Part shown: positions 1 to 64,000 of the stretch, piece by piece | How positions within the stretch are numbered: the stretch's first letter is position 1 | Layout: each line of letters starts with the position of its first letter | Assembly: GCA_022775905.1 (NCBI GenBank) | Contig: JALFJX010000009.1 | Coordinates: 124,001 to 188,000 of the forward strand | Origin: Methanobrevibacter sp. | GTDB taxonomy: Archaea > Methanobacteriota > Methanobacteria > Methanobacteriales > Methanobacteriaceae | Direction: 5' to 3' | DNA length: 64,000 nt | Notes under the pieces: model-generated | Seen by the model: only the letters and a program-made list of their open reading frames with translations | Databases searched by the model: none | Told to the model about the DNA's origin: nothing | Made by a program: the position numbers and the translations under genes

Positions 1-984
1 TAAATTTAATTCTGGTTCACAAATCACATCATAACCTATTTTTTCCAAGTTTTCCTTTAAGAATTTAGCATTATCCATTGATTCTTTAATTAACTTGGAA
101 TATCCTTCTTTTCCAAAATATTTCATAACAGCATAGGTAGCTGCAGAAGCTGCACCAGAACGTGTTCCTACAATTGTAGATTGAGTTTTAACAGTTAAAT
201 AAGGAGAATCAACTGCCATAACATCCAAATATTCTTCTTTCCTAAAAAGAATACCTCCAGCAGGAATAGGTGCTAAACCCATTTTATGAGGATCAATAGT
301 TATAGAACAAACACCATCTAATGAAAAATCAAAGACTGGTAAATCATAACCCATATCTCTTAAAAATGGAATTGAAAATCCACCAAAAGCTGCGTCAACA
401 TGAAAATAAATATTATTTTCATAAGCTATTTTTGAGATTTCTTCAATTGGGTCTATTAAACCTAATTCAGTAGTACCTGCAATAGCAACAATTGCTACTG
501 TTTTATCAGAAATTAAATCCTTAACTGATTCAACGTCAATTTTATAATTGTCATCAAGGTCTGCTTCAACAATTTTTAAGTTTAACATATCAGCCGCTTT
601 CTTAAATGAAAAATGAGCTGATTCAGGGACGATTATTTCTCCATCAACAATCCCTTTATATTTTCTTGCATGATTTCTAGCAGCACGTATAGCCATGAGA
701 TTAGCTTCAGTACCACCAGTTACAATATGACCATATGGTTTTTCAATAGATAAAAGTTCACCTATATTTTCAATAACCTTATTTTCAATTAGTTTTGTAC
801 CTTTAAAAAGACCAGGATCTCCCAAATTAGTATCAATGAATTTGTAATAAACTTCTTTTGCAAAAGGATGTGCTTCTGTACACATGGATCCTAAAATTCT
901 ACCATCTGCATAATCATGATCCAATTGATGGAGTTCATCTAACTCTTTTAAAATAATATCTTTATCTATTGGTTTTTCGTCCAT
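1..984 (-). CDS. mfnA: L-tyrosine/L-aspartate decarboxylase MfnA, 3' end outside window
   Basis: PLP-dependent group II decarboxylase. The archaeal enzyme makes tyramine for methanofuran and, in some species, beta-alanine for CoA. The frame is open from ATG at 984 to the window edge: 328 residues of a family that is usually about 380-390, so the C-terminus is missing. The PLP-lysine motif (IDPHKMG) and the preceding HVDAAFGG aspartate region are both present. The gene is convergent with nothing visible and lies downstream of ppsA on the same strand, 55 bp away. The identification is firm from the active-site region; substrate preference cannot be read from sequence. Confidence 0.93.
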
Positions 985-1039
985 AAAATAACCTGAATTT
1001 AAAATTTAATAAAAAAAAATAAAAAAAGAAATAAAAGAA

Positions 1040-3313
1040 TTATTCTAAACGTTGACGAGCAGCGTCAAGAATAATTTTTTGTTCAGCTCTAGCAACAGTT
1101 TTTCTAACTTCTGCTATAGCATCAGTGTTTGAAGATACACTTGTAATTCCAAAACCAACAAGTTTTTCAACAATACGAGGTACACTACCTGCTTGACCAC
1201 AGATACTGCATTTAACACCAGCTGCAACACATTTTTTGATTGTCATTTCAATCAATTTCATTACTGCAGGGTGTTCTTCAGAATAGTGTTTTGCAACGTA
1301 TTCATTGTTCCTGTCAACTGCAAGAGTGTATTGGGTTAAATCGTTGGTTCCTAAACTTACAAAGTCAATACCTACTGCAATGTAATCTTCAATAGTTAAT
1401 GCAGCAGCTGGGATTTCAACCATCATACCGAACTCAACATCTTTTTGAGGTTCTAAACCAATTTCAGAACAGAGTGCTTTAGCTTGTTTGAGTTCTTCAG
1501 GACTTTGTGATAAAGGAATCATAATTCCAATATTAGTGTATCCTTGTTCATGTAATTTTTTAATAGCTTTGAATTCACATTTGAGAATTTCAGGTTGATC
1601 AAGTTCCCTTCTGATTCCTCTCCAACCGAGCATTGGGTTGTGTTCTTCAGGTTCGTTTTCTCCACCTTCTAATGTGATAAATTCATCAGTAGGAGCATCT
1701 AAAGTTCTGTACCACACTGGTTTTGGATAGAATTCATCAGCTACAATTTTAACGTTTTCTGCAATAGTATCAATTAATTCATCTTCTCTTCCATCAGCAA
1801 TGAATTTTCCAGGGTGAATACCTGCAGTTAACATTAAATGTTCAGTTCTGAGTAAACCTACACCATCAGCACCAGTTGCAGCTGCTTTTGCTGCTGCTTC
1901 AGGCATGCTTACATTAGCTTTAACTTCAGTAACAGTAATAATTGGAGCTGCTCCAGCACTAGCTACTACTTGAACTGCTTCTTCTTTGTTTTCTGAAATT
2001 CCATCAAATACTAATCCTTTTTTACCATCAATAGTAACACCAGTATTTTCTTTTAATGCAGAAGTAGCATCTCCAGTACCTACAACACAAGGAATTCCAA
2101 GTTCACGGGAAATAATGGATGCGTGACAAGTTACTCCACCTTCATCAGTTACAATTCCGCTTGATTTTTTCATAGCAGGAACCATATCCGGAGTTGTCAT
2201 AGTGGTAACCATAATGTCTCCATCTTTAATTTTATCTAATTCTTCAATATCTAAAATAATTTTAACATTACCAGAGGCCATACCGGGACTTGCACCAAGA
2301 CCTCTTACTAAAACTTCACCAGTAGCAGAAGATTCAACAACATCTTCAGTAACATCACCTAATGTAGTGATAGGTCTTGCTTGTAATAAGAATAGGTTTC
2401 CTTTTTCAAATGCCCATTCAGTATCCATTGGTTCACCATAATGAGCTTGAACTCTTTTACCCATTTCAGTTAATTCAATGAGCTCTTCATCAGATAATAC
2501 TCTTTCTTTTCTTAATTCATCTGGAACTTCAACTTTGACACTGGTCTCGTTTTCATCATTGATATACATGAATTTTTTGTCACTTACAGTAACATTGAGA
2601 ATATCATTGTCTTTTTTAGCAACTTGATAGTTATCCGGAGTTACATCTCCAGATACAACAGATTCTCCAAGACCCCATGATCCTTCGATTAAAGCAATGT
2701 CTTCACCAGTAGATGGGTTTACAGTAAACATTACACCTGCTTTATCAGCATTTGCCATTTTTTGAACAACAACAGCAATTAAAACTTTGGAGTGTTCAAA
2801 ATTGTTTTCTTCTCTGTAAAATATAGCTCTTGCTTCAAATAATGAAGCCCAACATTTCCTTACATATTCCAATACAGAATCAGTTCCGGAAACGTATAAA
2901 TAAGTGTCTTGTTGACCTGCAAATGAAGCTTCAGGTAAATCTTCAGCAGTTGCAGAAGATCTAATTGCTACTTCAACATCATCTTCATCGCATCTTTGAC
3001 AAAGTTGATTGTAAGCTTCAGTAATAAATAAAACCATGTCTTCAGGAATAGGAGCTTCAACAATAATAGCTTTGATTTCTTCAGCCGCAGCTTGAAGAGC
3101 TTTAGTATCATTGATATCAATTTCTTCAAGAATACTTAAAACTTGATCATTAATTCCTGTTTCAACCATGAATTTTTCATAAGTTTGTGCAGTTACTACA
3201 AAACCTGGAGGTACTGGAATACCTGCTTGGGTCAATTCACCCAAATTAGCACCTTTTCCACCAGCAATTGGAATATCAGATTTGTTTAAATCCTCAAATT
3301 TTTTAACATACAT
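1040..3313 (-). CDS. ppsA: Phosphoenolpyruvate synthase (pyruvate, water dikinase)
   Basis: Converts pyruvate and ATP to PEP, AMP and phosphate, the first step of gluconeogenesis in autotrophic methanogens. The 757-aa protein has an N-terminal ATP-grasp domain (GGKGANLGEL near the start), a central swivelling phosphohistidine domain with GGVTCHAS, and a C-terminal PEP-binding TIM barrel ending near CSICGQAGS. Length is typical. I chose ATG 3313 (MYVKKFEDL) over the longer frame from 3355 because an AGAGGTTAT ribosome-binding site lies just upstream of it and family members start there. It is probably monocistronic or cotranscribed with mfnA. Confidence 0.96.
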   Translation of the reverse strand: MYVKKFEDLNKSDIPIAGGKGANLGELTQAGIPVPPGFVVTAQTYEKFMVETGINDQVLSILEEIDINDTKALQAAAEEIKAIIVEAPIPEDMVLFITEAYNQLCQRCDEDDVEVAIRSSATAEDLPEASFAGQQDTYLYVSGTDSVLEYVRKCWASLFEARAIFYREENNFEHSKVLIAVVVQKMANADKAGVMFTVNPSTGEDIALIEGSWGLGESVVSGDVTPDNYQVAKKDNDILNVTVSDKKFMYINDENETSVKVEVPDELRKERVLSDEELIELTEMGKRVQAHYGEPMDTEWAFEKGNLFLLQARPITTLGDVTEDVVESSATGEVLVRGLGASPGMASGNVKIILDIEELDKIKDGDIMVTTMTTPDMVPAMKKSSGIVTDEGGVTCHASIISRELGIPCVVGTGDATSALKENTGVTIDGKKGLVFDGISENKEEAVQVVASAGAAPIITVTEVKANVSMPEAAAKAAATGADGVGLLRTEHLMLTAGIHPGKFIADGREDELIDTIAENVKIVADEFYPKPVWYRTLDAPTDEFITLEGGENEPEEHNPMLGWRGIRRELDQPEILKCEFKAIKKLHEQGYTNIGIMIPLSQSPEELKQAKALCSEIGLEPQKDVEFGMMVEIPAAALTIEDYIAVGIDFVSLGTNDLTQYTLAVDRNNEYVAKHYSEEHPAVMKLIEMTIKKCVAAGVKCSICGQAGSVPRIVEKLVGFGITSVSSNTDAIAEVRKTVARAEQKIILDAARQRLE

Positions 3314-3497
3314 GAAATATAACCTCTTGGCTTGAAATATTAATACATTGACCAATAATTAAATAAACGTATAGTCAATATTATATAATAATATAAAATT
3401 TAAAGTTTAAATATTTAATTATAAAAAGCAAAAATTTAGTAAAAAAATCTATAAAATAGAAAAATAAAAAAAATAGTAAAAAATTTAGTTAAAAAAT

Positions 3498-3980
3498 CTA
3501 TTTAACTAAATCTGCACCTTTGTCAACAACAATTCTGCATGGAACTGGTAATTTCATACCTGCTCTTTTTAATGCAACTTTAGCTTGTTCAAAGTTTCTT
3601 TCGTTACAGTCGATAGTAACAATTCTTTGACCTTTTTTAACAATAGCTTCAACACTTACAGGTTTACCGAAAGCGTTTCTCATACCACTTTGTACCCTAT
3701 CCGCACCTGCACCGGTTGCCATTGGGTTTTCTCTTACGATTTGGTGAGGGTAAACTCTTAATTTTAAGTGGTAACCCATTCTACCAGCAGCTCTTTGCAT
3801 TAATCTGTTAGAAGCAATCCTTGCAGCTTCTAAAGAGTTGTGTCTAATGTGAGCTGGTTTTTTAACAACTAAACTTACAGATACTGGGAATTCATCTCTT
3901 AAATTACCCATATCATATTGTACAATTCTTGAATTTGGGGTTTTTCTAATATAATCTCTTCTTGTATAAGCACGAACCAT
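3498..3980 (-). CDS. rpl10e: Large-subunit ribosomal protein L10e (uL16 family)
   Basis: A 160-aa archaeal L10e/uL16 protein that sits near the peptidyl-transferase centre and helps accommodate tRNA. The opening [19 protein letters not shown] and the [17 protein letters not shown] loop are characteristic, and length is normal. A CGGAGGAATTATA ribosome-binding site precedes ATG 3980. It is divergent from pcc1 across a 204-bp AT-rich spacer that must hold both promoters. Confidence 0.97.
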
Positions 3981-4184
3981 TATAATTCCTCCGAAATAAA
4001 TATGACATGATAAACATGTTTAATTAAAAATAGCTACAATATAATCAAATTCGATAATAGCTATAATAAAAATTACTATATCACAATAGATAGAATACTT
4101 AAATATATTAATTAAGTTATTAATAAATGTTACCATAATCTAGAAAAAATCTTAAAAAAAATTAAAAATAACAAATGTGAAAAG

Positions 4185-4412
4185 ATGAAAATTAAAGGAA
4201 AAATATGCTTAGATTACAAGGACGAAGAATCAGCAAAAGTAGTGTTTGATTCATTAGAAATTGATAATGAAAATTATTTGGAATCTGAATTAAAAGAAAA
4301 CAGAATAGTTTATGAAATTAACAGCACCACATTAGGCAGTTTCTTAGCAACAGCAGATGATTTAATTGCATCCGAAATTGTTGTTGAAAAAATATTGGAT
4401 GCATCCCACTGA
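4185..4412 (+). CDS. pcc1: KEOPS complex subunit Pcc1
   Basis: A 75-aa protein matching the small Pcc1/CTAG family: an alternating beta-alpha pattern and the ITLGSFLATADDLI-like helix (here STTLGSFLATADDL). Pcc1 is the dimerisation subunit of KEOPS, which with Kae1, Bud32 and Cgi121 makes the universal t6A37 tRNA modification. The other KEOPS subunits are not in this window. The ribosome-binding site is weak (GTGAAAAG before ATG). Assignment is by sequence pattern and length. Confidence 0.82.
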   Translation: MKIKGKICLDYKDEESAKVVFDSLEIDNENYLESELKENRIVYEINSTTLGSFLATADDLIASEIVVEKILDASH

Positions 4413-4536
4413 GTATCATCATTAGTGAAATAGATCTTTTTTACAAGAACCTTTAAAATTCATCATAAAAAGTTTTATATAATTATAAAAAAGATATATT
4501 AATTTATTATATTAATTCATTTAGAGCGTGTAATTT

Positions 4537-5667
4537 ATGGAATGTTATTATCATCCTGACAAAGAAGGCACAAATACTTGTGCAATATGTGGAAAATCTG
4601 TTTGTGGAGACTGTAGTTTAGAGATTGCTGGTAAAGTTTACTGTAAAGAATGTTTAGAAAAAATTGTAGGCATGAGCATTCAAAATGCAGTTCCTGAAGA
4701 AAGCAAACCTGTTGAACAAGAACCTCTAGTAACAGAAGCACCTGCAGTAAGTGCAGATAATTCAATATATCAACCACAAGAAGAAACTGCTGATTTTGAG
4801 ATACCATACACACCTCAAGAAGAAGTTCCTTCAAATGAATTCGAAGGAATAAGTAATGATTCCCCATATAACATTAAGGAGAATATCGAATACACCGGAG
4901 GACTCGAATCATCCTACACAACAGATTCAGAGATTAATCAACAACCTCAAGTTGCTCAAAATGAATTAGATATTCCTAAACAGACATTAACTCATAGGGA
5001 GAATACTGACTTCATCTATCCAGATCACACCTATGAACCACCAACTACAAGTGCTAGACAAGAATTAGAAGACAAATATGAAAAATATCTTGATGACTTG
5101 TACTTTGATGAAAATGAAATTCCATTAGGTGAACAATTAGCAAAAGATGAAGCACAATACGGATCTTTAACTAGAAAAGAGTATGTTCCTAAACCTAAGG
5201 AAGAACCAGAACCTCAAGAAGAAGTTATTGAACCGGAAATCCCAACCCCAGTAATGAGTAAACCAAAAATTGAAACTCCTGAAGAAATGGAAGCTAGAAT
5301 CAGAGCTGAAATTTTAAAAGAACAAGGATTAATGACTGGAGACGTAAGTCTTAAAGATGAAGTTGAATCTAAAAAAGATAAAAAACGCTTCAGCTTAAGA
5401 AATAAAGATAAAAAAGAGAATAAAGATGAATTAATAACTGATATTGAAGACAAAAACATCCACAACATTAATTACAAAGATGAAAAAGAACCGATGGGTG
5501 TTGCTGACATATTATTAACAATAGTTTTAGTTATTGTGATTTTAGTTGTATTATACTACCTTGTTTACTTATTCTTGTTAAGTTCAACTTATCCAACATT
5601 CATGGATGCAGTATTTGCACTTCAAAATCCACAAAATGTTATTAACAGTCTTTTAACCCAATTATAA
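4537..5667 (+). CDS. Membrane-anchored B-box-type zinc-finger protein
   Basis: A 376-aa protein of unknown function. Residues 1-45 form a B-box-like zinc site (CYYHPDKEGTNTCAICGKSVC, then CSLEI and CKEC, alternating Cys and His ligands). Residues 46-220 are acidic, proline-rich and probably disordered, residues 225-310 are charged and partly coiled coil, and one hydrophobic segment spans roughly 322-350 before a short tail. The layout suggests a cytoplasmic zinc domain tethered to the membrane by its C-terminus. A TATA-like TTTTATATAAT lies about 65 bp upstream. It overlaps the next gene, on the opposite strand, by 6 bp. Similar small archaeal zinc-ribbon membrane proteins are common in methanogens but uncharacterised. 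Confidence 0.8.
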   Translation: MECYYHPDKEGTNTCAICGKSVCGDCSLEIAGKVYCKECLEKIVGMSIQNAVPEESKPVEQEPLVTEAPAVSADNSIYQPQEETADFEIPYTPQEEVPSNEFEGISNDSPYNIKENIEYTGGLESSYTTDSEINQQPQVAQNELDIPKQTLTHRENTDFIYPDHTYEPPTTSARQELEDKYEKYLDDLYFDENEIPLGEQLAKDEAQYGSLTRKEYVPKPKEEPEPQEEVIEPEIPTPVMSKPKIETPEEMEARIRAEILKEQGLMTGDVSLKDEVESKKDKKRFSLRNKDKKENKDELITDIEDKNIHNINYKDEKEPMGVADILLTIVLVIVILVVLYYLVYLFLLSSTYPTFMDAVFALQNPQNVINSLLTQL

Positions 5668-6744
5668 TAATGAAATATTTTCATTATTTACTTTTTTTAT
5701 AAATTTTTCCAATATTTCTTTATTTTTATAGCCTAAAATACGAATATTTGACGGATATTTATCAATATATTCTGAGATAATTTTTTTAGGAATAGGATTT
5801 TCCAAGATACTCAACACTCTTTGATGAAAATGAGATGAAAATCCATGCAAGATAGATTTTTCAAGATCTTTCAAGTTATCATATGGTCTATTCTCAACAA
5901 TATTTTTAGCTAGTTTATCATTGAACATGTTCAATGCAGACAATTCATCTAAAGAGAAAGTATTTGCAGTGTTGAGAATTGATTCAACATCCCGAATTCC
6001 ATAAATTATAGAATCATTTTTGATTTCCCTTTTTAAAACTTCAATTGTCTTTGAAGGCATCATATCTAAAACATTGCCAAAATTATCTTTCTGAATGCTT
6101 TCACGAATCAAAGTTCCACTTACTCCCTCAATTCTCTCAACAAAAATAAACTTGTTTGTATAATCAAACCCTATTTTACTTAGTGAATTTGAGAATGAAG
6201 TGATAACATAATTATCTTCCTCAAGCTTATCTTTTAAAACTGTTTCATGAGTAGTTTTATCTACAATTTTATAAGGTTTTGGAGCGATATGGTGGCCCAA
6301 ATTTATTCTTTTTAAAATTTCATCAAAACCTTCTTTTGGTTTATATCCTCTTGGAATATAATCAGTATTTAAAGCCTTAAACATCTTGCAGAGACATAAT
6401 GAATATTGTCCAGAACCCATTATTCCCATAGGTGGACCTTCAACAACAATATCCGCACCAACAGAGATGGCAATTTCTGCTCTAATTTCCCTTGGCAATA
6501 TATATGGAATACCTCTACCACTTCTCTCAAATAACCCTGGTACAATAGCAACAAATAATGCGTTAGGAAACATATGTTTTGCAGTTTTCATGCAATGAAA
6601 ATGGCCATTATGTAAAGGATTATACTCTGTGAAATCAGCAATCAAAGTTGCATCTGAAGAAGTGCCTGAAATCTCACAGTCCATATCAACATCATTGAAA
6701 AATAATTCCTTATCCCTTTTGAGAATATCTAAAACTTGAGACAT
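5662..6744 (-). CDS. TmcAL/YlbM-like HIGH-motif nucleotidyltransferase
   Basis: A 360-aa nucleotidyltransferase of the HIGH superfamily. The N-terminal signature FTEYNPLHNGHFHCMKTAK matches the EYNPFHNGH motif of bacterial TmcAL (YlbM), and later features agree: LPREIRAEIAISVGAD, GSGQYSLCLC, the EGVSGTLIR segment (compare the ISGT/RxxI motif) and a C-terminal RILGYKNKEILEKFI, which resembles the TmcAL tail. Bacterial TmcAL makes ac4C34 on elongator tRNA-Met using acetate and ATP. Whether this archaeal homologue does the same is inference, since archaea usually use TmcA-type acetyltransferases. It is divergent from pyrC with a 91-bp spacer. Confidence 0.7.
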   Translation of the reverse strand: MSQVLDILKRDKELFFNDVDMDCEISGTSSDATLIADFTEYNPLHNGHFHCMKTAKHMFPNALFVAIVPGLFERSGRGIPYILPREIRAEIAISVGADIVVEGPPMGIMGSGQYSLCLCKMFKALNTDYIPRGYKPKEGFDEILKRINLGHHIAPKPYKIVDKTTHETVLKDKLEEDNYVITSFSNSLSKIGFDYTNKFIFVERIEGVSGTLIRESIQKDNFGNVLDMMPSKTIEVLKREIKNDSIIYGIRDVESILNTANTFSLDELSALNMFNDKLAKNIVENRPYDNLKDLEKSILHGFSSHFHQRVLSILENPIPKKIISEYIDKYPSNIRILGYKNKEILEKFIKKVNNENISLL

Positions 6745-6835
6745 GGAAATAAATATAATTTTTAAATTAAAAAAAACTTATGATTTAAAAATATGAAACT
6801 ACAAATATGAAATTAAAAACCATAGGAGATTAACA

Positions 6836-8092
6836 ATGGATTTAGTAATTAAAAATTGTAAGATGGTTGATAAAATTGGAGAATATTCAATTAAAGTAGA
6901 AAATGGCAAAATAACCGAAATATCAAAAACACCACTGAAAGCAGATGAAACAATTGATATCAATGGCAATTACATCATGCCTGGTTTTATTGACCCACAC
7001 ATACATTTCAGAGATCCAGGATTAACTCAAAAAGAAGATTTTAAAACCGGAAGTTTAAGTGCTGCAAATGGAGGATTTACAACCGTAATAGATATGCCAA
7101 ATACACTCCCAAAAACAAACACATATGATGCACTTAAGGAAAAGATTGAAATCGCAGAAAAGAAATCTGTTGTTAACTTTGAACTTCAGGCAGGAACCAA
7201 TGACCTTGAAGAAATGAAAAAAATGATTGAATTAGATCCTATTTCATTCAAGATATTCATGGATTTAGAAAGTGATGAAAGCTTAGAAAAAATATTTAAA
7301 GATTTATCAACATTAAAAGAAACCACAAAATATAATGGTCTTGTTGCTGTACACTGCGAGAAAAAATCCATTGTTGAAAGTGAAACTGCAAAATTAAAGG
7401 AAAAAAAAGAGAATACTCCTATTGACTACACTTATGCAAGACCAACAGAAAGTGAAGACGAATCTGTAAGGCAAGCTATTGAACTTGCAAGAGAGAATAA
7501 TTTAAGATTACATATCTGTCACTTAAGTTCATCCAAAGCACTAGAAATGGCAAAAGATGCAAGTAAAAATATGTCTGTTTCATGGGAATTTACACCTCAT
7601 CATTTATTGATGGATAATTCTGCATACAATACATATGGAACATTAATAAAAACAAATCCTCCATTAAGACCAAAAAACAAGAGCGTGAGAGTTAGTGACT
7701 TGGATGAAACATCAATAATCGGAACTGACCATGCACCACATACACTTGAGGACAAAACAAAAGGAGTGTGGAAATCCTCACCAGGAATACCAAATCTCGA
7801 AACTGTTGTTCCACTACTATTAACCGAAGTAAATAAAGGAAACATAAATTTGAGTATAATTCCAGACATATTATCTAAAAATGCTGCCAAAGTTTATGGT
7901 CTTGAAAACAAAGGAGAAATTGCAGTTGGAAAAGATGCTGATTTTACTGTAATTGATCTAAAACAAGAAGGTAAATTTGATATAGATACCTTTGAAACAA
8001 AAGCAGAATACTCTCCATTTGACGGTTGGACATACATTGGACAACCAGTAATGACAATAATAAACGGGAAACAAGTAATGAATAAATTATAA
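6836..8092 (+). CDS. pyrC: Dihydroorotase
   Basis: Cyclises N-carbamoyl-aspartate to dihydroorotate, the third step of pyrimidine synthesis. The 418-aa amidohydrolase has the metal-binding HIHFRDPG at residues 55-62, a later HCE metal-ligand site, HICHLSS, and IIGTDHAPH, the conserved catalytic-Asp region. Length and motifs fit the class I dihydroorotase family. A GGAGATTAACA ribosome-binding site precedes ATG. Later pathway genes pyrD and pyrK lie at 52.7-54.5 kb in the same window. Confidence 0.95.
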   Translation: MDLVIKNCKMVDKIGEYSIKVENGKITEISKTPLKADETIDINGNYIMPGFIDPHIHFRDPGLTQKEDFKTGSLSAANGGFTTVIDMPNTLPKTNTYDALKEKIEIAEKKSVVNFELQAGTNDLEEMKKMIELDPISFKIFMDLESDESLEKIFKDLSTLKETTKYNGLVAVHCEKKSIVESETAKLKEKKENTPIDYTYARPTESEDESVRQAIELARENNLRLHICHLSSSKALEMAKDASKNMSVSWEFTPHHLLMDNSAYNTYGTLIKTNPPLRPKNKSVRVSDLDETSIIGTDHAPHTLEDKTKGVWKSSPGIPNLETVVPLLLTEVNKGNINLSIIPDILSKNAAKVYGLENKGEIAVGKDADFTVIDLKQEGKFDIDTFETKAEYSPFDGWTYIGQPVMTIINGKQVMNKL

Positions 8093-8148
8093 AATAATTT
8101 GTTTATTATTTTTTTATTAACTATTTTTTAAAAAAAAAGAAAAAATAA

Positions 8149-8168
8149 GGTGTGCGTGTTATCACACC
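8149..8168 (-). terminator. Intrinsic terminator after mvhB
   Basis: GGTGTG (8149-8154) and CACACC (8163-8168) form a 6-bp stem with an 8-base loop. On the minus strand it is followed by a long T-rich run. The stem begins at the mvhB stop codon, which is compact even for this genome. Confidence 0.6.
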
Positions 8169-9403
8169 TATTTGTAGCATAATGCATCTTCAGGACATGC
8201 TTCCATACATTGACCACATAAGGTACAGAATCCTGCAATTGGTAATTTAGGATTTTCTGTTTTGTGAATCATATCGTAAGGACATGCTTCGATACAGTCA
8301 CCACATTGATCACATTTAGATGGGTTGAATGCAATTCTGTCTCTAGCAACAGCTTCGCCGTTGATAGTTACTTCGTATTGTTCAACTTTCAATGCGTCGT
8401 TGGAACACATTGCAGCACAAGCTCCACATCTAATACAACTGGTGAAAGATGGTTCATCATCAGTTTCTACTAAAGCAGGACATAACATACCAGTTTTGGT
8501 AACTACACGAATAGCTTCAGTAGGACATTTGTTAGCACATGCACCAATGAAGTCACATTTTTCTAGATCTCTTCCGATACCTTCTGCATCCACAGGAGTA
8601 CCTTCACCCCATTCAACATCAATTTCCAATGCGTCAACAGGACAAAGATTTACACATAAACCACATGCAGCACATACGCTAGGAATAGCAACAGTTAAAC
8701 TGGAACTGTTAGCAGCAATGAAGTCCCCAGGACATGCTTCTACACAAGTGTTACATCCAATACATTTAGCTGAATCGAAAGTAAATGATTTAATTTCTTT
8801 AGTACGTTTAATAGGTTTTTTCTCGGAAATGAAAATTGCATTCCAAGGACAAGTTTGGGAACATAATCCACATCTGATACAATTATCATTTACAGTAACT
8901 GGACTACCTACTTCATCAAGAGTAATTGCATTTACAGGACAAGGTTCTACACAAGTTCCACATCCAACACAATCTTTGATGTATACAGGACCTTTACCTT
9001 TGAGATCTAAGTCACATTCAGCAGGTTCTTTAACACCAGGAATACCAATTACGTCAACTGGGCAAATGTCAACACATTTTTGACACATTACACAGAAACC
9101 TTCAACTTCTTTTAATTTTGTACCAGTGACTTTAACAGTTTCTTGTGGGCAGACTTCTTCACATTTACCACATTGGTCACATAAAACAGAGTTGAATACT
9201 AATCTTGCTTGGGAAACTCCTTCAGCAATTTCGTAGTCTTCTACTTTTAATGCACCATTAGGACAAACGTCAGCACATTTTGGCTCTCCACCACAAGTGT
9301 CACAGTGTACAATAGCGGTTGGTGTTACTTCAATAGCTGAAGTAGGACATGTACCTTCACATGCCCCACATTTAATACAGCCATCTTCATTAAATACAAT
9401 CAT
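8168..9403 (-). CDS. mvhB: Polyferredoxin MvhB of the F420-non-reducing hydrogenase operon
   Basis: A 411-aa electron carrier with twelve recognisable CxxCxxCxxxC-type [4Fe-4S] motifs in tandem, as known for MvhB. It is encoded last in the mvhDGAB operon and is thought to accept electrons from the hydrogenase/heterodisulfide reductase system. Two motifs are unusual: the second is stretched (CDTCGGEPKCADVC) and the ninth lacks the second cysteine (CDFIGACANKC). The tenth ends in CS instead of CP. It starts 18 bp after mvhA behind a GGGGGTTTA ribosome-binding site. Confidence 0.95.
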   Translation of the reverse strand: MIVFNEDGCIKCGACEGTCPTSAIEVTPTAIVHCDTCGGEPKCADVCPNGALKVEDYEIAEGVSQARLVFNSVLCDQCGKCEEVCPQETVKVTGTKLKEVEGFCVMCQKCVDICPVDVIGIPGVKEPAECDLDLKGKGPVYIKDCVGCGTCVEPCPVNAITLDEVGSPVTVNDNCIRCGLCSQTCPWNAIFISEKKPIKRTKEIKSFTFDSAKCIGCNTCVEACPGDFIAANSSSLTVAIPSVCAACGLCVNLCPVDALEIDVEWGEGTPVDAEGIGRDLEKCDFIGACANKCPTEAIRVVTKTGMLCPALVETDDEPSFTSCIRCGACAAMCSNDALKVEQYEVTINGEAVARDRIAFNPSKCDQCGDCIEACPYDMIHKTENPKLPIAGFCTLCGQCMEACPEDALCYK

Positions 9404-9421
9404 TAATAAACCCCCTTAAAT

Positions 9422-10849
9422 TTAGAATTTTTTAATGAGGTTTCCTTCACTGTCTACAATATTTACTTCAGCTAATCTCATTTGACTATCCATTGAGTGA
9501 GTAGCACAAGATAAACATGGGTCGTAAGCTCTGATAACCATTTCCATTAAGTTGAAAATTTTGTCATCTACTTCAACACCAGGTTTGATGTAATCTTTAG
9601 CAACTTGGTGAATACCCATTTCCATAGCTGGGTTGTTTTGGATTGTAGCAACAACAATGTTAGCTTTAGTACATAATCCATTGTCATCAGATTCGTAATG
9701 GTGGATTAAAGTACCACGAGGAGCTTCTACAATACCTACACCTTTACCTTCAGTTCTTTCTAATTCATCTGGGAATTTTTGACCAGATAAATCTCCTTCT
9801 AATGCGTTAGCAGCACATTCAGCAGATGCTAATAATTCAATGAGTCTAGCATAGTTGAATAATAATGGTGCTTGAGCATATCCGAAAGCATCACGGAAGT
9901 CTTTGAGAGCTTCTCTTGCGAGAGGTGCTTCAGCAGGCATGTCGTCACAAACATTGATCCTGGATAATGGTGCAACTCTGTAAATACCTTCTGGGTATCC
10001 TAATTCTTTAATGTATGGGAATTTTAACCAGGAGTAAGGTTTTACATGTTCAGCAACAATATCAGTATATTCAGCATTTCTGTATTCTAAAAGGTCGCTT
10101 CCATCTTTATCTTTGATTCTAACGTTACCGTTATATACATCCCAAGTTCCATCAGGTTTTACGAGACCACAGTGTCTGGTGTCACCGAAGTTACCTAAAG
10201 ATGAGATTAAGTCGATGTTTTCTTCAAATACAGGAATAGCTAAGTCTAAAGTAGCTTGTGCTAATTCTACGTTTTGTTTAGCTCTTGCGAGTAAATCTTT
10301 TTGAGTTTCATCATCTAATTCTGTAGAAATACCACCAGGAGTGGAAGAAGTAGGGTGAATTGGACGACCACCGATTTTTCTAACAATTTCTAAACCGTTT
10401 CTTCTGATGTTAATAGCTTGAAGAGCTAATTCAGGCATGTCTTTAATAACTTGGAAAACATTTCTAGTTTTTCTAGTTCCGTTAGGAATGATTAAATCTG
10501 GTGCAGCTAAGAAGTAGAAATGAAGAGCGTGGGAGTGCATGTATGAACCCCAGTTCATGATTTCTCTCATTCTGTATGCATCAGGTAAAATTTCATTGTC
10601 ATCAAATCCGAAAATTTGGTCAACAGCTTTAGCTGCTGCTAAGTGGTGTTGTACATCACAAATACCACAGATTCTAGGTACGATTCTTGGTAATTCTTCT
10701 ACAGGACGACCTTGTAAGAATTTTTCGAATCCTCTGAATTCCATAACGTGTAATCTTGTTTCTTCGACGTTTCCAGCATCGTCAAGGTGTACAGTAATTT
10801 TTGCGTGTCCTTCGATACGGGTAACAGGTTCCATAGTAAGTTTAACCAT
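9422..10849 (-). CDS. mvhA: F420-non-reducing [NiFe]-hydrogenase large subunit
   Basis: Large catalytic subunit of the cytoplasmic Mvh hydrogenase, which oxidises H2 and passes electrons through MvhG and MvhD to HdrABC for flavin-based bifurcation. The four nickel-ligating cysteines are visible: RICGIC (Cys61, Cys64) and DPCLSC (Cys445, Cys448). The 475 residues include the C-terminal stretch after [10 protein letters not shown] did not confirm a maturation-protease site. mvhG ends 1 bp upstream, so translation is probably coupled. Confidence 0.97.
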
Positions 10850-10850
10850 C

Positions 10851-11777
<927 letters not shown>

Positions 11778-11792
11778 ATTAATTCCTCCAAT

Positions 11793-12218
11793 TTATTCCT
11801 CAACATTTAATTGTTCTTTTAATGGAGCTGGACCTAATCCTTTGATTCTGCTAACCATCATTTTAACAGCTTCAGAGAATTTTTCACCTTCGGATGCGGA
11901 AATCCAGTCGTGGTGAAGTCTTTCTTTTCCAATTCCCATATCTTCGACTAATTTATAAACTAATCTCATTCTACGATCTAATTTATAGTTACCAGCATCA
12001 TAGTGGCAGTCACCCATGTGACATCCAGCTACAAATACCCCATCAGCACCTTCTTTAAATGCTTTTAAAATAAATTGTGGGTCAATTCTTCCAGAACACA
12101 TTACACGAATAACTCTGATATTCGGTGGGTATTGCATACGTGCAGTACCAGCTGTGTCTGCTCCTCCATAGGAACACCAGTTGCAACAAAACATTACAAT
12201 TTTTACATCATCAGCCAT
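11793..12218 (-). CDS. mvhD: Mvh hydrogenase delta subunit, link to heterodisulfide reductase
   Basis: A 141-aa MvhD/FlpD-type [2Fe-2S] protein that bridges MvhAG to HdrA. Cysteines are at CCNWCSYGG near the N-terminus, VMCSGR, and [17 protein letters not shown]. All are ordinary cysteines; some methanogens use selenocysteine in this family, but no in-frame TGA is needed here. It is the first gene of mvhDGAB, with a GGAGGAGAAACTCT ribosome-binding site and an unusually long upstream leader region. Confidence 0.96.
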
Positions 12219-12251
12219 AGAGTTTCTCCTCCTCTATAAATATTTCTCCAA

Positions 12252-12279
12252 TTCAGAAAAACATTTTTGCTCTTCTGAA
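12252..12279 (-). promoter_or_regulatory. Hairpin in the mvhD leader
   Basis: TTCAGAA and TTCTGAA form a 7-bp stem (9 bp counting two G-U pairs) with a 14-base loop, about 35-60 bases upstream of the mvhD ATG. If transcription starts near 12400, it lies inside the 5' leader. The function is unknown. Confidence 0.4.
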
Positions 12280-12361
12280 CCAATTTTAAACTTTTTTAAA
12301 AAATTTTAAAATTTTCTTTTTAAAGAATACCGTTTAGGTATGCCTTAAAAACACAATTTCT

Positions 12362-12397
12362 GTACGTAATGAGCTAGCTCAGCATTACATTATGTAC
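12362..12397. promoter_or_regulatory. Palindrome at the mvh promoter, operator candidate
   Basis: A perfect 12-bp palindrome TGAGCTAGCTCA (12370-12381) lies between outer GTAC repeats (12362-12365 and 12394-12397), with a partly symmetrical GTAA...TTAC shell. It is GC-richer than its surroundings and sits just downstream of a TATA-like element, where a repressor could cover the transcription start. It could instead be a leader hairpin. No gene lies in the 317-bp gap 12219-12535 that holds it. Confidence 0.5.
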
Positions 12398-12420
12398 TAA
12401 TTAATATATTTTATTTATAA

Positions 12421-12432
12421 TTAATATAAAGG
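12421..12432 (-). promoter_or_regulatory. TATA-like element of the mvhDGAB promoter
   Basis: On the minus strand the sequence reads CCTTTATATTAA, a good archaeal TATA box. Archaeal spacing puts the transcription start near 12400, which gives a leader of about 180 bases. Other AT-rich boxes nearby (TATAAATAAAATATATT) make the exact choice uncertain. Confidence 0.45.
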
Positions 12433-12535
12433 TTACTTAGACAAAAAAGTCAAAAGATTTATATACTAAAAAAAGAGTCTTAATAAAAATAAAATGAATA
12501 TTAATAACTAAGAAAAAAAGAAAAAATAGATGGAA

Positions 12536-13795
12536 TTACATTCCATCAAGACTCATATCAATCATTTTTTGAGTCTGTTGAGCCAATTCATCAGGAAGGC
12601 CTGTAATATCCATGTTTAAGAATCCTCTAACAATCATAGATTCAGCTTCTTCTTCAAGAATTCCACGAGAAGTCAAGTAGTTAATTTCATCTTCAGAAAT
12701 TTTACCAACAGCTGCTTCGTGAGACATCTCCAAATTAGTTGAACTAGCTTGAAGTTCAGGAACTGCATAAATGAAACTATCATCAGACAATACTAATCCA
12801 TGACATTCCAAATGCCCCTTAACATCAGGAACAGTACCAGCCAAATGACCTCTAGCAAAAATTTGAGATTCATCTTGAGCAACTGCTCTTGAGATAACTT
12901 CAGCTTTAGCTCCTTCTGCATTCAATAATGCTCTTGATCCAACATCAATAATAGAATCTTTTTTACCACCTTGAATACTTTGGAAGATAGCACGTGAATT
13001 TTTACCATCACAGTATGCAGTAGGGAAAGATTGGATACTGCTTACAGGACTTGTCAAAATGTAATTGTTGATATAAGTTGTATTATCCGCTAATTTAATA
13101 CCTGTTCTTGGACGTACAGCAACTTGTTCTGCCCAATTATGAACCATTGTGAAAGTTATTTTTGAACCAGGTTTTAAATACATTTCAGAAACACCAACAT
13201 GCATTGCAGATGAAATGTCATCACCAGTTGCACAACCTGTAATTAAGTGCAATTCTGAATTTTCTTCTGCAATAATGATGTTGTGAGCAGTTTGCATAAT
13301 ATCTTCATCACTGATAAACATACAAGCTTGTACAGGCATTACTTCTTTAGTACCTGGAAGAGATCTTACAAAGTAACCGCTTGTTACTCCTTCCTCTTTT
13401 TCTCTTAATGCAGTTTTTGCAGTGTATTTATCAGCATCCGGTTTAACTACATTCCACATGTAGTCTTCCAACCAATGATATTTATCCAATGCAACAGCCA
13501 TATTCATTACTTCAATTGAATCAGAAATGGAATTGTTAGTAAAAATATTACTTTGATCAACTTGTAAAAAGGATCCTGACCTGTTTTCTTCAGTTGTATC
13601 AACACCAACTTTTAATAAGTCTTTTTTTGTCTGTTTTTTCAAATCATCCAAATCATCAATCATATCAATTGCATTGATTGTTTCATCAGAGAAATTTTCA
13701 ATTGTTACATCAACTCCAAGAGCTGCTTTTTTATCTTTTGCTCTTTCAGCATCCTCATAAACATTGCGCACACTCAACACATCCATTAAAACCAT
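12536..13795 (-). CDS. sufB: SufB/SufD-family Fe-S cluster scaffold
   Basis: SUF scaffold that, with the SufC ATPase, assembles Fe-S clusters, which the neighbouring hydrogenase and polyferredoxin need in large numbers. The protein shows the beta-helix core of the SufBD family, with QSIQGGKKDSIIDVGSRALLNAEGAKAEVISRAVA and the C-terminal EAAVGKISEDEINYLTSRG. The open frame continues up to 13852, but ATG 13795 (or 13786) gives the normal length of about 416-419 residues and is preferred; neither has a clear ribosome-binding site. It overlaps the end of sufC by 41 bp, suggesting translational coupling. Confidence 0.88.
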   Translation of the reverse strand: MVLMDVLSVRNVYEDAERAKDKKAALGVDVTIENFSDETINAIDMIDDLDDLKKQTKKDLLKVGVDTTEENRSGSFLQVDQSNIFTNNSISDSIEVMNMAVALDKYHWLEDYMWNVVKPDADKYTAKTALREKEEGVTSGYFVRSLPGTKEVMPVQACMFISDEDIMQTAHNIIIAEENSELHLITGCATGDDISSAMHVGVSEMYLKPGSKITFTMVHNWAEQVAVRPRTGIKLADNTTYINNYILTSPVSSIQSFPTAYCDGKNSRAIFQSIQGGKKDSIIDVGSRALLNAEGAKAEVISRAVAQDESQIFARGHLAGTVPDVKGHLECHGLVLSDDSFIYAVPELQASSTNLEMSHEAAVGKISEDEINYLTSRGILEEEAESMIVRGFLNMDITGLPDELAQQTQKMIDMSLDGM

Positions 13796-14510
13796 TTTTT
13801 CTAATATCTTCAAGAATTTCACTAGGATTTCCTGAACAGGAAATAACTCCATCTATTAAAACATGTGCTTTATCTGCACTAACAAAGTTTAAAATATAAC
13901 CTAAGTGAGTAATTAAAAGACCACTTCTTTTTCTACTACGTTGTGGTTTGTCCTTATCCAATAGAGTTCCGATTTCGGAAGCTAATAACTCTACATTTTC
14001 AATATCCACACCAGAATCAGGTTCATCAAACATAGTAAAATCAGGCATTTGAGCAAGTAATTGTAAGATTTCAGAACGTTTTACCTCCCCACCTGAAAAT
14101 CCTAAATTAACATCACGGTCTAAAAACTCATCACTGAACTTAAGCTGATCAGCCAATTGTTTCATTCTTGGATTTAATTCATCTTTAACATCTTGGTTAG
14201 AAATAATTTTTAACAAATCTCCTACAGAAATTCCTCTAATTGCAGGAGGAGTTTGGAAACTAACACCAATACCTAATTTAACTCTTTCAGCAGTGCTTAA
14301 TTCAGTAATATCTTGACCTTTAAATTTAATAGAACCCTCAACAACGTTATAATTTGGGAATCCTAAAATAGTTAAAAATAAAGTACTTTTACCAGCACCA
14401 TTTGGTCCTAAAAGAACATGAGTTTCACCTTCAGCAATTGAAAGGTTAACTCCTTTTAAAACTCTTTTTCCGGCTACTTCAACAGCCAAATTTTCTATTT
14501 CAAGTAACAT
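13755..14510 (-). CDS. sufC: SufC Fe-S assembly ATPase
   Basis: A 251-aa ABC-type ATPase that powers the SUF scaffold. Walker A is GPNGAGKST (about residues 35-43), the signature is GFSGGEVKRSEILQ, and Walker B ends in FTMFDEPDSGVDIENV. There are no membrane segments, as usual for SufC. A GGTGATTAT ribosome-binding site precedes ATG 14510. The C-terminus carries an extra Cys pair (CVECAQCL), odd for SufC and translated from the region shared with sufB. Confidence 0.95.
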   Translation of the reverse strand: MLLEIENLAVEVAGKRVLKGVNLSIAEGETHVLLGPNGAGKSTLFLTILGFPNYNVVEGSIKFKGQDITELSTAERVKLGIGVSFQTPPAIRGISVGDLLKIISNQDVKDELNPRMKQLADQLKFSDEFLDRDVNLGFSGGEVKRSEILQLLAQMPDFTMFDEPDSGVDIENVELLASEIGTLLDKDKPQRSRKRSGLLITHLGYILNFVSADKAHVLIDGVISCSGNPSEILEDIRKNGFNGCVECAQCL

Positions 14511-14649
14511 ATAATCACCTTATAACATCAAATATTTTATAACATTATAAATTTTGTTTAACAAAATATATAAAATTTAATAAAACATTGCGAAAATATT
14601 GAAAGAAAAAGTAAATAAAAAAATAATTAAAAAAAGAGAATAACTGAAA

Positions 14650-14916
14650 TTATTCAGTTACAATAATAAATTCGCCAACTTTTTCAACTTTAGCGAAAGG
14701 AACTAATAATAAATCGCCGTTTCTTTTAGCACCTTTAACATGGATATTACGATCACTTTCAACTCTAATAGCAATATCCACGATTTTACCAGTTTTTTCA
14801 TTGATAATTAATTCATCAAGAACTCCAAGGATACGTGCATTGTTGGTAGCTACTTGATAGTTTTTAATTTCACTCCATAATTTCTCTTCTCTTCTAGGAA
14901 TTTGTTTTTGTTCCAT
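14650..14916 (-). CDS. PRC-barrel domain protein
   Basis: An 88-aa small beta-rich protein of the PRC-barrel type: residues 20-88 read as alternating strands (ARILGVLDELIIN, GKIVDIAIRVE, LLLVPFAKVEKVGEFIIV). In archaea such proteins often accompany RNA-processing or cell-division functions; no function can be assigned here. A GGTGATTTA ribosome-binding site precedes ATG. It lies between sufC and cobY with its own spacers. Confidence 0.75.
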   Translation of the reverse strand: MEQKQIPRREEKLWSEIKNYQVATNNARILGVLDELIINEKTGKIVDIAIRVESDRNIHVKGAKRNGDLLLVPFAKVEKVGEFIIVTE

Positions 14917-14971
14917 TAAATCACCTGATAAAAATTAAATTTAGTTATATAAATATTTAATTTCATTATAT

Positions 14972-15580
14972 TTAAATATAGTATTCTTTGTACAGCCTTT
15001 CTGCAACTTTACTATCCAAAAGAGTATTAATATTCAATGCTAATTCCACTTTTGGAATAACAATTTGAGTTTCATCTTGGACAATATTCATACTCTTTAA
15101 TACATTCAATCCAGAAGGAACATTTCCATTGAATTCATATGAATAATCCAAACCCAAATCTTCAAATATTTCCACTGGAACTTGAACAGACAATGCATCC
15201 TTGTCTGATTTCAAATAACAATCCAAAACATCATCCACAGTTTCAGCAGAAATAAACGGTAAATCTGCATTAATAAAAAGCAAAATGTCTTCTTTAGATC
15301 TATTTTCAAAGTAATCTAAAATATATGATAAATCAACCAAATAATCCTTTCCGGAAGTATTTAAAATTTCAAAATCATCATCCAATGATTCAAGATATCT
15401 GGTAGTTTCACAAGAGTGAGGACTAACAGTAATTATTATTTTATCGATTAATTTAGATTCTTTTAAATTATCAAGTACATATTTAATTAAAGGTTTATCA
15501 TGTAATTCAAAAAGAGGTTTTTCGCAAGGAACCTTGAGTCTAGTTCCCCTACCTCCAGCCATCAAAATTGCATAAATCAT
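14972..15580 (-). CDS. cobY: Adenosylcobinamide-phosphate guanylyltransferase CobY
   Basis: Archaeal GTP:AdoCbi-P guanylyltransferase of corrinoid (coenzyme B12) synthesis, needed for the corrinoid of MtrA nearby. It has the nucleotidyltransferase N-terminus MIYAILMAGGRGTRLKVP with the EKPL segment, and an INADLPF site. The family is about 200 aa and this is 202. ATG 15580 starts directly at the conserved strand; an upstream in-frame ATG at 15592 would add four residues. It follows the marker-14 gene with only 17 bp between, a likely operon. Confidence 0.88.
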   Translation of the reverse strand: MIYAILMAGGRGTRLKVPCEKPLFELHDKPLIKYVLDNLKESKLIDKIIITVSPHSCETTRYLESLDDDFEILNTSGKDYLVDLSYILDYFENRSKEDILLFINADLPFISAETVDDVLDCYLKSDKDALSVQVPVEIFEDLGLDYSYEFNGNVPSGLNVLKSMNIVQDETQIVIPKVELALNINTLLDSKVAERLYKEYYI

Positions 15581-15597
15581 GATAAACCACATTATAT

Positions 15598-17064
15598 TTA
15601 AGCGAATTTACCGCCAGCCATTTTCATACGATCTTTAAGAATACATCTACCACCTTGTTTTCCACCAATAGGAACTTTAGGAGTACCCATTGAATTCATA
15701 CAACGAGCCATGATAGCAGACCCTAAAGCAAGACCATCTTCAACAAATACAACATTATCAAATCTATCTTGAACAGATTCCAAAATAAGTTGTGGTTTGC
15801 GACCAGTAATACCAGCTCTTCCGGTAATACCTAAAGCTGAACCTGGAACTATAACCTTTTCTTCAAATGCAACATCCAATAATCTTGTAACAATATTTGT
15901 ACTTACATAATCCAAAGTGGAAAGCAATGTTGGAAGACCATCTGCATCATAGAATTGTGCACCCAATTCCATTAATTCACCTAATTTATCCCCGTTAACA
16001 CCAACATCACAACCAATTAATGTGGTTCCTGCTTTTGTAGCAGCTTCATAATTTAATGGAACAGTACCAAATCTTTCAACATCAGGAACTTTACAGATAT
16101 TAATTAATTTATGAGCCTCAAGTGCATTAGCCTGAGCTTTTTTATGATTAGCTTTTTTCATTGCTTTTTCAGAGAATAAATCTAATGCAGCACCATTTTT
16201 CTTATCAATTAAACCAGAACCTCTAGCAATTGAATCACTGACAACCCCTGCTAAACCTAAGAAGTTACCAATAGTGTTAGCATACGGTTCATTGTCATTT
16301 ACAATACGACCTGCTAAAGTAGAACCGAAGTCAAGGGAAACACATGGGTTTCTATAATCCACATCAGTCCATTTTGCACCTAGTTTAATACCTGCAGTAA
16401 CAAGTTCACCTTCCATTTCATTTGCAACAGTTTCTTTTCCTTCAGGAGGAACTACACTAACAACAGCCCCATCAAACATGATATTTTCTAAAAGAGAATG
16501 TTTTTGCAATCTTTCAGGAAGTTGGGAAATACTCATCGCAGGAGACATTTTACGAGGAGGAATATCTGCTTCAAGACAACCATCTGCAAGTGCAATAATA
16601 AGTTGACCTGCCTCTTCAGCAGTTGCAAAACCTGCAGTTACACCAGTTGATCTTACAACGAAATCCAAATCTTTATCCTTATCAACATTACATTTTCTTA
16701 AAGCTTCTAAAACAGTGTCCCTGACCAATTCAGTTACAGCTTCTTTGGAAAGTTCAATACCCCAAACTGTTTTACCGAATACTTTCTCACCTGCTTTAGG
16801 TTTTCTGATATCCCTTGTCATTTTAACTGTTTTATTGAGCAAATAAGATTCACTTGTGTTTAAGTTTGTTGCCATGACAATACACTTTGTAGTAGTGTTA
16901 CCTAATTCAACAGATGCAGTTACATAAAAAGTATCAGGTTTTTTAACAACACCTGGACTTGCAGGACCTGCTTTTTGAGCAGTTAATGTACCTAAATTGC
17001 CTTCCCTTGATTTAGCAATAACAGGTTTAGGACCTTTGTTAAAAATTTTACTTAAAAAAGACAT
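15598..17064 (-). CDS. Methanogenesis marker protein 14
   Basis: A 488-aa protein of the methanogenesis marker 14 family, found only in methanogens and relatives. It shows an actin/HSP70-like ATPase fold (VELGNTTTKCIV near residue 52, SLDFGSTLAGRIV near 245, and TTLIGCDVGVNG). The function is not established; ASKHA-type folds often act as reactivases, so a role in maturing or reactivating a methanogenesis enzyme is plausible but inferred. It lies between mtrH and cobY, which supports a link to the corrinoid methyltransferase. Confidence 0.85.
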   Translation of the reverse strand: MSFLSKIFNKGPKPVIAKSREGNLGTLTAQKAGPASPGVVKKPDTFYVTASVELGNTTTKCIVMATNLNTSESYLLNKTVKMTRDIRKPKAGEKVFGKTVWGIELSKEAVTELVRDTVLEALRKCNVDKDKDLDFVVRSTGVTAGFATAEEAGQLIIALADGCLEADIPPRKMSPAMSISQLPERLQKHSLLENIMFDGAVVSVVPPEGKETVANEMEGELVTAGIKLGAKWTDVDYRNPCVSLDFGSTLAGRIVNDNEPYANTIGNFLGLAGVVSDSIARGSGLIDKKNGAALDLFSEKAMKKANHKKAQANALEAHKLINICKVPDVERFGTVPLNYEAATKAGTTLIGCDVGVNGDKLGELMELGAQFYDADGLPTLLSTLDYVSTNIVTRLLDVAFEEKVIVPGSALGITGRAGITGRKPQLILESVQDRFDNVVFVEDGLALGSAIMARCMNSMGTPKVPIGGKQGGRCILKDRMKMAGGKFA

Positions 17065-17205
17065 TTTATAACCTCGAGTATAATTAAATTATAATATCTT
17101 TTTATGATAATATAAATTTTATTAAAATAAGTTAGAGCAAAATAAGTTATAATCTTAAAAAAAATGCTTAAAAAATAGTTAACAATTAAATAAATATAAG
17201 TAAAT

Positions 17206-17231
17206 GATTAGATGAAATAAATCATCTAATC
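17206..17231 (-). terminator. Terminator after mtrH
   Basis: GATTAGATGA (17206-17215) and TCATCTAATC (17222-17231) form a perfect 10-bp stem with a 6-base loop 19 bp after the mtrH stop. A T-rich stretch follows on the minus strand. It separates the mtr operon from the marker-14 gene. Confidence 0.7.
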
Positions 17232-17249
17232 TAGACCCTATATATTTAT

Positions 17250-18182
17250 TTATAATAATTTGTTAATTGGGTGTTCTTCTACTGGTTCGGTACCAATATC
17301 TTTAGCAGCTTCTGCAATCATAATATCTGCCATACCACAAGCAGGGAATGCAAGTCTTGCGTTTTCGATAGGTCCGAAGAGTACGAAGTCTCCACCAGCC
17401 ATTTGTTGAACGATGTTAGAACCGATATCACAAACAGGCCATGCTTCTTTGTGTTCTTTTTTGTATCCTCTTAACCAGTCCCATGCGGATGGAACGTTGT
17501 GGATACCAGATCCAACTGGGTAACCCCATTTGGATTTAACTGCGAAAGAAGTTCTTACTGCAGGTCCAGCACCTTGACCTAATGGAGTAACTGCTACATC
17601 CATGAATGGTTTGGTAATTCCACATTCTTCAGCCATTTCGAGAATACCTTGGTCGATTACATCTCCACCGTTTTCCCAGATTTCGATTTTACCTGCAACA
17701 CCAGGGTTCATTGGGTTGAAACCTAAGAGAATGGATGCATCGATGTCGGAGTTTTTAACTGCTTCAATTTCTGCTGGTTCTGCAGCCATACTTAAAGAGT
17801 TGTAAACAGCTCTGTCAGTTAATCCAACTTCTTGTACGTATTCTACACCTGCAATTTTTGCTGCAGCTGCAGTTGAGTCTATAAGGAAAGGTTTGTCACA
17901 GATGTCTCCTACAAATTCTAAGTATTTTACCATAGCTTCTGCAGTAGCACCGAAAGTTTGTACAATACAAGGGTTTCCAGTTACATCAGACATTTCTTCC
18001 ATAGTTTTAATTCTTTCTTCAGCAGCATCTTTATCGAAGACACCAGTTTTTTCATCACTAATAATATTGTGTCCACCGTAGAAGATAGTACCAGCTAATA
18101 CAGTTGGGTATTCACCAGGTTGGCCCCCCATTTTCATACCAGCAACATCAACTACGAGTTGTTCTTTATCAAATCTAAACAT
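17250..18182 (-). CDS. mtrH: Tetrahydromethanopterin S-methyltransferase subunit H
   Basis: Peripheral 310-aa subunit of the Na+-translocating Mtr complex; it catalyses methyl transfer from methyl-H4MPT to the corrinoid on MtrA. The TIM-barrel features fit (GGQPGEYPTVLAGTIFYGG near residue 17, GFNPMNPGVAGKIE, PVGSGIHNVPSAWDWL). It is soluble, last in mtrEDCBAFGH, with a GGAGGATTATACTT ribosome-binding site. Length is typical. Confidence 0.97.
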   Translation of the reverse strand: MFRFDKEQLVVDVAGMKMGGQPGEYPTVLAGTIFYGGHNIISDEKTGVFDKDAAEERIKTMEEMSDVTGNPCIVQTFGATAEAMVKYLEFVGDICDKPFLIDSTAAAAKIAGVEYVQEVGLTDRAVYNSLSMAAEPAEIEAVKNSDIDASILLGFNPMNPGVAGKIEIWENGGDVIDQGILEMAEECGITKPFMDVAVTPLGQGAGPAVRTSFAVKSKWGYPVGSGIHNVPSAWDWLRGYKKEHKEAWPVCDIGSNIVQQMAGGDFVLFGPIENARLAFPACGMADIMIAEAAKDIGTEPVEEHPINKLL

Positions 18183-18195
18183 AAGTATAATCCTC

Positions 18196-18435
18196 CTATA
18201 ATAAGGTAGATAACATTGAAGCTAAACCGAATTTAATAGCTACAACTAAAATCATTAATCCAAGTATAATACCATATAATATACCAACATCTCTACCAGT
18301 TTGTTGGCCTAAACGTTGATAATATTCTCCAACAGTGAAATCAACTTTTTCTTCTGCTGCATCTAATTTAGCAACAACTTCGTTGAATTCATCTGAGGAA
18401 ACCATTACCTGAGGTATTGAATTTTCTTCACTCAT
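18196..18435 (-). CDS. mtrG: Tetrahydromethanopterin S-methyltransferase subunit G
   Basis: A 79-aa Mtr subunit with a cytoplasmic N-terminal helix ([14 protein letters not shown]) and one C-terminal membrane segment. ATG 18435 (MSEENSIP) is chosen over the upstream in-frame ATG at 18468 because GAGGTGTTATT lies immediately before it, and the longer version would overlap mtrF. Position between mtrF and mtrH matches the standard operon order. Confidence 0.93.
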
Positions 18436-18445
18436 AATAACACCT

Positions 18446-18652
18446 CTATAATCCTGCTGCTTTTGCAATGAAAGGAATAATTACGATTAAAAGAGTTGCA
18501 ATACAAGCACCGATAGCAAATCCTTTGAATCTGGTTGCGAGTAAACCAGCGAATAATTTACCTTCTCTTGCAAGGAGTTTTGAACTGTATTCAGCATCAT
18601 CAGCTGCAGTTTTCATTCCGCCTATATTTGGTTTGTTTGAAATTTGTACCAT
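18446..18652 (-). CDS. mtrF: Tetrahydromethanopterin S-methyltransferase subunit F
   Basis: A 68-aa small subunit: the N-terminal cytoplasmic part resembles the MtrA-tail family ([22 protein letters not shown]) and one membrane helix occupies roughly residues 43-66. It anchors next to MtrA. A GAGGAATGAATT ribosome-binding site precedes ATG. Confidence 0.93.
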
Positions 18653-18665
18653 AATTCATTCCTCC

Positions 18666-19382
18666 TTAGAATAACAAGAATAAAGTACCAAGGATTAAAG
18701 TGAAAGCTAATCCGATCATTATACCTTGAACTTTACCAGAGTAATTACCAGCCATATTTCTTTGAATAGCACCGACCATATCGATTTTAGTGTTAATATC
18801 CCTAATTCTTGCTTCAATGAGACCAGTTTCAGCAGAAACAACCCTAATTGCTTCTCCTTCTTCTTCCTCAGCGTCGTCGCCTTCTACAGAAATAACCATA
18901 GCTTCTTCTTCAAAAGCACCTGGATCTTTTTCTACACATTCATTAATTTTTGATTGAATTGCTCCGATATCTTCGGTATCAATTAAGTCAACAATTTCTA
19001 ATTGTTGTTGGAATCTTTCAACACCTTCGAGTGGAACATTTTCTACGAAAGGAATAGCTCCAGTAGCACCAACAATTTTCTTTTTGTCAGGGTCAGCACC
19101 GTTTGCGTGTAAAGCTTTAAAACTTTGACCAGTGATGTGACCTTGTACTTCAGCACCAGCTAATATTAAGAAACGAATATTAGGGTTGGAAATAATGTTA
19201 GCAACAACTTTTTCAATTCCTAAGTTTTCTGTTTTACATGGACCTGCGATTGCTGCTCCAGAAAGTTCAGCTTCAATGTGGGAAGCTAAAGTGGTTACTG
19301 CAACAGGGCTTTCAGGATCACCTACAATGTAATCCCCACTAATAACCGGCCAGCCATCTGCAGGAGCTTTTTTATCAGCCAT
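18666..19382 (-). CDS. mtrA: Tetrahydromethanopterin S-methyltransferase subunit A (corrinoid protein)
   Basis: A 238-aa subunit binding the cobamide that shuttles the methyl group to coenzyme M. The conserved N-terminus ([19 protein letters not shown]) and the histidine in AEVQGHITG (His82; His84 in Methanothermobacter numbering) that ligates cobalt are present. A C-terminal membrane helix (about 217-238) anchors it. Its ribosome-binding site is inside the last codons of mtrB, so translation is coupled. Confidence 0.97.
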
Positions 19383-19712
19383 CTATAAAACCCCCATTGC
19401 TTGTAAGATTGGTAATGCAGCAAAGATAATGAATGATGCTAATAAGAAACCATATACCATGTTAGTTAATAATCCTGCAGTAACATAGGAACCTTCCCTT
19501 CCAGGGTAAGCGCCAACAGGACTGGTGTATGGGTCTAATGATGCCATTAATTCATCAGCAGCCAATTCGACTTTTGCTACTTGTTCATTTACTTCATCCA
19601 TAGATAGGAGAACAACTCCTGAACCTAAAGATGATCCGATAACCCCAGATACAGGGTCATATGCGAAATTCATTTCAGGTACGATTTGTACCATAGGTAA
19701 CATTTGAGCCAT
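19383..19712 (-). CDS. mtrB: Tetrahydromethanopterin S-methyltransferase subunit B
   Basis: A 109-aa Mtr subunit with one C-terminal membrane helix (about 82-108). ATG 19712 (MAQMLPMVQ) is chosen because GGAGGAATTAAAT precedes it at ideal spacing; an upstream in-frame ATG (19727) lacks one. The stop codon abuts the mtrA start. Confidence 0.95.
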   Translation of the reverse strand: MAQMLPMVQIVPEMNFAYDPVSGVIGSSLGSGVVLLSMDEVNEQVAKVELAADELMASLDPYTSPVGAYPGREGSYVTAGLLTNMVYGFLLASFIIFAALPILQAMGVL

Positions 19713-19729
19713 ATTTAATTCCTCCAAAT

Positions 19730-20545
19730 CTAATTTTCAACTTTAGGCCATAATCCAGCCCATTTGGTTGATGCAGCATCGTTCATAGAAGCATCTACAA
19801 ATGCTTTGAATGAAACAATCCAACCGATTAAACCAACGATGAATATAATGAACCATGCTAAGCCACCAGCGGTGACAGCCATGAGACCAACAAGAGTCAT
19901 GGATAAGAATGCAGTAGATGCTGCACATTTGAGAGTTCTTAATTGATCTTCGTTAGGTCCTAAACATGCGTTGAATGGGTGTTGGATAGCCATAGTACAC
20001 ATAATGAATAATACAGCAATAAATCCAGTTGCAACAACACTTTCATAAATTGCGGTCATATCGAAACTACCTGCAATCGCAGTAGAGAATCCTAAGATAG
20101 ATAATGCTGCAGCACCAGCAATTTCAACGGTACATTGGAGCATAATAGGGATTTTCATACCTACAATTTTAGTTGCGACGAGAGCGATAACTACACCAAT
20201 AATAATAGCTGCAATTAAAGCTGCGATAGGTCCAACCATAGGCATTTTTAAGATAGTAGCTAAACTAATACCTGCAAAAGCTGCGATAATACCAACAGAT
20301 AAAGACATGTAACCAATAGATGGTACACCAGTACCTAAACCGTAACTTGCTACTCTACGAATAGCGTCAGATCCCCATACAATAGCACATACTGCACCGA
20401 GAGCTGCGAATAAAGGTCCAATAGTTGAACCTAAGAATCCGGTTAAATAAATACCGACTAATCCACCAATAACACCTAATACTAATAATTGCATTGAGTC
20501 AACTGCACCTGCAGCTGCACCATCTGCACTTCCACCAGCAGACAT
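19730..20545 (-). CDS. mtrC: Tetrahydromethanopterin S-methyltransferase subunit C
   Basis: A 271-aa integral membrane subunit with about seven hydrophobic segments, part of the MtrCDE membrane domain thought to translocate Na+. Glycine-rich helices (LGVIGGLVGIYLTGFLG near residue 30) and HPFNACLGPNEDQ between later helices are conserved in the family. A GGAGGTATCTAA ribosome-binding site overlaps the end of mtrD. Confidence 0.96.
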   Translation of the reverse strand: MSAGGSADGAAAGAVDSMQLLVLGVIGGLVGIYLTGFLGSTIGPLFAALGAVCAIVWGSDAIRRVASYGLGTGVPSIGYMSLSVGIIAAFAGISLATILKMPMVGPIAALIAAIIIGVVIALVATKIVGMKIPIMLQCTVEIAGAAALSILGFSTAIAGSFDMTAIYESVVATGFIAVLFIMCTMAIQHPFNACLGPNEDQLRTLKCAASTAFLSMTLVGLMAVTAGGLAWFIIFIVGLIGWIVSFKAFVDASMNDAASTKWAGLWPKVEN

Positions 20546-21247
20546 TTAGATACCTCCAGTTAAGATAATACAAAAGATTGCTACAACGATAGAAGCAATT
20601 GCACATGCGATAGCTCCAGTTCCGATTCTTTTGAATTTAGGATCGTGCATACCTTCAATGGTACCACCGATGTTGTATGAAGCAATTACAGAGTTGATAA
20701 AGAATACACCTACACCAATAATAGCAGCTAAACCTACACTTACAACAGGGTCAGTTACAAAGGTACTTTGGTTGATAGCAGTGTTGATACCGTAGTATAC
20801 TAATCCACCACCGAAACCACCGAGAAGACCTCCAATGAGACCACTTACAAATGAAGTTACTGGTACACCGTGACCTTCGGTACCAGGGGTTTTGTATGCT
20901 TCTTGGTTACGTTTGGTAATCCAGTCAACAGGTACTTTAGATGCTGCAGGAACGATACCTACACCAAAGATGTAAATTAAGTTTGCAATGAGCATAGTAA
21001 TACCCATCATAATCATAGCACCTATTGCTCCACCAATTCCTATTATATAGAATGGTTCACCAGTCATAGTTGCAGCAGTAATGAGACCTGTTAATCCAGC
21101 ACCAGCAGCTAACATAGCAGTACCGGTACCTACACCAGTAGCGGTTGCCATAGCTGCAGGAGCTCCTCCTACAGGGATAAAGTGCACACCAGCACCAATC
21201 ATAATACCGCCTATTGCGATGAATAAAATTAAACTAATTGGATCCAT
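20546..21247 (-). CDS. mtrD: Tetrahydromethanopterin S-methyltransferase subunit D
   Basis: A 233-aa membrane subunit with about six helices. ATG 21247 (MDPISLILF) is used because GGAGGTTTCGATT precedes it; the open frame starting at 21298 would add 17 polar residues inside mtrE. Glycine-rich loop GGLLGGFGGGLVYYG around residue 145 is typical of the family. Confidence 0.95.
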   Translation of the reverse strand: MDPISLILFIAIGGIMIGAGVHFIPVGGAPAAMATATGVGTGTAMLAAGAGLTGLITAATMTGEPFYIIGIGGAIGAMIMMGITMLIANLIYIFGVGIVPAASKVPVDWITKRNQEAYKTPGTEGHGVPVTSFVSGLIGGLLGGFGGGLVYYGINTAINQSTFVTDPVVSVGLAAIIGVGVFFINSVIASYNIGGTIEGMHDPKFKRIGTGAIACAIASIVVAIFCIILTGGI

Positions 21248-21260
21248 AATCGAAACCTCC

Positions 21261-22139
21261 TTATTCTTCCTCATATGGTCCGTATTGGTTTCTTGCAAAT
21301 ACTTCTAAGTAGTTATCCATGATAATTAATAAGATAACAATAACAATACCTACAACAATACCGCCGTATACTCCGAATACTACTGTATTCCAGAAACTGA
21401 AAAATACAACGAGACCGAAACAGAAACCAGTTAAAGGTCCACCGAATTTAGCACAGAAGTTTACTACATCCATAGAGTTTTTAGCACCCATAGGAGCTTT
21501 AGTAACGATATCCCCTTGGATAGCTACAGGAGTACCTCCACCAAATTCGAATTTTTGATATTCACTTTCTGCACCGTAGTGTACATCCCCGGTAGAAGAA
21601 CCGATAGCACCGAGAGCAATACCCCAAAGCATTGCTAAGAGTGGTAATGGGAATACATGTAATGCAACACCATTAATTGGAATGGTCATTAAGTATGAAA
21701 TTCCAACAATACAAAAACTAGTTATAAATCCGTGACCAACGATAGGTCCTAAAGATTGAGTTAATACATCCATAAACAATGGTTGTTCAAATTGAGATTG
21801 TCCAACAATCCTTCCCATGTGGGATGTAACAGTATAAATAGCGTGAACAAAAGCAGCGATACAAGCACCCATTGCGATAGCAACGATAGGTAACATACCT
21901 AAAGACATTACTATGTATGCAATAGCACCAGCAACACCACACCAACCACCATAAGCGACTGGTTCACCAGAAGCCGCCTTGTTTATCATACGGTGTAAAT
22001 GTCCCATTTGTGGAGCAAGTTGAACTTGGGAGTTAGGGTTACTTTGAGAACCGATATCAGATTCTAAGTCCTCTGCAGCCCCTCCGATAGTAGCAACTGC
22101 ACCCATTAATGCAACTACACCTAATGTTACAGGGTCCAT
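21261..22139 (-). CDS. mtrE: Tetrahydromethanopterin S-methyltransferase subunit E
   Basis: A 292-aa membrane subunit, first gene of the mtr operon. It begins MDPVTLGVVALMGAVATIGG and contains the soluble-facing segment GDVHYGAESEYQKFEFGGGTPV followed by further helices. Its ribosome-binding site is GGAGGAAAAAATT. The promoter lies in the 227-bp gap behind mcrA, where a separate terminator for mcr is also found. Confidence 0.96.
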   Translation of the reverse strand: MDPVTLGVVALMGAVATIGGAAEDLESDIGSQSNPNSQVQLAPQMGHLHRMINKAASGEPVAYGGWCGVAGAIAYIVMSLGMLPIVAIAMGACIAAFVHAIYTVTSHMGRIVGQSQFEQPLFMDVLTQSLGPIVGHGFITSFCIVGISYLMTIPINGVALHVFPLPLLAMLWGIALGAIGSSTGDVHYGAESEYQKFEFGGGTPVAIQGDIVTKAPMGAKNSMDVVNFCAKFGGPLTGFCFGLVVFFSFWNTVVFGVYGGIVVGIVIVILLIIMDNYLEVFARNQYGPYEEE

Positions 22140-22267
22140 AATTTTTTTCCTCCATATTTTTTATTAAATTGATCATTTAATAAACGTGAAATGATTTTAG
22201 ATTTTTGTTCCTTACAAAAATCATTGAAATTGCAATAATAATATTGCATAGTATATTTTTTTAAATT

Positions 22268-22279
22268 ATTAATATAAAT
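22268..22279 (-). promoter_or_regulatory. TATA-like element of the mtr promoter
   Basis: ATTTATATTAAT on the minus strand, about 130 bp upstream of mtrE, between the mcrA terminator and the gene. Predicted start near 22250 would give a leader of about 110 bases. The choice among AT-rich boxes is uncertain. Confidence 0.45.
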
Positions 22280-22313
22280 GTTTTGTGAAAAGTTGTTCAG
22301 ATAAACAATAAAT

Positions 22314-22350
22314 TATAAAAAAATAGATAGGTGAAAAGACACCTACCTAC
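22314..22350 (-). terminator. Intrinsic terminator after mcrA
   Basis: On the minus strand, TAGGTAGGTG (22349-22340) pairs with CACCTATCTA (22333-22324): 10 bp with one G-U, loop of six, followed directly by seven T. It is the strongest bacterial-type terminator in the window and separates mcr from mtr transcription. Confidence 0.75.
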
Positions 22351-22366
22351 GTGTTTATTTATCTAT

Positions 22367-24022
22367 TTATTTTGCTGGAGTAATAACAGTTCTTTCACCA
22401 GCTGGTTCGAATTCTCTTAAAGCACCTTTAGCAAATTCTGCACGTACTTTACTGAAGTCGAATGTTAAGTTTTTATCAGCAAATGCGATTTTGATTAATG
22501 GGTTGAATGCGAAAGCATCTCCACGAGCTGCGTGAGGAGCTTGTGCAATACCTGCGTATTCACCTTGGTGTCCTACGTTCATAGCGTAGTTAGGGTAGTT
22601 AGGTCCTCTCATTTCGAGTGGTAAACCTTCATCATTTCTGATGGAGAATACGTTAGCAGCACCACATTGATCTTGTAAATCGTATCCGTAGAAACCTAAT
22701 CTGGAGTGTTGTTCTTTGTGTAAGTACATACCTAAGTACCATGCACTTAAACCAGTTTGTGCATTACCAGTAGCGAATGCAGTGGAACAACCAGCAGCTG
22801 CAGAAATAACGGAAGCTCTTTGAGATCCACCGAAGTGAGTTTCGAGTAAAGCTGGGTATTCTTCGTATTGGTCTAATGCGTAGAAGGTTACTTCAGTACC
22901 AACATCTAAAACAGTATCCATATTGTTAGGTGCGGAGCATAATTCACCGTATTTGTCTTCGACGTAATCTTTACCGTAGTAAGTGAAGTCGTCTAATACG
23001 TTATCAGTGTATGCAGCAGTAGCATATTGAGTGAATCCTACACCACCAGACATGTAAGAACCTAACCAAATTTGGTCGTATAAAGCAGCACCTAAAGCTA
23101 CTACTTCTAATGATACGTTTACAGGGTCTTCAGGAACAACTCTGGAAGCTTGACAAATATCTGCCATGAATCCGAAAGGAACTCCACCAAGTTCGTTTGC
23201 TGCTCTTGCTCTTCTTACAGGTAAGTAAGTACCCATTTGAATAACTTCTGCGTGTTTGGATGCGTATGCGAAGTCACCAGTAGCTCCTTCACCAGCACAT
23301 TGGTTGTATGCAGAAATCATAGACATACCAATTTGCATAGCAGACCATCTAGAGGTAGTACCTCCATCACAAACTCTTCCTACGATGGAAGGGATTCTTA
23401 CAGCTTGCCATACAGCGTTTCCTACTTCAGCTTTTAAAGCTTCAGCTTGTTCTTCGTTGAACTCTTTGTTGATATCTAATACAAATGCAGAATCAATTTC
23501 ATCAGCTAATTCATCGTCACCAGTGAAAACTTTTACGTATGAATCTGATACGAGTAATGGGTCAGTTTCTACCATGTGTTCTTGAACTACTGCTGCACCA
23601 GGCATAGCATGGTTTACAGTTTCAAGGTAGTTAGTAATAGTTTCAGGGGTTACTTCAATACCTAATCTTTTTTCAAGAACGTTATGAGCAGTGTTTAAAC
23701 CTACAATTACAGTTCTTCTAATGTCATCCCAAGCTTGTTGGATAGCTGCGTTGTTGATGAAGTGTAAATCGTCACCTTCAACGAAAGTATCAGTAGTAGA
23801 TAATTGGTAAGACATTAAAGCTCTTTGACCTAAAGGAGTACCAATGTCTGGGTTGTACATTGGGATTCCTCTTTTCTCAGCGATTGCTTTACCTTCGTTT
23901 ACAAATGCAGTTTTTCTTTCAGATTGTTTCCAACCGCCCATGTTGTAGAATTGGGTTGATTTTTCAGTTGGGTCTTCACTGAATTTTTGTTTCATTGCAT
24001 CTAAGAATTTTTTATCAGCCAT
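22367..24022 (-). CDS. mcrA: Methyl-coenzyme M reductase subunit alpha
   Basis: Catalytic 551-aa subunit of MCR, which makes methane from methyl-CoM and CoB using nickel F430. The Ni-ligand glutamine (Gln147 in VVQEHM) and active-site Tyr333 fall at the numbers known for Methanothermobacter. Sites modified after translation there are present: His257, Arg271 (PVRRAR), Gln401, Gly446 (GFYGYD) and Cys453 (DQCG). ATG 24022 (MADKKFLDA) is used; the upstream in-frame ATG lacks family support. It is last of mcrBDCGA, and the Arg271 methylase gene mmp10 lies just beyond mcrB. Confidence 0.98.
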
Positions 24023-24027
24023 ATTAA

Positions 24028-24786
24028 TTACCATCCTGCGTTTGGATCAAATGCACCAAAGGATCTGGAAACATGAATGTTGTGTAATACTTCAACAGCT
24101 TCTACATCATCTTTGTATGCTTCACCATCTATTCTGTAAATAGTGGTTTTTGCTTTTAAAGTTTCTTCGTCTAATGGTTCACCTAATACAACAGGTTCAT
24201 CTAATTCTTTACCAATTTGATCTTTAACCATTTCAACGTTACCTGTTTCTTTGTTAAATACTTGTCTTCTGAGCATATCAAACATTAAACCGTTTTCATC
24301 TAATCTTAAAGAGTGACCGTGTACACCTGCACCTCTAATACCGGTTCTTGCTGTATCGAAGTATTCGGTTTCTAAGAGGATTTTGGATAATCTTTCGATG
24401 TCTCTTTCTCTTGCTTCGATTACTTGTCTTCCGGATAATGTACCGGTATCGATTCCTCTGTATCTGCTTAAGTAGGATCTTGCTCTTAAGTAAGGTTGAG
24501 CTGGAGCAAAGTACATGGAGTCTACGAATTGGATGTATCTAATTCTGTCCCCTGCTTTTGCACCGTCAATAGGTTTTACTAATTCTCTTACAATGTCGTC
24601 AGGCTCATCCATTTCATCTAATGGTGGGTGAACAGATTTGTATTCTTCACCTGGAGCTCTGTGACCTAATATTTTTACTACGTCTTCATCAGAGATTTCT
24701 CTTAACTTTTCTAATTCATATTCTGGATTACAGAAGTTTCTTCTGTTTTGAGCAACCTGAGAAGTACCTGGATAAATTTGTACCAT
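24028..24786 (-). CDS. mcrG: Methyl-coenzyme M reductase subunit gamma
   Basis: A 252-aa structural subunit of the MCR (alpha-beta-gamma)2 complex. The start [18 protein letters not shown] is characteristic, as are [20 protein letters not shown] and [15 protein letters not shown]. Ribosome-binding site AGGAGATGCATAATT overlaps the end of mcrC. Confidence 0.97.
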
Positions 24787-24788
24787 AA

Positions 24789-25388
24789 TTATGCATCTCC
24801 TAATGCTAATTTAACTTTTCTAATTATTTCATCTAATTTTTCTTGTGAAATTGTTTCACCACGAATAACTCCTGTTACGATATCCTCAATTGTTCCTTGA
24901 GTTTTGATATCTTCATCTGCAGGCATAACTTTTGAAGTTTTTACACCAATTTTAGCAAAATCTTCACAATCAACTGGTGATTCACAAATAATCACACAAG
25001 GTTTGTTTACATTCCTTAAGATTAACCTTGCTTTATAAATAATATGATTTGCAACTCCACCTAAGTGAATTACAAGTAACTTAAAATTATTTAATTGATC
25101 AATTTCCTTTTCCATTATACCAAATAATGTTCCACCACTAGCTGGAGCATCATGAGGCACACCAGCACCTGCATTTAAAACAACAGTACTTGTTAAAACA
25201 TTTGCTTCACGTAAACCAAAAGTAATTTCACAAACTGGTTTAGTAATGTGTCTACGTCCAGGAGACATAGCTACTGCACATACATCAGTACCACATTCAG
25301 CGAAAGTTCCTCTTTGAGCAAGGCTCCCACCTTTTCCCATACCACTTGTTTCCCTACAATCAACTACGTGAGTACAGCGTCCTATCAT
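24789..25388 (-). CDS. mcrC: McrC, MCR operon protein and activation-complex component
   Basis: A 199-aa protein always encoded within mcr operons but not part of mature MCR. Published work places McrC in the ATP-driven MCR activation complex with Mmp3, Mmp7, Mmp17 and component A2. Visible features: [23 protein letters not shown] with two cysteines near the N-terminus, then [24 protein letters not shown], candidates for metal-cluster ligands. It starts 1 bp after mcrD. A functional link with mmp7 at 29 kb is inference from that complex. Confidence 0.94.
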
Positions 25389-25389
25389 A

Positions 25390-25845
25390 TTAATCTAAAC
25401 GATCTCTATTAATAATATTCACATGGCTTTCAAATTCTGAATACTGATCAGTCATTCCTACTAAATCATCTGGAATATCTGCAGAACCATATTTGATTCT
25501 ATCAGTAACAGTTTTATGTTTTCTGATATAATTTGCTCTGTCTTGATTAATTTCAAAACCGAACGGAATATGTTTTTCACAGACTTCTTCAATTTCTTTA
25601 ATGGTGGATTCCATTGTTAATTCAATGAAAATTCTAGCAGTTTTAACTTGTAAAACAACATCTTCACCTTTAATATTGATAACTCTACGTTCTTTATATT
25701 TATCAGGTAAAGTAGCTTCACCTTTTGGAAATCTAGGACCATGAATAACAGTTCTTTGAACATCATCAATTGATTCTAAATCATTTAATAATGCTTCAGT
25801 TGTGTCACTTCCAAGAATTCTGTGTGGGAATATTTCAATATCCAT
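25390..25845 (-). CDS. mcrD: McrD, MCR assembly protein
   Basis: A 151-aa MCR operon protein believed to help assemble or deliver F430 to apo-MCR. It starts [20 protein letters not shown], contains GPRFPKGEA, and is the usual length. Ribosome-binding site GAAGGTTACAAA. Second gene of mcrBDCGA, 37 bp after mcrB. Confidence 0.95.
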
Positions 25846-25882
25846 TTTGTAACCTTCGAAAATTAGATTTATATTAAATTAA

Positions 25883-27211
25883 TTAGATGTCACCTTTAAT
25901 TTCTTCAGCTGCAATTGCAACAGCGTTGATAGGTTCTCTGAATTCGTCAATTTGACTGTATACTTCTTTAATTAAACCAGAAGTTGCTTCTGGTGAAAAG
26001 AGTTGTGTTCCTGCATCTAAGGACATAGCAGCAGCTACACAAGGGATACAGAATCCTTTACTGTGTCTGGTTACAACGTGGTTACCGTTGAATAAACCAG
26101 GACCTCCACCACCGTAGATGGAGTGACTGAAGAATGAGAATCCTACAGCTACACCTTCTGCTCTACCATAGTCAATACTTGGTAAACCAGTAGCGAATTC
26201 GATGTTATCGTTGAAGTATAATAAAGTAGATGGTACACCTTGAGCAGCACGAGCAGCACCAACGTTAACCATAGTTGCAGCTACAGCACCAGCAGCAGCG
26301 TATGCGTTCCATTTAGCTGCATCATCAGTGTTGTAGATAGAGAAGTCAGTTAATGCTTTTTGAGGAGCAATTACTCCATCAGCTTCTGCACGAGCAATAG
26401 TTGCTTGTACAATAGAACCAACAGTTCCGTCTGCGTTGTCTTTTACTAAATCCATAACAATATTATCAGCATTTAAACCTTGGTAAGCTAAACCTAATAA
26501 GTGTAATCTTTCGTAAGTACCAACTGCATCACCCATTTCAAACATAGCAGTTTGTTCGAAGATAGATGCTAAAGCGGTAGCTTGGAAAGTATTTTTTAAA
26601 GTAGCAGCAGTGAAATCGTTTGCTTTTACTCCTCTTAAAGCGTAACCAGGTCCTTCGAGTTTTTGTGGAATGTCTAACATAGTTGCAATGTTAGAACCTT
26701 TGTATTCTACAGATTGTGGGTATCTACCTAAAACTGCAGCTTTTACAAAGTTAGCATCGTAAATGCTTACATCACAGATGTCGATAATAGCTTGTACTAA
26801 AGCGGTAGCAGTAGCTAAAGGTGCTACAGAGTATTCAGCAGCAACATCAATTCTTTGAGATGGTACTTGTACTAATAATCTTTTACCACCAGAAATAGGA
26901 TTTACTACAGTATCATCGTCTTCAGCAACCTGGATGGTTGCTTTAATTTTTTCAGCAATTGCTTCTGCATTACCAACAATGTCGAGATCTAATTCTCTTC
27001 CTAAAATTTTAGATTTGTCTCCACCAACAGATCCGGATTTAACGGATTTTTCTACTCCTTCTAAGTTTACTGCTACAGTTCTTTTTACACCTTTAACGAT
27101 GCTTTGAATTGCAGGGTTTCTTAAAGGACTAATAGCTTCGATTGGTACGTCAGATGCAATTAAGGATCCTCTATCGTCGTATAAATCGACTTTATCATCA
27201 AACTTTGCCAT
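25883..27211 (-). CDS. mcrB: Methyl-coenzyme M reductase subunit beta
   Basis: A 442-aa MCR subunit. ATG 27211 ([15 protein letters not shown]) is used: AGGAGGGAAAAA sits at ideal distance, whereas the open frame to 27331 would add 40 residues not found in the family. The C-terminal region has the substrate-channel segment [19 protein letters not shown] around residue 360. It is the first gene of mcrBDCGA, with a structured leader and a TATA box about 140 bp upstream. Confidence 0.97.
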
Positions 27212-27246
27212 TTTTTCCCTCCTAAATAAATAGAGTTTAACTAATA

Positions 27247-27276
27247 TACCACTCCATTGGTAAGATTTTTTACCAA
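27247..27276 (-). promoter_or_regulatory. Two mutually exclusive hairpins in the mcr 5' leader
   Basis: Reading the minus strand, TTGGTAA (27276-27270) pairs perfectly with TTACCAA (27263-27257) around a 6-base loop. The same TACCA can instead pair with a downstream TGGTA (27251-27247), whose loop is ATGGAG. The two structures compete for the central arm, like a switch, 35-65 bases upstream of the mcrB ATG. If the proximal TATA candidate (27288-27295) is used, part of the first stem would be lost. Confidence 0.45.
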
Positions 27277-27348
27277 ATTGAGTTGAGCTATAAAACAATG
27301 TTTTTGCAATAGCCAGCGATATGGTATACAAGTTTTATTCTATTAAAG

Positions 27349-27360
27349 ATATAATATAAA
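27349..27360 (-). promoter_or_regulatory. TATA-like element of the mcr promoter
   Basis: TTTATATTATAT on the minus strand, about 140 bp upstream of mcrB. Spacing predicts a start near 27328 and a leader of about 117 bases. The 484-bp gap 27212-27695 has no gene; 27361-27661 is extremely AT-rich with nothing else that I can support. Confidence 0.5.
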
Positions 27361-27661
27361 GATTACCTCTCAACTTTTTTAGAAAACTTTATAAACTATA
27401 ATAAAACATTTCTAATTTAAGAAAAATAATATTGAAAGTAATACTTTTTATTTTTATTTAAAATCAACAAAAATTAAAATAAATAAATATAATATTCAAT
27501 AATCAATAAAAAAGATTAAATCAAAAGTATATTAAATAAATTAGAACATAAATGACTTTTCTAATAAAAATAAATAAAAATATTAAATTATTACTTAAAA
27601 CATTTTAAGTAATAAATAATACAAAAAGTAATACAAAAATTTACCCAAAAAATACTGTTAA

Positions 27662-27670
27662 TTTATAAAT
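27662..27670 (+). promoter_or_regulatory. TATA-like element of mmp10, probably leaderless
   Basis: TTTATAAAT centred 30 bp before the mmp10 ATG. No ribosome-binding site is visible between it and ATG, so transcription probably starts at or within a few bases of the start codon. Confidence 0.5.
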
Positions 27671-27695
27671 AAATGAATAAATAAATAATACAAAT

Positions 27696-28940
27696 ATGCA
27701 ACTTGTAGCTGATGTTGGAGGAATACCTGGTAAAGATTGTAACGGTTTTTGTAAATACTGTTACTTTAGAAAAGTGAAAGAAGTTAAAAGTTTTGGCTGT
27801 GCATATTGCCTACCCAATAAGATAGGTTGTGAAAGATGCAGCAAAGGAATTAGTGAAACACAAAGTGAATTCAAATCACCTTTCCAAGTTATAAGTGATG
27901 TGCAAAATGCATTAATGATGAACATGGGAAGAGGCAGAGTAACTGCAAACATAAGTGGCGGTGGAGATATCAGCTGCTATCCTCATCTTGAGACATTAAC
28001 TTCCAATTTAAACCAATTATCAATTCCATCAGTATTAAGTTACACATGTGGAAAAGGCATAAGTGACGGTAAAATTGCTTCAAGATTAATTAATAATGGA
28101 GTTGAAGAAGTTTCATTCACTATTTTTTCATCAGACCCCAAACTTAGAAAAGAATGGGTCAAAGACCAACATCCTGAAGAAGCATTAAAAGCATGTAAAA
28201 CATTTTGTGAAAACATCAAATTGACAGGTGCTGCAGTAATAATTCCCGGAGTTAATGATGGAGACATATTGCGCCAGACATGTAACGATTTGGAAGAATG
28301 GGGAGCAAAAGGAATGCTTTTAATGAGATTTGCAAATACATTCAATGAAGGATTAATCCTTGGAAATGAACCAATCTTAAAAGGCATTGAATCACAACCG
28401 ATTGAAGACTTTGCAGAACTTGTCCGTCAAATCAACAGTGAATATAACTTTAGAGTAAGTGGAACTCCATTATGTGACCCTGAAACTGGAGGACCATTTG
28501 CAATAGCTAAAGATGAAAATGAAGTGTTCTTACAATTCATTAAACCAGTTACCGGTGAAGCAACAATAATAACTTCAAAAATAGCAGCACCATTCATTTC
28601 TAAAATATTTGACAAGTTAGAAGTGGAAAGTGTAAATGTAGTGGCCGTTGAAAAAGAAATAGCATGCCTAATTACAAAAGAAGACTTGGAACAACTTGAT
28701 TTAAGTGAAATAAAAGATGCAGTAATCATTCCTGGAAGATCTTTTGTTCATCAACTTGATGCTGAAAGAATCTTGAGTGCTGATGGGGTTGAAAGACTTG
28801 TCGGACGTGGCCCTGATACATTAAGTGTCGATGGTGAATTAAGTATTGACCTGACCGATGAAAATGTCATAGAAACAGAATTAGAGCAATTAAATGATTT
28901 AGTGGATGCAATCAATTTCTTCGGAATGAGAAGAATATAA
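27696..28940 (+). CDS. mmp10: Mmp10, radical SAM methylase of McrA arginine
   Basis: A 414-aa methanogenesis marker 10 protein; characterised homologues are cobalamin-dependent radical SAM enzymes that C-methylate the McrA active-site arginine (Arg271 here). The radical SAM cluster is CNGFCKYCYF (residues 15-24), followed by a second cysteine set CAYC...CERC (about residues 37-51) typical of this family. The SAM-binding SGGGDISCYPHLE lies near residue 88. It is divergent from mcrBDCGA, so modifier and target are neighbours. Probably leaderless. Confidence 0.93.
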   Translation: MQLVADVGGIPGKDCNGFCKYCYFRKVKEVKSFGCAYCLPNKIGCERCSKGISETQSEFKSPFQVISDVQNALMMNMGRGRVTANISGGGDISCYPHLETLTSNLNQLSIPSVLSYTCGKGISDGKIASRLINNGVEEVSFTIFSSDPKLRKEWVKDQHPEEALKACKTFCENIKLTGAAVIIPGVNDGDILRQTCNDLEEWGAKGMLLMRFANTFNEGLILGNEPILKGIESQPIEDFAELVRQINSEYNFRVSGTPLCDPETGGPFAIAKDENEVFLQFIKPVTGEATIITSKIAAPFISKIFDKLEVESVNVVAVEKEIACLITKEDLEQLDLSEIKDAVIIPGRSFVHQLDAERILSADGVERLVGRGPDTLSVDGELSIDLTDENVIETELEQLNDLVDAINFFGMRRI

Positions 28941-28953
28941 AAAAAGAAAAAAG

Positions 28954-29880
28954 TTAGTTTGAATTCTCAACAAGAGAACTCTCACTATTTATTTTTACCA
29001 AGATATAATCATACATGAATGATTTTTTAATCTCAGCAAGTTCAGATAATTTTTTGCCGTCAATAATAACATTACCTATTACATCAGCATATTCATCATA
29101 ATTTAATTTTACACGAACACCATCAAGCTGTGAAGTTACTGGCGCTGGAGAGAAAACATCTTTAATTTCTCTAACTTGATTTTCAATTGCATTTTTTACA
29201 ACAATAGATGGTACTAATGGTGCATCAAGTGCCATTTCACGTTTTTTATCATTTAAGATTTTTTCACAGGTTTCAACCAATTTATCAAGTGCACGAACGT
29301 CAGGTCCTCTTCTGAGTCTTCTAGGAATTCTACCTAACCCTCCAACATATGCATCTGCACCCGGAAGATCATCTGCAGTAAGATCATATGGAGCACCAGT
29401 TACGATAACAGGAATATCAATATCATCATATAAGAATGATTTTTCTTTGATACATTTTTCAAAACTGCCTAAAGCAAAAATAGCTATGTCATGTTCATTG
29501 ATTAAGCTTTTTTCATTTTCAGTGATTCCAGAAGTACCTTTACCATCACCTCTAGCAAGACCTACCATATTATCCTTTGCACCAAATTCACGTAGATATT
29601 CTGAAATATCACATGCTGCATGAGGCAAGTGATGCCTTGCAAGTGTTGGTGAAACAATAGCTATCTCAGAACCTGCCATAGGAGCAACTGAAATCTTTGC
29701 TAAAAGTTCTTTGGATTTTTCCTCGATTTTATCAACATCTTCCAAAGGAACAGCCAAATTTAAAACCAATTCCATTTGTTGAATACTTTCTTGAAGAATA
29801 AATCCACCTAAATCTTCAATTAATTCTTTAATTTCTTCACTTTTGTGAACTCCACCAGTAAATGTTAATGTTTCATACAT
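28954..29880 (-). CDS. mmp7: Methanogenesis marker protein 7 (MCR activation complex)
   Basis: A 308-aa marker 7 protein. Published structural work places Mmp7 in the ATP-driven MCR activation complex with McrC, Mmp3, Mmp17 and A2. Features: [25 protein letters not shown] (residue about 90) and [22 protein letters not shown] 29880 ([10 protein letters not shown]) has a moderate TTGAGAG ribosome-binding site; the frame from 29895 adds five residues. It is convergent with mmp10 and downstream of an unrecognised gene on the same strand. Confidence 0.88.
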
Positions 29881-29933
29881 ATTAACAACTCTCAAAAATG
29901 CAATTATATTATTAATAGGTATATTATTATATA

Positions 29934-30452
29934 TTATATTAAAGTTTCTAATAATGAATACCTAATTTCAATTTTCTCAAATGGGTTTTTAGAAATATCA
30001 TTATGAGATGGAATTTCAACCAGATTTTCACTTTCAGTGACATTATCCTTTAAATAATCCGGATAAATCACATAATCAAAATCATCATCCACAATATTGA
30101 ATCCCATATCCAAAACAATGTCCTTTAAAAAATTAGAGTAAACTTTGACATTGACATCTCTTTTGAAATTAGATGATAAATATTTTTTACATAACCCATA
30201 ATCCTCAAAAAAGGTCAATACATCTACATCAGATAGTTCATTTTGAGTGATTTTGGAGACTTTTTTAATACTTTCAAAAACTTGTGAAGGAGTATTGATT
30301 TTAATGGCCAAAGAATTCATTTCAACTTTGCTTTCTGACAATAAAATAGCCAAATCACCTTCTTCTTCATCTGGAAATTTATTTACAACATAATCAGAAA
30401 TACCTGCCAATTTGACAATTTCTTCACACATTGGTGTTGTGATTATTTTCAT
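29934..30452 (-). CDS. Unrecognised 172-aa protein beside mmp7
   Basis: I do not recognise this family with confidence. The start ([26 protein letters not shown]) and a later [15 protein letters not shown] look like a compact alpha-beta protein; no signal peptide or membrane segment. It precedes mmp7 by 53 bp on the same strand and is divergent from comB across only 38 bp. Its place next to mmp7 and mmp10 suggests a methanogen-specific protein, possibly one of the less studied methanogenesis markers, but that is inference from context. Confidence 0.75.
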
Positions 30453-30490
30453 AATAATATTATATATTACTCTTTGATATAAATTAATTC

Positions 30491-31174
30491 ATGAAAGTTA
30501 CATTAAGTTTTGAAGAAAGTGAAAGTTTGGATGTTTCAATAATGGTTGATGCACTAAGAGCCAGTTCCACAATAACATTGGCTTTGGATAATTTCAATAA
30601 AGTAATTCCATGCTTCACACCTGAAGCGGCATTTGAGTTGAAAGAAAAACTTGGTGGAGTTGTTGCAGGAGAACGTGGAGGCAAAAAGATTGAAGGTTTT
30701 GACCTTGGAAATTCCCCGGTTGCAATAAAAGATTACAAAACCGACAATGACCATCTAATTTTAACAACAAGCAACGGAACAAGAATACTTAAGAATATGA
30801 AATCCACAGTGCTTGTTGGATCCATGATTAATGCACGTGAAGCTGCACGTAGAAGCATTGAAATTGCAGATGACCATATTGACGTCGTGATGGCAGGAGT
30901 TAAAGGAGAATTTGCAATAGAGGACTTTTTGGCATCCGGCGAGATATTATACTGGATCAGTCAGGAATTAGATGACTGTGAGTTAAGTGAATATGCAAAA
31001 TCAGCAATTCTTGCAAGCAGAGATTATGACTCATTAAAAGAAGCATTCACAAATTCAAGATCAGCTAGAAGATTGATTGAACTTGGCTATGAAAGTGATG
31101 TGGAACTTTGCAGTATGAAGAACATCTCCACAAATGTGGCAATCTATGAAAATCAAGAATTAATATTATTATAA
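30491..31174 (+). CDS. comB: 2-phosphosulfolactate phosphatase ComB
   Basis: Dephosphorylates 2-phosphosulfolactate in coenzyme M synthesis. The 227-aa protein carries the family motifs VDALRASSTI (about residues 18-27), GGVVAGERGGKKIEGFDLGNSP and LTTSNGTRIL. An ATTATATATTA box lies 27 bp upstream with no ribosome-binding site, so it is probably leaderless. comC, the next enzyme in the same pathway, is at 46.7 kb. Confidence 0.93.
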   Translation: MKVTLSFEESESLDVSIMVDALRASSTITLALDNFNKVIPCFTPEAAFELKEKLGGVVAGERGGKKIEGFDLGNSPVAIKDYKTDNDHLILTTSNGTRILKNMKSTVLVGSMINAREAARRSIEIADDHIDVVMAGVKGEFAIEDFLASGEILYWISQELDDCELSEYAKSAILASRDYDSLKEAFTNSRSARRLIELGYESDVELCSMKNISTNVAIYENQELILL

Positions 31175-31229
31175 AGATTAACTTTATATATTATTCTTAT
31201 TTAATAATATATGATAACATAATAAAGAA

Positions 31230-32411
31230 GTGTTTTTTTTGAATAGAGAATTATTAACAATTATTGGTACCGCTCATGTATCTGAAGAAAGTGTTAATGA
31301 AGTAAAGGATGCTATCTATGAACAACACCCAGATATCGTTGCTATCGAACTTGACAGAGGACGATATATAAAAATAAGAAATAAAATGAGAGGTGTTGAA
31401 GAGGACGATAACATCCAGATTACTAGAATAATCAAAGAAAATAAAGTAGGATTATTCTTAGTTAGTACACTTCTCGGATATTTCCAGTCAAAGATTGGAG
31501 CAGAAGTGGATGTTGATCCAGGTTCTGAAATGATTGGTGCTATCGAAGCATGTGAAGACTTGAATATTCCAATTGCTCTTATTGACCGTGAGATAAATAC
31601 TACATTACAAAGGGCATTGAATAAAATGGGCTTTATGGAAAAAGCAAAATTTGGATATGGTCTAATAGCTTCAGTTCTAGGATTTGATGATGAAGAAGAA
31701 GACATTGATATTGAAGACTTGAAAAACTCCGAAAATATTGATGACATGATGGAAATGTTTAAAGATGAGGCTCCAAGCATTTATGAAGTTCTTGTACATG
31801 AAAGAGACGCATACCTTGCCGGAAAAATAATGCAAATACCATATGAACATGTTATTGCAGTTGTTGGAGCTGGACACAAACCTGGAATTGAAAAATACCT
31901 TGATAACCCAGAAACCTTACCAAACTTAAAAGAATTGGAAGTCATCAATGATAAAAAAGGCATTCCATGGCTTAAAATATTCCTAGCAATGATTCCAATA
32001 TTATTTGTTGTGATATTTTTTCTGGCATTTTTTAATGGGATAAACATCACAGGAAACATCTATGAATTCATAGTAATCAGTGTGATTATGGGTTTTATCG
32101 GATCAATTCTTTCAGGTTCCAAAATCCAATCAGCAATTGTTGGTGGTATAGTTGCTCCATTAACTATTATACATCCATTGCTTGCTGCAGGATGGTTTTC
32201 AGGATTGACTGAAGCAAAATACAGAAATGTAAGACAAAGTGACATTAAGAATCTTGCCAAAATCGAAAGTCTTAAAGATTTATGGCATAACAATATATTC
32301 AGAATATTGCTTGTAGTTATTGGAACCAATTTAGGAGTTAGCCTTGCTACCTTGGTAATTTTACCATCAAAAGTTTTCATACCATTATTCATGAAAATAT
32401 TTGGCGGATAA
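31230..32411 (+). CDS. TraB-family membrane protein
   Basis: A 393-aa TraB/PrgY-family protein: N-terminal domain with LLTIIGTAHVSEESV and IVAIELDRGRY, central GAIEACEDLNIPIALIDREI and VVGAGHKPGIEKYL, then several C-terminal membrane segments (about 250-340 and 360-390). The start is either GTG 31230 or TTG 31239; the latter begins directly before the conserved strand, and neither has a clear ribosome-binding site. In bacteria PrgY-type proteins inhibit peptide pheromones; the archaeal role is unknown. Confidence 0.85.
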   Translation: MFFLNRELLTIIGTAHVSEESVNEVKDAIYEQHPDIVAIELDRGRYIKIRNKMRGVEEDDNIQITRIIKENKVGLFLVSTLLGYFQSKIGAEVDVDPGSEMIGAIEACEDLNIPIALIDREINTTLQRALNKMGFMEKAKFGYGLIASVLGFDDEEEDIDIEDLKNSENIDDMMEMFKDEAPSIYEVLVHERDAYLAGKIMQIPYEHVIAVVGAGHKPGIEKYLDNPETLPNLKELEVINDKKGIPWLKIFLAMIPILFVVIFFLAFFNGINITGNIYEFIVISVIMGFIGSILSGSKIQSAIVGGIVAPLTIIHPLLAAGWFSGLTEAKYRNVRQSDIKNLAKIESLKDLWHNNIFRILLVVIGTNLGVSLATLVILPSKVFIPLFMKIFGG

Positions 32412-32474
32412 AATAAAGTTTTTATATATGAACTTAGTTATATTATTATACTATTCATTTTAAGGAAGAAAATC

Positions 32475-32687
32475 ATGTATTTTATATTTCGTTGTGATTG
32501 TGGACGTGCACTCTATGCAAAAGAGGGAGTAGCTACACGCAAATGCGTTTGTGGTAAAACATTAAAAGTAAAATCAAGACGCATATTTCAAAAGGTAGCA
32601 ACAAGAGAGGAAGCGTCATTGGCTGTACAGCAGATGCAAGATAAAATATATGGAAACACTGGATTCATGAAAGCCAGTGATTTATAA
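32475..32687 (+). CDS. DUF1922 zinc-ribbon protein (MTH1184 family)
   Basis: A 70-aa protein closely matching the small MTH1184 family, whose structure was solved by structural genomics. Four cysteines in CDCGRALYAKEGVATRKCVCG form one zinc site in the first half; the second half is a helix. The function is unknown. An AAGGAAGAAAATC ribosome-binding site precedes ATG. Confidence 0.85.
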   Translation: MYFIFRCDCGRALYAKEGVATRKCVCGKTLKVKSRRIFQKVATREEASLAVQQMQDKIYGNTGFMKASDL

Positions 32688-32705
32688 GTATATGGTTTGT
32701 TAAAA

Positions 32706-34034
32706 ATGATTGGAACGACATTCAAAATAATTATAATTATAATTTTAATCATTCTTACTGGATATTTATCAATGGCAGAACTTGCTGTTGTATCCATAAG
32801 AAAAGCGAAAATGCAGAAATACATAGAAGAAGGAAATAAAAACGCACAAATTGTTTTTGATTTACTCGAAGATCCAAACGAATTCTTATCTACAGTTCAA
32901 ATTGGAATTTCACTCATTGGTGTCTTGACTGGGGCATTCGGTGGAATAACCTTAGCTGAACCATTAGCTAAAATAATCTATTTTGTACCATATTGTGATA
33001 TGATTAGTGTAGCTTTGGTTGTTATTGTTACAACTTACCTAACTTTAGTTGTTGGAGAAATTGTACCGAAAGTAATTGCTTTAAATGACCCTGAAAAAGT
33101 TTCACTTAAAGTTGCAAGAAGCATGGTTATTCTATCCAAAATATCAAGACCTGTCAGTTTTGTTCTTGCAAAATCAAGTAGTTTTCTTTTATGGTTAATG
33201 AGAATCGAAGATAAAACCGATGAAATAGTTACCGAAGAAGAAATTGAACTGATGATTAAAGAAGGAAGAGAAGACGGAACTATCGAAAAAGAGGAAGAAG
33301 ACATTATCAAAAGAGTTTTCAAACTTGATGATCAAAAAGTTGAAAGTATAATGACTCCTCGTAACGAGATTATTTGGATTGACCTTGACGATGACAAAAA
33401 CGCAAATAAAGTCAAAATCATTGAAAGTAGAAGATCAATCTTCCCAATAGCTAACGGTGAATTGGATGATTTTATTGGGGTAGTTCAAGCAAAAGACATC
33501 CTTTCAATGATGTTTATTGAAGATGAAGAATTTGACATTCACAAAATCATAAAAGAACCTTTGGTAATCTCTGAACATTTAGAAACATTAGAATTATTAA
33601 AAGAATTCAAGGAAAACCAAGAATACGTACACATGTCTCTTGTAGTAGACGAATTTGGAAGTGTAGAAGGTTTAATCACATTAAACGATTTACTTGAAGG
33701 AATCGTTGGAGATATTCCTGGAATTGATGAAGAAGATGACCCTGAAGCAATAAAAAGAGATGACGGAACCTGGTTAATCGATGGAAGATACCCAATTGAC
33801 AAGTTTAAGGAATTGTTTGACTTTAAGGATTCCCTTCCTGATGAAGAAGAGGACAATTACACAACTCTTGCTGGATTTATCTTAAGTATCAGTGGAACTA
33901 TTCCAAATGAGAAAGACAAATACGAATGTGACAGATTCATATTTGAAATTATAGATATTGATGGTCACCAAATCGATAAGGTTCTTGTAACTGACCTTGG
34001 ACCACAAGAGGAAGAAACAGAAGAAGAGGAATAA
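32706..34034 (+). CDS. CorC/HlyC-type CBS membrane transporter
   Basis: A 442-aa protein with an N-terminal DUF21 membrane domain (about residues 1-170, including GYLSMAELAVVSIRKAKM), a CBS pair (about 200-330, MTPRNEIIWID and VDEFGSVEGLITLNDLLE) and a C-terminal CorC/HlyC domain (345-430). Relatives export or regulate Mg2+ and Na+; the exact ion is not clear. I chose ATG 32706 over the TTG at 32697. It overlaps or abuts the next gene by a stop/start 2 bp apart. Confidence 0.88.
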   Translation: MIGTTFKIIIIIILIILTGYLSMAELAVVSIRKAKMQKYIEEGNKNAQIVFDLLEDPNEFLSTVQIGISLIGVLTGAFGGITLAEPLAKIIYFVPYCDMISVALVVIVTTYLTLVVGEIVPKVIALNDPEKVSLKVARSMVILSKISRPVSFVLAKSSSFLLWLMRIEDKTDEIVTEEEIELMIKEGREDGTIEKEEEDIIKRVFKLDDQKVESIMTPRNEIIWIDLDDDKNANKVKIIESRRSIFPIANGELDDFIGVVQAKDILSMMFIEDEEFDIHKIIKEPLVISEHLETLELLKEFKENQEYVHMSLVVDEFGSVEGLITLNDLLEGIVGDIPGIDEEDDPEAIKRDDGTWLIDGRYPIDKFKELFDFKDSLPDEEEDNYTTLAGFILSISGTIPNEKDKYECDRFIFEIIDIDGHQIDKVLVTDLGPQEEETEEEE

Positions 34035-34035
34035 T

Positions 34036-34980
34036 ATGGATGCCGGAATAATAATCCAAGTTGTTTTATTGCTTGTGGGATTTGTATTTTTAATTAAGGG
34101 ATCCGACTTTTTTGTTGATGGATCAAGCAGCATCGCTTCACTTTTAAAAATACCAACAATAATTGTTGGATTGACAATTGTGGCATTTGGAACAAGTGCT
34201 CCTGAAGCTGCAGTATCCATAACATCATCCATTACTGGAAACAATGCAATGGCAGTAAGTAATGTCATTGGAAGTAACCTGTTCAACATGATGATGGTTA
34301 TCGGAATAGCTGCATTACTCAGCGATTTATTGATGGAAAAAAATGTTTTAAACAAAGATTTACCATTTCTCGTAGCAATTACAGTATTATTATCCATATT
34401 CATTTTACTTGGTTGGAACATATCAAGCATCGAAGGAATTATCCTACTGTTAATATTAATTGGTTATATTGCATATCTTGTTCATACAGCAAGAAAAGAC
34501 AGCCATGCAAAAGATGTTGAAAAGCCAAAACTAAGCCTTCCAAAAAGTATTGCATTCATCATTATTGGACTTGCAGGAATTATTATTGGTGGAGATTTAG
34601 TTGTTGATAGTGCTTCAGCTATAGCAATGGCACTTGGAATGAGTGAAACATTAATAGGTTTAACCATTGTTGCAATAGGCACATCTTTACCAGAACTTGT
34701 AACCTCAATTACTGCTTTAAAAAAAGGGGAAAATCAATTAGTTATAGGTAACGTTATTGGATCAAACATCTTTAACATACTATTTGTTCTAGGTGCAAGT
34801 AGTGCAATAAGCGAAATACCACTTGATTCAAGTTTACTTATAGATGTCATATTTATGATATTCATTACCGCATTGTGCTTCATATTCAGTAAAACACAAG
34901 AAAAATATGATAAAAAAGAAGGTATTATTTTAATAGCATTATTTATTGCATATATGGCCTTCGCAATTTTGAGAAATTAA
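34036..34980 (+). CDS. Ca2+/Na+ (CaCA family) antiporter
   Basis: A 314-aa cation exchanger with two inverted repeats, each with the signature: IVGLTIVAFGTSAPEAAVSI (about residue 44) and LIGLTIVAIGTSLPELVTSI (about residue 210), plus GSNLFNMMM and GSNIFNILF. About ten membrane helices. ATG 34036 with GAGGAATAAT is used rather than the longer in-frame ORF. Follows the CorC-type gene with a 1-bp gap, so the two are likely cotranscribed. Overlaps the convergent thiolation gene by 42 bp. Confidence 0.92.
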   Translation: MDAGIIIQVVLLLVGFVFLIKGSDFFVDGSSSIASLLKIPTIIVGLTIVAFGTSAPEAAVSITSSITGNNAMAVSNVIGSNLFNMMMVIGIAALLSDLLMEKNVLNKDLPFLVAITVLLSIFILLGWNISSIEGIILLLILIGYIAYLVHTARKDSHAKDVEKPKLSLPKSIAFIIIGLAGIIIGGDLVVDSASAIAMALGMSETLIGLTIVAIGTSLPELVTSITALKKGENQLVIGNVIGSNIFNILFVLGASSAISEIPLDSSLLIDVIFMIFITALCFIFSKTQEKYDKKEGIILIALFIAYMAFAILRN

Positions 34981-35814
34981 TTCTTTTAATTCACAAGCCT
35001 TACAGACATTGGATGAAGTTGGCTCACCACACACTTCACATTCATTAAGGTTTGTGGATATGTAATTTTCAAAAGTCAATATCTTTTGGAAAGATTCCAT
35101 CACATTATTTTTAACACCAGGATAGTGATCTTCACTTACGTTCAGGAATTCCTTGATTTTAGCTCTCAAAGACAAATGAGAATACGGACATTCAGCAAAA
35201 TGAATATCAATATTATTAATTACAGCCCACATCCCTACTTCTTTTTCCGGTGTGTTCCATAACGGTTTTATTCTTGGAACCAATTTTGGATGAATAACAT
35301 CAAGTTCAGGGCCGAATTTGGAAAATTTAATTGTATCTCCACGTGCAAAACTCATTAAAAAAGATTGAATTTCATCATCTAAATTGTGTCCAGTAGCTAT
35401 TTTTACTGCACCTAACTCATATGCAGTCTTATTTAAGATATTTCTTCTAAATACCCCACAAGGAATGCATGCACTCTTAAAATCCTGATAAATATCGTCA
35501 AGAGCAAAACCTTCTTCATCTTTAAATGATTTTTGAACTAATTTAACACCTAATTCACGAGCATTATTAACAGCAGAGTCAATACCATGTTGTCTGTAGC
35601 CTTCGATTCCTTCATCTACACTAATAGCTACCAAATCAAAATCCAGATATTCTTGATAATTTTTTAGTGCATGTAAAGTAAGTACACTATCTTTACCTCC
35701 AGATAATGCTACTGCTATCAATTCGCCTTCTTTAATCAATTCATAGTCATGGATTAATGTATTAATCCTTGTAAAAATATGTTCATTGAATTCATCTTTG
35801 TTTAATTTAACCAT
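34939..35814 (-). CDS. tRNA 2-thiolation enzyme, TtuA/Ncs6 family
   Basis: A 291-aa PP-loop ATP pyrophosphatase: ALSGGKDS (about residues 35-42), CIPCGVFRR (about 115) and HNLDDEIQ, with zinc-finger cysteines near both ends, including CEVCGEPTSSNVCKAC at the C-terminus. The two CIPC cysteines plus a later ECPYSHLS cysteine would hold the [4Fe-4S] cluster used to thiolate uridine 34 or 54 in tRNA. Which position is modified cannot be told from sequence alone. Confidence 0.88.
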   Translation of the reverse strand: MVKLNKDEFNEHIFTRINTLIHDYELIKEGELIAVALSGGKDSVLTLHALKNYQEYLDFDLVAISVDEGIEGYRQHGIDSAVNNARELGVKLVQKSFKDEEGFALDDIYQDFKSACIPCGVFRRNILNKTAYELGAVKIATGHNLDDEIQSFLMSFARGDTIKFSKFGPELDVIHPKLVPRIKPLWNTPEKEVGMWAVINNIDIHFAECPYSHLSLRAKIKEFLNVSEDHYPGVKNNVMESFQKILTFENYISTNLNECEVCGEPTSSNVCKACELKELISQNCEGHICNK

Positions 35815-35865
35815 TACTAAATTAATTTATAGAAAGATAAATAAATAATTTTAGTAGGTGAAAAA

Positions 35866-36171
35866 ATGATAACATGTGATTTTGCAATATTACCGGTCGG
35901 AACAGAAACTACTGAATGTAAAGATTATGTAACTGCAGCTGTTCAATCCATCAAGGATTCAGGACTCAGCTACCAATTGACTGGAATGGGAACACAAATA
36001 GAAGCAGACAACTTAGAAGAACTCTACTCTACAATAGCTAAAGCGCAAGAAGCAATTTTTGAACTTGGAATAGATAGAGTATACACAGTCATAAAAGTAG
36101 ACGACAGAAGAGATCTTGAAAACAGAACTTTAGACGCTAAAGTTGATACTGTAAATAAAATGTTAAAATAA
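35866..36171 (+). CDS. MTH1187-family thiamine-binding protein
   Basis: A 101-aa ferredoxin-like-fold protein of the MTH1187/YkoF family (MITCDFAILPVGTE, YQLTGMGTQIEADN, RVYTVIKVDDRRD). Members bind thiamine or its HMP moiety and form tetramers. GGTGAAAAA precedes ATG. The role in vivo is not established. Confidence 0.9.
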   Translation: MITCDFAILPVGTETTECKDYVTAAVQSIKDSGLSYQLTGMGTQIEADNLEELYSTIAKAQEAIFELGIDRVYTVIKVDDRRDLENRTLDAKVDTVNKMLK

Positions 36172-36193
36172 ATAAAAAAAAGAAAATTAGCAA

Positions 36194-37300
36194 TTAAGCT
36201 AATTTTTCAGAAGCAGTTTTAACAGCTTCGATAACTAAATCCAAATCTTCTTTTGATAAAGATGGATGAGCTGGAAGAGAAATAACATTGTCAGCAGCAA
36301 TTTCTGCATTTGGAGAATTTCCAGTTATTCCTAATGATTTGTAGATTGGTTGATTGTATAATGGAATTGGGTAATAAATTCCAGTTCCAACACCACATTC
36401 ATTGATAATGTCTACCCAATCATCTCTATTTCCTTTTTCAACTCTGATTGTGTATTGATGATATACATGTTTTGAGTTATCTTCACAGTAAGGAGTTACA
36501 ACACCATCAACATCTTTTAAACCTTCATTTAAGTAAGCTGCATTTTTGATTCTTGCATCATTGAATCCATCGATTTTATCCAATTGAGCAAGACCAATTG
36601 CTGCAGAAATATCAGTCATTCTGAAGTTGTATCCGATTTCATCGTGATGATATCTTACGCTTGCACCGTGAGCTCTGAAAATTTTAGCTTTTTCAGCTAA
36701 CTCTTCATCGTTAGTAGTGATTATTCCACCTTCAGAAGTAGTCATGTTTTTAGTTGGATAAAAACTGAAACAAGCCATGTCTCCCATATTACCAACGTTT
36801 CTACCATTGCATGTTGCACCATGAGCTTGTGCAGCATCTTCAATGACTATTAAACCGTGTTTTTCAGCAATTTCATTGATTCTATCCATATTTGCAGATT
36901 GTCCATATAATTGAACAGGTAAAATAGCTTTAGTATTTTCAGTTATTAATGCTTCAATTGATTCAGGGTCTATTGTGTATGTTTTTAAATCAATGTCAGC
37001 AAAGACAGGTTTTGCACCAGTGTATACGATTGAATTTCCAGTTGCAATAAAAGTGAATGGAGTTGTGATTACTTCATCTCCTTCGCCAATACCACAGGAG
37101 AGTAATGCAACGTGTAATGCAGCAGTTCCAGAGTTAACAGCAATACCATAATCTGCTCCAACCCATTCAGCGAATTTTTGTTCAAATTCTTCAACTTTTG
37201 GTCCTTGAGCGATCATGCCTGATTTTAAAACTTCGACCACATTTTCAATTTCTTCTTCTCCAATTATTGGTTTTGCAATTGGGACTTTAATATTTGCCAC
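36194..37300 (-). CDS. DegT/DnrJ/EryC1-type sugar aminotransferase
   Basis: A PLP aminotransferase of about 368 aa. The PLP lysine is in [16 protein letters not shown], and EDAAQAHGA carries the PLP-nitrogen aspartate. Related enzymes aminate nucleotide-linked sugars used in surface glycans or N-glycosylation. I chose GTG 37300 (VANIKVPI) because GGTGATTTAT precedes it, as in other genes here, and this start resembles the family; an in-frame ATG at 37312 would place the GGTGAT inside the gene. Confidence 0.85.
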
Positions 37301-37406
37301 ATAAATCACCATATTAATAAATAAATATAAATTCTATACTAATCTTTAAATCTAATAATATTTAAAACATTACTTATTAGAAAAAAACATTTAAGAGTGA
37401 GATTTA

Positions 37407-38576
37407 ATGGAAGAATATAAAACCAAAATTATTGAAGAAGGATTGACAAAAATCGAGTTTCCAGAATTCGATAAAGTATCTTCTGATGCACCTGTTTTTT
37501 ATAACCCCCACATGGAATTGAACAGAGACTTATCCATCCTTGCAATACAAACTTTCCAAAAAGAACAAGACCATGAAATCAACATTTGCGATTTGTTTGG
37601 AGGAAGTGGAATACGCGGTATCCGTTATAAAAATGAAATTGACGGCGTTGGCAAAGTTTCAATCAACGATATCAGTGAAGTGGCAAACCATTACGAAAGA
37701 CACAATATTGAATTGAACAATTTAGAAGATGTCGAAGTATACCAACATGATGCAAGCATGCTTCTTAGAATGAAACGTGGCGAATTTGATGTAATAGACA
37801 TCGATCCGTTTGGAACTCCATCCCCATTCCTTGACTCATCAGGATACTGTGCTAGAAGAAACTCATTATTATGCGTTACAGCAACAGACACATCAGCATT
37901 ATGCGGAACATACAAAGAACCATGTATACGTAAATACAATGCAAAACCATACAAAAGCGAATACTGCCATGAAACCGGAATTAGAATATTGGCAGGTTTT
38001 GTTGCACTCACTCTTTCAAAGTATGCAAAATGCATTGAAGTAAAAATGTCCCATAGTACTGAACATTATATGAGATTATACCTGGAAATTAAAAAAGGTT
38101 CAAAAAGAACTGATGAAACATTAAAAAATATCGGTTACATCAGCCATTGTAAACATTGCCACCACAGACAAACAAGTAACGGCCTTGCAGGACCAATTGC
38201 TGAAGTATGTCCTGTCTGCGGTGAAAAATTGATTCAAGCAGGACCTTTATGGTTAGGATCTATACAAAATGCTGAGTTTATCCAGAAAATGATTGAAGAA
38301 ACTGAACACAAAAAAATCAACACTGAAAAGGAAGCATTGAAATTATTGAACAAATGCCTATTGGAAGCCGATGCACCTGCTACATTCTTCGATATCCACA
38401 GCATATGTAAGACATTGAAAGTTAGCGCTCCCAAATTTGATTTGATATTAGATGAACTAAAAAAAGAGGGATTTATAGCCGTTAAAACACATTTCAAGCC
38501 ATTAGGTTTGAAAACAGATGCTCCTGTTGATAAAATTAAAGAGATACTTATCGATTTACAGAGTACAATATTTTAG
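37407..38576 (+). CDS. trm1: tRNA (guanine26-N2)-dimethyltransferase Trm1
   Basis: Makes N2,N2-dimethylguanosine at position 26 of tRNA. The 389-aa protein has the SAM-binding LFGGSGIRGIRYK (about residue 61), the catalytic VIDIDPFGTPSPFLD, and a zinc-like CKHCHHRQTS...CPVCGEK near residue 250. Length is typical. GAGTGAGATTTA precedes ATG and overlaps a sequence complementary to one of the small-RNA loop motifs at 57.1 kb (short match only). Confidence 0.95.
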   Translation: MEEYKTKIIEEGLTKIEFPEFDKVSSDAPVFYNPHMELNRDLSILAIQTFQKEQDHEINICDLFGGSGIRGIRYKNEIDGVGKVSINDISEVANHYERHNIELNNLEDVEVYQHDASMLLRMKRGEFDVIDIDPFGTPSPFLDSSGYCARRNSLLCVTATDTSALCGTYKEPCIRKYNAKPYKSEYCHETGIRILAGFVALTLSKYAKCIEVKMSHSTEHYMRLYLEIKKGSKRTDETLKNIGYISHCKHCHHRQTSNGLAGPIAEVCPVCGEKLIQAGPLWLGSIQNAEFIQKMIEETEHKKINTEKEALKLLNKCLLEADAPATFFDIHSICKTLKVSAPKFDLILDELKKEGFIAVKTHFKPLGLKTDAPVDKIKEILIDLQSTIF

Positions 38577-38778
38577 ATAAAAACCAATATAACAAATGAT
38601 ATTTTTATAAAAAATACCAAAAAAACACATAAATCTTAATGATTTTTAAAAAAAATAAGTAAAAAGTAAAAAAATTTATAAAGTTTTAAATATCATAAAA
38701 AATATATTACAGATTATACGGTTGATTAGAATTAATTGACCAATCTTGTATTAAGTCAATATTAAGAGGCATGTAAAG

Positions 38779-39255
38779 ATGGTAAAAGCTAAAGATAATG
38801 TTATTAAGTTGGACGATACTGACATCAACATTTTGAAAATAATCAATGAAGATGTAAGAACTTCTTATAGACAAATTTCTCGTAGTTTAGATGTATCTGT
38901 AGGAACTGTTCACAATCGTATTGATAAGATGGTTAAATCCGGAGTTATTAAAAAGTTCTCACCAGTAATTGACCACGAAAAATTAGGTTTCGTTTTAACC
39001 ACAATCATAGGTGTAAGAGTAAAAGGTGGAAAACTCAAAAATTGGGAAGAAAAAACATTTTTCAACAAAAACGTTGTTGGAATCTATGATGTTACCGGGG
39101 AATACGATGCATTTTTAATTGCTAAGTTCAGAAACACCAATGAATTAAATGCATTCATTAAAGAGTTATTAAAAGACCCAATTATAGAAAGAACCTATAC
39201 TCAAACTGTTTTAGATGTAATCAAAGAAGATATGGGATCTTCAAACATCTTATAA
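38779..39255 (+). CDS. Lrp/AsnC-family transcriptional regulator
   Basis: A 158-aa regulator: winged helix (residues about 12-65, TYR-type HTH with RTSYRQISRSLDVSVGTVHNRID) and a C-terminal RAM ligand-binding domain. Archaeal Lrp proteins form octamers and respond to amino acids. No targets are visible. It is followed by a perfect hairpin terminator. Confidence 0.92.
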   Translation: MVKAKDNVIKLDDTDINILKIINEDVRTSYRQISRSLDVSVGTVHNRIDKMVKSGVIKKFSPVIDHEKLGFVLTTIIGVRVKGGKLKNWEEKTFFNKNVVGIYDVTGEYDAFLIAKFRNTNELNAFIKELLKDPIIERTYTQTVLDVIKEDMGSSNIL

Positions 39256-39266
39256 ATTTATTTTTT

Positions 39267-39307
39267 AAAGTAGTTCAACCGAACTACTTTCACCCAACAC
39301 TTTTTTT
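39267..39307 (+). terminator. Hairpin terminator of the Lrp-type gene
   Basis: AAAGTAGTTC (39267-39276) and GAACTACTTT (39281-39290) form a perfect 10-bp stem with loop AACC. A T7 run lies ten bases later at 39301. The spacing is longer than in bacterial terminators. Confidence 0.55.
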
Positions 39308-39457
39308 CAAAGTATATTTTTTCTGAACTATTTTTATAAAATTTGTAAAAAAATAACAATTGTAATGAAAAGTTAACTAAATGGCATAAAAATTTATTAA
39401 ACTATATAAATAAAAACAGACAATACATATAGTATTAGATATTAAAACTTAGAGGTT

Positions 39458-40417
39458 ATGAAATTGGCAGTATGCTTACCCGATACTCAAGACGATACTC
39501 CTCAGATACCTATTAAATTAACAAGAGTAGGTGTTACTGGAGTAAAGAAATTATTACAATTAGAAAGAACAAATAAAAGACCAATAATTTTACTACCTAC
39601 TTTTGATGCATTTGTAGATTTACCAGGTGATCAAAAAGGAGTTCACATGTCTAGAAACCCGGAAGCTATTAGTGAAGTACTTGAAAGTGCTGCTAAAGAT
39701 CCAACTGTAGACATTGAATCATTATGTGCAAAAATTGTTGACAAAATGATGACCAAACATGAATACGCAAAACGTGTTGAAATCTCAATGACAACCGATT
39801 TCATGTTCATGAAAGAGTCACCAGTCACAAAAAACAAAACTCAAGAAATGAGCAAATTAATAGCAAAAGCTGTTGGTTTTAGAGATGAAGATGGAAACGT
39901 CAACATCACAAAAAGCGTAGGTGCAGAAGTTATTGGAATGACTGTTTGCCCATGTGCACAGGAATCCGTAAGAGAATCCAATAAAACCCAATTATTAGAA
40001 TTCTTGGATGAAGAAACCACTCAAAAAGTATTAGACACTGTTACTTTTGCTTCACATAACCAAAGAGGAGTTGGAACATTATTAGTTGAAGTTCCAGAAG
40101 ATTACAAAGTTAAAGCTGAAGATCTTATTGACATCATTGAAACTTCAATGAGTTCTCCTGTTTGCGAATTACTTAAAAGACCAGATGAAAATGCAACCGT
40201 TTTAAACGCACACAGAAACCCTGTTTTTGTTGAAGATTGTGTTAGAAACATGATGGACCAAATTGCTGCAAGATATGGCAATTTACCTAACGATACTTTA
40301 ATCACAGCACGTCAAGAAAACCAAGAAAGTATTCACAGACATAATGCTTATGCTGAAAAAGTAACTACTATGGGCGAATTAAAAGCTGAATTAAAAGCTG
40401 AATTAAATATCGAATAG
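39458..40417 (+). CDS. mptA: GTP cyclohydrolase MptA (FolE2 type)
   Basis: First enzyme of methanopterin synthesis: converts GTP to 7,8-dihydroneopterin 2',3'-cyclic phosphate, using Fe2+. The 319-aa protein has the family opening CLPDTQDDTPQIPIKLTRVGVTGVKK, the metal Cys in TVCPCAQ (about residue 166) and a SSPVCELLKRPDE segment. The C-terminus is a small AELK repeat. The start is ATG 39458 or TTG 39464: GAGGTTATGAAA fits TTG better by spacing. Confidence 0.95.
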   Translation: MKLAVCLPDTQDDTPQIPIKLTRVGVTGVKKLLQLERTNKRPIILLPTFDAFVDLPGDQKGVHMSRNPEAISEVLESAAKDPTVDIESLCAKIVDKMMTKHEYAKRVEISMTTDFMFMKESPVTKNKTQEMSKLIAKAVGFRDEDGNVNITKSVGAEVIGMTVCPCAQESVRESNKTQLLEFLDEETTQKVLDTVTFASHNQRGVGTLLVEVPEDYKVKAEDLIDIIETSMSSPVCELLKRPDENATVLNAHRNPVFVEDCVRNMMDQIAARYGNLPNDTLITARQENQESIHRHNAYAEKVTTMGELKAELKAELNIE

Positions 40418-40427
40418 GTCTGATTTG

Positions 40428-40871
40428 ATGAAAAAAAGTTATGAAATTGCAGGACAAGTAATGGGATTTTTTGAATCTTTTAAAGGTTCAAGACCTGCAA
40501 TTGACAATGACAGCATACTTATTGTTAGAGGAAGATCTAGAAAAGTTATCCCAATTGCTGAATTTGACTCAAAACTTACCGAGTTAGGCAAAATCCTTGG
40601 GGGAACAGAGTTAGATGCAACCTCAGAAAAAGTTACTGAAATATTAAAGGCTGGAGACGAACATATAAAAGAAACTGACAAATCTTTAGGTTCCGTTGAT
40701 GCAAATGGATTTGCTAGAATGAAAAAAGAGCTTGAATCAATGGGACTTGTTGTTGAATATAAAATATTCCAACTTACAGGTTTTGATGTTGTTGTTGCTA
40801 TTTGGGAAGATAAAAATGAATTCCCACCATTATATGTTGAAGTAACTGTTTCAAAACATGACACAGATTAA
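40428..40871 (+). CDS. DUF2096-like archaeal protein
   Basis: A 147-aa soluble protein that I associate, without certainty, with the DUF2096 family of methanogens. Predicted alpha-beta, no membrane segment; tail IWEDKNEFPPLYVEVTVSKHD. It starts 10 bp after mptA behind AGGTCTGATTTG and its end overlaps cofG by 14 bp, so it is cotranscribed with two cofactor genes. A cofactor-related role is a context inference only. Confidence 0.7.
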   Translation: MKKSYEIAGQVMGFFESFKGSRPAIDNDSILIVRGRSRKVIPIAEFDSKLTELGKILGGTELDATSEKVTEILKAGDEHIKETDKSLGSVDANGFARMKKELESMGLVVEYKIFQLTGFDVVVAIWEDKNEFPPLYVEVTVSKHDTD

Positions 40872-41964
40872 AATGCAATCTAATTTAAAAAAAGAAGATA
40901 TTCTCCAAATCTTAAATGCTACTGACAGTGACATAATTAAATACATGTCACAGACAGTGCAATATAGGGAGAATAATCTTATTACTTATTCTAAAAATGT
41001 ATTCATACCATTGACTGAAATTTGCAGAAATGACTGTGGATACTGTAACTTTAAAAAAAATCCTGATGATCCAGAAGCTATTATTCTCAAAACAAAGGAA
41101 GAAGTTTTGGAAAGCTTAAAGGAAGCTGAAGAATATGGCTGCAAGGAAGCTCTTTTTACCTTCGGTGAAGATGCTGATGAAGAAGAAGTTGTTCAGCTCA
41201 AACTAAAAGAATATGGATATAACAGAATGATTGATTATGTTATAGACATATGCCAAATGACTTTGAACGAAACAACATTATTACCTCATACCAATGGTGG
41301 AAACTTCAGTTTTGATGATTTGAAAAGACTAAAAGAAGTTAATGCATCATTAGGATTAATGCTTGAAAACTCATCCAACAGGTTAATGGAATTGCCTGCA
41401 CACAATAAAAGTCCTGGAAAAAATCCGGTTTTAAGACTTGAAACCATTGCAAATGCAGGAAAACTTAAAATACCCTACACAACAGGAATATTAATCGGAA
41501 TTGGAGAGACAAAAGAAGAAGTTGCAGAATCATTAATGGCAATCAGAGACTTATATGACCAATACGGACATATCCAAGAAGTGATTATTCAAAATTTCAC
41601 ACCAATACCTGGAATTGAAATGGAAGACTGGCCTGAACCAAGCTTTTTAGATATGATTAGAACCGTAATTGCAGGAACTCTCCTTTTTGGAGATACTGAC
41701 GTCAGTATTCAGGTTCCACCTAACCTCAACAATGAAACCGCACAGATATTCTTATTATGCGGTGCAGACGATTGGGGCGGAGTTTCACCCGTAAGTCCTG
41801 ATTATGTAAACATCACATCCCCATGGCCGGGAATTGATGAACTTGAAAAGCTAACCGTTGATGCAGGATTCGAACTGACCGAAAGGTTATGCATCTATGA
41901 AAAATACATTAATGGTGAATGGTTAAACAATAATCTTCTTGAGAAGATATCTAATTTATCCTAG
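40858..41964 (+). CDS. cofG: FO synthase subunit 1 CofG (F420 synthesis)
   Basis: Radical SAM enzyme which, with CofH, makes the deazaflavin FO, the F420 chromophore. The 368-aa protein has the cluster motif CRNDCGYCNF (about residues 59-68), TFGEDADE and SIQVPPNLNNE. The start overlaps the previous gene by 14 bp; ATG 40873 is an alternative start without overlap. It overlaps the convergent taw2 by 14 bp. cofH is not in the window. Confidence 0.95.
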   Translation: MTQIKMQSNLKKEDILQILNATDSDIIKYMSQTVQYRENNLITYSKNVFIPLTEICRNDCGYCNFKKNPDDPEAIILKTKEEVLESLKEAEEYGCKEALFTFGEDADEEEVVQLKLKEYGYNRMIDYVIDICQMTLNETTLLPHTNGGNFSFDDLKRLKEVNASLGLMLENSSNRLMELPAHNKSPGKNPVLRLETIANAGKLKIPYTTGILIGIGETKEEVAESLMAIRDLYDQYGHIQEVIIQNFTPIPGIEMEDWPEPSFLDMIRTVIAGTLLFGDTDVSIQVPPNLNNETAQIFLLCGADDWGGVSPVSPDYVNITSPWPGIDELEKLTVDAGFELTERLCIYEKYINGEWLNNNLLEKISNLS

Positions 41965-42688
41965 CATCAATAACAACATGCTCTACACCGGGAGCATACT
42001 TTTTTATTTTATTTATTTTCAATAGCTCAACATCCCTGTTTCCCGCTTGAGCCCTTATTCTTTCTATCGGTCGAGTTTCGATTAATTTTTCTGGAACTGT
42101 TTCATGATAATGAATAATTCCACCTTTGTTTAGACTGCCAATAGCTATTTTTAGATAATGATGAGTTGTTTTTACATAACCCATTAGGATTCTGTCAGCC
42201 TTGAAATTTGGTGTTTCATTCTTACAGTCACCCCATATAGGAGTTACATTATCCAACTTGTTCAGTTTGATGTTGTCGCATAGAAACTTATAGGAATTCG
42301 GATTTATTTCAATTGGAATGATTTCCTTTGCATTTGCATGGACTCCAATTGGAATGGAAAAGTATCCAATCCCAGCAAACATGTCAAGCACTGTTTCACC
42401 ATCCTCAACAAGCTTTGCGATCCTCAATCTTTCATTGTTGTTTCCCTTTGACCACATTACCTTAGCCAAATCCAATTTAAACAGACAGCCATTTTCCTTA
42501 TGGATAGTTTCTGTTTCACTTCCATAGAGAACCTTATAGATAGGTTCCCTTTTAGTCCCTTGAATGTGGTCGATCTTCATTATGGTTTTCACATTATGTT
42601 TCTTTGACAACTCCTCGAAATTATTATCTGAGTACTTGTTGTCCAAAATTAGAATATCCCCAATTTTTTTATATTTCATTTTACTCAC
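41951..42688 (-). CDS. taw2: tRNA wybutosine-pathway aminocarboxypropyl transferase Taw2
   Basis: A 245-aa class I SAM-fold protein of the Trm5/TYW2 group. SAM loop is VLDMFAGIGYFSIPIGV (about residue 97), and the motif-IV equivalent is MGYVKTTHHYL instead of the NLPxx motif of Trm5, which points to Taw2 (aminocarboxypropyl transfer to wyosine precursor at G37). Its N-terminal domain is short, as in the Methanocaldococcus homologue. The exact substrate assignment is moderately sure. Confidence 0.78.
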   Translation of the reverse strand: MSKMKYKKIGDILILDNKYSDNNFEELSKKHNVKTIMKIDHIQGTKREPIYKVLYGSETETIHKENGCLFKLDLAKVMWSKGNNNERLRIAKLVEDGETVLDMFAGIGYFSIPIGVHANAKEIIPIEINPNSYKFLCDNIKLNKLDNVTPIWGDCKNETPNFKADRILMGYVKTTHHYLKIAIGSLNKGGIIHYHETVPEKLIETRPIERIRAQAGNRDVELLKINKIKKYAPGVEHVVIDARIN

Positions 42689-42862
42689 CTTTAGAAAGAA
42701 AAGTTTATATATACTAATCTAATAATATAGTATTGTTAGTTTATACTATATTGATTCTGATTTTAAATAAAATTAATACTGAATATATTAATTTATTTTG
42801 TTATATTAACCTATGAGTAGTTGAAATTAGATATTTTAAATACTTATATGAGGTGTATTTAA

Positions 42863-43477
42863 ATGAAAGATAAAATCGTAGAAGGTACAACCACCGTCGG
42901 AATTACTTGTAAAGACGGAATTGTATTCGCAACTGAAAGAAGAGCAACTATGGGAAACTTAGTAGCTCATAAAGTAGCAGAAAAAATATTTAAAATTGAT
43001 GATCACATTGCAACAACCATTGCAGGTTCTGTTGGAGATGCACAAAGTTTAATGAAAGTTATTGGTGCAGAAGTCTCATTATACCAAATGAGAAACAATG
43101 ATGAAATCAGCGTTAAAGCTGCAGCATCATTAACTGCAAATATCTTACGTTCAGGACCAATGTATGTACAAATATTACTTGGAGGTATGGACGGAGACAA
43201 ACCATCCATCTACTCATTAGACCCTGCTGGTGGTATGATTGAAGATAATTACATCTCAACTGGATCAGGTTCCATCGTAGCATACGGTGTTCTTGAAGAC
43301 AGATTTAAAGATGATTTATCAGTAGAAGAAGGACTTGAATTAGCTATAAGAGCTATCAGAGCTGCTTCCGAACGTGACACTTACTCCGGAAACGGATTTT
43401 TAGTCGCTAAAGTGGACAAAGACGGCTTTGAAATGTTAGATAATGAAAAAGTAAAAGAGATTTTGGATAAATTATAA
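42863..43477 (+). CDS. psmB: Proteasome subunit beta
   Basis: A 204-aa 20S proteasome beta subunit. The eight-residue propeptide ends in Gly before the catalytic Thr9 (MKDKIVEG | TTTVGITCKDG). Later catalytic residues (Asp, Lys in ERRATMGNLVAHK) are present. Preceded by a 174-bp spacer with TATA-like boxes; GAGGTGTATTTAA ribosome-binding site. It is immediately upstream of the RNase aCPSF1 gene. Confidence 0.96.
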   Translation: MKDKIVEGTTTVGITCKDGIVFATERRATMGNLVAHKVAEKIFKIDDHIATTIAGSVGDAQSLMKVIGAEVSLYQMRNNDEISVKAAASLTANILRSGPMYVQILLGGMDGDKPSIYSLDPAGGMIEDNYISTGSGSIVAYGVLEDRFKDDLSVEEGLELAIRAIRAASERDTYSGNGFLVAKVDKDGFEMLDNEKVKEILDKL

Positions 43478-43610
43478 GCAAAACTAATTTTTCATAACTA
43501 ACTATTTTTTTATATAAAATGTGTACATAGTTTATGAAATTTAACTAATTATTGGCTTAAAGCTTTTCATAAACTATTCTTAATACACAAACTTTTTTTG
43601 AAGGGATTAT

Positions 43611-45524
43611 ATGGCTTCAGATATTTTAGAAGATATTAAAAAAGAGATTTTGCAAAAACTACCTAATGAAATTCAGGTTTCCAAAGTAGAATTCGAAGGA
43701 CCAGAAGTAGTAGTTTACACCAAAAATCCAGAAATTATAACAGAAAACGGTGACTTAATTAGATCACTTGCAAAAGAACTTAGAAAAAGAATAATTATCA
43801 GATCAGATAAAAGCGCATTGCTTGACAACGAAGCAACCATTAATAAAATTCACGAAATTGTTCCCAACGGAGCGGAAATTACTGATATTTACTTTGATAC
43901 TGTAACTGGAGAAGTAGTTATTACTGCTAAGAAACCAGGCCTTGTTATTGGAAAATACGGAGTTACTTCTAGAAATATTGTTAAAAATACAGGATGGGCA
44001 CCTAAAATCTTAAGAACCCCACCTATCAGTTCCGATATTATTGGAAAAATTAGAACTATTCAAAAAAGTAGTAGTAAAGACAGGAAAAAATTATTACAAC
44101 GTTTAGGACGTCAAATTCACCAAGGAAGCAAATACCCAAATGACTGGGCAAGAGTTACTTCCATGGGAGGATTTAAAGAAGTTGGACGTTCATCCATGCT
44201 TTTACAAACACCAAACAGCCGTGTTTTATTAGATTGTGGAGTAAACGTTGCTGCATCAGATAACAAAAATGCATTCCCATACTTGAATGTTCCAGAATTC
44301 TCAATTGAAGAATTAGATGCAGTTATTATATCTCACGCTCACTTAGATCATTGTGGATTTGTACCATACTTATTCCATTACGGATATGATGGACCAGTAT
44401 ACTGTACAACCCCAACTAGAGACTTAACCACCCTTTTACAATTCGACCATCTCGATATTGCTCACAGGGAAGGTAATCCTTTACCATTCACATCAAAACA
44501 TGTGAAACAGGCAATTAAAAATACAATCACATTAGATTACGGTGAAGTAACTGACATCTCGCCGGATATCAGATTAACATTACACAACGCAGGACACATC
44601 TTAGGTTCAGCAATCTCCCATATGCACATTGGAGACGGAGCCCACAACTTGGTATATACAGGAGATTTCAAATACGAACCATCCAGATTACTTGAACCTG
44701 CAACCATTCGTTTCCCACGTGCTGAAACAGTTATTATGGAAAGTACATACGGTGGAAGAGAAGACATTCAACCTTCCAGAAACAACGCTGAAAAAGAAAT
44801 GATGAAAACCATCTACAAAACTCTTAAACGTGGCGGAAAAATACTCGTTCCAGTATTTGCTGTAGGAAGGGCACAAGAGCTTATGGTAGTATTAGAAGAA
44901 TACATGAGACATGGATTAATTGAAGAAGTACCAATCTACATTGACGGAATGATTTGGGAAGCAACTGCAATCCATACTGCAAGACCAGAATACTTAAGTA
45001 AAGACTTAAGAGACCAAATTTTCCACATGGGAAGAAATCCGTTTGTTTCTGAATTATTCAATAAAGTTCAAAACCACGACCAAAGAAAAGATATTGTTGA
45101 AAGTGAAGATCCGGCAATCATCTTATCCACTTCAGGTATGTTAACCGGTGGTAACTCAGTTGAATACTTCAAATGGTTATGTGAAGATGAAAGAAACACT
45201 TTAATCTTTGTAGGTTACCAATCCGAAGGTTCAATGGGTAGAAGAGTTCAAAAAGGTTGGAAAGAAATTCCTCTTGAAGACGACGACGGAAAAACCAGAA
45301 TTTTCAATGTTGGAATGGAAATCAAAACCATTAATGGATTCAGTGGTCACTCTAACAGAAGACAATTGATGGAGTACGTAAAAAGACTTAATCCAAGACC
45401 GGACAAAGTCATTACATGTCACGGAGACCCATACAAAACTGTGGACCTCGCATCTTCTATACACAGAAGTTATAAAATAGAGACAAAAACTCCAATTAAT
45501 TTAGATAGTGTGAGAATACATTAA
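43611..45524 (+). CDS. aCPSF1 beta-CASP ribonuclease (transcription termination)
   Basis: A 637-aa archaeal CPSF1/FttA family nuclease. N-terminal KH domains (about residues 1-145, GLVIGKYG at 110-117), metallo-beta-lactamase core with SHAHLDHCG (241-249) and a beta-CASP domain (about 390-520), then [14 protein letters not shown] and TCHGDPYKT. In Methanococcus and other archaea this enzyme ends transcription at U-rich tracts. That matches the T-rich stretches after many genes here. Confidence 0.93.
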
Positions 45525-45617
45525 TAATAAATAAATACTAATTAGAACAAATAATAATTATGATGAATGTTGTATAATTACAACAATTTATTTATTTTTA
45601 AAACAATAGGTGTTAAA

Positions 45618-46637
45618 ATGGTTACATATTCAGAATCAGGTGTTGACATTGACTTAGAAGCAGTTACTGTTTCAAAATTAGCTGATAAACTCAAATCAAC
45701 ATTAGAATGCAGAGATATTATTACAGACAGTGGTCATTACGCAGCTTTAGTAAGATTAGGAGACAAAGCTATTGCAATGAGTACTGACGGTGTTGGAAGT
45801 AAAATTTTAATTGCAGAAATGATGAACAAATACGATACAGTAGGTATTGACTGTATTGCTATGGTAGTTAACGATATCTTATGTGTCGGCGCAGAACCAA
45901 TAGCTTTAGTGGACTACCTCGCTGTTGAAAAACCAGACCCTGAAAGAGCAGCTGAAATTGCTGAAGGTCTTGTTAAAGGTGCTAATGAATCAAAAATTGC
46001 AATAATTGGTGGAGAAACTGCTTCACTTCCTGGAATTATCAAAGATTTCGATTTAGCAGGAACAGGTATCGGATTTGTAGATGTTGATAAAATCATCAGC
46101 GGTGCAGACATCCAACCTGGAAATGTCTTAATCGGTATTAACAGTAATGGTATTCATTCTAACGGATACAGTTTAGCTAGAAGCGCAATCTTCGACAAAG
46201 GTGGCTATTCTGTCGATGACAAAATGCCTAATGGAGAAACAACCATTGGTGAAGAATTAATTAGACCAACCGAATTATACGTTAAACCTATTGTTGCTTT
46301 ATTCGAAAAAGAATACAATATTAATGGTCTTGCTCATATTACCGGAGGAGGTTTCACCAACCTCAGACGTTTGAAAAAAGGCGTAGGATATGACATTACA
46401 GACCTTCCAGAAGTTCCAGAAATATTCAAACTTATCTATGAACAAGGCGTAGACATCAAAGAAATGTACAAAGTATTCAACATGGGTGTCGGTTTTGTTG
46501 TTATCTGTGATGGGGAAGAGGCAGATAAAATTATGGATACTTTAAATGAATATTGCGACTGCCAAATCATCGGTACCGTAACTGACGATGAAACAATCAA
46601 AGTCAAAGCTTTCGAAGGCAGCGAACTTGAATACTAA
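45618..46637 (+). CDS. purM: Phosphoribosylformylglycinamidine cyclo-ligase
   Basis: Makes aminoimidazole ribotide in purine synthesis. The 339-aa protein starts at ATG 45618 ([15 protein letters not shown]), with AGGTGTTAAA just before it; the open frame continues upstream to 45567 without family support. [18 protein letters not shown] and GGETASLPG motifs are visible. Classic PurM length. Confidence 0.95.
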
Positions 46638-46656
46638 TTAAAAAAAAGAGGCTGAT

Positions 46657-47688
46657 ATGATGAAAATAATGATAGATAACGAAATAGCTCTTGTAAAAGA
46701 AATATTAAAGGAGTTAGGGGCTAGCGAAGAAGATCAGGAATTAGTGGCTGAAGCTACAGTAGACGCAGATTTAAAAGGATTTACATCACACGGGCTCGGT
46801 AGATTTCCACAATACATCATAGGTATTGAAGCAGGAGCAATCAACTTAAAAGAAAACATTACTATTGAAAAAGAAACTCCTGCAGTGGCATTAATTAACG
46901 GTAACAGCGGATTTGGACAAGCAGTATCCTACAAAGCTATGCAAATTGCAATCAAAAAAGCAAAAGAAATGGGTATTGCATGTGTTGGTGTTCACAATAC
47001 CAACCACTTTGGAGTTACTGGATTTTATTCCGACTTAGCATTAAGAGAAAACTGTATTGGACTTGTAATTGCAAATACTGACCCTGCAATTGCTCCAATC
47101 GGTGGAAAAGAACCATTAATCGGAACCAACCCTATTGCATTAGGAATTCCATCAGACAGTTACCTTACTGTAGATATGGCAACATCAGTTACTGCACGTG
47201 GAAAAATCATCGAATCCAAAAGAAAAGGTTTAGATTTACCTGACGGATGGGCATTAGATGCTGATGGAAAACCAACCAACAACCCAGAAGAAGCATTAAA
47301 AGGATCAATCTTACCATTCGGTGGATTCAAAGGATACGCATTATCCTTATTAATCGAAGTATTAACTGGACCATTAGTACAAGCAGGATATGGACATGGA
47401 GTAACCGGTACTGCCTCACCTGAGAAAAACTGTACTAAAGGAGATTTATACGTAGTAATTGACCCTTCCAAATTTGGTGACTTTGATGAATTCAAAGCAA
47501 ACACCGAAGATTTCATTGCACAAGTAAGAGCTACTGGTGACAACGTTCCTGTACCTGGTGACTTGGAAGTTAAAAGGGTTAAAGAAGCTGAAGTTAATGG
47601 TATTAACATTGACGAAAAATTATACAAACAATTAAAAGGAATCTGTGACGATTTAAGTATCGACTTAGATTCTTACCTCGAAGAATAA
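46657..47688 (+). CDS. comC: L-sulfolactate dehydrogenase ComC
   Basis: NAD(P)-dependent dehydrogenase of the malate/L-sulfolactate family that oxidises sulfolactate to sulfopyruvate in coenzyme M synthesis. The 343-aa protein has KGFTSHGLGRFPQYI (about residue 40), HNTNHFGVTGFY with the catalytic His (about 115) and SILPFGGFKGYALS. ComC versus malate dehydrogenase cannot be fully separated by eye; the methanogen context favours ComC. It begins 20 bp after purM behind GAGGCTGAT. Confidence 0.88.
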   Translation: MMKIMIDNEIALVKEILKELGASEEDQELVAEATVDADLKGFTSHGLGRFPQYIIGIEAGAINLKENITIEKETPAVALINGNSGFGQAVSYKAMQIAIKKAKEMGIACVGVHNTNHFGVTGFYSDLALRENCIGLVIANTDPAIAPIGGKEPLIGTNPIALGIPSDSYLTVDMATSVTARGKIIESKRKGLDLPDGWALDADGKPTNNPEEALKGSILPFGGFKGYALSLLIEVLTGPLVQAGYGHGVTGTASPEKNCTKGDLYVVIDPSKFGDFDEFKANTEDFIAQVRATGDNVPVPGDLEVKRVKEAEVNGINIDEKLYKQLKGICDDLSIDLDSYLEE

Positions 47689-47915
47689 TTATACTCTTCA
47701 AAATTTCTTTTTTTTATAAAATTTACGATGATAAATTTTTATACTTCGCTTGATACAAGTTAAAGTAAATTTTAATTTATAAACAATAAAATAAAAATGA
47801 TTATATATTAACTTGTACAAAAATATAATTGTTTATAAAAGTAATATAGAAATTACTGAAAATCATAAACTCTATTTTAACTAATATGATTTTTTTCAAA
47901 AAGGAGGAATTAAAG

Positions 47916-49898
47916 TTGAAACTTAAAAACTCTTATGTCTTATTAATAGCAATGGCATTATTCCAATTAGTAATCATAGGATCTGCTTGTGCTAGTGATG
48001 TTTCTGCTAACGATACAGTGGAACTATCAGATGACGGATCCAGTGTTGTTATGGATGACAACCCAGTTGTAGACCCGTCAACACCCACAACACCACAGAA
48101 AATAAATACAACAGTTGTTTCAGATGACGAAATTTCAATAGATGAAACATCAAACAAGACAATTGATTTGACTGTTAATGATAACGAATCCAAAGAAATC
48201 ACAGGAATTACAGCTAACAACCTAACAGTTAAAGAAGGAACAAAAACAATCAAATTTGATTATAATAATTCAAAAATCATTATCAAAGATACATTAATTC
48301 TTGGTAAACATAATTTACTCGTTAGCTATTTAGGAAACGGTAACTATACCAATTCTTCAAAAAATATTGTTTTGACCATTTTTGGAAATTATACAATTCA
48401 AGCACCAAGTTCTGTTAATGTAAACAGTACAAGAACCGTTGAAGTACCAATCAATGTTACAAATGGTATTGATCCAAAAGTGATTAACAAAGAAGATTTC
48501 AATGTTACTTTAACATATAAAGATGGAAATGTTACCAAAAACATCAGTATAACTGATTTTAGAATTGTGAACAATACACTAATATTCAATTATGAATTAG
48601 CAAATAACATTACCACATCAACAATAACTCTTGTTTATAATGCTAATGAAAGCGTTAAATCGGCAAATGTTACCTTGAATAGAATTTATAATGTTAAAAT
48701 TGAAGAGATTAATACTAAAAGTGAATATAATAATGGTGCATTTACATTTAAATTAGTGGATTGTGATAATAATACTGAAAATTTAACTGGTTTAACATTA
48801 TCCATAACTTTAGGTGAAAATATTAGGTCAGGATTTACTGGAACTGCTGACAAAAATGGGATTGTAACTTTTAAAACCATACAATTATATGAAATCGAAT
48901 ATAAAGATGGAAAAATATCTGCAAAATATTTAACTGTCGGTAAACATTTAGTGGAGTTATCAACCAAAAATAATGTAAAGTCAACAATTGTTAAAACTAA
49001 TTTGACTGTAACAACAATACCAACAGTAATAAAAATTACATCTGCATCAACTATCTACTACAACACAGGATATACATTAAATTTTAAAGTTACTGACAAA
49101 AGTGGTAAATCAATATCTGATGTTTATGTTCTTGTCCAAATATATACTGGTTCAAAATACAATAATTATATTTTCCAAACCAACAAATATGGAAACGTTA
49201 ACATCAAAGCTCCATTAACAGTTGGAAGTCATAAAATTGTCATAACTAGTGCAGACAGTAGATATAGTGCAAATTCAGTTACCAAGACAATTACGGTCAA
49301 AAAAGCTAGTGCAAAAATCAGTGCACCAAAAGTAACTGCTTACTACAACAGTGGCAAATACTTTACCATAAAATTAATGAACACTAAGAAAAGCAATGCA
49401 CCAATTTATGCTGCAAAACTTAACATTAGAGTTTACGTCACTAAATACAGTTACTACAACTACAATGGTCAAACTGGTGTTGATGGTAAAATAAAATTAG
49501 CATTAGACAGTTTAAAACCAGGGACTTACAAAGTTGAAGTTAGAGGAGCAGATTCCAAAGATTTCAGTGTAAGCAAAGTTACATCCCAAATTGTAGTTAA
49601 AAAAGCTCCAACCAAATTATATCCAGTTAAATTAACTGCTAAAAAAGGTAAAACTACTTACTTTAAAGTTACTGTGAAAAATTACAAAATCAAAAAAGTA
49701 ATTAGTGGAGTTAAAGTAAAAATCAAAGTTTATACAGGTAAAAAATACAAAACTTACACTGTAAAAACCAATTCAAAAGGAATTGCACAGCTTAATGTGA
49801 AATCCTTGACTACCGGAACACATAAAGTTGTAGTTACATCTGCAAACAAATACTGTGTTGCAAAAGCAGCTGCATCAAGCATAAAAATAACTAAATAA
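47916..49898 (+). CDS. Secreted adhesin-like Ig-repeat protein
   Basis: A 660-aa protein. The start is TTG 47916 with GGAGG eight bases before it; an ATG at 47886 lacks a ribosome-binding site. Residues 1-33 form a signal peptide ending in GSACASDVSA. The middle (about 90-370) is Ig-like and asparagine/threonine-rich with many N-glycosylation sequons. The last 280 residues hold three repeats of about 90 aa (each with a VxIxVYTGxKY-like core and a TxTGTHKVVVTSA-like end). Such proteins are abundant in Methanobrevibacter and are thought to mediate surface contacts. No C-terminal membrane anchor or sorting motif is visible. Confidence 0.85.
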   Translation: MKLKNSYVLLIAMALFQLVIIGSACASDVSANDTVELSDDGSSVVMDDNPVVDPSTPTTPQKINTTVVSDDEISIDETSNKTIDLTVNDNESKEITGITANNLTVKEGTKTIKFDYNNSKIIIKDTLILGKHNLLVSYLGNGNYTNSSKNIVLTIFGNYTIQAPSSVNVNSTRTVEVPINVTNGIDPKVINKEDFNVTLTYKDGNVTKNISITDFRIVNNTLIFNYELANNITTSTITLVYNANESVKSANVTLNRIYNVKIEEINTKSEYNNGAFTFKLVDCDNNTENLTGLTLSITLGENIRSGFTGTADKNGIVTFKTIQLYEIEYKDGKISAKYLTVGKHLVELSTKNNVKSTIVKTNLTVTTIPTVIKITSASTIYYNTGYTLNFKVTDKSGKSISDVYVLVQIYTGSKYNNYIFQTNKYGNVNIKAPLTVGSHKIVITSADSRYSANSVTKTITVKKASAKISAPKVTAYYNSGKYFTIKLMNTKKSNAPIYAAKLNIRVYVTKYSYYNYNGQTGVDGKIKLALDSLKPGTYKVEVRGADSKDFSVSKVTSQIVVKKAPTKLYPVKLTAKKGKTTYFKVTVKNYKIKKVISGVKVKIKVYTGKKYKTYTVKTNSKGIAQLNVKSLTTGTHKVVVTSANKYCVAKAAASSIKITK

Positions 49899-49914
49899 GA
49901 GAATTAATTTTCTC

Positions 49915-51705
49915 TTACTTTTTTTCTTTTTTATATTTAGCATAAAAACCATCGGTATCAGCATATATTGCATAAAATCCATATTCTTCTGCTTTTTTTA
50001 TGGATGATTTAATATATTGTCTTCCCCAAGAAGTAATGGCTTTTGCACATTCAAATGAATACCATCTGAATCTTGGAAAACCGTAGATACCATACATGGT
50101 GTTTGCAAGTCTTTTGATAGCTTGCTGCTGTACATCCAATGCTTTTCTTTCAGTATCATCTGTTGATGCTTTCATTTCACGTTTTATTCTGAAACGTTCC
50201 TGAAGGATCTTATCAATAACTGAAGGAATGAAACCTCTAGGTTCCTTTTTGAATTTAAGACCGTGTTCAGGTGCAATGTTATATTCATCTTCATTTTCAA
50301 CATCCCCTAAATACATTACATCAGGAGAGATGTTTTTTGAGATGATGATACTAGGATACAGGCTTCTAAAATCGAATTGAACAAGATTTTCATGCAGTCC
50401 CTTTTCAGGTTCCCTTACATATCCACCTTCATTGTCTTCAGCTGCAGCCCTGTTTGCAAAGTTTGCTCCCTGTTTGTTTGGAACAACCTCATTATCAAAG
50501 TAAGCCTGCTTTACCAAAAACCATTCTGCCTGCTGGCCTGTTGCCATACGTGAAACATCAAAAAGAGGCTGACCGATGATACGGGTAAGCTCCAGATTGA
50601 GAGGCAATGTCTGTTCTGCAATTTTCAATGTTGAGACTACGTCATCAAGTGAATAGTCAAACAGATTATCCAGTTCTTCTCCTCCATTGTCCCAGAATTC
50701 CCAGATTCTATCTCCCGGAACATCAATCTTCTCTTCACCAAAGAGTTCATAGTATACTCTCTCAAGAGTGTACCTTTCAAGAGACATGTATCTTCTCATG
50801 ACAAGGTACAGGTCAACGTGAATCAATCCTTTAAATGACCCCGCATTGGCATATCCTCTTCTTATGAACTTGATGTCTGATCCGTCCATTCCAATGTCCA
50901 AATCAACACCCAATATCTTTGCCCTGTCCTTGAGGTATGGGAAATCGAAGTTGTCTGAGTTGTATCCGACAAGAATGTCAATATTGTTTTCCTTTATGAT
51001 TTTAACGAACTCTTCAATCATTTCCTTTTCAGTTCCGACTTGATTTACAAAGTCATTCCTATCCTCGGAGTTTGTTTTTGTTGAGATGACCTGATTGATT
51101 CCGAAGTTGCTTGAAACTCCAATCATGATTATCTCATCCTCTTCTGAGTTTGGCATTCCGTGAGGATTTCTGACTTCCAAATCAAAACTCAATATACGGA
51201 ACTTTTGAGGATATTCCGGAACACGTGTCAACTCCTCTGTAAGCTTGATTATCTCAACATCAAGTTTTGATGAGTCCAAATCCAAAAATGAATCCACTTT
51301 TTCTCCAACGGCAACCACTTCTGTCATCGGAATGACATCACGGTCCATCAGATATCTCCTATAGAACGGAATATCGAATTCTCTTATCTGTATTACGCTG
51401 TCCAAGTCCCTTAGTGCATCCCTGTTTTTTGCAAGTTCCTGAGGATGCTTGAATGTAACCTTTAAAAATTCCTTTTCAATCTGGAAATCCTTTTTTGTTA
51501 CCTTTTCAATGCGAACAACATCCAAATTATCCTGAATTTCACCTATGCACTCATCCAAATCATCAGATACAACATATAAATAAGGTTCAAATGTATCATC
51601 AAGCAATATGATGTTCTTATCCCCGTCTTTTGAAAATAATCTGATGACAGGTCTGTCTTCATAGGTAACGTAATCAATATCTAAAATAACAACATTTCTC
51701 TGCAT
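49915..51705 (-). CDS. polB1: B-family DNA polymerase large fragment PolB1 (split polymerase)
   Basis: A 596-aa protein with exonuclease Exo I (FDLEV, about residues 174-178), Exo II ([13 protein letters not shown]), Exo III (YSLDDVVST), polymerase motif A (DFRSLYPS), motif B ([12 protein letters not shown]) and motif C (YADTDG, about 581-586). It ends ten residues after motif C, so the thumb domain is absent. Methanothermobacter has exactly this split PolB1/PolB2; the second subunit is not in this window. ATG 51705 is preferred because GGGAG lies nine bases upstream; the in-frame ATG at 51714 would overlap that signal. Confidence 0.93.
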
Positions 51706-51706
51706 G

Positions 51707-52729
51707 CTATTCATCTCCCATAAGGTATTCTTTTCTATAGCTGTCTAAAACTGTATAGGTTATTCCTAAAATCAAAGGTCCGACGATAAAACCGACTATC
51801 CCATATACCAAAGGACCTGAAAGGAATCCCACAAGCAAAATCAACGGATGGATATCTGCATAATGGCTTGAAAGGGCAGGTCTGATATACATATCGACAG
51901 TACTTAGGAAAAATCCGAACAGAAGCACAATTACTGCTCTTGGATAGTTTCCACTGAATACATCAATGAAGAACAGTGCCCAGTAGATTGGCCATGGGCC
52001 GAATATCGGAATCAACTGTAAGATACCTGTCAGTACACCAAGGAATATTCCGAATGGATATCCTAAAAGTGAATAACCGATACAGCCAAATATTCCGATT
52101 ATTACTGCAGTCAGGAAGTGTCCGTAGAATATGCTTCTAAGTACATCCTTTACATCCATTACGGTCTTATCGAAAAATTCAAGTGAATCTTCAGGAACAA
52201 AACTTCTGATGAAGTTCATACATTTATCCCCATCCCTAACGAAGTAGAAGACTGAACAGACCAATACAAACAAATCCAAAGTAAGATTTGCGAATTTGGA
52301 CAGGAAACTCACGCCGTAGTTCACGACATAACCAGCAATTGTTTCAAATGATGAGGTTATCTCCTGTGATATTGCATTTGAATCTACATTGATTTGTAAA
52401 TATGATACTAATTGTGAAATTGATGAATTGATATCAGTTGAAGATCCAGATGCAAGCAGTGTTGATGCCACTGAAGTGAGTTCATATGAGATATATCCTA
52501 CAAGTGCAATCAATGGTATCAGAACAACCACCATTGCAAGAAGTATAGAAATAGATGAGTATTTTAATTTTGATTGGATCTTAAAAGCTACTGGCCTAAC
52601 AAGATAAGCCAGGATAGCTCCCAAGACAATCATCTTCAAGACTGGAAATATGAATATTAATGAAACTATCAATAAAACACCGATTAAAAGAACCGGAAAT
52701 GTAAAATGCTCTTTAATATCAATTCCCAT
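51707..52729 (-). CDS. AI-2E family transporter
   Basis: A 340-aa polytopic protein of the AI-2E/YdiK-YhhQ transporter family, about seven to eight helices including the long hydrophobic [25 protein letters not shown] and the conserved [10 protein letters not shown] region. Substrate unknown; family members are suspected exporters or Na+/H+ antiporters. GGCGATAAC precedes ATG 52729, and it overlaps or abuts the polB1 start. Confidence 0.85.
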
Positions 52730-52738
52730 GTTATCGCC

Positions 52739-53539
52739 TTAATATTTGACACCAGATGCGTCTCTTCTGTATTTTCCAAATTCAGTGATTTTATTTATTT
52801 TGTAATTTTCAAAAACAGGACCTTCTACGCATATTCTCCATCCTTCACTGTCAACACAACATTGACCGCACACTCCAAGAGCGCATTTCATGTATCTTTC
52901 AAGAGAATATTGAGCAGGTATTTCAGCTGCTTCAAGAATATCGAATATTCCTTTCATCATTATCTCAGGTCCGCAAACAAATGCATAATCATAAGTTGCA
53001 TATTCAAGTAAACCACTAGTACAATCTGTTGCGAATCCTTTAAATCCAAAACTTCCATCATCGGTACAGTGATGAACTGTAGCACCTAATTCTTCAAGTG
53101 AATCTGCATAGAGCAATTCGTCTTTTGTGACTGCTGCTGCAACCACATCAACTTCATTTCCTTTTTTGATTAAATCTGAAGCTATTGCATTGATTGGAGC
53201 CATTCCAACTCCACCACCGATTGCAAGGATTTTCTTTCCTTCAAATGAATTGTCAAATCCGTTACCGTAGCTTCCCCTAACTCCAATTTGATCTCCGATT
53301 TTTAAATCATGCAATTGAGAAGTGAATTCACCGATATTCTTAACGGTAATTGCCAATTCATTGTCATTGATTTGTGCAATTGACATTGGCTTTTCGTTTT
53401 TGAAGTTCCAGACCATTACAAATTCACCAGGGTTTGGTTTTCCTAGTGTTTCCATGTCCCAACCGAATTTGAAAGTCTTGATTGTAGGAGTTTCATCGAT
53501 AATTTCAGTTATTTCAACAATTTTAGGTTCATTAATCAT
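52739..53539 (-). CDS. pyrK: Dihydroorotate dehydrogenase electron-transfer subunit PyrK
   Basis: FAD and [2Fe-2S] subunit that couples PyrD to NAD+. The 266-aa protein shows FAD-binding and NAD-binding segments (GGGVGMAPINAIASDL about residue 105) and the cluster motif CALGVCGQCCVDSEGWRIC near 218-236. It begins two bases after pyrD, an operon. Confidence 0.94.
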   Translation of the reverse strand: MINEPKIVEITEIIDETPTIKTFKFGWDMETLGKPNPGEFVMVWNFKNEKPMSIAQINDNELAITVKNIGEFTSQLHDLKIGDQIGVRGSYGNGFDNSFEGKKILAIGGGVGMAPINAIASDLIKKGNEVDVVAAAVTKDELLYADSLEELGATVHHCTDDGSFGFKGFATDCTSGLLEYATYDYAFVCGPEIMMKGIFDILEAAEIPAQYSLERYMKCALGVCGQCCVDSEGWRICVEGPVFENYKINKITEFGKYRRDASGVKY

Positions 53540-53541
53540 AA

Positions 53542-54453
53542 TTACAACTCCCTGTGTGCAAGTCCAACCATTTCATCAATGGATGAGAATCCTTTTTCTT
53601 CCATGAACTTTTCAAGTCCTTCGTTGATATGGCCGAATACTTCAACTCCTTCATCCATTATTGCAGTACCGATTTGAACTGCTCTTGCACCTGCATAAAT
53701 AAATTCAACAACATCTTCCCAAGTGTAGATTCCGCCGACACCAATCAATGGGATGTCAACTGATTCATAAACAGAATATACATTGCTTATAGCAATCGGC
53801 TTGATTGGACGACCACTCATTCCACCAAACTTATTGGACAATACAGGACGTGCAACATCAATGTTGATTTTCATACCAGGACCTAATGTATTGATCAATG
53901 ACAAGCAGTCTGCACCTGCATCTTCACAGGTTTTTGCAATTTCAGTGATGTCAGTTACATTAGGTGTCAATTTAGCGATGATTGGTACATCAGAAGCATC
54001 TGCAACTGCAGACACTATAGTATGGCTTAAATTGCAGTCCTGACCGATTGAAGCACCATAACCGTCCATTGCATGAGGACATGAAATGTTCAGTTCAATC
54101 ATATCAACAAATTCCTGAACCTCCTCAACCAATGAGGAAAACTCATCAGGGGTTGCTCCGTAGATTGAAGCAATGACAACATTATTGTCCCTTTCAATCC
54201 TTTTTAACTCTTCCTTGAAATTAGCAACACCAGGGTTTGAAAGCCCGATTGCGTTAATTATACCTCCATCAACTGCAACAGTTGTTGGATTAACATATCC
54301 TGGATGAGGGTTTAAGGAAAATGATTTTGAAACGACTCCACCAGCACCTGATTTTAAAATCCAATTCATTGATGAAGCATTACTTCCCATGATTCCTGCA
54401 GCCAACATCAAAGGATTTCTAAATTCAACTCCACAAATATTAGTATTTAACAT
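53542..54453 (-). CDS. pyrD: Dihydroorotate dehydrogenase catalytic subunit PyrD (type 1B)
   Basis: Oxidises dihydroorotate to orotate with FMN. The 303-aa TIM-barrel protein has the class-1 signatures NPGVANF, ELNISCPH (active-site cysteine) and IPLIGVGGIYTWEDVVEFIYAGA near the C-terminus. The PyrD-PyrK pair indicates the NAD-linked type 1B enzyme. Fits with pyrC at 6.8 kb. Confidence 0.95.
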   Translation of the reverse strand: MLNTNICGVEFRNPLMLAAGIMGSNASSMNWILKSGAGGVVSKSFSLNPHPGYVNPTTVAVDGGIINAIGLSNPGVANFKEELKRIERDNNVVIASIYGATPDEFSSLVEEVQEFVDMIELNISCPHAMDGYGASIGQDCNLSHTIVSAVADASDVPIIAKLTPNVTDITEIAKTCEDAGADCLSLINTLGPGMKINIDVARPVLSNKFGGMSGRPIKPIAISNVYSVYESVDIPLIGVGGIYTWEDVVEFIYAGARAVQIGTAIMDEGVEVFGHINEGLEKFMEEKGFSSIDEMVGLAHREL

Positions 54454-54477
54454 GATATTAACTTTGTAATTAACTAT

Positions 54478-55017
54478 TTAATTAGTTTTTGTTAACTTAT
54501 CAATTATTTCCTGATATTTGTCATTCTGCAATTTTAAACTAATTATATTGGTTTTATTGGATTTAATTATTTCTTCTTTGGATTTGAGTAGATTTGCAAT
54601 TTGTTCATCCTGCTTTTCAATGATTGAATCTTTCTGTTTCAATAGGTCCTCATATGTTTTGGTTATTTTTCTAAGCTGGATTTCAAGGTTTTCAGTGTTG
54701 TTGCTCACCTGAGTCTTATAGTCGTCAATCAATGACCTGAGATATCTTACCTGATCCTGCTTGTCCTCGATGATGGATTCCTTTTCCCTGATTTTTTCTG
54801 AAAGGTCATCAAGCTCACCCATTGTGGCCTTGTCATAATCTATCTTGGTGTCAAGTTTATCTTCCAGATTCTTCTTTTCATACTTCAATTTGGTTGCATA
54901 AAGCTTCAACTTGTTTATTTCTTCCTTTTTGCCTTCAAGCTCAATGTTGAGTTCATCGATTTCAGCATTCTTAAGTTCTAATTCATATTTCAAATCTTTA
55001 TAACTCTTGTCTGACAT
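54478..55017 (-). CDS. Coiled-coil protein of unknown function
   Basis: A 179-aa protein made almost entirely of heptad-like helix (LKYELELKNAEIDELNIELE and onward), Lys/Glu rich, no membrane segment or cysteine. Family not recognised. It lies upstream of pyrD on the same strand and is divergent from nop5. It could be a structural or scaffold protein; nothing firmer is possible. Confidence 0.7.
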   Translation of the reverse strand: MSDKSYKDLKYELELKNAEIDELNIELEGKKEEINKLKLYATKLKYEKKNLEDKLDTKIDYDKATMGELDDLSEKIREKESIIEDKQDQVRYLRSLIDDYKTQVSNNTENLEIQLRKITKTYEDLLKQKDSIIEKQDEQIANLLKSKEEIIKSNKTNIISLKLQNDKYQEIIDKLTKTN

Positions 55018-55119
55018 AATCTCAAATCCAATAATATACTAATCTTATAGTTTTTAAATAAATTAAATCTTCGTATAACATGAAAATACTTATTAAAAAT
55101 AAAAAAAATATTTAATTTC

Positions 55120-56271
55120 ATGGAATGTTATATAACTTACTCAGTTAAAGGGTTTTTAGCTTTTAATAGTGAAAATAAGTTAATATCCGAAAAATTATTT
55201 CCAGAAGATGAAATAGTTAACAGATTAGCTGAAATTGATGATAAAAAAATTGTTAAAGAAGAATTAGAAATAATTGAAGAAGTCTCAAAGGACTATGATG
55301 AAATTATCATAGAATCAAACAAGAGACGCTCTGACTATGGCAATGAAAAGATAACCGTAAAGTCACCGAATCAAGGTGGGGACTACCTAAGGGAAAATTA
55401 TGAAAAATTTGGCCTTGATTCAGAAGAGATAACTTCAATTTACAGAAGTCTTGCAATTTCAAGAATCAAGAAGGATTCAGCTTCTGAAGACAAACATTTA
55501 ATCCAAGCTATTAACTCTATTGACGAAATTGATGAAAGTATTTCTAAATTGATTGAAAGAATTCGTGAATGGTATGCTCTTTACTTCCCAGAAATGGACG
55601 TTATACATAACAATGAGACATACATCAAATTAATATCACAAAACAAGACCAAAGAAAAGATTATTGAAGCAAAACCTGACGCATTTCCAAGTGATATTAT
55701 TGATCTCGAAGAAGACATCAATCCTATGGATTTAGAAATCATGAATAATTATGCTAATTCTATTTATGAACTCCAGAAATCCAGAAAAAACATGGAAGAT
55801 TATGTTGATGCAAAAATGGAAGCTATTGCACCTAACTTGAAGCTTTTGGTTGGATCATCTCTTGGTGCAAAATTGATTTCACATGCAGGAGGCATCAAAA
55901 GGCTTGCAGTCTATCCTTCAAGTACAGTTCAGATAATGGGTGCTGAAAAGGCATTGTTCAGACATTTGAAAAGCGGAGACAGGGCGCCTAAATACGGATT
56001 GATCTACCAACACCCACAAGTAAGGGGTGCAAAATGGTGGAATCGCGGTAAGATTGCAAGAATGCTTGCAGGAATGATTTCCCTGGCCGTTAGAAGAGAC
56101 GTATTTACCAAGACTTTTGATGAAAATGTTGCAGATGAATTCACAGCAAGAGTTGAAGAAATAGAGAAAAATAATCCATTTCCAACAAAAACAACTAAAA
56201 GAAGGAATGAAGAACGCTCAAAATCTAAAAAGAGTAAGAAAAAAGGTAAAAAAAGGAAAAAAAGGAGATAG
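55120..56271 (+). CDS. nop5: Nop5 (Nop56/58) C/D-box RNP core protein
   Basis: A 383-aa protein that bridges L7Ae-bound C/D guide RNA to fibrillarin for 2'-O-methylation of rRNA and tRNA. The Nop domain signature GAKLISHAGGIKRLAVYPSSTVQIMGAEKALFRHL (about residue 250) is visible, and the C-terminus is Lys/Arg rich (KKSKKKGKKRKKRR). It is followed by flpA, its partner, with a GGAGATAGAGC ribosome-binding site. Confidence 0.95.
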   Translation: MECYITYSVKGFLAFNSENKLISEKLFPEDEIVNRLAEIDDKKIVKEELEIIEEVSKDYDEIIIESNKRRSDYGNEKITVKSPNQGGDYLRENYEKFGLDSEEITSIYRSLAISRIKKDSASEDKHLIQAINSIDEIDESISKLIERIREWYALYFPEMDVIHNNETYIKLISQNKTKEKIIEAKPDAFPSDIIDLEEDINPMDLEIMNNYANSIYELQKSRKNMEDYVDAKMEAIAPNLKLLVGSSLGAKLISHAGGIKRLAVYPSSTVQIMGAEKALFRHLKSGDRAPKYGLIYQHPQVRGAKWWNRGKIARMLAGMISLAVRRDVFTKTFDENVADEFTARVEEIEKNNPFPTKTTKRRNEERSKSKKSKKKGKKRKKRR

Positions 56272-56274
56272 AGC

Positions 56275-56916
56275 ATGAATGTTTATTTTAAAGATGGAAA
56301 TGTAGCAACCAAGAATCTAAATCCTGGAGTATCAGTTTATGGAGAAGAACTAGTTCAGGAAGATGTCGAATACAGGATGTGGAATCCTAGACGTTCAAAA
56401 CTATCAGCAGCCCTCTTAAATGGATTAGAAAATTTAAAGCTCGAGGACACTTCAAAAGTATTGTACCTTGGTGCATCAACTGGAACAACAGTTTCCCACA
56501 TTTCAGATATTGTAATTAATGGAAGAGTTTATGCGGTTGAATTTTCACCGACAACAGCTAAAAAATTAGTCCAACTTTCACGTCAAAGGTTTAATATTGC
56601 TCCGATTTTAGGAGATGCAACCAAACCAAAAGGATATCTAAACATTGTTGAAAAGGTCGACTTAGTGTACTGTGATGTTGCTCAGCCAACACAAAGTGAA
56701 CTGTTTATGAGAAATATTAACATGTTTGCAAAAGATGACGCACAGGGACTTATAACTATTAAAGCTAGAAGTATCGATGTAGTACAAAAACCTAAAAAGA
56801 TTTTCAAGGAACAAGAAAAGAAATTGAAAGAAAAAGGTTTTAAGATTATTGAAAAAGTAAAACTGGAACCATACGAGAAAGACCATATTGCATTATTGGT
56901 GGAGAAAAATTTTTAA
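56275..56916 (+). CDS. flpA: Fibrillarin, C/D-box RNA 2'-O-methyltransferase
   Basis: A 213-aa archaeal fibrillarin: SAM fold with YLGASTGTTVSHISDIV (about residue 66), YAVEFSPT and VYCDVAQPTQ. It pairs with Nop5 directly upstream, with only 3 bp between. Normal length. A gene-poor 638-bp gap follows. Confidence 0.96.
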   Translation: MNVYFKDGNVATKNLNPGVSVYGEELVQEDVEYRMWNPRRSKLSAALLNGLENLKLEDTSKVLYLGASTGTTVSHISDIVINGRVYAVEFSPTTAKKLVQLSRQRFNIAPILGDATKPKGYLNIVEKVDLVYCDVAQPTQSELFMRNINMFAKDDAQGLITIKARSIDVVQKPKKIFKEQEKKLKEKGFKIIEKVKLEPYEKDHIALLVEKNF

Positions 56917-57037
56917 AAAAAATCGACTAATTTTCACCACCAAATCGACAAAAAAATAGCTGTAAGAAACATAAAAAATTACTACAAAAACCCCAAAAAA
57001 GTATTACTTAGATACCTTTTTATACTAGAAACCTAAA

Positions 57038-57046
57038 AATTATATA
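57038..57046 (+). promoter_or_regulatory. TATA-like element of the candidate small RNA
   Basis: AATTATATA lies 21-29 bases before the expected first base of the structured RNA (57067). This is normal archaeal spacing and favours independent transcription. Confidence 0.5.
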
Positions 57047-57066
57047 TGCTAATGCAAATAAAATAA

Positions 57067-57150
57067 AAGTTCATTGAAGCGCCCTTTAGGTTGATTCACT
57101 CTATTAATCACTCCATTTAACGAAAACCTAAAGGCATGAACTTATTTTAT
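57067..57150 (+). ncRNA. Candidate small RNA with a two-stem hairpin
   Basis: No gene lies here, but two perfect stems nest: AAGTTCAT (57067-57074) with ATGAACTT (57136-57143), then CCTTTAGGTT (57083-57092) with AACCTAAAGG (57125-57134). The internal loop is asymmetric (8 bases against 1). The 32-base terminal loop contains two near-copies of TCACTCYATT (57096-57105 and 57108-57117). A T-rich stretch follows at 57145 and again near 57161. A TATA box lies upstream. C/D or H/ACA boxes are absent. Loop sequence can pair with the mcr leader. Transcription and length are inferred. Confidence 0.55.
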
Positions 57151-57554
57151 AAAAATACTATTTTTTAGAAGACTTTTTTTCAAAGACAATTTTACTCATT
57201 TTAATTAAAAAAAGTATTACTCCCAAGTGCTAATTTTGCATAAAAATTTACCAGCAAAATTAAAAAATTAATTCATTGAAAAGCCAACAACAAAACTAAT
57301 TTTTAAGAGGATATAATTTTCAGATGAGAAAATAAGATTACCTGGAAATGATACTAATGAAATTACCCATACAAATTAAAGTTTGAAAATTTCATGAAAA
57401 CTATTGTACAACAAAAAACTGGAAGAAAAAAAGTATTGCTTAAATTAAAATAATGATTGATTAAAATAATAGTTAAAATAAAATTTAGTAAAATAATTAC
57501 TTAAAAAAATAAGAATAATAATAGTGATGATATAAAATTCATCTAAGGAATGCA
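57151..57554. other. AT-rich gap with repeats and no intact gene
   Basis: This 404-bp stretch has no full gene. It contains a second perfect hairpin (TAATTTTGC at 57231-57239 with GCAAAATTA at 57254-57262), a copy of AAAAAAGTATTACT at about 57208 and a similar one near 57427 (the first copy is at about 56995), and short out-of-frame coding-like fragments near 57325-57453. A TTCATTGAA copy at 57272 echoes the small-RNA start region. It may be a decayed duplicate or remnant. Confidence 0.45.
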
Positions 57555-58229
57555 CTAATCTACATGTGAAGATGTTTTTTTAGAAATTACATCACAAATG
57601 ACTTTTGCAATCTCCCTTTTTGATGCAAGTGGAACAGACATTACATCATCATCAACTATCAGAACCTCATTATTGTCAGATCCGAATTGACATTCGTTCT
57701 TTGATATGTCATTTGCAATAACAATGTCCGTACCTGCCTTTTCTATCTGTTTTCTAGCACAACAGATTATCTCATCTTTTGTAATATTGAATTCCGCTTT
57801 AAACCCTACAAGAAAGATATCAGGATTTACCTTTTTGACCTGACGGATGATTTTTGTTGCAGGTTTAAGATTCAATGATAAAGAATTGCTTGAGTCAATC
57901 TTTTTATCATCTTTCTTTTTGAATTCAAAATCAGAAACAGCTGCAGTTGATATGAAAATATCAAAATCAGGAATCAGATTCAATATAGCCTCGTTCATTT
58001 CATTACCTGTCTCCACACGGACAACATTGAAAACAGAAGGAATATCAACACTGACTTTAGCTACAACCAAAGTCAAGTCCGCACCTCTAATGTATGCTTC
58101 TTTTGCAAGTGCCAAACCCATCTTCCCAGATGACTTGTTTGTAATTCCCCTTACGGAATCTATAGGTTCATAGGTTCCACCAAGACTAATTAAAACTCTT
58201 TTTCCTTTAATAAGATCAATCCTTCTTGT
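57555..58229 (-). pseudogene. coaBC: CoaB domain of CoaBC in a shifted frame
   Basis: Phosphopantothenoylcysteine synthetase domain (CoaB), CTP-dependent. The open frame runs from 58229 and encodes LIKGKRVLISLGGTYEPID, VRGITNKSSGKMG and onward, all conserved in CoaB, but no ATG, GTG or TTG occurs in it before ATG 58121. That late start would lose the GGTYEPID and SSGKMG sequences. It joins the CoaC frame by a +1 shift within 58216-58229. It could be a frameshift mutation, a sequence error or programmed frameshifting. Confidence 0.75.
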
Positions 58230-58728
58230 TTAAAGTGATAGTTCTTAAAGATTCAAGCACAATATCCTCTTTTGATGGGAATTTAGCTTTTCCTTCATCC
58301 ATACGAGGCTTGATAAAAGTAGCTGATCCTTCCTGTTTGATTTTTTCAATATTTTCTCTAATTGCCTTGAACATTGAATCATGCATTGATGGAACAAATA
58401 TGATTGGAGTGTCATGACCATATGCAGTAATTAATAGAGTGGAAATTGGATCATCAGCTATTTTGTATGCAAATTTAGATATAATGTTTGCAGTTGCAGG
58501 TGCAACCAATATCAAATCTTCCTGAGAATATTTGACATGCTCGATTTGACCTGTCAATTTTGTTACAACTTCCTGACCTGTTGCAAATTCCATTGAATTT
58601 GGATGTATAAGTTCACATGCAGCATCACTCATAAAACATTTTACCTCAACATCCTGACGTCTAAATTCACGAGCTAATTTAATAGCTTCGGTAGCCGCTA
58701 TACTACCAGTAACACATAAAATAATCAT
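58216..58728 (-). CDS. coaBC: CoaC domain, phosphopantothenoylcysteine decarboxylase
   Basis: FMN-dependent decarboxylase, the first domain of the usual fused CoaBC of CoA synthesis. The 170-aa protein begins MIILCVTGSIAATEAIKLAR and carries the active-site His region (IEHVKYSQ), the PASANT-type motif APATANIISKFA (about residue 76) and MHDSMF. It stops with LNKKD-TGA, exactly where the fused protein would enter CoaB. The stop is therefore suspicious. GGAGGATTTTAA precedes ATG. Confidence 0.85.
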   Translation of the reverse strand: MIILCVTGSIAATEAIKLAREFRRQDVEVKCFMSDAACELIHPNSMEFATGQEVVTKLTGQIEHVKYSQEDLILVAPATANIISKFAYKIADDPISTLLITAYGHDTPIIFVPSMHDSMFKAIRENIEKIKQEGSATFIKPRMDEGKAKFPSKEDIVLESLRTITLNKKD

Positions 58729-58758
58729 TTAAAATCCTCCAAAAAATAAAAAAAGTAA

Positions 58759-59307
58759 TTATGTAATTTGAATATCGGATAAGATAAAATCAAATACATA
58801 TAAATTGTCTTCAAACTCATTTACAGGTGCACTGTATAACATCACATATGCCTGTCCACCTTTTTCAAACCAAACAGCCTTATGACCTTTCATTGTATCA
58901 TTGTGACTGGAATAATACATGTATTCATGTGCCTGAATACCGTCAACCATTACATCACCGGCAGAAGTCAAATTAAATGAGGAATCCCTTTGCATTGATG
59001 TATAAGTTTTATTCAAGTAGGAATCAAGGTCACCATCAACAGCCTTTTTCTCAAAGTTAATATTTACTTGACCTATGCCTGATGAATCGATTGAGTCCAA
59101 TTTGGATATTGCCATTATTGAATAATTGGAACTTGAATCAGAATAACCCCAGTTTGAAGGATAATTGATTGAAAGACCTCCTTTGGATAATGACAACATA
59201 GTAAGGTCAGCATTATTGTCCTGAGCACTGACACATGAGAATGCACAAACAAGTAATACTACAAATGAAATAATTATAATACTTTTTTTTAAAACATCAT
59301 CTTTCAT
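58759..59307 (-). CDS. Secreted or membrane-tethered PsbP-like protein
   Basis: A 182-aa protein with an N-terminal hydrophobic signal (VLKKSIIIISFVVLLVCAFSCVSAQ) followed by a compact beta-rich domain (LSINYPSNWGYS, WFEKGGQAYVMLYSAP). Similar PsbP-like extracytoplasmic domains recur in methanobacteria; function unknown. The Cys in FSC before AQ could also be a lipoprotein-like site, but archaeal lipobox assignment is uncertain. It follows the Ser/Gly-tail gene by 27 bp, likely an operon. Confidence 0.75.
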   Translation of the reverse strand: MKDDVLKKSIIIISFVVLLVCAFSCVSAQDNNADLTMLSLSKGGLSINYPSNWGYSDSSSNYSIMAISKLDSIDSSGIGQVNINFEKKAVDGDLDSYLNKTYTSMQRDSSFNLTSAGDVMVDGIQAHEYMYYSSHNDTMKGHKAVWFEKGGQAYVMLYSAPVNEFEDNLYVFDFILSDIQIT

Positions 59308-59334
59308 GAAATCACCTTTGAAACAGCAATATTG

Positions 59335-60084
59335 CTATTCATCACTTCCTCCAGATTCAGAACTGCCACCGCCAGAACTTGATCCTCCACCAGATGAACT
59401 GGAACCTGAACCAGAGCCTGATCCACTACCACTTCCTGAAGAACCTGAGCCAGATCCACTACCACTATCTGAATATCCTCCACTGCCTGAATAACCAGAA
59501 TCATCTGAAGAATCTGTAGTAGTCTCAATATCAGAACTTGTGGATGAATAATTGCTAGTGTAACTACGATTATATGAAGAAGTAGTTTTTGTAGTATTTT
59601 GAACAATATTTTCAGTAACATCAGGGAATGCAGTATCATCAACAATAGCTACTGAAGATGTATCGGAAAAATTATTGAAATCCAAATTAAATACACCATA
59701 ACCGACACCAACAGTGAATCCAATGACTAATACTAACAATAATAATAGTTTAAATGTTCCACTACTCATTGATTTCTTTTCTTTTTTGTTATATTTGGCA
59801 TCACCCTTTTTAGGGTTTATAATATATTTTTGAACTAAATCCTGTTCTTTTTCCTTTTGATTTTTGGTAGGTTTTTTACTTCTTTTCTTTTGAGTGGTTT
59901 TAGGAGTTGACTTACCTTGCATGGACCTAATTCTTTTAGTTGCTTCCATTGCATCAATAGAATTTAACTTGTCCTCATATTTGGAACGAAAATAACTATA
60001 TTTCTCTGGAGAAATTCTTCCAGAACGGTAATCAACTTCTAAACTATCCATAATCATTAGAAGTTTATCTCTATCATTTGGCAT
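59335..60084 (-). CDS. Membrane protein with a Gly/Ser-rich tail
   Basis: A 249-aa protein. Residues 1-60 look like an SHOCT-type short helical pair (MDSLEVDYRSGRISPEKYSYFRSKYEDKL), then a Lys-rich linker, one membrane helix (about 113-132), a Thr/Ser-rich outer segment, and a low-complexity Gly/Ser tail (about 190-249) rich in GSGSG repeats. The topology suggests a cytoplasmic helix pair and an exposed flexible tail. Function not recognised. Confidence 0.75.
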   Translation of the reverse strand: MPNDRDKLLMIMDSLEVDYRSGRISPEKYSYFRSKYEDKLNSIDAMEATKRIRSMQGKSTPKTTQKKRSKKPTKNQKEKEQDLVQKYIINPKKGDAKYNKKEKKSMSSGTFKLLLLLVLVIGFTVGVGYGVFNLDFNNFSDTSSVAIVDDTAFPDVTENIVQNTTKTTSSYNRSYTSNYSSTSSDIETTTDSSDDSGYSGSGGYSDSGSGSGSGSSGSGSGSGSGSGSSSSGGGSSSGGGSSESGGSDE

Positions 60085-60140
60085 TCCTACCCTCCCTGAA
60101 TTATTATAATAAAATTTATATTAAAACAATAATTTATAGT

Positions 60141-60947
60141 TTACCTAAATTCAGGATAAGAACCTAGAACTTTTAAAAAATAAGTTTTATCTTCTATTTC
60201 TGAAATGATTCTTTCAATAAGTTCATCATTTCTATGTCCTTTGAAATCAACGAAGAATACATATTTTCCCAAACCTTTTTTAGAAGGCCTAGACTCGATT
60301 TTAGTTAAGTTAACATTGTTTTTTTGGAAAATCCCCAATACATTATACAAACCACCAGGTTTATCTTCATAGATAGAAAAGATGATTGAAGTCTTATCTG
60401 TTCCAGTTGGCTCATGATCATCTTTTGATACAACAACAAACCTTGTTTCATTATTGTCTGTATCCTGAATATTTGGTCTGATTATTTCCAAACCATACAA
60501 TTCAGCAGCCTTTGAGTTTCCAATAGCTGCTTTGGTTTTATCACCAACAATGTTTTTTGCAGCATTAGCAGTGCTTACTGCATAATGAGGCTGAATATTG
60601 TTTTGAACAATGAATTCACGACATTGAGATATTGCCTGGGAATGAGAATAGACATCTTCAATGTCTTCCATTTTGGTTCCTGGATTTACCATCAAGTTTT
60701 GATTAATCGGGATGATTATCTCATCGGATATTTTTAAGTCGAATTTATGTGCTAGAGAATCTAATGTAATTCCTACAGGCCCTTCAATAGAGTTTTCAAT
60801 TGGAACAACACCATATAATGACTCACCATTTTCAACACTTTCCAAAACAGCAGGAATAGTACAATATGGAATCAAATTATCTCCAATCATATTAGCTGCT
60901 TCGTGGGTGAAAGTCCCTTTAGGCCCTAAGAATGAAATTACCTGTAT
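60141..60947 (-). CDS. pheA: Prephenate dehydratase with a noncanonical ATA start
   Basis: Converts prephenate to phenylpyruvate in phenylalanine synthesis. The catalytic domain (VVPIENSIEGPV, ETRFVVVSKD) and the C-terminal ACT domain (IFSIYEDKPGGLYNVLGIF, ESRPSKKGLGKYVFFVDF) are intact. From ATG 60890 the conserved N-terminal strand FLGPKGTFTHEAA would be missing. The frame is open back to 60962, but no ATG, GTG or TTG is present there. ATA 60947 stands seven bases after GGGGG and yields the full 268-residue length, so it is the likely start. Confidence 0.85.
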   Translation of the reverse strand: MQVISFLGPKGTFTHEAANMIGDNLIPYCTIPAVLESVENGESLYGVVPIENSIEGPVGITLDSLAHKFDLKISDEIIIPINQNLMVNPGTKMEDIEDVYSHSQAISQCREFIVQNNIQPHYAVSTANAAKNIVGDKTKAAIGNSKAAELYGLEIIRPNIQDTDNNETRFVVVSKDDHEPTGTDKTSIIFSIYEDKPGGLYNVLGIFQKNNVNLTKIESRPSKKGLGKYVFFVDFKGHRNDELIERIISEIEDKTYFLKVLGSYPEFR

Positions 60948-60990
60948 ATTATTACCCCCAAAATAAAATTAAAAAAAATAAAAAAAGATA

Positions 60991-61791
60991 TTAAGATTCT
61001 AATTTTGCAATTAGTCTTAATATATCTGTTTGTGTTACGATTCCAATAACTTTGCCGTCTTCAACAACAGGCAAACCATTGAATCCTGTTTCAATCATGA
61101 TTTTTGAAACTTCAGTGATTGACATTTCTTTTGATACAGAAGATGGATTTGAAGACATTACATCTTCAACAAGAACTTCTTTGATTTGAGATTTCTGATA
61201 CTTTTCAGGAACGCTTTTCCTAAAGTCAATGAATGCTCTCATCAAGTCTTTTGAAGTGATGATTCCCTTAAGTTCATCCTCTTCAATAACCGGAACTCTT
61301 CCAACTTTAGCGTCAAGCATTTGTCTTCTTGCGTGAATCAACCTGTCGCTTGGAGAGACCGCTACCACATCTTTTGTCATAATTTCCTTTACAGTAATCT
61401 TGTCAAATACAATTCCGACAGCAAGAGTTACGAAATCCGCTTTTGATACGATTCCGACCATCTTGTCATCATCTAGAACAGGAACTGAACCGATACCATT
61501 TTCAAGCATCAATTCAGCCACATCACCTAATTGCATTGTTTCTAAAACTGTAATTACATCTTTGACCATTACAGAAGAAATATGGAACCTTGACGGTGGC
61601 ATATTTTCAGATTTTGAAGATCCAAGTTTGTTGGCAATATCTCTTTCAGATATGATACCAACGAGTTCTTTATTGTTTGTTACAGGCAAACGGGAAATGT
61701 TGTGTTTGCGTAATAATTTTAATGCATCAGAAAGACTTTGATCTTTGTCTATTGTGATTAAATCTTCAGACATCAAATTCTTAATTTGCAT
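60991..61791 (-). CDS. Four-CBS-domain protein
   Basis: A 266-aa protein made only of two CBS pairs (about residues 5-130 and 135-265), with repeated LPV...GI(I/V)(S/T) units. CBS pairs bind adenosyl compounds and act as energy or ligand sensors; no catalytic domain is attached. ATG 61791 is chosen, because AAAGGAG lies eight bases before it and would directly abut an upstream ATG at 61800. Its partner, at 61826, has the same plan. Confidence 0.85.
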   Translation of the reverse strand: MQIKNLMSEDLITIDKDQSLSDALKLLRKHNISRLPVTNNKELVGIISERDIANKLGSSKSENMPPSRFHISSVMVKDVITVLETMQLGDVAELMLENGIGSVPVLDDDKMVGIVSKADFVTLAVGIVFDKITVKEIMTKDVVAVSPSDRLIHARRQMLDAKVGRVPVIEEDELKGIITSKDLMRAFIDFRKSVPEKYQKSQIKEVLVEDVMSSNPSSVSKEMSITEVSKIMIETGFNGLPVVEDGKVIGIVTQTDILRLIAKLES

Positions 61792-61825
61792 TACTATCAT
61801 CTCCTTTGAATAATTTATACAATAG

Positions 61826-62761
61826 TTATGCTCTTCTAACTGAGTTTAAGACATCTCTTTCAGTGATAATACCAACGATTTCATCATCTTTGATGATTGG
61901 TACACCACCAATATTGTTTTCAGCGAATAATTGACATAATTCACCGATAGTTATTGTTTGTTCTACTGTAATTGGGTCTTTGACCATAATGTCTGATACA
62001 GTAGTTTTTAAAACATCAGTAGCTAAATTTGAATTTAAATTATCGAATAATTCTTTTGCATTTAAGAATCTGATAACATCAGTTGATGTTAAGATACCTA
62101 ATAATTTTTTATGTGCTTTGGAAATGTCAGCTTCACCACCGACAATTGGGATTCTTCTTAATCCATTTCTAACCATGATTTTACATGCACTTTCCAATGG
62201 GGTTCCAGGAGTAGTAGTGAATACTTTAGGACTCATGTATTCGCGTACAGTTTCTTTTCCTGCTACACCCGCTAAAGACAATGCAATATCTCTTTCAGTT
62301 ACGATTCCTGTGAGTTTTTCATCAGCATCAACAAGAGGGATAGCACCTAATTGGTTATCCAACATTGTTTTGATTGTTTCGCCAATGGAAGCTTTATTAG
62401 ATAATGTGATTAAATCACGAGTCATGATCTCTTTAACAGGTTCGTTGATTGCTGCTAAAAAGTTATCTTCGTATTTTTTCTCAATAATGTTAAATTTTTT
62501 TCCTCCACCAAAGAAATCCAATATATCCATTACGGTAACAATACCTAATAATTTACCAGAACCAGGGTCAGTGATAGGTAATCTTCTGAATTCATGTTCC
62601 ATCATTACTTTTGCAGTGTCTTTGATAGATTTGGTTGGAGGAATGGAAATAACTTCTTTAGTAGCAAGAGCCATTATGTCTCCTTCCTTATCGTGAACTT
62701 TTGTCACATGTTCAACTGCGCCAGTATTTGATTTTCTATTAATGGATGTTTTATCTTTCAT
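61826..62761 (-). CDS. Four-CBS-domain protein with a charged N-terminus
   Basis: A 311-aa protein of four CBS motifs with about 20 charged residues in front. ATG 62761 (MKDKTSINRKS) has AGGTGTGAAA before it; ATG 62785 does not. Homologous in layout to the next gene, 34 bp away, so the pair may have arisen by duplication. No catalytic domain. Confidence 0.84.
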   Translation of the reverse strand: MKDKTSINRKSNTGAVEHVTKVHDKEGDIMALATKEVISIPPTKSIKDTAKVMMEHEFRRLPITDPGSGKLLGIVTVMDILDFFGGGKKFNIIEKKYEDNFLAAINEPVKEIMTRDLITLSNKASIGETIKTMLDNQLGAIPLVDADEKLTGIVTERDIALSLAGVAGKETVREYMSPKVFTTTPGTPLESACKIMVRNGLRRIPIVGGEADISKAHKKLLGILTSTDVIRFLNAKELFDNLNSNLATDVLKTTVSDIMVKDPITVEQTITIGELCQLFAENNIGGVPIIKDDEIVGIITERDVLNSVRRA

Positions 62762-62824
62762 TTTCACACCTCTACTAACAATCAATGCATCAAAAAAATA
62801 AAATCAAAATATTAAAAACAAAAT

Positions 62825-63526
62825 TCACTCGATATCCAAAATCTTATGGATTTGAGGAATGGTGGAAACATCAAAATATTGTCCAACAACTTTAGAATAA
62901 TCGAATAATCTAAAATTAATGTCTTTCCAATCACTTAGAGGACTGGAAGGTTGGATAATTACTTTAAGATTGTTTTTGTTTGAAATATTTTCTGATAATT
63001 TTTCAACTACCTCTTTAAATGATTCTATTTTTGTTGAAGGCAATATGACTACTTTACAATATACCTTTATGGACTTCTCCATTAATAAACTTACTGATTT
63101 TATCTCATTTAGTAGAATTTGCTCATCAAATTCACCGTCAAAGTGTTCAGGTAACTTAATATCTAATGAAACCATATCCAATCGTTCAATTCTATCAATA
63201 TTATTTGGTAAGGTACCATTAGTTTCAAGCATGATGTCCAAATCGGAAAGTCTACCCACCTCTGAGATAAACTCCGGATAAAGGCTAGGCTCCCCTCCGG
63301 TAAATGAAATTGTCTTGCAGTCAGGAGTTAAAATCTTATTGATTTCTTCCAAAACCTCTTCAGGAGTCATCAATTTTCCTGACTTTTCGGATTTGCTGTC
63401 ATTGGTATCACAATAGTTGCAGTTAAGGTTGCATCCTGCAAATCTGACAAAAATCTGCCTTTCACCGATTAAAAGACCTTCACCTTGAAAACTTGAAAAT
63501 ATTTCTATTACAGGAGCTTTCATCAT
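62825..63526 (-). CDS. queE: 7-carboxy-7-deazaguanine synthase QueE
   Basis: Radical SAM enzyme that makes CDG from carboxytetrahydropterin, part of archaeosine synthesis on tRNA. The 233-aa protein has FSSFQGEG, the cluster motif CNLNCNYC (about residues 32-39) and SFTGGEPSLYPEF. It overlaps the queD stop by four bases (ATGA), so translation is coupled. Length is normal. Confidence 0.93.
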   Translation of the reverse strand: MMKAPVIEIFSSFQGEGLLIGERQIFVRFAGCNLNCNYCDTNDSKSEKSGKLMTPEEVLEEINKILTPDCKTISFTGGEPSLYPEFISEVGRLSDLDIMLETNGTLPNNIDRIERLDMVSLDIKLPEHFDGEFDEQILLNEIKSVSLLMEKSIKVYCKVVILPSTKIESFKEVVEKLSENISNKNNLKVIIQPSSPLSDWKDINFRLFDYSKVVGQYFDVSTIPQIHKILDIE

Positions 63527-64000
63527 AAATCTTTCCTATATTCAGCACCTTGACCGATACCTTCATTTACGCAGACTGCAACATATTTTAAGTTATCATA
63601 ATTTTCTTCCAATAATTTTTCAGCTAAATTTTCAGCGAAATATTTTGATAGCTCTTCAGCAGAAGTATATGGAAGAGGCAATAATACGCAGTCAACAGAA
63701 GGAATTGAATATCCTTTACCATCAATTTTGAAATGAATTGTTTTATTTGCTTTCAGTTCATCGATTGAACCTGTTTCCTTATCAAAATCTTTGAATTCAA
63801 TTAAATCATTGTAAACAGGAATCAATAATCTGTGATCAAGTTCATTACATACTGCTTTTGTAAATCCTTTTACGTGTTTAAAATCAACTACAAATTCAAA
63901 TTTACCTGCTCTTTCACCTTCAATTTCAACATCTACAAAGTAAGAGTGTCCGTGAATAAATCCGCAGGATTCATGTCCTGGAATTACATGAGCAGAGGAG
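63523..64000 (-). CDS. queD: 6-carboxytetrahydropterin synthase QueD, 5' end outside window
   Basis: Partial gene; the frame stays open from the stop at 63523 to the window edge (about 158 residues). SSAHVIPGHESCGFIHGHSYFVDVEIEG near its visible N-terminus has the zinc-binding histidines and the catalytic Cys, and DHRLLIP follows. It makes the substrate of QueE. The QueD-versus-PTPS distinction rests on the queE neighbour. Confidence 0.9.
   Translation of the reverse strand, partial: SSAHVIPGHESCGFIHGHSYFVDVEIEGERAGKFEFVVDFKHVKGFTKAVCNELDHRLLIPVYNDLIEFKDFDKETGSIDELKANKTIHFKIDGKGYSIPSVDCVLLPLPYTSAEELSKYFAENLAEKLLEENYDNLKYVAVCVNEGIGQGAEYRKDL

Follow-up and report, generated by a model that had tools for sequence, protein, structure and literature searches.

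A predicted small RNA gene of gut methanogens with a promoter box shared by nickel/cobalt uptake genes

We report that a long hairpin, situated beside two RNA-modification genes in a 64,000-nucleotide stretch of Methanobrevibacter DNA (the window), is, judged by its conservation and covariation and without transcript data, the core of a conserved, structured and independent small RNA gene with its own promoter. The gene is previously undescribed. A control sequence at the promoter, the box AGTAWTACT, is common to the RNA and to nickel/cobalt uptake genes, and this suggests a metal-responsive regulatory RNA, a kind for which no archaeal report was found in a partial and limited search of the open-access literature. 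Few archaeal regulatory RNAs have a known signal; a covariation-supported RNA that occurs across gut-methanogen genera and is tied to a nickel/cobalt uptake operator makes RNA-based nickel control directly testable.

The predicted RNA and its conservation

An earlier note, made without database searches, had pointed to two nested perfect stems of 8 and 10 bp and a 32-base loop with two near-identical motifs; the stems are present exactly where it had placed them, and so is the loop (Table 1). The fold of positions 57038-57170 beats chance (z = -3.0, 1/200 shuffles), as does that of the predicted transcript, 57046-57165 (z = -3.8, 0/200 shuffles). The RNA start was inferred from the distance to a TATA box and the RNA end from a T-run. 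Two blocks are conserved upstream of the RNA, AAAAAGTATTACT and, 8 nt further on, the TATA box TTTTTATA; given the usual distance between TATA box and start in archaea, the position of this box places the RNA start near 57046, where there is an almost invariant 5' mini-hairpin, and about 20 nt before the outer stem. The mini-hairpin takes the form UUGC-UAAU-GCAA in other genera, and its invariance is too high for a covariation test. The TATA-like element chosen in the earlier note, ATTATATATG (about 57039-57048), cannot be upheld, since it lacks conservation and falls on the predicted start.

Table 1. Features of the locus, in window coordinates
Feature	Position	Strand	Basis or remark
flpA (fibrillarin), upstream neighbour, outside the unit	56275-56916	+	synteny
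Operator box 1, AGTATTACT, odd-length palindrome AGTA-W-TACT	57000-57008	.	8 nt upstream of the TATA box, at about -46 to -38 from the predicted start
TATA box of the RNA gene, TTTTTATA	57017-57024	+	conserved in the genus alignment and across genera
Predicted small RNA, about 120 nt	57046-57166	+	conserved block, fold z -3.8, covariance-model matches; both ends inferred
5' mini-hairpin, UGC-UAAU-GCA	57047-57056	+	near-invariant; also predicted on the de novo alignment
Lower stem, 5' side, partner 57143-57150	57058-57065	+	fold; weak, A/T only in the source species
Outer stem (8 bp), 5' side, AAGTTCAT	57067-57074	+	94.9% of cells paired; double changes in 2/7 modelled pairs
Asymmetric internal loop, 5' side	57075-57082	+	sequence variable
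Inner stem (10 bp), 5' side, CCTTTAGGTT	57083-57092	+	98.6% of cells paired; compensatory changes in 7/8 modelled pairs
Apical loop, 32 nt, two CACUC motifs	57093-57124	+	motifs retained across genera despite stem change
Loop motif 1, TCACTCTATT	57096-57105		
Loop motif 2, TCACTCCATT	57108-57117		
Inner stem, 3' side, AACCTAAAGG	57125-57134	+	sequence, covariation
Outer stem, 3' side, ATGAACTT	57136-57143	+	sequence, fold, covariation
Lower stem, 3' side, partner 57058-57065	57143-57150	+	fold; first base shared with the alternative outer-stem end
T-run, probable terminator	57161-57166	+	ACTATTTTT-like block conserved across genera
Operator box 2, AGTATTACT	57213-57221	.	213 bp from box 1, about 50 bp beyond the RNA
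coaBC-type gene, convergent downstream neighbour, outside the unit	57555-58121	-	synteny

A DNA search of 61 genomes recovered an 83-nt element in 31 of the 37 same-genus genomes, at 75-96% identity; those records of this genus that carry a name in a public collection belong to Methanobrevibacter and come largely from animal guts. Covariance-model matches were obtained in 93 of 150 genomes of the order, spread over eight genera of the same family and nearly always in one copy. The first model had been built from 30 same-genus sequences, and a second one added the genomes G105 (E = 6e-7) and G089 (locus L287; E = 0.03, a weak match). Both carry two operator boxes, respectively 267 and 265 bp apart; given that these boxes are absent from the model, we accepted both genomes and count ten genera. 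There was no convincing match in some genera of the family, nor in any tested member of other families, including those designated f2 and f3.

Within the genus the stems are nearly invariant, with double changes at two pairs. Among 48 homologues, by comparison, double changes occupied 40 cells, where shuffling gave 10.1 on average (none of 500 shuffles reached 40), and the covariation score was 0.269, against a maximum of 0.116 for control structures slid along the alignment. This alignment had been fitted to the covariance model; hence the analysis was repeated on a plain MAFFT alignment of 25 diverse sequences, from which RNAalifold recovered the inner stem with double changes in 7 of the 12 predicted pairs. 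At locus L287, the stem is built from different letters, CCTCATAG/CTATGAGG as against CCTTTAGG/CCTAAAGG, yet two CACTC-type loop motifs are present. Distant members, folded as single sequences, form the same long hairpin, whose internal loop on the 5' side is asymmetric (z from -1.8 to -5.3). Conservation in a covariance search of relatives and compensatory changes in both stems were among the checks that the earlier note had proposed, and both came out in favour of its independent small RNA, which is now supported by conservation in about ten genera, by covariation and by a promoter of its own.

We also considered what else the hairpin might be. No tRNA was found, and no open reading frame is kept across the homologues, in agreement with the earlier reading. 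Rfam gave no match in the window at gathering thresholds, and only sub-threshold, chance-level matches in a permissive search; the family, which had not been recognised from the letters, thus has no Rfam counterpart. A C/D or H/ACA guide RNA, also set aside earlier, finds no support either: there was no Rfam guide-RNA match above threshold, and the structure, one long hairpin, has no conserved C/D boxes. The 5' segment opens with ATG in many members of the genus, as might be expected of a gene for a short conserved peptide (e.g. ATGCTAATGCAAATAAAATAA). However, none of frame, length and start codon is retained across genera and the stems covary as RNA, and we find a peptide gene hardly credible.

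The order flpA–RNA–coaBC is kept across genera, and this conserved neighbourhood speaks for vertical inheritance. The same synteny would be expected if the hairpin were a cis element, that is, a 3' UTR, processing site or terminator belonging to the nop5-flpA operon or to coaBC. We regard this as very unlikely, given that the RNA has its own conserved box and TATA box and keeps them together with it in a number of genomes in which flpA sits several hundred bp away, and that coaBC lies on the opposite strand at a variable distance. Separately, flpA and the RNA promoter are set further apart in several genomes (L009, L018, L020, L029 and others) by about 380-650 additional bases that look non-coding.

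Operator boxes and the link to metal uptake

The most informative part of the locus, the operator boxes, had been missed in the earlier note. Box 1 is exact and at the same offset in 27 of 30 same-genus loci, has one mismatch in two, and is lost to a contig end in one. Its mean identity in the genus is 0.93, compared with 0.59-0.68 just upstream, and it is conserved in other genera too. Box 2 occurs at +146/147 in nearly all loci of the genus, 212-213 bp from box 1 in most of them, with an identity of 0.95 as against 0.42-0.68 in its flanks. Over all genera the distance between the boxes is 212-267 bp. Both boxes are exact in 37 of 47 loci, one is exact in seven (in most of which the other has a mismatch), and neither is present in three related ones. 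The conservation of so distant a box suggests that one tetramer bridges two sites, but this is a hypothesis only; helical phasing of the distances gave p = 0.04 when all distinct distances were used and p = 0.44 with one per cluster, and is not significant when clustered. In the three related genomes that lack both boxes at the RNA (L140, L148 and L150), the RNA and NikR are kept. At locus L144 (G150:C122), an internal deletion took the 3' half of the RNA; both boxes remain, now 133 bp apart.

Within the window, the 9-mer box occurs only four times; AGTAATACT lies at 27437-27445 near a radical-SAM gene (L035), which by eye we take to resemble methanogenesis marker 10. The box forms a direct repeat on both sides of the RNA, as would the repeats AAAAAGTATTACT flanking a miniature mobile element. 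This notion is already contradicted by the single copy and vertical synteny of the RNA in many genera, by the differences in box spacing between genera and by the presence of the box in unrelated promoters, and it can practically be set aside.

In the genome from which the window derives, AAAGTATTACTY occurs 13 times. Pairs of AGTAWTACT boxes, 32-33 bp apart, precede cbiM in all 30 of 30 genus genomes, and the majority of the other tested genera have the cbiM pair as well, as does the f2 family, in which the RNA itself was not detected. One of the cbiM boxes and box 1 are about equally far from their TATA sequences. In the window's own genome, box pairs also precede a NikA-like solute-binding protein gene and two heavy-metal P-type ATPase genes. 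The two ATPase genes, at L031 (1502-1583, contig C2) and L040 (1396-1628, contig C21), have between one and three AGTAWTACT pairs, spaced at 33 bp and placed around TATA-like sequences. Pairs at 32 bp were further seen at a surface/adhesin-like gene (L033, about 1502-1543) and at a gene for a coiled-coil-type protein adjoining a surface protein (L039, about 1502-1543), and thus the regulon may extend beyond metal transport. Finally, a single AGTATTACT lies upstream of frhA in two relatives (L197 and L200) and is degenerate in the own genome; direct control of the F420-reducing hydrogenase through this box is possible.

It has previously been reported that NikR sites of delta-proteobacteria have the form GTGTTAC-[N13/14]-GTAACAC, with the reverse arrangement also occurring, and that they stand before nickel/cobalt ECF transporter genes (PMC545781). 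The half-site found here, GTATTAC/GTAATAC, agrees with the published signal at 6 of 7 positions and is used in either orientation, and it too stands before such transporter genes. The spacing, in contrast, is N25/26 in the transporter promoters rather than N13/14, about one helical turn more. At the RNA promoter, a NikR-type half-site is present and conserved across genera; the canonical N13/14 dyad is not, there being a single box with the second 212-267 bp away. A NikR gene was found in the own genome (G000:C6:13926-14153, 105.8 bits; an NCBIfam nickel responsive regulator) and in 50 of 51 genomes tested. We infer NikR as the binder of the box from the half-site match, from the location of the box before nickel/cobalt uptake genes and from the presence of NikR. 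Thus, the RNA is probably metal-controlled, with NikR as the inferred controller and nickel as the inferred metal, in the absence of binding or expression data. The locus thereby offers a candidate operator sequence for an archaeal NikR, together with an unusual two-operator layout.

It remains possible, although we do not favour it, that the RNA and boxes are real and that the box answers to another regulator or signal, a general metal response or cobalt for instance, which would leave the system metal-linked without involving NikR or nickel. The ECF protein is named cobalt transporter CbiM by NCBIfam as its best match, and therefore the signal metal could be cobalt; paired boxes also occur at heavy-metal ATPase and surface-protein genes, and the spacing is unlike that of known NikR operators. 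On the other hand, the match to the published half-site with both orientations in use, the box at the NikA-like gene and the occurrence of NikR in nearly every genome all favour NikR.

Proposed function and candidate targets

We lean, with limited confidence, towards a stand-alone small RNA gene that, in lineages of the Methanobrevibacter type, has its own TATA promoter, is switched by a metal regulator (likely NikR) acting on AGTAWTACT, and pairs through its loop with mRNA starts. When metal is present, NikR would sit on both boxes, box 1 beside the TATA box and box 2 past the end of the gene, possibly as a bridge between them, and the RNA would be off. Under nickel shortage, the RNA would be made together with the uptake genes. 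Its stems would then display the 32-nt loop, whose two CACUC motifs could pair with purine-rich starts (GGAG/GAGUG type) of target mRNAs; such pairing would lower translation of the targets and amount to a nickel-sparing response. The structured RNA, the promoter, the boxes and the sharing of the box with nickel/cobalt uptake genes are read from the sequence, while NikR as binder, repression, the nickel signal, the mode of pairing and the nature of the targets are inferred only. Two findings speak against the role given to the boxes: where the transporter promoters have a pair at 32-33 bp, the boxes of the RNA are single and 212-267 bp apart, and at three homologous loci neither box is present in spite of a NikR gene in the genome.

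Purine-rich translation-start sequences could base-pair with the loop motifs CACUC and CUCC, to which they are complementary. Alternatively, the repeated CACUC motifs may bind or sequester a protein instead of pairing with mRNA. The motif stands twice in a large loop and is conserved there, and no conserved mRNA target was found, both of which would fit such a role; however, no candidate protein has been identified, and CUCC and CACUC are the very motifs expected of an RNA that pairs with Shine-Dalgarno sequences. We consider protein binding unlikely on balance, and retain mRNA pairing as the working scheme.

Nickel is required by methyl-CoM reductase and by [NiFe]-hydrogenases. How methanogens lower their nickel enzymes under nickel limitation is unsettled. 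In Methanothermobacter under nickel limitation, the Frh and Mvh (MvhAGD) proteins disappear (PMC12350162), and an earlier study reportedly saw no fall in mvh transcription. Loss of Mvh without a reported fall in transcription implies that a post-transcriptional route exists somewhere. A more specific version of our scheme, in which the RNA is an archaeal nickel-sparing small RNA, NikR tetramers bridge the operators 212-267 bp apart, and a lack of nickel leads the RNA to stop translation of nickel enzymes, the Mvh hydrogenase for example, is speculative and in our view rather improbable. If true, it would supply the kind of post-transcriptional control that the Methanothermobacter data hint at.

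In bacteria, RyhB-type metal-sparing small RNAs are induced by starvation and lower the amounts of metal-using proteins, in a system that involves iron, Fur and Hfq. The economy proposed here is the same; there is no homology to the archaeal RNA. Among methanogens, sRNA162 of Methanosarcina mazei is not, to our knowledge, under metal control. It is likewise a trans-acting methanogen RNA, but it has two domains and reported targets and comes from a different order (PMC3510493). A precedent for the proposed logic is NikS (HPnc4160) of Helicobacter pylori, a small RNA which NikR represses in response to nickel and which, by pairing with mRNA leaders, acts as a repressor itself (PMC8322730); here, nickel control of the promoter and leader pairing are inferred only. 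NikS also differs in belonging to a bacterium, in the variable T-stretch of its promoter and in its virulence-factor targets, and no relation in sequence or structure is apparent.

No target is established for the RNA. A perfect GGAGTGATT occurs at 14 places in the own genome, only one of them at a convincing start site, ahead of a gene that by eye resembles one for an aconitase-type small subunit (LeuD/HacB); we rejected the strict anti-Shine-Dalgarno idea based on this perfect match. TGGAGTG-N-ATG is commoner than its reversed control in five genomes; nearly all of the 30 loci examined are not gene starts. The leaders of the Frh hydrogenase genes showed no convincing conserved duplex with the loop. 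Genes of the mvhDGA type, for an F420-non-reducing [NiFe]-hydrogenase, lie in the same window (9421-12218, minus strand). When 61 window genes were ranked by duplex energy with the RNA loop, the mvhG start region came first and mvhD fifth. Compared with shuffled loops, three genomes gave mvhG fractions of 0.007-0.05 and another three gave 0.12-0.61; we do not claim it as a target, as the signal is uneven across species. At L050 (1501-1515, own genome, contig C4), GGAGTGATTAAT-ATG, which is perfectly complementary to the second loop motif, lies at the start of a gene that resembles one for an aconitase-family small subunit.
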